A stretch of DNA of 34,289 bases from an uncultured Selenomonas sp. (GTDB taxonomy: Bacteria; Bacillota; Negativicutes; Selenomonadales; Selenomonadaceae), in the NCBI GenBank assembly GCA_905234515.1, contig CAJOIN010000009.1:1-34289 (forward strand). The letters are read 5' to 3'. Positions 1 through 34,289 of the stretch are shown one piece after another. The notes under the pieces were generated by a model, which was not told where the DNA came from, ran no database searches, and worked only from the letters and a program-made list of their open reading frames with translations. The number at the start of each line of letters is the position of its first letter. The first letter of the stretch is position 1. The position numbers and the translations under genes are program-made.

Positions 1-93
1 GCGGCTGGGATTGCTTGAAACGGGACTGCCTCCCTTGGCCGCCTTGGCGGATTTTCTTTTGCCGGTCCGTGTGCCGTTAGTCTTCTTAGCCAA
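1..93 (-). CDS. N-terminal fragment of a Lys-rich protein, possibly an FtsK/SpoIIIE-type DNA translocase (truncated by window edge)
   Basis: Reverse complement reads GAGGTGATGGA then TTG start and MAKKTNGTRTGKRKSAKAAKGGSPVSSNPSR, open to the edge. FtsK assignment is a guess from the basic N-terminus only. Confidence 0.35.
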   Translation of the reverse strand, partial: MAKKTNGTRTGKRKSAKAAKGGSPVSSNPSR

Positions 94-147
94 TCCATCA
101 CCTCATTTCCACAACTTGATGCGAAATTATTTGCAATGACCTCAAAA

Positions 148-183
148 TAAATCCGCCCTTAAAAACTGCCAAGGGCGGATAAA
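148..183 (-). terminator. Rho-independent terminator downstream of mtaD
   Basis: Perfect 10-bp inverted repeat ATCCGCCCTT(151-160)/AAGGGCGGAT(171-180), followed on the minus strand by TTATTTT. Confidence 0.7.
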
Positions 184-210
184 GGTAGTTTTATTCTATA
201 GGTCAATCAT

Positions 211-1488
211 TCATTTAGTCAACCTGTCAGCGCAACGCTGGGCCTCAAAGAGAATCCTCTCCTCGTCCAGGGTCTTGAGCTCCCCCTTCTCCATAAGCGC
301 CTTGCCTGCCACCATCACCATATCCACAGAAGATGAGCGGGCAGAGTAGGCCAACAATGATACAAGATTGTGACGAGGGCACCACATGGAGTTCTTCATA
401 TCAAAAAGAACGATATCAGCCAAGGCTCCTGGTGCCAATCTGCCAGCCTCTTTCAGCCCCACGGCCTGGGCACCATACTCTGTGCCCATCTTCACTGCCG
501 TCAGAGCGTCAACGGCCAACGGATCTAGGGTGTCCACCTTATGCAACAGGGCAACCAGCTGCACTTCCTCCAGCATGTCCAGATTGTTGTTGGAAGATGT
601 GCCATCTGTGCCCAAGGCCACGCAGATTTTTTCCTGAAGCAGGCGGGGAACAGGAGCCACACCACTAGCCAGCTTCATGTTGCTGCCTGGATTATGGGCT
701 ACACGAATATCATGCTTCTTGATGATTTCAATATCCTCATCATCCAGATGCACGCAGTGGGCAGCCAAAGTGCCATGTTCAAACAGACCGGTGGCTTCCA
801 CATGTGCGAAGGGACGCTTGCCATAATCATTCAGGCAGCCCTCCACCTCGCTCTGGGTCTCGGACATATGGATGTGGATTTCCGCCCGGCACTCTCCTGC
901 CGCCTGACTGACTTTCTTCAAATAATCCGGCGGACAAGTATAGGGAGCATGGGGGGCAAACATTACTGTCACCCTGCCTTCCCCGGCACCGTGATAATCC
1001 TTGTGCAAGGCGATATTTTCTGCCAGCTTCTCATTGGCATCAGGAGCCACGCCGATGAGGCCACGGGAAAGAACACCACGCAAGCCGGATGCTATAACAA
1101 CTTCTGCCACCTTGTCCATGCAAGGCCCATACATATCTGCAAAGGCTGTGGTGCCGGTGCGAATCATTTCCAAGGCTGCCAGCATGGCTCCCCAGTAGAT
1201 ATCATCAGCGTTCATCTTTGCTTCCACGGGCCAGATTTTCTGATTCAGCCAGTCCATGAGCACCATGTCATCAGCATAGCTTCTGAGCAGGGTCATGGAA
1301 GCATGGGTATGGGCGTTTACCAAACCGGGAATGGCCAGGTGGTTACTGCCCTCGATGATTTTATCCGGCTGGAAGTCCGCTGGTACCTCCCCCACCGCCT
1401 TGATGCGGTCGCCCGCAATCATGATATTGGTGACAGGAGTAGTCCCGTCAGGCAGAAGGGCATTTACGTTCTTAATCAAAGTTTTCAA
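211..1488 (-). CDS. mtaD: 5-methylthioadenosine/S-adenosylhomocysteine deaminase (amidohydrolase)
   Basis: 425 aa; amidohydrolase motifs PGLVNAHTHASMTLLR, HMSETQSEV, HCVHLDDEDIEI, LGTDGTSSNNNLDM typical of MtaD/TrzA family. Confidence 0.9.
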   Translation of the reverse strand: MKTLIKNVNALLPDGTTPVTNIMIAGDRIKAVGEVPADFQPDKIIEGSNHLAIPGLVNAHTHASMTLLRSYADDMVLMDWLNQKIWPVEAKMNADDIYWGAMLAALEMIRTGTTAFADMYGPCMDKVAEVVIASGLRGVLSRGLIGVAPDANEKLAENIALHKDYHGAGEGRVTVMFAPHAPYTCPPDYLKKVSQAAGECRAEIHIHMSETQSEVEGCLNDYGKRPFAHVEATGLFEHGTLAAHCVHLDDEDIEIIKKHDIRVAHNPGSNMKLASGVAPVPRLLQEKICVALGTDGTSSNNNLDMLEEVQLVALLHKVDTLDPLAVDALTAVKMGTEYGAQAVGLKEAGRLAPGALADIVLFDMKNSMWCPRHNLVSLLAYSARSSSVDMVMVAGKALMEKGELKTLDEERILFEAQRCADRLTK

Positions 1489-1505
1489 AGCAGTTTCCTC
1501 CCACT

Positions 1506-2747
1506 TCAGGCCATGTTGAGATAAGCCTGCTGCTCCGGCGTCAGTTTGTCAATCTCCACGCCCAAAGACTTCAGTTTAATTTCCGCAATGCGCTGGTTGA
1601 TGGTATCCGGCATGAGATGCACGGCCTTCTCCATTTCCTTGCCATGTTCCAACAGATGCAGAGCAGAGAAGAACTGCACACCGAAGGAAAGATCCATGAT
1701 TTCTGCCGGATGTCCGTCACCTGCAGCCAGGTTCACCAAGCGGCCTTCTGCCAGCAGGTAAATCTTGCGGCCATCTTCCTGGAGGAATTCTTCGATATTG
1801 TTCCGCACTTTCTTCCTGGACTTGGACAAAGCTTCCAACTCAGGAATATTGATTTCCACATCGAAGTGGCCGGAATTAGCCAGCATGGCGCCATCCTTCA
1901 TGACCTTGAAGTGACGGTCACGGATTACGTCCTTATCCCCAGTAAGGGTCAGGAAAATATCGCCTTCCTTGGCGGCCTCGTCCATAGTCATGACACGGAA
2001 GCCGTCGAACACAGCCTCGATGGCCTTGATGGGGTCAACTTCCGTGATGATGACATTGGCACCCAGACCACGGGCACGCATAGCACCGCCCTTGCCACAC
2101 CAACCATAACCGGCAATAACCACAGTCTTGCCCGCAATCACCAGATTAGTGGTGCGCATGATGCCGTCCCAGGTAGACTGACCGGTGCCATATCGGTTAT
2201 CAAAGAGATACTTGCAGTAAGCATCATTGGCGGCAATCATGGGAAATTCCAGCTTACCTTTGTCTGCCAGAGCCCGCAGGCGGTGTACACCGGTAGTGGT
2301 TTCTTCGGAGCCGCCGATAATGCCCGTCAGCAGCTCACGGCGCTTGGTGTGAAGCATGTGCACCAAATCGCCGCCGTCATCAATGACAATATCCGGCTTG
2401 ATATCCAAAGCCTTATTGATAAAGGTATCATACTCTTCCTCGGTGCAGCCATGCCAGGCAAAAACATGGACCCCATCCTCAACCAGGGCTGCTGCCACAT
2501 CATCCTGAGTGGAAAGGGGATTGCTGCCGGTAATGGCCACTTCTGCCCCGGCATGATGGAATATTTCCGCCATATAAGCTGTCTTGGCTTCCAGATGCAG
2601 GGTAATAACCATCTTCTTGCCAGCAAAAGGCTTGGACTTGGAAAATTCCTCATCCACTGCTGCCATCACAGGCATAAAGTTCTTTACCCATTCAATCTTG
2701 TCATGGCCGGACGGTGCCAGTTTAATATCACGAATCATTGATTCCAT
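1506..2747 (-). CDS. ahcY: Adenosylhomocysteinase (S-adenosyl/S-inosyl-homocysteine hydrolase family)
   Basis: 413 aa; TLHLEAKTA, GSNPLSTQDDVAAAL, NNRYGTGQSTWDGI, VVIAGYGWCGKGGAMRARGLGA NAD-binding motif. Confidence 0.93.
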   Translation of the reverse strand: MESMIRDIKLAPSGHDKIEWVKNFMPVMAAVDEEFSKSKPFAGKKMVITLHLEAKTAYMAEIFHHAGAEVAITGSNPLSTQDDVAAALVEDGVHVFAWHGCTEEEYDTFINKALDIKPDIVIDDGGDLVHMLHTKRRELLTGIIGGSEETTTGVHRLRALADKGKLEFPMIAANDAYCKYLFDNRYGTGQSTWDGIMRTTNLVIAGKTVVIAGYGWCGKGGAMRARGLGANVIITEVDPIKAIEAVFDGFRVMTMDEAAKEGDIFLTLTGDKDVIRDRHFKVMKDGAMLANSGHFDVEINIPELEALSKSRKKVRNNIEEFLQEDGRKIYLLAEGRLVNLAAGDGHPAEIMDLSFGVQFFSALHLLEHGKEMEKAVHLMPDTINQRIAEIKLKSLGVEIDKLTPEQQAYLNMA

Positions 2748-2792
2748 TTTATAGCCCTCCTTCAGAACTGTACGCTATGTCAATTCTAACAC

Positions 2793-2820
2793 AAAAGTCC
2801 CTGCCATGTCACGGCAGGGA
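2793..2820 (-). terminator. Putative Rho-independent terminator after scpB
   Basis: TCCCTGCC(2798-2805)/GGCAGGGA(2813-2820) stem; minus-strand tail CTTTTGTG. Confidence 0.6.
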
Positions 2821-2824
2821 GCAA

Positions 2825-3436
2825 TCATTCATCATTTTCTTCCGATTCCTGCAACAAGCTGGAATCCCCCAGTTCTCCCAAAAGTTCCAGCTGCTCATCA
2901 TCCATGCCCACAGCCGCCTCCCTGTCACTGGGCAGACTTGGCAGGTCTTCCAGAGAATTAAGGCCAAAACTTCTAAGAAATGTATCCGTGGTGCCATAGA
3001 GGATGGGCCTGCCCAGCACCTGCTTGCGTCCTACTTCGGAAATAAGTTCCAACTCCAGCAGTTTGGCCAAAGCACGTTCGATGCGAACCCCACGAATATG
3101 CTCGATTTCCTGTTTGGTAATGGGCTGCTTGAAGGCGATGATGGAAAGGGTCTCCATGGTGGGGGCAGAGATTTTTCTGTCCACCACCTGGGACAGGCGC
3201 TCCACCACAGAATAGAGCTCCGGCCTGGTAGCAAGCTGCAATCCCCCGGCTACTCGTCGTATAGTCAAGCCGCTTTGGCGTTCATCCAGCTCTGCCTGCA
3301 AGCGGGTAACCAAATTCTGAGCAGTAAGGAGGTCTGTCTGCAAAATTCCAGCCAGGTCTTCCATACCCATGGGGTCACCGGCAGCAAAGAGTACTGCCTC
3401 CAAAACCGCTGTAGTTGGAGCTGTCTCACTCATCAT
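2825..3436 (-). CDS. scpB: Segregation and condensation protein B
   Basis: ScpB winged-helix motifs (LEAVLFAAGDP, LATRPELYSVVERL, METLSIIAFKQPITKQEIEHIRGV). Start set at MSETAP rather than the longer ORF start, which lies inside scpA. Confidence 0.88.
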   Translation of the reverse strand: MMSETAPTTAVLEAVLFAAGDPMGMEDLAGILQTDLLTAQNLVTRLQAELDERQSGLTIRRVAGGLQLATRPELYSVVERLSQVVDRKISAPTMETLSIIAFKQPITKQEIEHIRGVRIERALAKLLELELISEVGRKQVLGRPILYGTTDTFLRSFGLNSLEDLPSLPSDREAAVGMDDEQLELLGELGDSSLLQESEENDE

Positions 3437-4169
3437 CTTCCTCCATATCACCAATACAAATGTAAATATCCGCAAAAAGCCTCTGTTGTTTTACAACCAC
3501 AGCTTTTAATTTCATCAGTTCCAACAGGGCCAAAAAAGTAACAATCAGCTCGTTGCGATGCCCTGAGGGAAAAGCTTCTGCAAAGAGAATACGCCCCCCA
3601 CTGCGGGACAGCATCTCCAACAAATACTGCATTTTATCCTGTATGTTATAGCTTTCCGGCTCCACCAGCACCTTGGGAATGGTGATTTCTTCCTTGATGG
3701 TAAGTACCGTCTGAAAAGCTTCCATCAGACTAGAAATTGAAAGATTTTCAGGGGGCAGATGATGCACAGGAATGGGCAGCGGCTCCCGGGCCACATATTT
3801 TTCGTAGGTGCCTGCTCTCTCCCCCAGTACCACACTGACCTGCTTGAATTTGCGGTATTCCAAGATACGCCTGACCAGTTCCAGCCGTGGATCCTCTTCC
3901 TCATCCACAGGGGCGGAGGATTTAGGCAGCATCATGCGGGATTTAATCTGAAGCAATGTTGCCGCCATGACCAGAAAGGAGCTGGCTATATCGATATTGA
4001 ATTCCCGAAACTGCTGCAGATAAGCCATATACTGCTCTGTAAGCTGGGCTATAGGAATATCGTATATGTCTATCTTGTTTTTATCAATCAGGTGCATCAG
4101 AAGGTCCATTGGACCTTCAAATGCTTCCAAATGGACCGTATACCCCTGATTGTTTTCCTTCCCCCCCAT
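3426..4169 (-). CDS. scpA: Segregation and condensation protein A
   Basis: YTVHLEAFEGPMDLLMHLIDKNKIDIYDIPIAQLTEQYMAYL is a ScpA signature. Start reassigned to MGGKENNQG, giving a TGATG stop/start overlap with the upstream gene. Confidence 0.9.
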   Translation of the reverse strand: MGGKENNQGYTVHLEAFEGPMDLLMHLIDKNKIDIYDIPIAQLTEQYMAYLQQFREFNIDIASSFLVMAATLLQIKSRMMLPKSSAPVDEEEDPRLELVRRILEYRKFKQVSVVLGERAGTYEKYVAREPLPIPVHHLPPENLSISSLMEAFQTVLTIKEEITIPKVLVEPESYNIQDKMQYLLEMLSRSGGRILFAEAFPSGHRNELIVTFLALLELMKLKAVVVKQQRLFADIYICIGDMEEDDE

Positions 4170-4795
4170 CAAAAGAAAGGAGAAAGCACAGCTACAAAAA
4201 TATCCCAAATAATGCGCTGTGCTGGCACAAAGATAAGATGCAGGATAGGCGTCCAAATAAGAACAATGAGAATAAGAAAGCTGTAGCGTTCCAACTGGAC
4301 AAACTTATAGGCCAAATCTGGCGGCAGCAAGTATTTCAATATATGGGAGCCATCCAGGGGAGGCAGGGGAATCATGTTGAAGATAGCAAAATTTATGTTG
4401 TAGATGACAATCAGCTGGAAGACCATGGTCACCCCTGTAGAATGCCCATATCCCATCTTAAGCAGCAGCAACCAGACTACTAATGCCACAAAAGCCGTAA
4501 TGAGATTGGCGGCAGGCCCCGCCAAGGAAACCAGAATGTCCCCCTTCTTGGGGTCCCTGAAATTGCGTGGATTTATCATGACGGGCTTGGCCCAGCCAAA
4601 TCTCACCAAAAACAACATCAAAAGCCCTATGGGGTCTATATGGGCAGTGGGATTAAGGGTGAGCCTCCCCATCATCTTGGGGGTAAAATCCCCCATAGCC
4701 ACCGCTACCCGGGCATGGGCATACTCGTGTATAACCAGGGCTATGATAAGTCCCGGCAAACCGGCCACTATTGACTGCCAGCTAATATCAAACAT
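4169..4795 (-). CDS. Site-2 protease family (M50) membrane metalloprotease
   Basis: HEYAHARVAVAMGD (HExxH-like zinc motif), several hydrophobic segments, NMIPLPPLDGSHIL. Confidence 0.85.
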   Translation of the reverse strand: MFDISWQSIVAGLPGLIIALVIHEYAHARVAVAMGDFTPKMMGRLTLNPTAHIDPIGLLMLFLVRFGWAKPVMINPRNFRDPKKGDILVSLAGPAANLITAFVALVVWLLLLKMGYGHSTGVTMVFQLIVIYNINFAIFNMIPLPPLDGSHILKYLLPPDLAYKFVQLERYSFLILIVLIWTPILHLIFVPAQRIIWDIFVAVLSPFF

Positions 4796-4826
4796 ACAGT
4801 GTTTCCTCCCAGTTATCTAGTTATTA

Positions 4827-5363
4827 TTACCTTCCAGCCAGCATAAGGATGGAAACCACAGACTTTGCGTCGATAATTTTTCCGTCCCATACCATCTGTA
4901 CAGCCTCCTTAAGAGGCACCTTCAACACATTGATGAATTCATCCTCATCAGTGTGCTGTCTACCGGCATGGAGGCCTGTTGCCACGTAAAGGTGTATGTA
5001 CTCATTGGAGAACCCCACCGTGGTAGCAATGGTAGTAAGTTTTTCTATCTTATCTGCCGTATAGCCCGTTTCCTCAGAAAGTTCTCTGGTAGCACAGACA
5101 AGGGGATCCTCATCAGGAGCATCCAGCTTCCCTGCAGGCACCTCCAAAGTAATCTGTCCCACAGGGTAACGATACTGCTTTACTAAAATTACTGAGCCAT
5201 CCTCCGTCAAGGGAATCACAGAAGATGCCCCAGGATGCTTAATCCATTCTCTAGTAGCAGTCTTGCCATTAGGAAGCTTTACCGTATCACGGCAAACATG
5301 CAGCAAAGTACCCTCAAATATGCTTTCTGAATCAATACCTGTTTCAATCAATGCTTCATCCAC
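4827..5363 (-). CDS. NUDIX hydrolase, ADP-ribose pyrophosphatase type
   Basis: Nudix box-like ATRELSEETGYTADKIEKL with LEVPAGKLD upstream. Confidence 0.87.
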   Translation of the reverse strand: MDEALIETGIDSESIFEGTLLHVCRDTVKLPNGKTATREWIKHPGASSVIPLTEDGSVILVKQYRYPVGQITLEVPAGKLDAPDEDPLVCATRELSEETGYTADKIEKLTTIATTVGFSNEYIHLYVATGLHAGRQHTDEDEFINVLKVPLKEAVQMVWDGKIIDAKSVVSILMLAGR

Positions 5364-5418
5364 GGTGATCCTCTCCTTTTAGGCTGTATGCTGTAAATAT
5401 AATAGCCGACAGAAGTAT

Positions 5419-7137
5419 TCATGCACTGGCCATCTGCTGCTTTTTAACCTGTGCATGGCTTACCATTTCCCTGGCGTTGTCAAGGGAAGCAGTGGTAAGC
5501 TCTGCCCCTGAGGCCATACGGGCAATCTCTCTGATGCGTTCATGCTCTGACAGGCAATGCACCTGGGTAACTGTTGATTCCCCCACAGAGCTTTTGGCTA
5601 TATAAAGATGCTGGTCTGCCATGCAGGCAATCTGGGGCAAATGGGTTATGCAAAGAACCTGTTTGAACTTTGCCACTAAAGCGATACGCTCCGCCACCAT
5701 CTGGGCGGTACGTCCGCCAATACCAGTATCGATCTCGTCAAAAACCATACTGCCCACGGCCTGTTCCCTTGAGGCGGCCACAGCCTTAATGGCCAGAGCG
5801 ATTCGCGAAAGCTCGCCGCCCGAAGCTACCTTTTGCAAAGGCTTCGCCTCTTCACCTGGGTTAGCCGAGAAAAACATAGCAACCATATCAGCCCCGGAGG
5901 AAGAAAACTTTCCTGAAGGCTCTACCTTAATGCTGAACCTGGCCTTGGGCATTCCCAAGGATAAAAGCTGCTGGCCAATGGCCGCAGACAATTCTCCTGC
6001 TGTTTTCTGACGCTGCCTGGTAAGCTTGGCAGCCTGTTTTTCCATCTCCTGATGAAGCCGTGCCAGCTCTTTCTTCAAAGCTTCCATATCGTCATCGTAG
6101 TTTTCTATTTGAAGGAGTTCTTTCTGGACCTTCTGCTGATGCTCCAAAACATCGGCCACCGTGGCACCATATTTCTTGCAAAGACGATAAATAACATCCA
6201 TACGGGACTGCAGCTTATCCAACTTAGCTGGGCTGAAATCCATGGCTTCCCCATAATCCCGCAGCTCATAAGCAGCTTCCTGCAAAGAGATTACCGCCTC
6301 ATCTACAATGCTCTGGGCATTAGCCAGGCTGTCATCATAACGGCTAACATCCGCCAAATGTTTCTTGACCATAGACAAGGCGGCATTGATGCCCAAACCG
6401 GATTTGCCGCCTCCTTCGAAGAGCCCATAGGCCTCTTCCACATGACTGGCAATTTTCTCAGCATGGGAGAGCTTTCTTATTTCATTGTCCAGCTCCTCAT
6501 CCTCGCCTTCCCTAAGCTGGGCTTCGCTGATTTCTTTATCCTGCCAGCGAAGCATATCGAGCCGCTGGGCATAGTCGCGGGCAGCAGCTTCTTTATCAGT
6601 GCATTCCTGCTGGCATTGATGCCAAGCTTCATAGGCCTTATGATAATCAACCAGGGCAGCCTGCAGTTCCGGCTGAAATCCATCCAACAGGCTGAATTGG
6701 TTTGCCTCTTTCATCAGGGCAAGGTTTTCATTCTGGCCATGTATATCCACCAAAAAACTCCCCAGCTGTTTCAGCACAGTTAGCGTGATATGGCAGCCAT
6801 TTACCAGCACCATGCTACGCCCCCCACGGGTAAGCTGGCGTGTAATGATAACCTGACCCTCACTGTCATCTATGGCCTGGGCGGACAGAAATTCATGCAG
6901 CGTCTCCGGAATATCTGCAAAAGAAAAAACTGCTTCAATGCGCAGCCAGTCACAACCTGTACGTATCATATCAGCTGATACACGGTGCCCAAGGATAGCT
7001 CCCAGGGCATCTATTAAAATGGACTTGCCAGCCCCTGTCTCCCCTGTCAGGATATTAAGCCCCGTTCCAAACTCTACCTGAACGTTCTCCAGCAAAGCAA
7101 AGTTCCAAACCGTCAATGTTTTCAGCATGCCCTGCAT
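5419..7137 (-). CDS. recN: DNA repair protein RecN
   Basis: 572 aa; Walker A GETGAGKSILIDALG, signature ASGGELSRIALAIKA, Walker B MVFDEIDTGIGG. Confidence 0.95.
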   Translation of the reverse strand: MQGMLKTLTVWNFALLENVQVEFGTGLNILTGETGAGKSILIDALGAILGHRVSADMIRTGCDWLRIEAVFSFADIPETLHEFLSAQAIDDSEGQVIITRQLTRGGRSMVLVNGCHITLTVLKQLGSFLVDIHGQNENLALMKEANQFSLLDGFQPELQAALVDYHKAYEAWHQCQQECTDKEAAARDYAQRLDMLRWQDKEISEAQLREGEDEELDNEIRKLSHAEKIASHVEEAYGLFEGGGKSGLGINAALSMVKKHLADVSRYDDSLANAQSIVDEAVISLQEAAYELRDYGEAMDFSPAKLDKLQSRMDVIYRLCKKYGATVADVLEHQQKVQKELLQIENYDDDMEALKKELARLHQEMEKQAAKLTRQRQKTAGELSAAIGQQLLSLGMPKARFSIKVEPSGKFSSSGADMVAMFFSANPGEEAKPLQKVASGGELSRIALAIKAVAASREQAVGSMVFDEIDTGIGGRTAQMVAERIALVAKFKQVLCITHLPQIACMADQHLYIAKSSVGESTVTQVHCLSEHERIREIARMASGAELTTASLDNAREMVSHAQVKKQQMASA

Positions 7138-7151
7138 ATCTCCTTTAAATA

Positions 7152-7598
7152 TCAGATATTCTCCAGACGTTTGACAACCTCCGGCACTGCCTCCTTAGGC
7201 TTAATAACCACCAGTATATTGTCATCACCGGCAATGGTGCCAATGACTTCCGGCCACTGGGACTGATCCAAGGCTGCCGCAACTGTTCCTGCACTGCCAG
7301 GCAAAGTCTTCAGCACAATCAGGTTCTCGCTGAAATCAACACCTACCACATTATCCCTAAAAAGACGTACCATGCGGTCCTTGTTAAAGAACCTGCTCTC
7401 CTGCCGTGGCGATGCATAACGATAGCGTCCGTCTCCCGTAGGCACCTTTACCAGCATCAATTCCTTGATATCCCTGGAAACAGTAGCCTGGGTAACCTGT
7501 ATATGATTTTTCTTAAGAGCCTCAGCTAAATCCTCCTGAGTCTCAATTACCTGCTGCTCAATGATTTCCTTGATAAGTGCATGCCGCTTGCTTTTCAT
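7152..7598 (-). CDS. argR: Arginine repressor
   Basis: 148 aa; TQEDLAEALKKNHIQVTQATVSRDIKELMLVK and C-terminal GTIAGDDNILVV. Confidence 0.93.
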   Translation of the reverse strand: MKSKRHALIKEIIEQQVIETQEDLAEALKKNHIQVTQATVSRDIKELMLVKVPTGDGRYRYASPRQESRFFNKDRMVRLFRDNVVGVDFSENLIVLKTLPGSAGTVAAALDQSQWPEVIGTIAGDDNILVVIKPKEAVPEVVKRLENI

Positions 7599-7623
7599 AC
7601 TTTCCCTCCTAGCGACCTATATA

Positions 7624-8475
7624 TCAGGATTCCTTCCAAAGTTTGGTCCTAAGTATCTGGTAGTAATCCTTGTCCTCAAATTTAACAATGCTGGCTTTAA
7701 CCTCAGATTTGCGAACCATTACCTCATCACCTGGCAGCAGACGAAAACTTTCCTGACCATCAAAGGTCACCAGAATATCCTGATGCACTGCCGCAATCTG
7801 GATGGTTACCACATCATCTTCCCCAATGACCAGAGGACGCATATTGAAAGTGTGAGCACAAATAGGTGTGAGCAGCAAAGCAGGCACATTGGGGTTCATA
7901 ATGGGACCGCCTGCAGAAAGAGAATACGCTGTAGAACCAGTAGGTGAAGAAACTATTATGCCATCTGCCTTGTAATCAATCAAATGGACATTATTAATGC
8001 TAAGCCCAAGATGCAGCATGCGGGCCACACCGCCCTTGGTTATCACCACATCATTAATGGCATGGCCTAAAAACCTTTGCCCATCCTCACTTTCCACATA
8101 TCCGTCCAATAGCAGACGATGCTCAATGTGGTAATCATGCTCAAGAATACGCTGCAGCCGGGTTTCAAGCTCTCCCAATTCAATATCTGCCATAAAACCA
8201 AGAGTTCCAAGATTAATGCCACAAACCGGTACAGGACAATCCCCGTACCTCCTGCACACGCCTAGCAGCGTGCCATCTCCCCCAAGACTCAAAGCAATAT
8301 CAGCCTTTTCCTCTTCAATGTCAGGAACGCCATACTCTTCCAAACCGAAATACCTTGATTCATCTGTAGGCAACATAAGACGCACATTCTTATCCCTGTA
8401 AAAGGAAATAATTCGCTCCAGGACTTTTTCTGTCTCAGGTTTGTCAACATTTGGAAAGATAGCTATCCTTAGCAC
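7624..8475 (-). CDS. nadK: NAD kinase
   Basis: LGGDGTLLGVCR, SSPTGSTAYSLSAGGPIMNP. Confidence 0.93.
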   Translation of the reverse strand: MLRIAIFPNVDKPETEKVLERIISFYRDKNVRLMLPTDESRYFGLEEYGVPDIEEEKADIALSLGGDGTLLGVCRRYGDCPVPVCGINLGTLGFMADIELGELETRLQRILEHDYHIEHRLLLDGYVESEDGQRFLGHAINDVVITKGGVARMLHLGLSINNVHLIDYKADGIIVSSPTGSTAYSLSAGGPIMNPNVPALLLTPICAHTFNMRPLVIGEDDVVTIQIAAVHQDILVTFDGQESFRLLPGDEVMVRKSEVKASIVKFEDKDYYQILRTKLWKES

Positions 8476-8514
8476 GGAATCAGCTCCTATATCTAAGCAA
8501 CCTATGTTTCTCTG

Positions 8515-9324
8515 TTATTTATCCAAAGCCTCGTGAGCTTGCTGCACCGTTGTAAAAATCAATTGCTCATCCACAGACTCTTCTTCTGCCTCACTCTTTG
8601 CCAGCCAGACCAAATACTCTATATTCCCCTCAGGTCCCTTAACAGGCGAGAAAGTGAGACCCTTGATAGCAAAGCCCAGTTCACGACTGAAGGAAACGAC
8701 CTTGTTAATCACTTCACGATGCACCTCAGGGTCACGCACTACACCCTTTTTGCCTACGTTCTCCCTGCCGGCCTCGAATTGTGGCTTGATAAGGGCTGCA
8801 ATTTCCCCATTTTCCTTCAAAAGCTCATAAGCCACAGGCAAGACCTTGGTAAGGGAAATAAAAGCCACATCTATGGAAGCAAAATCTATGGGACCCTCCA
8901 GCATATCCAAGGTCACATTGCGTATGTTGGTGCGCTCCATATTCACAACCCGCTCGTCAGTACGAAGCTTCCAGGCCAGCTGGCCATAGCCAACGTCTAT
9001 AGCATAAACCCGCAGAGCGCCATTTTGCAGCATGCAATCCGTAAAGCCTCCAGTGGAAGCACCAATATCAGCAGCCGTCTTGCCAGTCATGGTCAGTCCG
9101 AAGACATCCATAGCCTTGGCCAGCTTCAAGCCGCCACGGCTGACATAAGGAATATCACTGCCCAGCAGACGTATCTCAGCTTCTTTTTTGACAGTGGTTC
9201 CTGCTTTATCAACTTTTTGGCCATCCACCAGCACCTCGCCCGCCATAATCATGCGCTTAGCTCTTTCACGGCTGCCAGCCAGACCTCTTTCCACCAGAAG
9301 TGTATCTAATCTTTCCTTTGGCAT
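8515..9324 (-). CDS. tlyA: TlyA family rRNA 2'-O-methyltransferase
   Basis: S4 domain (RLDTLLVERGLAGSRERAKRMIMAGEVLVDG), DIGASTGGFTDCMLQNGA, KPQFEAGRENVGKKGVVRD. Confidence 0.92.
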   Translation of the reverse strand: MPKERLDTLLVERGLAGSRERAKRMIMAGEVLVDGQKVDKAGTTVKKEAEIRLLGSDIPYVSRGGLKLAKAMDVFGLTMTGKTAADIGASTGGFTDCMLQNGALRVYAIDVGYGQLAWKLRTDERVVNMERTNIRNVTLDMLEGPIDFASIDVAFISLTKVLPVAYELLKENGEIAALIKPQFEAGRENVGKKGVVRDPEVHREVINKVVSFSRELGFAIKGLTFSPVKGPEGNIEYLVWLAKSEAEEESVDEQLIFTTVQQAHEALDK

Positions 9325-9342
9325 ATATTTTTCCTTGCTCTA

Positions 9343-11244
9343 TCACTTTGACATAGCCTGTAATCTTGCACAGACCTTTTCCACTATATCCTCAGGCTGC
9401 AAGCCCACCAGCTTCAGCAATTCCTGACGGCTGCCCTGCTCCACAAAGGCGTCAGGCAGACCAAACCGCATAAGTCTGACAGGAAGATTGTGGTCTGCTA
9501 TAAATTCTGCCACAGCTGAACCAAAACCACCTGCCAGCACATTCTCTTCAATGGTTACCAACAGCCTCTTGCTTTTGCCGAATTCAACGAGAAGCTCTTC
9601 ATCCAAAGGTTTGACGAAACGCATATTGGCCAAAGCAGCCTTAATACCCTGCCCTGCCAAAAGTTCTGCTGTTTTTTGAGCAACACCGTTCATGACACCA
9701 ATGGAGAGAATAGCAATTTCCCCCTCACTGGAAATCACCTCAGCCTTTCCCACAGGAACAGGTGTAAAATCGCTCTGAAGCTCAACACCTACACCTGCGC
9801 CGCGGGGATAACGGATAGCCGAAGGCCCCTGCAGGGATACAGCCGTCCCCAGCATCTGACGCAGCTCATTTTCGTCCTTGGGAGCAAAGATGGTCATATT
9901 AGGCATATGGCGCAAGTATGAGAAATCAAAAACACCATGATGAGTAGGCCCGTCTTCCCCCACCAGTCCAGCTCTGTCCAAACAAAGGGTCACCGGCAGG
10001 TTCTGCAGACAAATATCGTGAAGAATCTGGTCATAACCGCGCTGGGCAAAAGTGGAGTAAAGGGCTACTACAGGATGCTTTCCGTCGGCAGCCATTCCTG
10101 CAGCCAAGGTTACCGCATGCTCTTCTGCAATTCCCACATCCAAGAAACGCTTAGGATACTTTTCCTTGAAGGCACTAAGTCCTGTACCGCTGGGCATGGC
10201 CGCCGTAATGGCTACTAAATCCTGTCTCGTTTCAGCCAAATCTATCAATGCCTGGCTGAAAACTGATGTATAGGATGGTGCTCCACCTGTCTTTTTTAAG
10301 CTTTCACCAGTGGAAACATCAAATTTCCCCACACCATGGAATTTCCCAGGGTTATTTTCAGCTGGAGTATACCCCTTTCCCTTCATGGTATGCACGTGAA
10401 GAAGAATCGGCCCACTCATCTCCCGCACACGGGTAAAGACCTCCTGCAAGAAACTGATGTTATGTCCATCCAAAGGACCAATGTAATGAAAGCCCATTTC
10501 CTCGAACAGGACTCCAGGAACAAGAACAGAACGAATTCCATCCTTGATCTGATTGGCAGTTTTCAACACCCGGCTGCCAATACGAGGAATACTTGAGAGC
10601 AGTTCTTCCACATCGTGCTTGGCCTGCTTGTATTGTGGAGCCAGCCGTATGCGGGAAAGATACTCACTCATAGCCCCCACATTGCGGTCAATGGACATCT
10701 CATTGTCGTTGAGAATTACGATAAGATCCTTGCCCAACTCCCCCGCATGATTCAGTGCCTCAAAAGCTTCCCCGCCGGTAAGTGCACCATCTCCAAGCAC
10801 AGCAATAACCTTGTTGTTTCTACCGCTTAAATCTCTGGAAACAGCCATTCCCAAAGCAGCAGAAATAGAAGTGCTGGCATGACCTACCCCAAAAGCATCA
10901 TACTTGGATTCACTCCTGTTGGGAAAGCCGGTTATGCCGCCCTTTTTACGCAGGGTCTTGAAGCTGTCACGCCTGCCAGTGAGTATTTTGTGGGTATAAG
11001 CCTGATGCCCCACATCCCAAACCAGCTTATCCTGGGGGAATTTAAACACACTGTACAAGGCCAGAGTCAGTTCCACGGTGCCCAGGCTGGGTGCCAGATG
11101 GCCGCCGTTTTTGGACACAGTTTCAATAATGAGCTGGCGTATTTCCTGTGCCAGGTTCTCCAACTCAAAGAGGGAATATTTTTTTATATCCTCAGGCTGA
11201 TTCAGCTTGGCTAGCAGCGGATACATAAAAGCACTTCCTGTCAT
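9343..11244 (-). CDS. dxs: 1-deoxy-D-xylulose-5-phosphate synthase
   Basis: 633 aa; GHQAYTHKILTGR, GDGALTGGEAFEALNHAG, GEDGPTHHGVFDFSYLRHMPNM. Confidence 0.96.
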   Translation of the reverse strand: MTGSAFMYPLLAKLNQPEDIKKYSLFELENLAQEIRQLIIETVSKNGGHLAPSLGTVELTLALYSVFKFPQDKLVWDVGHQAYTHKILTGRRDSFKTLRKKGGITGFPNRSESKYDAFGVGHASTSISAALGMAVSRDLSGRNNKVIAVLGDGALTGGEAFEALNHAGELGKDLIVILNDNEMSIDRNVGAMSEYLSRIRLAPQYKQAKHDVEELLSSIPRIGSRVLKTANQIKDGIRSVLVPGVLFEEMGFHYIGPLDGHNISFLQEVFTRVREMSGPILLHVHTMKGKGYTPAENNPGKFHGVGKFDVSTGESLKKTGGAPSYTSVFSQALIDLAETRQDLVAITAAMPSGTGLSAFKEKYPKRFLDVGIAEEHAVTLAAGMAADGKHPVVALYSTFAQRGYDQILHDICLQNLPVTLCLDRAGLVGEDGPTHHGVFDFSYLRHMPNMTIFAPKDENELRQMLGTAVSLQGPSAIRYPRGAGVGVELQSDFTPVPVGKAEVISSEGEIAILSIGVMNGVAQKTAELLAGQGIKAALANMRFVKPLDEELLVEFGKSKRLLVTIEENVLAGGFGSAVAEFIADHNLPVRLMRFGLPDAFVEQGSRQELLKLVGLQPEDIVEKVCARLQAMSK

Positions 11245-12119
11245 TTTTTTCTTTTCAGCAGAGATTCTACAAGTTCACGCAGGAAACTTGCCTTATCTCC
11301 CAAAGGACTCAAGGAAGCAACTGCCTCATCAACCGTCTTTTGGGCTAATTCTCTGGCTTTATCCAAAGAGGTCAGCGTAACATAGGTAGACTTATCATTG
11401 CGCTCGTCACTGCCCACCGGCTTGCCTATAACCGCCTCGTCGCCTGTAACATCGAGAATGTCATCCGTAATCTGGAAAGCCAGACCAAATTTATCAGCAT
11501 AACTGGTAAGCGCTGCCAGTTGCTCCGAATCTGCCCCTGCCAAAATGGCACCACTGCGAATAGCAGCCCGGAATAAAGCCCCAGTCTTGCCCATATGCAG
11601 CTTCTGCAGAGTCTTAAGGTCTATTCTTTTCCCTTCAGATTCAAGGTCTAAAGCCTGTCCGCCAACCATACCGCTCTGACCGGCTGCTACGCTAAATTCC
11701 CTGACTACAGACAATTTTACAGCGTCAGAAACTCCCTCCTGCCGCAGAAGTACCTCAAAGGCAAGCGTAAGCAGTGCATCGCCGGCTAATATTGCCATGC
11801 CATCTCCATATACCTTATGGTTTGTCAGCTTGCCGCGACGATAATCATCATTATCCATAGCCGGAAGATCATCGTGGATAAGGGAATATGTATGTATCAT
11901 TTCAATAGCACAAGCAGAGGTCAGGAACTTATCTCCATCTCCCCCCACAGCATCAGCCGCAGCCATCAAAAGCATAGGGCGTATGCGCTTCCCCCCTGCC
12001 ATAAGGCTGTATTCCATTGCTTCTGCCAGTCTGCCTTCCAGGGATGGATTAGCCAGCAGCTCATTCTTCAGCTGATTTTCAACGGACTGCAGTCGCTTTT
12101 GCCAAAATTCCTCCACCAT
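11241..12119 (-). CDS. ispA: Polyprenyl (farnesyl/geranyl) diphosphate synthase
   Basis: First Asp-rich motif DDLPAMDNDDYRRG, second DDILDVTGD; between dxs and xseB. Confidence 0.92.
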   Translation of the reverse strand: MVEEFWQKRLQSVENQLKNELLANPSLEGRLAEAMEYSLMAGGKRIRPMLLMAAADAVGGDGDKFLTSACAIEMIHTYSLIHDDLPAMDNDDYRRGKLTNHKVYGDGMAILAGDALLTLAFEVLLRQEGVSDAVKLSVVREFSVAAGQSGMVGGQALDLESEGKRIDLKTLQKLHMGKTGALFRAAIRSGAILAGADSEQLAALTSYADKFGLAFQITDDILDVTGDEAVIGKPVGSDERNDKSTYVTLTSLDKARELAQKTVDEAVASLSPLGDKASFLRELVESLLKRKK

Positions 12120-12120
12120 G

Positions 12121-12360
12121 TCAATTCTCCTCTAAGACTAATTCTTTTTCTATGATTTTTCCTTCATTCTCCTGGACCATGATATCCATGGTCTTTTCCG
12201 CTCGCTCCAATGCTTTCAAACAATGCTGGGAGAGGGTAACACCTTCAGAATATGCTGCCATCAAGTCCTTAAGGCTGGTCTCACCATTTTCCATGGTCTC
12301 CACGATTTCTTCCAATCTGGCCAAAGATTCCTCAAAAGGCAATTCTTTTTTCCTAGGCAT
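12121..12360 (-). CDS. xseB: Exodeoxyribonuclease VII small subunit
   Basis: LPFEESLARLEEIVETMENGETSLKDLMAAYSEGVTL; start set at MPRKKELP. Confidence 0.92.
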   Translation of the reverse strand: MPRKKELPFEESLARLEEIVETMENGETSLKDLMAAYSEGVTLSQHCLKALERAEKTMDIMVQENEGKIIEKELVLEEN

Positions 12361-12367
12361 AACTCCT

Positions 12368-13588
12368 TCATCCTTTCTGCGCTGAAAGCGCTTCCACCCT
12401 GGCATTAAGGCAACCATCTTTTAAGGTAATCTTTAAGTCCTGACCTATAGATACTTCCTGGACACTGGTCAGCATCTTATCCTCTGCTTCGATTATACCA
12501 TAACCTCGTCTTAGCACCATAACAGGGCTAAGCATTTCCAATTTTTCCATTGCCATGGACAGGCGATGTTTCTTGTCAATTATAGAAGCATCCTTCAGTT
12601 GCTGCAGACGCATGGAAACCATATCCAGTCTTTGACGCCTGGCCTCCAAGTTTTTTTGAGGACTGCGCATAACAGGACGCGAAAGCAGGCTTTGAAGTTT
12701 TCCACGCCGTTCCTCTATACCACTGGCAAAAAGATTTCTTATGCGTCCTGATAAAACCTGCAAATGCCGTTGCATCTCCCTGCGGTCCGGCACAGCAAAT
12801 TCCGCTGCCTGGGAGGGAGTAGCCGCCCGCACATCGCTGACAAAATCAGTTAGCGAAAAATCAGTCTCGTGTCCCACTGCAGATATAACAGGAATCTTAG
12901 AAGCATAAACTGCTCTTACAACTTGTTCCTCATTGAAAGCTTGCAAATCCTCCATGGAACCGCCGCCCCGACCTACAATCATAGTATCCACAGGATAACT
13001 TTCGCTGAAGAAACGTATAGCCTCCGCTATCTGCTCCGCTGCTCCCTCTCCCTGAACCTGTACAGGGTAAAGGACCAGCTGAACCAAGGGCCAGCGGTGG
13101 GAAACCACATGATAAATATCCCTTAACACGGCTCCGGCAGAAGAAGTAACCACACCGATTTTCTTAGGAAACCGAGGCAGTTTCTGCTTGTGTTCTTCAT
13201 CAAACAGTCCCTCTGATGTCAGCTTTTTTTTCAGCTGTTCAAAGGCCAGTGCCAAATCTCCAGCTCCCTCAGGCGCCAAAGAATCAACATAAAGCTGATA
13301 AACGCCATCCCGCTCATAGACAGCAATACTGCCTCCGGCAATGACCTGCAATCCATTGGCAGGCATAAAACGCAGATGCTGAGCCCGACTGCGAAACATC
13401 ACGCATTTAAGGGAGGAACTGCTATCCTTAAGGGTAAAATAACAGTGACCGGAGGGATATTTCTTAAAATTCGAGATTTCCCCTCTTACTAGAGTCTGCT
13501 GCAGGGGCAGTTCTCCAGCAATGAGATTTTTCAAATATAAGTTAATCTCGCTTACACTATGTATGCCCACAGACACCCTCCCCCGCAC
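12368..13588 (-). CDS. xseA: Exodeoxyribonuclease VII large subunit
   Basis: SVSEINLYLKNLI, RGEISNFKKYPSGHCYFTLKD, VGRGGGSMEDLQAFNEE, SAVGHETDFSLTDFVSDVRAATPSQAAE. Confidence 0.95.
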   Translation of the reverse strand: MRGRVSVGIHSVSEINLYLKNLIAGELPLQQTLVRGEISNFKKYPSGHCYFTLKDSSSSLKCVMFRSRAQHLRFMPANGLQVIAGGSIAVYERDGVYQLYVDSLAPEGAGDLALAFEQLKKKLTSEGLFDEEHKQKLPRFPKKIGVVTSSAGAVLRDIYHVVSHRWPLVQLVLYPVQVQGEGAAEQIAEAIRFFSESYPVDTMIVGRGGGSMEDLQAFNEEQVVRAVYASKIPVISAVGHETDFSLTDFVSDVRAATPSQAAEFAVPDRREMQRHLQVLSGRIRNLFASGIEERRGKLQSLLSRPVMRSPQKNLEARRQRLDMVSMRLQQLKDASIIDKKHRLSMAMEKLEMLSPVMVLRRGYGIIEAEDKMLTSVQEVSIGQDLKITLKDGCLNARVEALSAQKG

Positions 13589-13603
13589 TTATGACGCGCA
13601 TAA

Positions 13604-13636
13604 GAAAAGCCAGACTACAAAAGATGCTGTCTGGCC
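13604..13636 (-). terminator. Putative terminator downstream of nusB
   Basis: GCCAGAC(13609-13615)/GTCTGGC(13629-13635), minus-strand tail TTTTCTTA. Confidence 0.55.
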
Positions 13637-13655
13637 TCCCCGAGTCTAAAATTCA

Positions 13656-14090
13656 TCAGTCTTTCTTAACTAGCGCATTCAAGATGCCATTGATATATCG
13701 TCCCGAATCGTCAGTACCATACTTCTTTGCCAGTTCCACAGCCTCATTGATGGCAATCCCAGGAGCCAGTTTATCCTCTGCGAAACACATTTCAAATACA
13801 GCCAGTCGTGCCAGATTGCGGTCAACAGCAGCCATACGCTCCAGCTTCCACCCTTTTGCATGGCTGGAAATCATGCTGTCGATTTCTTCCAGATGGCTTC
13901 TGGTCCCCGACACCAAGGACTCCACATAACTACGGTCCTTTTTAGTCAAAGGCTCTCCTTCAGCTTCACTAAAAGCTGTATCAATAGCTAAGGTTTCATA
14001 TGCTTCTCTCTGCTTTTCCTCATCAGGACGGTTGAAATCTAACTGGAAAAGCGCTTGCAGAGCAGCTTCCCTTGCTTGTCTACGACTCAT
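13656..14090 (-). CDS. nusB: Transcription antitermination factor NusB
   Basis: MSRRQAREAALQALFQLDFNR; AINEAVELAKKYGTDDSGRYINGIL. Confidence 0.94.
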   Translation of the reverse strand: MSRRQAREAALQALFQLDFNRPDEEKQREAYETLAIDTAFSEAEGEPLTKKDRSYVESLVSGTRSHLEEIDSMISSHAKGWKLERMAAVDRNLARLAVFEMCFAEDKLAPGIAINEAVELAKKYGTDDSGRYINGILNALVKKD

Positions 14091-14101
14091 ATCTTATTTC
14101 G

Positions 14102-14413
14102 TTACCTTTCTTTCCTAAAATCATAATCTGTATAGTCAGTACCATTACGTCCCCGGTAGCGCTGAAAACTTACAGGCAGGAATCTTGCCAGGCCTGCCTT
14201 GAAATCCAGCCAGGCATCAGCCTTATTGTCATATTCGTTGCCCAACCATAGGCCGACAAAACCAAAAAATAAAACAAATAAAGTCTGCCAAAAGCCAAAA
14301 ATCAGCATACAAACGGCAACAATAACTCCTGCCATAAGCCCCAGACTGGCGCCACGATGTTCCTGCCAAAGATGCAGCAGTTCGCTTTGAAGTTCGGCCT
14401 TCATACGCACCAC
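14102..14413 (-). CDS. DUF2273 small membrane protein
   Basis: 103 aa; hydrophobic GLMAGVIVAVCMLIFGFWQTLFVLFFGFVGLWLG; sits between amaP and nusB. Confidence 0.75.
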   Translation of the reverse strand: MVRMKAELQSELLHLWQEHRGASLGLMAGVIVAVCMLIFGFWQTLFVLFFGFVGLWLGNEYDNKADAWLDFKAGLARFLPVSFQRYRGRNGTDYTDYDFRKER

Positions 14414-14418
14414 CCACC

Positions 14419-14988
14419 TTAAACTACACGATGCTTCCTGTCAGGCGAAGCATTGGTAATATCTGCAATCGTAACTTCCACTGGCACCTGTCCATAGCCA
14501 AGGACCTTTGAAAGATGGCTGCTAACCAGCTCAGACGCCGCTGCCGAGACATCTGCCACATTGCACTCCTGCCCAATAATCAGGGAAAGAGACACAGACA
14601 AGGGGGACTCCCCTTCTTTTTTGACAGAAAAAACCTTCACTTTGGCATCACGCACACCACGAATGTCGCGAACCAGCTTGTCTACCAAGCCGCGCACAGC
14701 ATCCAGAGCCACACCTACTTCTCCTGCCTGGCTTTTCACCATAACAAGCTCACCACGAGAAACGGCCTTAGGTGTATGACGACTGAAAGACAACAGCAAA
14801 AGATGCAGGCTGACCAAAAGGACCACCACAGCTCCTGCCATAGTCTCGGTTCTGCCCAAGGCAAAACGCAGTTCATTAAGCCAGTAATGCTCCGGCACGA
14901 TTTGCAGACATACAGCCAGCACCCCCAGGGAAAGCACGACCATAAACACTGTGAAAACAAATAAGAAAAATCGATTAATGATCCCCAT
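14419..14988 (-). CDS. amaP: Alkaline shock response membrane anchor protein AmaP-like
   Basis: Two N-terminal TM segments then Asp23-like domain (VRGLVDKLVRDIRGVRDAKVKVF); next to Asp23 gene. Confidence 0.8.
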   Translation of the reverse strand: MGIINRFFLFVFTVFMVVLSLGVLAVCLQIVPEHYWLNELRFALGRTETMAGAVVVLLVSLHLLLLSFSRHTPKAVSRGELVMVKSQAGEVGVALDAVRGLVDKLVRDIRGVRDAKVKVFSVKKEGESPLSVSLSLIIGQECNVADVSAAASELVSSHLSKVLGYGQVPVEVTIADITNASPDRKHRVV

Positions 14989-15045
14989 TTACCAAGCCCC
15001 TATTCTGCCTCCCTGACGGGAAATCTGAAGTATAGAATCACGACA

Positions 15046-15447
15046 TTATCTTACGCGAATCTCTTCGGGCTTGTTTTCATCGTCAGGGAATCCTACTCCC
15101 TGAACGTGAATATTTACTTCCACTACAGACAGTCCGGTCATAGTCTCTATAGCCTGCTTGACATTTTCCTGGGCAGCCAGTGCCACATCAGGAATACGGA
15201 CGCCATATTTCACAATGATGTAGAGGTCAACGGCAGCTTCTTTTTCGCCCACTTCAACCTTTACCCCTTTGGCAAAGTTCCTGCGGCCCAGCATTTCAGC
15301 AATACCTCCGGCAATACCACCGCTCATGCCGGCAATGCCTTCCACTTCGGTTGCTGCAAGACCGGCAATAATGCTGACCACTTCATCTGCGATACGAATC
15401 GTTCCCAGGGAGTTATCCTTCTGTACAGTTTCTTTTTCGTTAGCCAT
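15046..15447 (-). CDS. Asp23/Gls24 family envelope stress response protein
   Basis: GTIRIADEVVSIIAGLAATEVEGIAGMSGG, VDLYIIVKYGVRIPDVALAAQENVKQAIETMTGLSVVEVNIHVQGV. Confidence 0.92.
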   Translation of the reverse strand: MANEKETVQKDNSLGTIRIADEVVSIIAGLAATEVEGIAGMSGGIAGGIAEMLGRRNFAKGVKVEVGEKEAAVDLYIIVKYGVRIPDVALAAQENVKQAIETMTGLSVVEVNIHVQGVGFPDDENKPEEIRVR

Positions 15448-15603
15448 GTTGAAAACCTCCTCGACCTTTTAGACTGCTTTTAGCTGATATTAAAAAACTA
15501 CACTTATAATTAATGTTTTATATTCTATACGGTCTTGCAATATTCCTTCTATGGCGCAAAAACTTGAAAACTTGCTGATGGCAGGCTACCTGTGCTCTTA
15601 CAG

Positions 15604-15639
15604 AAAAACTGCCGTACCATGCCTTGATGATACGGCAGT
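15604..15639 (-). terminator. Rho-independent terminator downstream of efp
   Basis: ACTGCCGTA(15608-15616)/TACGGCAGT(15631-15639), minus-strand tail TTTTTCTG. Confidence 0.75.
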
Positions 15640-15651
15640 CACCTTCTGCTC

Positions 15652-16209
15652 TTAAGCGCGCTCGATATAATTGCCCGTACGGGTATCAATGCGGAGCGTG
15701 TCACCCTCATTGACGAAGAGCGGCACACGAACCTCATAGCCAGTCTCCACCTTAGCCATCTTGGTAGCACCGGTGGCAGTGTTGCCCTTCACGCTGGGCT
15801 CACACTCAATAACCTTCAGGTTTACGGAGTTAGGCAGGGTAATACCAATGATGCGGCCCTTGAAGGACTGGAGAGTAACCTCCATGTTCTCCATCAAGTA
15901 GTTGAGAGCATCACCAAGCTGCTCCTTATTGAGCTCAGACTGCTCATAGGACTCCATGTCCATGAAAGTGTACATACCGTCAGCCTCATAGAGGAACTGC
16001 ATATTGCGGTTCTCAAGGTGTGCAGCCGGCATCTTCTCGTTGGGGTTAAAAGTACGCTCAACCACAGCACCAGTCTCTACATTCTTAATCTTGGTGCGAA
16101 CGAAAGCTGCGCCTTTGCCCGGCTTTACATGCTGGAAATCTACAATCTGCCAAACACCGCCATCAATCTCAATAGTGAGGCCTGTGCGGAAATCTGTACT
16201 GTTAATCAT
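15652..16209 (-). CDS. efp: Elongation factor P
   Basis: MINSTDFRTGLTIEIDGGVWQIVDFQHVKPGKGAAFVRTKIKNVETG; GNYIERA end. Start moved inward from the longer ORF; GGAGGG precedes it. Confidence 0.95.
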   Translation of the reverse strand: MINSTDFRTGLTIEIDGGVWQIVDFQHVKPGKGAAFVRTKIKNVETGAVVERTFNPNEKMPAAHLENRNMQFLYEADGMYTFMDMESYEQSELNKEQLGDALNYLMENMEVTLQSFKGRIIGITLPNSVNLKVIECEPSVKGNTATGATKMAKVETGYEVRVPLFVNEGDTLRIDTRTGNYIERA

Positions 16210-16262
16210 TAAACTATGCCCTCCAAATATTTGCGATACGCTTTTTTGCAATGATGTTATCT

Positions 16263-16291
16263 ATTATAGATTATTTTCGCCCTGAATTCAA
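16263..16291 (-). promoter_or_regulatory. Predicted sigma70-type promoter for efp
   Basis: Minus strand TTGAAT (16291-16286) - 17 nt - TATAAT (16268-16263); overlaps the end of the upstream peptidase gene. Confidence 0.65.
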
Positions 16292-17361
16292 CGAATTTCT
16301 ATAAAATCCTTATTGGCACAGGTAAGAGCCTCGCTGCCACTCTCCGTCACCAAGACTGTATCCTCTATGCGCAGGCCGCCCCAGCCAGGAATGTAAACCC
16401 CGGGCTCATCAGTAACCAGCATACCCGGCTGCAAGCTCTCGCAAGTGCTCTTACTGGACAGACGGGGAGACTCATGGATTTCCAGTCCAAGGCTGTGTCC
16501 CAAACCATGGCCGAAGTATTTCCCCAAATCATCCTTATCCAAAGCTTCTCTTACAGCCAAATCCACGGTCTTACCAGAAGCACCTGGCTTAATAAGGCCA
16601 AGGGCCATTTTCTGGGCATCCAGCACCTTATTGTAAATAAAGCGCTGCCTGTCGCTGGCCTCACCCACACATATAGTTCTGGTAATATCCGAGCAATAGC
16701 CCTGATACATGCCGCCAAAATCCATAGTGACAAGTTCTCCTGCTTCAATCACCTTGTCAGTAGCTGTGCCATGGGGCAAGCTCCCCCGCAAGCCAGAAGC
16801 CACAATGGTAGTAAAGGAAGGCTTTTCTGAGCCGTTTTCCCTCATGGCATTTTCCAGCCGGGCTGCCACTGCCAACTCCGTAACACCTGGCTTTATATAG
16901 GTGAGTACTTCTTCAAAAGCCTTGTCGGCAATCTGGCAGGCCCTGCGGATATAAGAAATTTCTTCCTTATCCTTAATCTCCCGCAGCTTATCAAGATGAA
17001 GCGCAGTGGTAAACTCTACGCCCGTTAAAAGCTCCGTCAGCTTTTGGAAATCATCATAGATAAGGGCATTGCCCTCAAAAGCCACTTTTTGGCAGCCAAA
17101 GGACTTTACAACTTCTGTAGTTTTGGACAAAAGCCCTTCCTGCTGCTCCACAATCTCAAAAAGAGGTGCCTGCTGTCCCGCCTGTTCAGTATAGCGGTTG
17201 TCCGTAATGAGTGCTGCCTTGTCCTTGGAGATTACCAGCGTAGTATCATCTCCCCGGAATCCACTGAAATAATGAAGGTTCACATATTTAGTGACCACCA
17301 CTGCATCCAGCCCCTGCTCTTCAAGCAAGGCGCGTATAGCCTCAAGACGGCGTTCTATCAT
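16288..17361 (-). CDS. M24 family Xaa-Pro aminopeptidase
   Basis: 357 aa; VTMDFGGMYQGYCSDITRTICVG, GHGLGHSLGLEIHESPRLS, VTDEPGVYIPGWGGLRIEDTVLVTE. Confidence 0.92.
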   Translation of the reverse strand: MIERRLEAIRALLEEQGLDAVVVTKYVNLHYFSGFRGDDTTLVISKDKAALITDNRYTEQAGQQAPLFEIVEQQEGLLSKTTEVVKSFGCQKVAFEGNALIYDDFQKLTELLTGVEFTTALHLDKLREIKDKEEISYIRRACQIADKAFEEVLTYIKPGVTELAVAARLENAMRENGSEKPSFTTIVASGLRGSLPHGTATDKVIEAGELVTMDFGGMYQGYCSDITRTICVGEASDRQRFIYNKVLDAQKMALGLIKPGASGKTVDLAVREALDKDDLGKYFGHGLGHSLGLEIHESPRLSSKSTCESLQPGMLVTDEPGVYIPGWGGLRIEDTVLVTESGSEALTCANKDFIEIR

Positions 17362-17408
17362 AGGTATTACCTCTTTCCATGTTTTTCTTCCACTGCGTGT
17401 ATAAAAAA

Positions 17409-17849
17409 TTATTTACTGTTGAGATTAAAGATGATAGCTTCCAAAGCTGCCAGATAGCTAGCAACGCCCAAACCACATATCTGCCCCATGGCTACAGGTG
17501 CCAACACAGAATTATGACGGAATTCTTCCCTTTTGTGGATATTGGAAATATGTACCTCAATCACCGGTATCTCCACAGCAGCTATGGCATCCCTGATGGC
17601 TATGCTGTAATGGGTGAAGGCTGCAGCATTAAAGATGATATAGTCATACTTCCCCCTGGCCTGCTGAATTGCATCCACCAGCACTCCTTCATGGTTAGAC
17701 TGCAGGCAGTCCAGCCCCAGGCCTGCCTCCTCCGCCCTTTTCTTAAGCATTGCATTGATATCACTCAGGGTAGCAGAGCCATATATCTCCGGCTCCCGTG
17801 TACCTAAAAGATTCAGATTCGGCCCGTGGAGAACCAGTACATCAGCCAT
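17409..17849 (-). CDS. aroQ: Type II 3-dehydroquinate dehydratase
   Basis: [55 protein letters not shown]. Confidence 0.95.
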
Positions 17850-17861
17850 AACATATCCCCC

Positions 17862-18173
17862 TCAATATTTTATAATAAATGCGTTCTCAGGCGGCATCAC
17901 AGGATTCTGCTTTTCCATGCTGAGCTCTGTCACCTTGATAAAGTAATTACCCTCCTGGATAATTGCAAAGAGCTTGTCCACCTTGGCGGACTCTCCCTGA
18001 ACCTCCATATCCACGGTGCCATCTTCCATATTTCTTACCCAGCCCTTAAGCCCCAGCCTGCTGGCATTTTCACGCACATACATGCGAAAGCCTACTCCCT
18101 GAACCCTGCCTGAAGCCTTGGCAAAATAGCGTACAATCTCTCCCATTTTTATTCTCCCTTTCCCTTTTATCAC
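17862..18173 (-). CDS. Acylphosphatase
   Basis: GRVQGVGFRMYVRENASRLGLKGWVRNMEDGTVDMEVQG. Confidence 0.92.
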   Translation of the reverse strand: MIKGKGRIKMGEIVRYFAKASGRVQGVGFRMYVRENASRLGLKGWVRNMEDGTVDMEVQGESAKVDKLFAIIQEGNYFIKVTELSMEKQNPVMPPENAFIIKY

Positions 18174-18180
18174 CGCCTGC

Positions 18181-19410
18181 TTAGCAGACGGTATCCCTTC
18201 TCAATATGGTATAAGGCTCAACTGGCCTTTCCATGCGAATCCTGACTATCTGCTGGGGATGTGGTGCCACATTTATAGGCTGCCCTTCCTCATCCAGCAT
18301 ATCAGAAAGCTGCTGACGATAACCTTCCCCTTTAGGCTGAAAAATCTCTATTTCCTGCCCAATTTTCATATTGTTGCGCTGTTCCACCGTGGCATATCCC
18401 GTAGCCATATCGTAGGAAAGCACCAACCCTATGAAATCAGAAGTCTGAATGTAGGAAGATGTACCATAAATCTGATCCTCATTATCAGGACGGTGATAAT
18501 AGAAACCTGTAGTATAGGGCCTATGTGATACCTTTTCCAGCTCGTCCAGCCATTCCTGCTTGATTTCAAAATGATGCGGGTCAGCAAAATAGCTGTCAAT
18601 GGCCAGTCTGTAGGCTTTGGTAACACTGGCTGCATAGTGCACGCTCTTCATGCGCCCCTCAATTTTAAGGCTATCTACACCACTTTCTATGACATCCCGC
18701 AAATGTGGTAGCAGACACATATCCTTGGAGTTCATTATATAGGTACCACGGTCATCTTCCTCAATCGGAAAATATTTTCCAGGCCGTGTCTCCTCTACCA
18801 GTGCATACTTCCAGCGGCAAGACTGGGCACAAGCACCACGGTTTGCATCCCGCCCCGTGAAATAATTGCTTAAAAGGCAGCGTCCCGAATAGGAGATACA
18901 CATGGCACCGTGGACAAACATTTCCAAATCCGCCTCAGTTTTATCCCTGATGGTACGGACTTCTGCCAAAGACATTTCCCTGGCCAGCACCACCCTCTTG
19001 GCTCCCAGCTCATGCCAGGCGTTGACGGTAGCCCAATTGGTATTATTGGCCTGGGTACTGATGTGAAGTTCCATATCTGGAATGACCTTCTGACAAAGCC
19101 TGAAGATGCCCAAATCTGCCACCAGCAAGGCATCGGTACCAATTTCAGCCAGGTAACGCAGGTAATCAGGCAGGGCTTCAATATCCTCATTATGGGGAAA
19201 GACATTAACCGTCACATAAACTTTTTTCCCAAGGCCATGGGCAAATTCCATGGCCTCTTTTAATTCGTCCCTGGTAAAGTTCCCCCCCAGTGCCCTAAGC
19301 CCGAAGGCCTTGCCCCCAAGATACACAGCATCAGCACCATAAAGGAGCGCCATCTTCATCTTTTCCATGTTGCCGGCAGGCGCCAGCAATTCAGGTTTTT
19401 TCAAATCCAA
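18181..19410 (-). CDS. U32 family peptidase
   Basis: PELLAPAGNMEKMKMALLYGADAVYLGG, EMFVHGAMCISYSGRCLLSNYFTGRDANRGACAQSCRWKY. Confidence 0.93.
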   Translation of the reverse strand: MDLKKPELLAPAGNMEKMKMALLYGADAVYLGGKAFGLRALGGNFTRDELKEAMEFAHGLGKKVYVTVNVFPHNEDIEALPDYLRYLAEIGTDALLVADLGIFRLCQKVIPDMELHISTQANNTNWATVNAWHELGAKRVVLAREMSLAEVRTIRDKTEADLEMFVHGAMCISYSGRCLLSNYFTGRDANRGACAQSCRWKYALVEETRPGKYFPIEEDDRGTYIMNSKDMCLLPHLRDVIESGVDSLKIEGRMKSVHYAASVTKAYRLAIDSYFADPHHFEIKQEWLDELEKVSHRPYTTGFYYHRPDNEDQIYGTSSYIQTSDFIGLVLSYDMATGYATVEQRNNMKIGQEIEIFQPKGEGYRQQLSDMLDEEGQPINVAPHPQQIVRIRMERPVEPYTILRRDTVC

Positions 19411-20059
19411 ATCCTGCCTCCGAAATCAAACCTTTATAGGTAACAGCCAGGCCGTCACCATTTACCAGTATCTTTGTGCTGTAACCTGGTGTTTCCTGTA
19501 CAAGCTGCAGATACTGCTGCAATCTCTTCACAATGGTCTTAAAACGTCTGGGAGGCTTTTCCTGCCCCAGCACATAGCCCCTGAACAAAACATTGTCAGC
19601 TAAAATTACAGCTTTTTCAGCCAGCAAGGGCTGTATTTTTTGAAAATAATCCACATACTGTCCCTTGGCCGCGTCTATAAAGACAAAATCAAAGCCTCCC
19701 TCAGGACGTGGCAACCCTTGCAAAAGTTCTCCAGCATCACCTAAATGAAGATTGATGCGCTCCTTATACGGCGAACGCTCCCAAAAGCTTTCTGCCAGCC
19801 TGGCCCGCTCTTCTGAAAGCTCCAGCGTAGTAATCTGCACATCTTCTGCCCCATGCTGGGCCATAAGCAAGGCAGAATATCCTATAGCCGTGCCAATCTC
19901 CAAAACCCTATGGGGCTTTGCTTCTTCTATCACTTGCAGGAAAGCTCTCCTGCCCTGCTCATTAATAATGGGGACATGGTGCCTGGCAGCATAAGCTTCC
20001 ATTTCTTCCAAAAGTGCTTTCAAATCAAATCTTCTTTCCAAAACATCAGCGCACTTCAT
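19391..20059 (-). CDS. SAM-dependent O-methyltransferase (YrrM-like)
   Basis: RVLEIGTAIGYSALLMAQ, DFVFIDAAKGQYVDYF, LADNVLFRGYV; conserved position between mltG and U32 peptidase. Confidence 0.9.
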   Translation of the reverse strand: MKCADVLERRFDLKALLEEMEAYAARHHVPIINEQGRRAFLQVIEEAKPHRVLEIGTAIGYSALLMAQHGAEDVQITTLELSEERARLAESFWERSPYKERINLHLGDAGELLQGLPRPEGGFDFVFIDAAKGQYVDYFQKIQPLLAEKAVILADNVLFRGYVLGQEKPPRRFKTIVKRLQQYLQLVQETPGYSTKILVNGDGLAVTYKGLISEAGFGFEKT

Positions 20060-20897
20060 CCACTATGGCCAGATGCTGTGCATAGCTCGTCGAATAATGG
20101 TTATGCCCCTGGCGGTCAGCCACAAAGTAAAGATAATCTGTATCTGCTGGATAAAGCACCGCCTCAATGGCCGCCATACCCGGGCTGGCAATAGGCCCCG
20201 GCGGCAGACCGTAGTGCTGGTAGGTATTGTAGGGAGAGTCTATCTTTGTATCGGCAATGCTGACATCTTCCTTGGGAGCATTCATAAGATACTGCAAGGT
20301 AGTGTCAGACTGCAACGGCATACCTATACGCAGCCTTTTGAAGAACACCTGGGCAATGATGGGACGGTCCTCATCGAACCTTGCTTCCTTTTCTACCAGG
20401 GATGCCAAGGTGACCAACTCATATATAGACAAATCCATTTTCTCCGCTCTTTTGCGCATAGCAGGAGTCAACCGCTCGTCAAAATCCCTGGCCATCATCT
20501 TCATAATATCTTTGGCTGTGGTGTCTGACTGTATTTCATAAGTATCAGGAAAAAGGAAGCCTTCTGCAGTGTAGCGCGCATCCGCCTTTTTCTCTACATA
20601 ATCATAGGGAGCATAATCCTTTGCTAGGTCCAAAAACTCTTGCTCATCCACCAGCCCTTCTGCAGAAAGGCGCTCGGCTATCTCCTTGATGCCAAATCCT
20701 TCAGGAATAGTAAACTTGATAGTGGTAGTTTCTCCTGATATAAGCTTGGCCAAAGCATCCTCAGTTTTCATGTGAGGATACAACAGATATGTTCCTGTCT
20801 TGAACTTATCCTGAAGCCCCCCTGTCTTTACCTGCCACCAAAAAGAGAACTTGCTGTCTCTTTTGCGCGCAAATTCCCTGACATTAATGAAAAGCAA
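20046..20897 (-). CDS. mltG: Endolytic transglycosylase MltG, catalytic portion (TTG-start ORF lacking its own membrane anchor)
   Basis: TFKTGTYLL-type motif (KFKTGTYLLYPHM), ALASLVEKEARFDEDRPIIAQVFFKRL-like (LASLVEKEARFDEDRPIIAQVFFKRLRIGMPLQSDTTLQY), PYNTYQHYGLPPGPIASPGMAAIEA. Confidence 0.85.
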   Translation of the reverse strand: MLFINVREFARKRDSKFSFWWQVKTGGLQDKFKTGTYLLYPHMKTEDALAKLISGETTTIKFTIPEGFGIKEIAERLSAEGLVDEQEFLDLAKDYAPYDYVEKKADARYTAEGFLFPDTYEIQSDTTAKDIMKMMARDFDERLTPAMRKRAEKMDLSIYELVTLASLVEKEARFDEDRPIIAQVFFKRLRIGMPLQSDTTLQYLMNAPKEDVSIADTKIDSPYNTYQHYGLPPGPIASPGMAAIEAVLYPADTDYLYFVADRQGHNHYSTSYAQHLAIVDEVR

Positions 20898-20907
20898 ATT
20901 GCCGCAA

Positions 20908-21219
20908 TCAGAAAAATTTTATTAGAAGGTGAAAAAAGAGAATGATTTTCTCCCCGCCTCCAAAGGCGAGATAGAAACCGCCCATAATAAGCACAAAGGA
21001 AACTGCCACAACAGCTGCCAGATGCTTCCACGTAAGCATGCCCATCAAAGAATCCAGTTTTTCCTGCCATGATGTCAGCTTGGAACTATTCCCCAAGCTG
21101 ACATCTTCTCCGCTCAGCCAGTCAGAAAGCTTGCACCAGAATTCTTTAATTCTGTCAAACAGCTTATTTCCCTCGTCCCCGGGAAGTTTTGGCGCCATCC
21201 CCATCTCTCCCATCTTCAC
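20908..21219 (-). CDS. N-terminal cytoplasmic/TM segment, probably the 5' part of mltG in a different frame
   Basis: 103 aa, TM segment LAAVVAVSFVLIMGGFYLAF near its C-terminus; ends about 10 nt before the mltG catalytic ORF, frame-shifted relative to it. Confidence 0.6.
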   Translation of the reverse strand: MKMGEMGMAPKLPGDEGNKLFDRIKEFWCKLSDWLSGEDVSLGNSSKLTSWQEKLDSLMGMLTWKHLAAVVAVSFVLIMGGFYLAFGGGEKIILFFHLLIKFF

Positions 21220-21224
21220 ATGAA

Positions 21225-21254
21225 AGAGCCGCCATCCATCTGAATGGCAGCTCT
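21225..21254 (-). terminator. Putative terminator/hairpin between DUF1292 gene and mltG
   Basis: 11-bp inverted repeat AGAGCCGCCAT/ATGGCAGCTCT (G-U wobble on minus strand) followed by TTTCATG. Confidence 0.5.
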
Positions 21255-21270
21255 CCCAAAGTTTTGGTTA

Positions 21271-21594
21271 TTATTCCTTTTCGGATTCCTCAACCAAGGC
21301 ATCATAAGCCTTCTGCACAGCCTCGAATTCCTCGTCAGTAGGCTCCACATATTCTTCTTCGCCTTCAGCGTTGATGATGATCTTGGCAATCAGCACATCC
21401 TCATCATCTTCACAGCCGCAACCACATCCATGCTCATGCTCATGTTCATCATCATGGATGCCAACCAGCAGAGCATAGCGCTGATCTCCCACAGGGATAA
21501 TCATTTCCTCCTGGTAATAATACTTATTACCCTGTTCGTCTTCCATCTCTACGATGAAATCATCATCCTGCATATCTTTCTCCTTATCGGACAT
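21271..21594 (-). CDS. DUF1292 domain-containing protein with His/Cys-rich loop
   Basis: EDEQGNKYYYQEEMIIPVGDQRYALLV...EEEYVEPTDEEFEAVQKAYDAL; conserved position between ruvX and mltG. Start set at MSDKEKD. Confidence 0.85.
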   Translation of the reverse strand: MSDKEKDMQDDDFIVEMEDEQGNKYYYQEEMIIPVGDQRYALLVGIHDDEHEHEHGCGCGCEDDEDVLIAKIIINAEGEEEYVEPTDEEFEAVQKAYDALVEESEKE

Positions 21595-21710
21595 GACAAT
21601 CACCTCTCCTGCATTTAATATTCCAATAACTGCATTTTACTATGAAATCTTAGCAAGCGCAAGCCAAAGGCTCAGCAGGAGCTTAGATTTCATATAAAGA
21701 CTCCCCCGTA

Positions 21711-22139
21711 TCAAACCTGACGGGCCTGGGGGCTGTCAAGGAATCCCTGGAGGATAAACACAGCTGCCATCTTGTCTATAACTTTGCGCCGCTTACGGCG
21801 GGAAACATCCGCCTCCAACAGGGAACGGGTGGCCGCCACAGTAGAGAGACGCTCATCCCAGAAGAAAACCTCTGTTTCCGGATATGTCTTCTGCACTTCT
21901 GCCATAAACTCCTTCACAAACTCACAGCGTTCCCCTTCCGTACCGTTCATGTTCTTGGGGTAGCCTGAGACCAGGGACTTTGTCTCATACTGCTCCATCA
22001 GTTCCCCCAAGCGCTTGATGTCGGCCTCCATGTCCTTGCGGTGGATGGTTTCCACTCCCTGGGCTGTAAGGCCCAGCAAATCACTCACCGCAATGCCAAT
22101 GGTCCTGTCACCGATATCAAGGCCTAAATATCTCTTCAT
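21711..22139 (-). CDS. ruvX: Putative Holliday junction resolvase RuvX/YqgF
   Basis: [80 protein letters not shown]. Confidence 0.95.
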
Positions 22140-22414
22140 TCTTTCTTCTCCAAATAGGCTCGCACCAATTCCTCCAGCAATTCATCACGCTCCAAGGAGC
22201 GAATCTCACTGCGGGCATCATTGTGGCTGGTCACATAGGCCGGATCCCCTGACAGAAGATAGCCAACCAACTGATTGATGGGATTATATCCCTTTTCCTC
22301 CATGGAGGCACACACATGGCGTATAATTCTCTCTGCCTTATTTTCATCATTGCCAAACTTGAACATCATGGTTTCCTGATTGACCATATTGTATACCTGC
22401 CTTTCTACACTCAC
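22136..22414 (-). CDS. ireB: IreB family regulatory phosphoprotein (UPF0297)
   Basis: [75 protein letters not shown]. Confidence 0.93.
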
Positions 22415-22427
22415 TCTATATTTAGAT

Positions 22428-22456
22428 ATTTTACCATAGAAGATACCTTATGGCAA
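22428..22456 (-). promoter_or_regulatory. Predicted sigma70 promoter for ireB operon
   Basis: Minus strand TTGCCA (22456-22451) - 17 nt - TAAAAT (22433-22428), with TGG just before the -10. Confidence 0.6.
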
Positions 22457-22544
22457 AAAGCTACTAGAATATATTAGCACACAATTGTTCAAAATGATTA
22501 TACAAATCACCATTTTCACCAAACAAGCATTTTAACAAAAGTTA

Positions 22545-22553
22545 TGCTATAAT
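22545..22553 (+). promoter_or_regulatory. Predicted extended -10 promoter for glgB
   Basis: TGCTATAAT at 22545-22553; no good -35 seen. Confidence 0.5.
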
Positions 22554-22639
22554 GGATATGAATCGTTTTTTCAAGGGATATATTTTATTCGGAATGGGAG
22601 GATTGAGCCGTTGCAGGATGGACTGCATCGGCGTATTTT

Positions 22640-24658
22640 ATGGCAAAAAACAAAGATTTAGGCATCATTGCCCACGATGAGTGGCTTCGCCCCTACGAAC
22701 ACGCTATCCGTGGCCGTCACGACCACGCCCTCTGGAAAATCAGCCAGCTGACCCAGAATGGCAAGCGTTCCCTGTCGGATTTTGCTACGGGACATCTTTA
22801 CTACGGCCTGCACAAGCAGGGCCGTGGTTGGGTCTTCCGTGAGTGGGCTCCCAACGCTCTCTCCATTTACCTGGTGGGTGATTTCAATAACTGGCAGGAA
22901 GATGAAGCCTACAAACTGAAGCACATCCATGGCACTGGAGATTGGGAACTTGTCATTCCCCCCGGAAAAATCCATCATGGCGACCTTTACAAGATGAGGG
23001 TTCACTGGCGTGGCGGCGAAGGTGAGCGCATTCCTGCCTGGGCCCAGCGGGTGGTACAGGATGAGCAGACCAAGATTTTCTCTGCCCAGGTCTGGAACCC
23101 CAGGAAAAAATTCACCTGGCACGATGAGAAGTTCAAGGCCAATACGGCTCCCCTTCTCATCTATGAATGCCATGTAGGCATGTCTCAAGATGCCGAAAAG
23201 GTAGGCACCTACAAGGAATTCAAGGATAACATCCTGCCCCGGGTGAAAAAGGACGGCTACAACTGCATCCAGATTATGGCTATCCAGGAGCATCCATATT
23301 ATGGTAGCTTCGGCTACCATGTGAGCTCCTTCTTTGCCCCCAGCAGCCGCTTCGGCACGCCTGAGGAGCTGAAGGACCTTATTGACACTGCCCACAGCAT
23401 GGGCCTGGCAGTCATCATGGACATTGTCCACAGCCATGCCGTAAAGAATGAAGTTGAAGGTCTTGGCAATCTCTGCGGCGACCCCAACCAGTTCTTCTAT
23501 CCCGGCGACCGCCACGAGCATCCTGCCTGGGACAGCCTGTGCTTCGACTACGGCAAGGATGATGTACTCCACTTCCTCCTTTCCAACTGCAAATACTGGC
23601 TGGAGGAATTCCACTTCGACGGCTTCCGTTTCGATGGCATCACCTCCATGCTCTACTACAGCCATGGGTTGGGCGAAGCCTTCATGAACTACGGGGATTA
23701 CTTCAACGGTCATCAGGATGACAATGCCATCTGCTACCTGACCCTGGCCAACAAGCTCATCCATGAGGTGAAGCCCGGCGCTATCACCATTGCCGAGGAT
23801 GTCAGCGGCATGCCCGGTCTGGCTGCCAAATTCGAGGACGGTGGCTACGGCTTTGACTACCGCCTGGCCATGAATGTGCCTGACTACTGGATCAAGACCA
23901 TCAAGGAACAGAAGGATGAAGATTGGAAGACCTCCAGCATCTTCTGGGAAATGACCAACCGCCGCCAGGATGAGAAGACCATCTCCTATGCAGAAAGCCA
24001 TGACCAGGCTCTGGTGGGTGACAAGACCATCATCTTCCGCCTCATCGATGCTGATATGTACTGGCACTTCAGCAAGAATGACCGCAACGGCATGGTGGAC
24101 CGCGGTATTGCCCTCCACAAGATGATTCGCCTGGTAACCTCCTCTACCATCAACGGCGGCTACCTGAACTTTATGGGCAATGAGTTCGGCCATCCCGAGT
24201 GGATTGACTTCCCCCGCGAGGGCAACGGCTGGAGCTACAAATATGCCCGCCGCCAGTGGCATCTGGTGGATGACCAGGCTCTCTGCTACCACTACCTGGG
24301 CGATTTCGACCAGGCCATGCTTGCCTGCATAAAGTCCGTGAAGGACTTCCAGAAGCAGCCTGTGGTGGAAATCTGGCACAACGACGGTGACCAGGTGCTG
24401 GCCTACATGCGTGGCGACCTCATCTTCGTATTCAACTTCTCCCCCACCCGTTCCTTCCCGGACTACGGTTTCCTGGTCCCTAAAGGAAAATACAAGGTCA
24501 TGCTGAATACCGATGCACCGGAATTCGGTGGCAACGGCCTGGCAGATGACAGCGTGGTTCACGCCACCAACTTTGACCCCCTGTATGAGAAGGATGGCAA
24601 GGAATGGCTGAAGATTTACATTCCCGCCCGCAGCGCCGTGGTACTGCGCAAGAAATAA
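22640..24658 (+). CDS. glgB: 1,4-alpha-glucan branching enzyme (GH13), eukaryote-like type
   Basis: 672 aa; YECHVGMSQDAEKVGTYKEFKDNILPRVKKDGYNCIQIMAIQEHPYYGSFGYHVSSFFAPSSRFGTPEEL, FDGFRFDGITSMLYYSHG, AEDVSGMPGLA, YAESHDQALVGDKT, YLNFMGNEFGHPEWIDFPREGN. Confidence 0.93.
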   Translation: MAKNKDLGIIAHDEWLRPYEHAIRGRHDHALWKISQLTQNGKRSLSDFATGHLYYGLHKQGRGWVFREWAPNALSIYLVGDFNNWQEDEAYKLKHIHGTGDWELVIPPGKIHHGDLYKMRVHWRGGEGERIPAWAQRVVQDEQTKIFSAQVWNPRKKFTWHDEKFKANTAPLLIYECHVGMSQDAEKVGTYKEFKDNILPRVKKDGYNCIQIMAIQEHPYYGSFGYHVSSFFAPSSRFGTPEELKDLIDTAHSMGLAVIMDIVHSHAVKNEVEGLGNLCGDPNQFFYPGDRHEHPAWDSLCFDYGKDDVLHFLLSNCKYWLEEFHFDGFRFDGITSMLYYSHGLGEAFMNYGDYFNGHQDDNAICYLTLANKLIHEVKPGAITIAEDVSGMPGLAAKFEDGGYGFDYRLAMNVPDYWIKTIKEQKDEDWKTSSIFWEMTNRRQDEKTISYAESHDQALVGDKTIIFRLIDADMYWHFSKNDRNGMVDRGIALHKMIRLVTSSTINGGYLNFMGNEFGHPEWIDFPREGNGWSYKYARRQWHLVDDQALCYHYLGDFDQAMLACIKSVKDFQKQPVVEIWHNDGDQVLAYMRGDLIFVFNFSPTRSFPDYGFLVPKGKYKVMLNTDAPEFGGNGLADDSVVHATNFDPLYEKDGKEWLKIYIPARSAVVLRKK

Positions 24659-24675
24659 CATACATAAGATGACTA

Positions 24676-24712
24676 ATCACCTGGCAGCTATAGCCTATGC
24701 CAGGTGATTTTA
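24676..24712 (+). terminator. Rho-independent terminator of glgB
   Basis: Perfect 11-bp stem ATCACCTGGCA/TGCCAGGTGAT followed by TTTTA-like tail. Confidence 0.75.
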
Positions 24713-24726
24713 TATGCAATTCCATC

Positions 24727-24763
24727 AAAAAAGCCCGCTGCAAAAGGCAACGGGCTTTTTCTT
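24727..24763. terminator. Bidirectional terminator between glgB and glpF
   Basis: AAAAAAGCCCG...CGGGCTTTTTCTT inverted repeat with A-tract and T-tract flanks. Confidence 0.75.
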
Positions 24764-24789
24764 ATAGGGTAATGTAATTTTTGCTTAGC

Positions 24790-25557
24790 TTAGCCGAAGT
24801 AACCGAATGCGCTGCAAGCTACATAAGCCAAAGCTGCGCCTACCAGCGGAGCAAACACAGGCACCCAAGCATAGCCCCAATCAGAGCCGCCTTTGCCCGG
24901 GATGGGCAGGATAGCATGAGCAATGCGGGGGCCAAGGTCACGGGCGGGGTTCATGGCATAACCAGTAGGGCCGCCGAGAGAGAGGCCAAGAGCCACGATG
25001 AGCATACCCACGATGTAGGGGCCAAAACCGTTGCCCAGGAAGGTGCTGGCAGCAGTCTCTGCGCTGTAACCAAACTTAGCGGAGAATGTCATCCAGATGA
25101 GGAACACCAGGAAGAAGGTTGCGCTGACCTCAGTAATGAAAGCCAGGGCATTGTTGCGGATGGCAGGAGCCGTGCTGAAGATGCCGAGCTTAGCGGCAGG
25201 ATCAGTAGTGCCTTCCCAATGAGCAAGATAAGTAAGCCAAACGATGGTAGCACCGACGATACCGCCGAGGATCTGTACCAAAGAAGTGACGATGAACTGG
25301 TTGAAGGTGTAAACACCAGCCAGAGTCTTAGCCAGCGTAACAGCCGGGTTCAGGTCAGCCTGAGGAGCACCAAAAGTAGTAGCGGTGAAAACACCGAAAG
25401 TAACACCAAATCCCCATCCAAAGGCTATGCAGATCCACCCGCCGCCCACACCTTTAGATTTGTTAAGCGTAAGGTTGGCGCAAACGCCGCAACCAAGAAC
25501 CAAGAGAACCATAGTTCCCAAGAACTCGCCTAAAAGGTTTTCGTAGCCTGTTACCAT
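24790..25557 (-). CDS. glpF: Glycerol uptake facilitator (MIP/aquaporin family)
   Basis: 255 aa; NPA motifs DLNPAVTLAKTLAG and GYAMNPARDLGPRIAHAILPI; GEFLGTMVLLVLGCGV. Confidence 0.94.
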   Translation of the reverse strand: MVTGYENLLGEFLGTMVLLVLGCGVCANLTLNKSKGVGGGWICIAFGWGFGVTFGVFTATTFGAPQADLNPAVTLAKTLAGVYTFNQFIVTSLVQILGGIVGATIVWLTYLAHWEGTTDPAAKLGIFSTAPAIRNNALAFITEVSATFFLVFLIWMTFSAKFGYSAETAASTFLGNGFGPYIVGMLIVALGLSLGGPTGYAMNPARDLGPRIAHAILPIPGKGGSDWGYAWVPVFAPLVGAALAYVACSAFGYFG

Positions 25558-25603
25558 TTGAATCCCTCTTTCTTAAATAATATATAATTACTTGATATAT
25601 TAT

Positions 25604-25640
25604 CCCAGAGGGGGGGAGAGGAGTCCCCTCCCCCCTCTGA
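25604..25640. other. G/C-tract hairpin in glpK-glpF intergenic region
   Basis: CAGAGGGGGG...CCCCCCTCTG, about 10 bp outer stem plus inner purine/pyrimidine tract pairing. Confidence 0.7.
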
Positions 25641-25672
25641 GAAATATCCCTTCTCAAGCGGGGAGTTGTTCC

Positions 25673-27190
<1,518 letters not shown>

Positions 27191-27210
27191 CTATTGATTA
27201 TTTTAAGAAA

Positions 27211-27270
27211 ATTCCGGGTACACCTGGGGCGTTCCCGGGTGCCAAACCAAGGGTGTGAATCACGCCTTGG
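27211..27270. other. Tandem hairpins in PTS IIB-glpK intergenic region
   Basis: CCAAGG(27247-27252)GTG...CACGCCTTGG (to 27270) and an imperfect ACCTGGGG/CCCGGGT hairpin at about 27222-27240. Confidence 0.55.
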
Positions 27271-27288
27271 CCTGATAAGCAGTTTTAA

Positions 27289-27597
27289 TTAATAGTCGCC
27301 CACGATTTTCTGGGCCAGATCCAAGATCTTGTCTGCATCAATATTGGCATAGAGATCCTTCGGAATCACCGCAGACTTCACATTGGGGTACTTCAGCTGA
27401 ATCTCAGGAAGTTCAAAGGAAGACTGGGGAGCCAGGAGGAGCACATCTGCAAATTCTGCAGCCTGCTTGACCTCATTCACCGGGTAGAAGCTGACCGAGC
27501 AGGGATAACCAAGACGGGCAGCCTCACTCTCCATGCGGCGCACCAACAGGTTGGTGGATACGCCAGCGGAGCAGAGCAAAACAATTCTACGAACCAT
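27289..27597 (-). CDS. PTS lactose/cellobiose-type EIIB subunit (orphan)
   Basis: 102 aa; RRIVLLCSAGVSTNLLVRRMESEA (EIIB P-loop with active-site Cys), ADVLLLAPQSSFELPEIQLKYPNVKSAVIPKDLYANIDADKILDLA. Confidence 0.88.
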   Translation of the reverse strand: MVRRIVLLCSAGVSTNLLVRRMESEAARLGYPCSVSFYPVNEVKQAAEFADVLLLAPQSSFELPEIQLKYPNVKSAVIPKDLYANIDADKILDLAQKIVGDY

Positions 27598-27624
27598 TTT
27601 AAAACTCCTTTCACTTGTGGCTTT

Positions 27625-27650
27625 GAAAGCTCCCCTGTCGGGAAGCTTCC
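27625..27650. other. Hairpin in glpC-PTS IIB intergenic region
   Basis: GAAAGCTCCC...GGGAAGCTTC inverted repeat (10 bp with one G-U/mismatch). Confidence 0.55.
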
Positions 27651-27664
27651 AGGGTCTGCCAGTT

Positions 27665-28891
27665 TTACTTCTGGTAGGCCCTTGCTAATATTTCAATCGG
27701 GTGGCAGGTTTTAGCCTGCGTCCCGTGATTGATCTGCATACGGCAGGTACCGCAGTCACAGATGACCTCATTGGCCTTGCTGAGCTTGATGCGCTCAAAG
27801 AGCTTTTCACCAATCTTCATGGAAATATCATATTTATCTTTCTTGAAGCCATAGTTGCCAGAGATGCCGCAGCAGCCTGCGTCAGCCTTCTCCACCTTGA
27901 CCCCCGGCACATCCTTCAAGATATCATAAGCGGGAGTACCAAAGCCCTGGGACTTCAGATGGCAGGGAACATGATAGAGGAGTTCCTCATTCACCGCCTT
28001 GAAGGAAGTATTAAGCTCGCCCTTGCCAGCCAGGATTTCCAAATACTCGAAAGCATCATAGACATTCTGAGCTGCCTCGTGCATTTCCTCTTCATCAAAG
28101 AGTTCTGCATACTCCTGCTTCAGCATCAGAGAGCAACTGGTGCAGCAAGCCACCACAGGAATCCCCTTCTTTTTCCATTCGAGGATGCGGCTCACATTGT
28201 TGTGGGCATGCTCATGGGCCTCATCAAGATACCCCGTTACCACCATGGGGGAACCACAGCAGTTGAACTTCTCATCAACCAGGACTTCAATGCCATTGGC
28301 CTGCATGACCTTCACGAAGGCCACACCTACCTGGGGCTCGTTCTCGTTGATGTAGCAGCCGGGGTAGAACACAACCTTCTTGTCAGAGGGATTCTGCCTC
28401 ATATTCTTGAAAAGCTGATAGAAATTCTGGTCAGCATAGGCCGGCATATCACGCTCACCGGCGATGCCCATCATACCAAATACGCCGAAGGCCTTGCCGA
28501 TTTTCATGCCAAGATTGGCAAAGGTAGCGCCGAAGGGCATCATGCGCACCAACTTGGCCATGCGCTCTCCGTGAGCCAGCATATCATCGTGCTGCGGATG
28601 GGGATTATGCTTGTAATACTCCGCCCTCTGAAGCATGTTCAGAGTGGAAACGGCCACCCCGGAGGGGCAGGCACGGTCACAGGATTTGCAGTTGGAGCAG
28701 AAATCAAGGCTGTCCTCGTAGTCATCCTGGGAGAAGTGCATGCGGCCATGGGCAGGACCCACCAGTTTCGGTCCGCGGTACTCCTTGGAAGCTTCCATCA
28801 CCGGGCAGCTTGACATGCAGGAGGTGCAGGACAGGCAGTGGTCGGCTGTATAAACTGCTTTTTCTTCTTCAAAAATCTTTTCTTCGCTCAT
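27665..28891 (-). CDS. glpC: Anaerobic glycerol-3-phosphate dehydrogenase subunit C
   Basis: CLSCTSCMSSCPV and CSNCKSCDRACPSGV 4Fe-4S motifs; two CCG domains (CCGSPMVVTGYLDEA, CCGISGNYGFKKDKYD). Confidence 0.93.
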   Translation of the reverse strand: MSEEKIFEEEKAVYTADHCLSCTSCMSSCPVMEASKEYRGPKLVGPAHGRMHFSQDDYEDSLDFCSNCKSCDRACPSGVAVSTLNMLQRAEYYKHNPHPQHDDMLAHGERMAKLVRMMPFGATFANLGMKIGKAFGVFGMMGIAGERDMPAYADQNFYQLFKNMRQNPSDKKVVFYPGCYINENEPQVGVAFVKVMQANGIEVLVDEKFNCCGSPMVVTGYLDEAHEHAHNNVSRILEWKKKGIPVVACCTSCSLMLKQEYAELFDEEEMHEAAQNVYDAFEYLEILAGKGELNTSFKAVNEELLYHVPCHLKSQGFGTPAYDILKDVPGVKVEKADAGCCGISGNYGFKKDKYDISMKIGEKLFERIKLSKANEVICDCGTCRMQINHGTQAKTCHPIEILARAYQK

Positions 28892-28912
28892 TCTTCCGGA
28901 CTCTCCCTTCCC

Positions 28913-30160
28913 TTACATCTGTGCGGCTTTATAGCCGGAAGCCAGAGCCACGCCATTGCCGGAATGCTCGAAGCAAAGATCGTAGCCACCCAGGTCACGT
29001 CCGACAACATACACATTTTCAAGCACAAGCTTGCCATTTTCATCTACAGGACGAAGTTTTTCGTCCGTAAGCACGCCAGTCTTGGCATATCCCTGGGGTT
29101 TGTTGGAGAAAAGCTCTGCATTGCTCCAGTTTTCCTCGCCCTTGACGAAGAACACCGGCAGACCGAAGACCTCTTCCCTGGGCTGCTCGAAATCACGCAT
29201 AGTGATGCCGCCGCTATAGAAGCCGCCAGTAGCCAGGATGTACTTGTCAGCAGTGTAGACCTTCTGGCGGATACCTGCCTGGGCAATGACACCTGTGCAA
29301 CGCCCGCCCTCTTCTCTTGCTCCAATGACCTTGGTGTTCTCAACGAATTCCACACCATTGTCCTTGAGTGCCTGACGGAAAATAGCCTGCAGGCGCAAGC
29401 CATTGGTGGAAGGCGGCAAGCCCGTAGTCTCCACAACATCGGTCTCCATGCGGCTGGCTACAGTGAGGTAGCAGGCATGGCCGCTGGTGCCCAGAATCTG
29501 GGGAACAATCAGCACTGTCTCAGTCTGCCCCTTGTAGCTCTTGAGCTGCTCCGTAAAGGAATCCACTCCCTTGGGAGTATCCAGCCAGCGGGCCACGTCC
29601 AAAATAGTCAGGTCACGGCCACCTTCAATGCCCGTATCAATTTCCACGGATTCATAGGAGAGCTCCTCTCCCATGGCCTTCTTGAGGTTCTGGATCATGA
29701 TATCTGCGTAGAAGTCCTTGAGGCCTTTCACGCCCACAACCACGACCTTCTTCTTGCCCACAAAGGACTCGCTGCCGGACAGGGAATGGGGTGCCAGGCA
29801 GGTGGGCTTCAAAGTGCCCACAGCCGTGGGAACCATCATCTGGCTGTTCAGTGAACCGTGATAAGGCAGGTGATATTTCTTGGCAAAGGCACAGAAGAAC
29901 TCCACGGCCTTCTCCACATAATCTGCCCCAATCTTGCTGTATGGATGGTCAGCAGGCAGGCTCTTGATTCCCTCAAGGGGTGATTTCACAGCCTTGTGCT
30001 CATCATCAAAGGCTAAAATATCGATAAGCCCGCTATTTAATGAAAGGGAGCTGGCGCCATAGGTCAACAGCGTCACAGACTTTCCCTGCTGTGCGCTGGC
30101 CAGAGCTGCCGTCATACCGGCCACCCCGCTGCCTATGACTATGACATCTGAATGCTTCAT
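28913..30160 (-). CDS. glpB: Anaerobic glycerol-3-phosphate dehydrogenase subunit B
   Basis: DVIVIGSGVAGMTAALASAQQGKSVTLLT; between glpA and glpC; C-terminal VYVVGRDLGGYDLCFEHSGNGVALASGYKAA. Confidence 0.93.
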   Translation of the reverse strand: MKHSDVIVIGSGVAGMTAALASAQQGKSVTLLTYGASSLSLNSGLIDILAFDDEHKAVKSPLEGIKSLPADHPYSKIGADYVEKAVEFFCAFAKKYHLPYHGSLNSQMMVPTAVGTLKPTCLAPHSLSGSESFVGKKKVVVVGVKGLKDFYADIMIQNLKKAMGEELSYESVEIDTGIEGGRDLTILDVARWLDTPKGVDSFTEQLKSYKGQTETVLIVPQILGTSGHACYLTVASRMETDVVETTGLPPSTNGLRLQAIFRQALKDNGVEFVENTKVIGAREEGGRCTGVIAQAGIRQKVYTADKYILATGGFYSGGITMRDFEQPREEVFGLPVFFVKGEENWSNAELFSNKPQGYAKTGVLTDEKLRPVDENGKLVLENVYVVGRDLGGYDLCFEHSGNGVALASGYKAAQM

Positions 30161-31770
30161 GCCTCTTCTCCCCCATTCACGTTAAATGATAATTCGTATA
30201 GTGCCCTGGTCATTTCCATCTCACGAATGGTACGGCCCAAAAGAACCGGACGGATGCCCTTCCAGCGACCCTGGAGGAACTCCTTCATCTGGCCGATGGA
30301 ATCCCTGGCAGCCTCATCCCTGCCCACCTTGGCAAAGACACTGGCGCTGCGAAGAGCACAGAAGTTGGCCTGGCAGGTGCCCATGCCAAGACGGGTGCGG
30401 CGGCGGATATCGTTGATGCGGAAGCTGCTGAGCTCCTTGGCCATCTCTTCCACCTCACCACGGGTGACATTCTCGCACTCGCAGAGCAGCTCGCGCTTCT
30501 CGGGATCCTTGGCCAAAGTCTCGGTAACCCTGGCAAAACGCTCTGGGCCCAAACGGGTAGCTGCAAGATCCGTACCGTAAGCCGGATAGTACTTGCGGGC
30601 AGCCTTCTTGGCTTCCTCAGAAACCTCAGGCACCAAAGGCTCTTCTGCAGTACGGCATTTTTCCTTGTTGCCCAGCTTGGCGCAAACCTGATCTGCCATC
30701 TTCTCTGCCATGAGACGGTAAGTTGTGAACTTGCCGCCTACGATGGTGAACATGCCTTTCAGGCTGTCCTGAGTCTCGTGGTCCACGATGGCAAAGCCAC
30801 GGGAAGCACTGCGACCAGAAGCACCTCCAGGAGGTATATAAAGAGGACGGGAACCGGCAAAAGCACGAAGCATACGGTAATTTCTCAAGTTTTCAAAGGT
30901 CATTTCGCCGATGGAGAGCAGATGTTCCACTTCCTCACGGGAAGTGCTGGTGTCCTCAGCGGTAGGCACGCTCATGGAAGTAGTGCCCAGGATAGTGATA
31001 GAGCCATGGGGCACGAAAATATCACCATCGGAGGATTTGTGCAGGCGATTCACCACATGGTTGGTGATGCGCTGGTTGAAAGCAATCAAGGTGCCCTTAT
31101 CCGGCTGAACCCCTACTTCCAGGCCTGCCAGCTCGGCCACCTTGCCAGCCCAGCCACCAGCAGCATTCACCAGGATGTCACAACCGATTTCGTACTCTTC
31201 TCCGCTGAAATAATCACGGACCTTGATGCCGTGAACTTCATTGTTTTCCTTGATGACTCCTACTACCTCCGTGTAGGTCTTCACCCGGCCGCCGTAACGC
31301 TTGGCAGAATCGACGTTCTGCCAGGACATGCGAAAGCCATCGATGGCCGCATCCGGCACCAGATAAGCAGAAACCACATGTTTGGAGAGGAGAGGCTCCA
31401 GCTCGAAAGCCTTCTGCAAGGTAATGGGCGTAGCTTCAATGCCACTGTCCTTGCACCCTTGCACCCACTGCTGCTCATAATCAGGATCATCACTGTCCAA
31501 GCGGACGAACATGCCGCCTGATGCCTCTACGCAGGACTTGCCAATCTTGCGCAGAATCATGTTCTCGATAATGCACTCCTTGGCAGCCTCCTGATCCTTT
31601 ACTGCATAGCGGCCACCGCTGTGCAGCAGGCCATGATAACGGGAACTGGCACCGTTCACCAGGTCCTGTTTCTCCACGAGCATGACGTCCACACCACGCA
31701 TCGCCAAGTCTCTCAGGATACCTACACCGGTAGCGCCGCCGCCGATAACAACGACTGTTGCTTTCTCCAT
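30157..31770 (-). CDS. glpA: Anaerobic glycerol-3-phosphate dehydrogenase subunit A
   Basis: VVVIGGGATGVGILRDLAMRGVDVMLVEKQDLVNGASSRYHGLLHSGGRYAVKD; C-terminal CECENVTRGEVEEMAKELSSFRINDIRRRTRLGMGTCQANFC. Start set at MEKATVVV after AAGGAGAG. Confidence 0.94.
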   Translation of the reverse strand: MEKATVVVIGGGATGVGILRDLAMRGVDVMLVEKQDLVNGASSRYHGLLHSGGRYAVKDQEAAKECIIENMILRKIGKSCVEASGGMFVRLDSDDPDYEQQWVQGCKDSGIEATPITLQKAFELEPLLSKHVVSAYLVPDAAIDGFRMSWQNVDSAKRYGGRVKTYTEVVGVIKENNEVHGIKVRDYFSGEEYEIGCDILVNAAGGWAGKVAELAGLEVGVQPDKGTLIAFNQRITNHVVNRLHKSSDGDIFVPHGSITILGTTSMSVPTAEDTSTSREEVEHLLSIGEMTFENLRNYRMLRAFAGSRPLYIPPGGASGRSASRGFAIVDHETQDSLKGMFTIVGGKFTTYRLMAEKMADQVCAKLGNKEKCRTAEEPLVPEVSEEAKKAARKYYPAYGTDLAATRLGPERFARVTETLAKDPEKRELLCECENVTRGEVEEMAKELSSFRINDIRRRTRLGMGTCQANFCALRSASVFAKVGRDEAARDSIGQMKEFLQGRWKGIRPVLLGRTIREMEMTRALYELSFNVNGGEEA

Positions 31771-31948
31771 CGTGAAACTCTCCTTTTTAAGCTTAAACTG
31801 ACCACCAAAGAAACTCATACAGTTTCAAATAAGCAATCATTGCACCCTTTGGAATTTACACGCAATTTATACTTCAATACAAAGAGTGTAGTCTTCGCTA
31901 TTAATTCATCACATTGGGCACGTCATAACATTTATTAACGCTCCCAAC

Positions 31949-32040
31949 AACGATATTTCGTTTACAGGTAATACTATACAACATCAACTTTCATTCGTCA
32001 ATACGAAAACGCATATTTTATTATGTTTTTTCGTACTTGA
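31949..32040. promoter_or_regulatory. Candidate operator cluster over glp promoter (TTCGT/ACGAA palindromes)
   Basis: AACGA-TATT-TCGTT (31949-31962), TTCGT-CAAT-ACGAA (31994-32007) and a larger TCAATACGAAAAC...GTTTTTTCGTACTTGA (31998-32040). Confidence 0.5.
31973..32001 (-). promoter_or_regulatory. Predicted sigma70 promoter for glpA operon
   Basis: Minus strand TTGACG (32001-31996) - 17 nt - TATAGT (31978-31973). Confidence 0.6.
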
Positions 32041-32183
32041 TAGCGTTTTTCTTATAATTTTTTATAAATACATTCATAAACCACCATATAACAGTTTTTT
32101 CTCTATTAGCCCTTTCTTTTTAATAAAAATACGTCTATAATTGTGATACAGAATGATAATTAACAAGACATGGAGGTGTACCC

Positions 32184-32501
32184 GTGACAAGAGAAGATTA
32201 TGTAAAGTCCTTGATTAAGGCACGCGGCTACACCTTCAAGGCCTTTGCCCAGGAAATTAATATGCCTTATACCACGCTGCTTTCCATACTTAATGGCTCC
32301 ATTGGCGGAGCAGCCATGGACAACGTACTGCGCATCAGCCAGGCCCTGGACTTCACCATCGAGGAACTGAATGAGATTTCTCAGGAACAACCTGGACCTA
32401 CACCAAACGCCCCTGATGATGATGAAGTACTGCTAAAGCTTATCCACAACCTGCCAGAAGAAAAGAAACGGGCATTAAAAATCCTGCTGACCAATCGTTA
32501 A
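32184..32501 (+). CDS. XRE-like helix-turn-helix transcriptional regulator
   Basis: 105 aa; GYTFKAFAQEINMPYTTLLSILNGSIGGAAMDNVLRISQALDFTIEEL; preceded by GGAGGTG and TATAAT at 32136-32141. Start is GTG or adjacent ACA/ATG choice uncertain. Confidence 0.82.
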   Translation: MTREDYVKSLIKARGYTFKAFAQEINMPYTTLLSILNGSIGGAAMDNVLRISQALDFTIEELNEISQEQPGPTPNAPDDDEVLLKLIHNLPEEKKRALKILLTNR

Positions 32502-32519
32502 GGGTCAGCAGGATTTTTT
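32477..32519. terminator. Bidirectional terminator between XRE gene and hisA
   Basis: Perfect 16-bp stem AAAAATCCTGCTGACC(32477-32492)/GGTCAGCAGGATTTTT(32503-32518) with T-tract; XRE stop codon lies in the loop. Confidence 0.85.
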
Positions 32520-32544
32520 CATTGTCAATATTTCGTATTGTTTT

Positions 32545-33270
32545 TCATTCTGCCGCCAAAGCCAGGGCCTCTGGCAGGCTTAGGGTGTGCATATAGAGGG
32601 ACTTGCCTAGAATTGCTCCGGCGATGCCCTCTTTTTCGTATGCCTTTAACGCGCGGATATCCTCGATATTCTTGATACCACCGGAGGCCACCACCTGGAG
32701 ACCGCTTTTTTGCGCCATTTCCACGGTAGCTTCCACATTCACCCCAGCCAGGGTGCCATCACGGCTGATATCCGTATAGATGATGGTCTTAACCCCGGCA
32801 TCTGCCATCATCTTGCCCAATACTGGGGCTTCCAGATTACTGGTTTCCGCCCAGCCCTCCACAGCCACCATACCATTCTTGGCATCAATGCCAACTACCA
32901 CCCGGTCCCCAAACTCAGCGCAGGCTGCTTTCACCAGTTCCGGGTCATGAACTGCCACAGAGCCCAGGATTACCCGCTGCACACCAAGAGCCAGCACTTC
33001 CCGCACATCATCCATGGTACGAATGCCGCCCCCCATCTCCACGGGAATCTTTACCTTAGCCAGAATAGCCTTCACCGTTTCCAGGTTCTGTGGTCTGCCA
33101 GCCCTGGCCCCGTCCAAGTCCACCAAATGCAAAAATGTTGCCCCCTGGCTTTCCCATTCCGCCGCCATATCGGCAGGGCTGTCAGAGAATACAGTCTCCT
33201 GTTCAAAATCCCCCTTCAAAAGACGCACACACTTGCCCCCCCGAATATCTATAGCCGGAAAAAGTTCCAT
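32545..33270 (-). CDS. hisA: Phosphoribosylformimino-5-aminoimidazole carboxamide ribotide isomerase
   Basis: MELFPAIDIRGGKCVRLLKGDF, VEMGGGIRTMDDV, VVASGGIKNIEDI, GAILGKSLY. Start moved inward from ORF start. Confidence 0.94.
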   Translation of the reverse strand: MELFPAIDIRGGKCVRLLKGDFEQETVFSDSPADMAAEWESQGATFLHLVDLDGARAGRPQNLETVKAILAKVKIPVEMGGGIRTMDDVREVLALGVQRVILGSVAVHDPELVKAACAEFGDRVVVGIDAKNGMVAVEGWAETSNLEAPVLGKMMADAGVKTIIYTDISRDGTLAGVNVEATVEMAQKSGLQVVASGGIKNIEDIRALKAYEKEGIAGAILGKSLYMHTLSLPEALALAAE

Positions 33271-33284
33271 GAATAACTCCCCTC

Positions 33285-33893
33285 TCACGCCCTGCGTGAC
33301 ACGAAATTCCGCAGTATCTTCAGCCCTATCTTGCCGGACTTCTCCGGATGGAACTGGGTAGCTTCCACATTGCCCTGCCGCACGGAGGCAGTGAGCTCAC
33401 TGCCGTAATTTGTTACTGCCGTCACCAAGCTTCTGTCCTCTGGCTGGGCATGGTAGCTATGGACGAAATACACATAGCTGCCGGCAGGCAACTCATCATA
33501 CAAATCTGTCCCCTGTTCCCTCGCCAGAGCGTTCCACCCCATATGGGGCACCTTCAGCCCCGGTGCCTCTATTTTCCGCACATGGCCCTTAAAGATGCCC
33601 AGCCCAGGTACCCCAGGGCTTTCCTCGCTGTCCTCAAAGAGAATCTGCAGGCCCACGCAGATGCCCAGCAGGGGCACCCCGACCTCAATCCTTTCCTTGA
33701 GGACAGGAATCAGGCCGGAGCGGTTCAGCTCCTTCATGCAGTCCCCAAAGGCGCCCACCCCCGGCAGTACAATCTTCTCTGCCTGACGGATTACCGCCTC
33801 ATCACTGGTGATTTCCGCCTCAGCCCCAGCTGCCAGCAGAGCCTTGTGGACGCTGAAAAGGTTGCCCACACCGTAATCTACTATTGCTATCAT
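33285..33893 (-). CDS. hisH: Imidazole glycerol phosphate synthase subunit HisH
   Basis: IAIVDYGVGNLFSVHKAL, LPGVGAFGDCM, LLGICVGLQILFEDSEE, EATQFHPEKSGKIGLKIL. Confidence 0.95.
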   Translation of the reverse strand: MIAIVDYGVGNLFSVHKALLAAGAEAEITSDEAVIRQAEKIVLPGVGAFGDCMKELNRSGLIPVLKERIEVGVPLLGICVGLQILFEDSEESPGVPGLGIFKGHVRKIEAPGLKVPHMGWNALAREQGTDLYDELPAGSYVYFVHSYHAQPEDRSLVTAVTNYGSELTASVRQGNVEATQFHPEKSGKIGLKILRNFVSRRA

Positions 33894-34289
33894 TATAAGC
33901 TTCCTTTCGTCGAAGGCACTCCCTGCACCCGGGGGTCTATAGACACTGCTTCACGAAGGGCATGACCCAGGGCCTTGAAGATGGCTTCCACCTTATGATG
34001 GGAGTTAGTGCCATAGAGCACCTTCACATGGAGGGTAAGGCCGGCATTAACCGCCAGGGCCCGCAGAAATTCCTCCGTCAGCTCCGTATCATAGCTCCCA
34101 ATCATGGGCGCCATTTCCCCACCTTCATAGACCAGGAAGGGACGGCCGCTGATATCTAAAGACACAAAGGCCAAAGCCTCGTCCATGGGAAGATAGAAAG
34201 TACCATAACGCCTGATGCCCCGCTTATCTCCCAGGGCCTCCTTCAAAGCCAGCCCCAGGGTGATGCCGATATCCTCCACACTGTGGTGG
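33893..34289 (-). CDS. hisB: Imidazoleglycerol-phosphate dehydratase, C-terminal part (5' end outside window)
   Basis: [29 protein letters not shown] read through to the window edge; [30 protein letters not shown] overlap with hisH. Confidence 0.94.

Follow-up and report, generated by a model that had tools for sequence, protein, structure and literature searches.

Why should a lone EIIB protein of the PTS be encoded inside an operon for the use of glycerol? The question is raised by a stretch of 34,289 nucleotides from an uncultured Selenomonas sp. (contig CAJOIN010000009.1, here called the window), of which a preliminary description, made from the letters alone, had said that a complete lactose/cellobiose-type EIIB lies between glpC and glpK, that no gene for IIA, IIC or HPr accompanies it, and that the protein could be a sensor of PTS flux rather than part of a transporter. 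IIB proteins hand phosphate to a sugar via IIC, and there are known cases in which a regulator receives it instead. Glycerol use under PTS control is usually controlled via glycerol kinase (GlpK), on which IIA-Glc acts in enterics and HPr in Gram-positives.

We propose that the product of this gene, here called IIB-Glp, belongs to a transporter-less PTS branch, EI-HPr-IIA(lac)-IIB(Glp), that regulates the use of glycerol and dihydroxyacetone (DHA), a reading to which we give about even chances.

The IIB Gene and Its Product

The gene (27289..27597, minus strand) is an open reading frame with an ATG start, a proper stop and an AAAGGAG ribosome-binding site about 7 nt 5' of it, and its 102-aa product, which includes RRIVLLCSAGVSTNLLVRR, matches PF02302 (PTS_IIB) with 40.8 bits (cut-off 23.6) over profile positions 1-89 of 90. 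Among relatives of solved structure the E. coli IIB-chitobiose/cellobiose is the best by sequence (E ~1e-14), and with the AlphaFold model of IIB-Glp (pLDDT 88.4) the top Foldseek match is 1iib, the E. coli IIB-cellobiose (TM 0.92, E 2.9e-8, 36% identity). By its Pfam score, its P-loop cysteine and its fold, IIB-Glp is a PTS lactose/chitobiose EIIB, and Cys9, in the P-loop CSAGVST, is its predicted phosphorylation site. These matches, together with the dN/dS values given below, rule out a chance or misannotated ORF.

IIB-Glp resembles E. coli ChbB (1iib, 1h9c, 2wy2) in fold, length and P-loop Cys, with 35-37% identity. Unlike ChbB, however, it has no adjoining IIA or IIC, is encoded in a glycerol operon, and falls short of the curated scores of PRK10499 (62.1 vs 157 needed) and TIGR00853 (51.6 vs 110 needed), so that it is not filed as ChbB. 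The two also differ in the YGxxDG motif, the second Gly of which is missing in all 18 aligned IIB-Glp orthologues and kept in six of the seven aligned chb-like IIBs.

The residues C9, G12, S14 and T15 (CxxGxST) are invariant in the same 18 orthologues. Measured against the window sequence, and where dS is measurable, dN/dS of the IIB is 0.03-0.12, a sign of strong purifying selection on a functional gene; GlpK gives similar values (0.03-0.12) and GlpB mostly higher ones (0.10-0.34 beyond the nearest relative). A redox role for Cys33 was considered and rejected, because this residue is also found in most aligned chb-type IIBs and is thus not specific to IIB-Glp.

The Glp Operon of the Window

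The window has the gene order glpA-B-C-IIB-K-F, all on the minus strand. The subunits of anaerobic glycerol-3-phosphate dehydrogenase are encoded by glpA (subunit A, 30157..31818; TIGR03377, 696.9 bits, cut-off 552.8), glpB (subunit B, 28913..30160; TIGR03378, 234 bits, cut-off 174) and glpC (Fe-S subunit, 27665..28891; TIGR03379, 301 bits, cut-off 280; PRK11168, 432 bits, cut-off 278), and glycerol kinase by glpK (25673..27175; TIGR01311, 753.8 bits, cut-off 590). The last gene, at 24790..25557, encodes a glpF-like channel of the MIP family that passes the Pfam cut-off alone (PF00230, 108 bits, cut-off 25) and reaches no NCBIfam equivalog cut-off. The ORF, the PF02302 match and the neighbours agree with the preliminary description in placing a complete EIIB between same-strand glpC and glpK, and the stated lack of IIA, IIC and HPr genes is borne out for the three families covered, as profile searches of the contig, which is the whole window, gave no match to PF02255 (IIA-lac), PF02378 (IIC) or PF00381 (HPr). 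In the relatives compared, 15-114 bp separate glpC from IIB, a spacing compatible with a single transcript.

Stable hairpins lie on both sides of the IIB gene (27176-27288 and 27598-27664) and also between glpK and glpF. In the IIB-glpK intercistronic region (27176..27288, minus strand) folding is well above that of shuffles in the window strain (z about -3 to -4) and not in S. ruminantium, one of the species in which the hairpins around IIB are absent; in others they are strong. We rejected the idea that the IIB-glpK gap holds a conserved RNA element, as the hairpins vary by species and an Rfam scan gave no family at gathering score. Upstream of glpA, and divergent from it, lies an XRE-type HTH gene (32184-32501, plus strand) that is a candidate glp regulator.

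Distribution and Gene Order in Relatives

Orthologues were sought in 81 related genomes, in 189 genomes of the family and in 381 genomes of the class. IIB-Glp is carried by 22 of the 189 family genomes, in eight genera and with 54-98% identity. Conservation of the glp-linked IIB is confined to one family, since all carriers among the 381 class genomes belong to that of the window, and in this set a clear step separates the last IIB-Glp orthologue (168 bits) from the first chb-type IIB (103 bits). The window protein is 33-39% identical to the chb-like IIBs of its own family, and in a tree the IIB-Glp sequences form one clade apart from the chb-type IIBs.

The order glpC-IIB-glpK is kept in 20 of the 22 carriers and in most of the eight genera, and thus beyond close strains, as the sensor idea of the preliminary description requires. 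The full order glpA-B-C-IIB-K-F is found in nine named Selenomonas/Veillonellaceae records, which include S. ruminantium HD4, S. ruminantium S137 and S. bovis DSM 23594. This recurrence across family genomes and named records rules out a strain-specific insertion. In carrier G019 the contig starts at IIB and continues as IIB-glpK-glpF-dhaK-dhaL-dhaM, and in carrier G036 dhaK-dhaL directly follow IIB, with glpABC on a separate contig. At the carrier loci examined, no IIA or IIC adjoins a IIB-Glp orthologue, and the company is always that of glp or dha genes. The constant companions of IIB-Glp are hence glpK, glpABC and, twice, DHA-kinase genes, which is to say the glycerol and DHA routes to DHAP; the link to DHA kinase in G019 and G036 broadens the preliminary description, which had not foreseen dihydroxyacetone genes.

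The glpABC-K-F genes also occur without IIB in at least five family genomes, two of which (G032 and G046) have a GlpK that is 84-87% identical, and the IIB is therefore dispensable for the pathway. From gene content and order, it appears that in Selenomonas and its relatives a IIB has moved, without a transporter, into an operon for glycerol use.

PTS Partners Elsewhere in the Genomes

The preliminary description had called the IIB an orphan, which holds at the locus but not genome-wide. The window genome has HPr on contig C80, near a 575-aa ORF of EI size that also has an HPr match, and it has one lac-type IIA, within a complete chb-type IIA-IIB-IIC set on contig C24. This chb-type IIA could phosphorylate IIB-Glp.

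A lac-type IIA is present in all 22 carriers vs 16 of 32 sampled non-carriers (Fisher p 3.6e-5, kinship ignored) and, among glpC-bearing genomes, in 21 of 21 carriers vs six of 12 non-carriers (p 8e-4, kinship likewise ignored); the count leaves out 16 genomes picked for having a chb-type IIB, and the co-occurrence is partly a matter of shared ancestry. In each of the carriers G047 and G081 the sole chb-like IIA stands alone and a chb-type IIB was not found, the other small IIBs being unmatched as chb-type or part of another set; nor do the PF02378 matches of G047 include a chb-like IIC. Lone chb-like IIAs occur in several carriers and are missing from several others, the window genome (G000) included, and in a tree they are spread, with no single clade of dedicated partners. 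One dedicated orphan IIA for all carriers accordingly finds no support; with an IIA in every carrier and lone IIAs that do not form one clade, a donor seems always to be at hand, although not always the same one.

Glycerol Kinase and the Question of the Target

In Gram-positive GlpK the histidine phosphorylated by HPr (His232) has a role in activation (PMC3146418). A loop comparison made with 3g25 and 1bo5 shows that it is absent in the window GlpK, which has -SV vs YHF in S. aureus, and no carrier GlpK1 that we viewed has a His at this position. The GlpKs of non-carriers lack it too, however, so that IIB is not a necessary replacement for the histidine. A search for carrier-specific residues in GlpK, GlpA, GlpB, GlpC and GlpF found none, and the sequences thus do not single out GlpK. 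The sensor proposed in the preliminary description is favoured by the gene order, the invariant Cys, the strong selection on the gene and the carriers G047 and G081, in which no chb-type IIB was found, and is thereby supported in part, short of proof. As non-carrier GlpKs are also without the histidine and no GlpK residue tracks IIB, GlpK as the direct target stays a guess, the leading one but distinctly tentative, and a transcription factor or another product of the operon is about equally open.

In several relatives a second glycerol kinase gene directly follows glpF (L080 11169-12662; L045 9022-10509; L084 9087-10613; L091 11114-12610), its product being 53-54% identical and having GNQQ in place of the loop GDQQ.

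The EII proteins known to contact GlpK are IIA-Glc and a fructose-type EIIA of Klebsiella; according to the authors of the Klebsiella study, binding to GlpK had been reported for no further EIIA from beyond the glucose family (PMC5770620). A IIB acting on GlpK would therefore be new. Our literature searches found no report of a IIB with GlpK and none of a glp-linked IIB in Selenomonas.

Proposed Mechanism and Comparison With Known Systems

We suggest that IIB-Glp is a PTS phosphocarrier that evolution has taken out of sugar transport and left without a dedicated IIC. Phosphate would pass from EI to HPr, from there to a chb-type IIA and finally to Cys9 of IIB-Glp. Import of PTS sugars would lower the phosphorylation of IIB-Glp, and this change would adjust the dissimilation of glycerol and, in some relatives, of dihydroxyacetone. 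The likeliest direct target would be glycerol kinase, which stands at the gated first step and in this genome is without the histidine used by HPr. Most likely, then, IIB-Glp reports sugar supply to glycerol metabolism. The evidence, which is at the level of sequence, lies in the fold, the Cys, the place in the operon, the selection, and the presence in the genome of HPr, an EI-like ORF and an IIA; the transfer of phosphate from IIA to IIB, the regulatory output and the target are what we infer from it.

Parts of this scheme have parallels. B. subtilis SacX has a sensory role; it is a membrane-bound EIIBC from the glucose family, unlike IIB-Glp, which is soluble, lac-type and without IIC. The IIB of SacX is reported to be phosphorylated by IIAs of other systems, as we propose for IIB-Glp (PMC6148471). 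In Gram-positives, too, the PTS phosphorylation state controls glycerol kinase (PMC3146418), which is our hypothesis for IIB-Glp, but the window GlpK is without the target His, and a IIB takes the place of HPr as the proposed messenger. IIA-Glc of enterics and KPN00353 of Klebsiella (PMC5770620) are sugar-specific PTS subunits that act on GlpK, as IIB-Glp is hypothesised to do, but these are IIA proteins, whereas IIB-Glp is a IIB by Pfam and fold; moreover, KPN00353 is a fructose/mannitol-type EIIA whose locus also holds EIIB and EIIC, unlike that of IIB-Glp. A phosphorelay that ends without a sugar transporter, as proposed here, is found in the regulatory PTS of Brucella, which belongs to a different lineage (PMC2937029).

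Alternative Explanations

IIB-Glp could instead act on transcription, by binding, phosphorylating or dephosphorylating a glp regulator such as the divergent XRE-type protein or a remote one of PRD type. PRD regulators are common targets of IIB proteins, the window genome has long ORFs with PF02302 that by their look are candidates of the BglG/MtlR type, and a IIB-ROK protein occurs in the family. Many relatives retain the XRE-type gene upstream of glpA, but they do so both with and without IIB. The XRE-type gene has no PRD match, IIB itself has no linked regulator gene, and we regard this explanation as rather unlikely. It is less likely still that IIB-Glp has remained in sugar transport, passing phosphate to a remote IIC, chb-like or other. 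It has the fold and the P-loop of a working IIB, and a chb-type IIA and IIC are at hand on C24; that IIC, however, already has an adjacent IIB, the second Gly of YGxxDG is missing in all 18 orthologues, and IIB-Glp stays with glp or dha genes and was never found beside a IIC. As no relative has a IIC at this locus, and as the PF02378 matches of carrier G047 include no chb-type one, a transport role is improbable.

The dha genes raise another thought, namely that IIB-Glp takes part in DHA phosphorylation, receiving phosphate from DhaKLM or giving it to them and so tuning the two routes to DHAP. In G036 it lies directly upstream of dhaK-dhaL and in G019 in one run with glpK-glpF-dhaK-dhaL-dhaM, but in most carriers DhaK is distant or on another contig, and a lac-type IIB does not usually pair with a mannose-type IIA such as DhaM. 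A DhaK match is lacking in carriers G042 and G208, which rejects DhaKLM as a strict partner, and even a looser involvement seems to us quite improbable. That the IIB is a non-functional passenger, landed in the operon by chance, would fit its absence from several glp operons of the family, but against dN/dS of 0.03-0.12, an invariant active site and a position conserved in most carriers we consider it very improbable indeed.

Lone Lac-Type Subunits in the Family

Lac-type PTS subunits stand alone elsewhere in the family. Lone IIA genes adjoin those for Gfo/Idh/MocA dehydrogenases, xylose-isomerase-like proteins and MFS sugar transporters in inositol-type operons (L172 3286-3603; L178 2733-3050; L226 3005-3322; L231 2963-3274; L235 3157-3486), the neighbours being Pfam-scanned in L172 and recognised by sequence likeness in the other four; no IIB or IIC was found near the IIAs of these five loci. 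Another IIA gene (L222 2166-2498) is flanked by those for a GguB-type monosaccharide ABC permease and an FGGY kinase, one similar to it (L163 5709-6032) follows an ABC permease, and a lone one in G001 (L154 7011-7370) diverges from the gene of a Firmicute-type fructose-1,6-bisphosphatase. A protein of about 470 aa that joins a PTS_IIB domain, active Cys included, and a ROK domain is encoded in two genomes (L269 4235-5662; L270 1568-2968); its N-terminal part matches no named family, and chb-type PTS genes are nearby. The joining of IIB and ROK domains indicates that IIB modules are used outside transport in this family. Lone chb-like IIBs of genus g12 were rejected as further cases, since on a wider view most have a chb-type IIC/IIA nearby.

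The pattern suggests that soluble lac-type PTS subunits serve as local regulators in the family. It is conceivable, though we think it unlikely, that in Selenomonadaceae a transporter-less lac-type PTS branch forms a carbon-priority network, in which orphan IIAs and IIBs, placed singly in operons for non-PTS substrates, inform the kinase or permease encoded there of PTS flux. Such a network, with a IIB in glycerol/DHA operons and IIAs both in those of inositol type and next to an FGGY kinase with a sugar ABC transporter, would parallel IIA-Glc in enterics and HPr in Gram-positives.

Rumen Selenomonas combine a GlpK that lacks the HPr site with a IIB that is fixed in the glp operon. If the messenger is this IIB, sugars would be given priority over glycerol in a third way, evolved independently of the other two, and the control would be the first by a IIB in the literature that we found. 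The scatter of transporter-less lac-type PTS subunits over these genomes would also become easier to understand.
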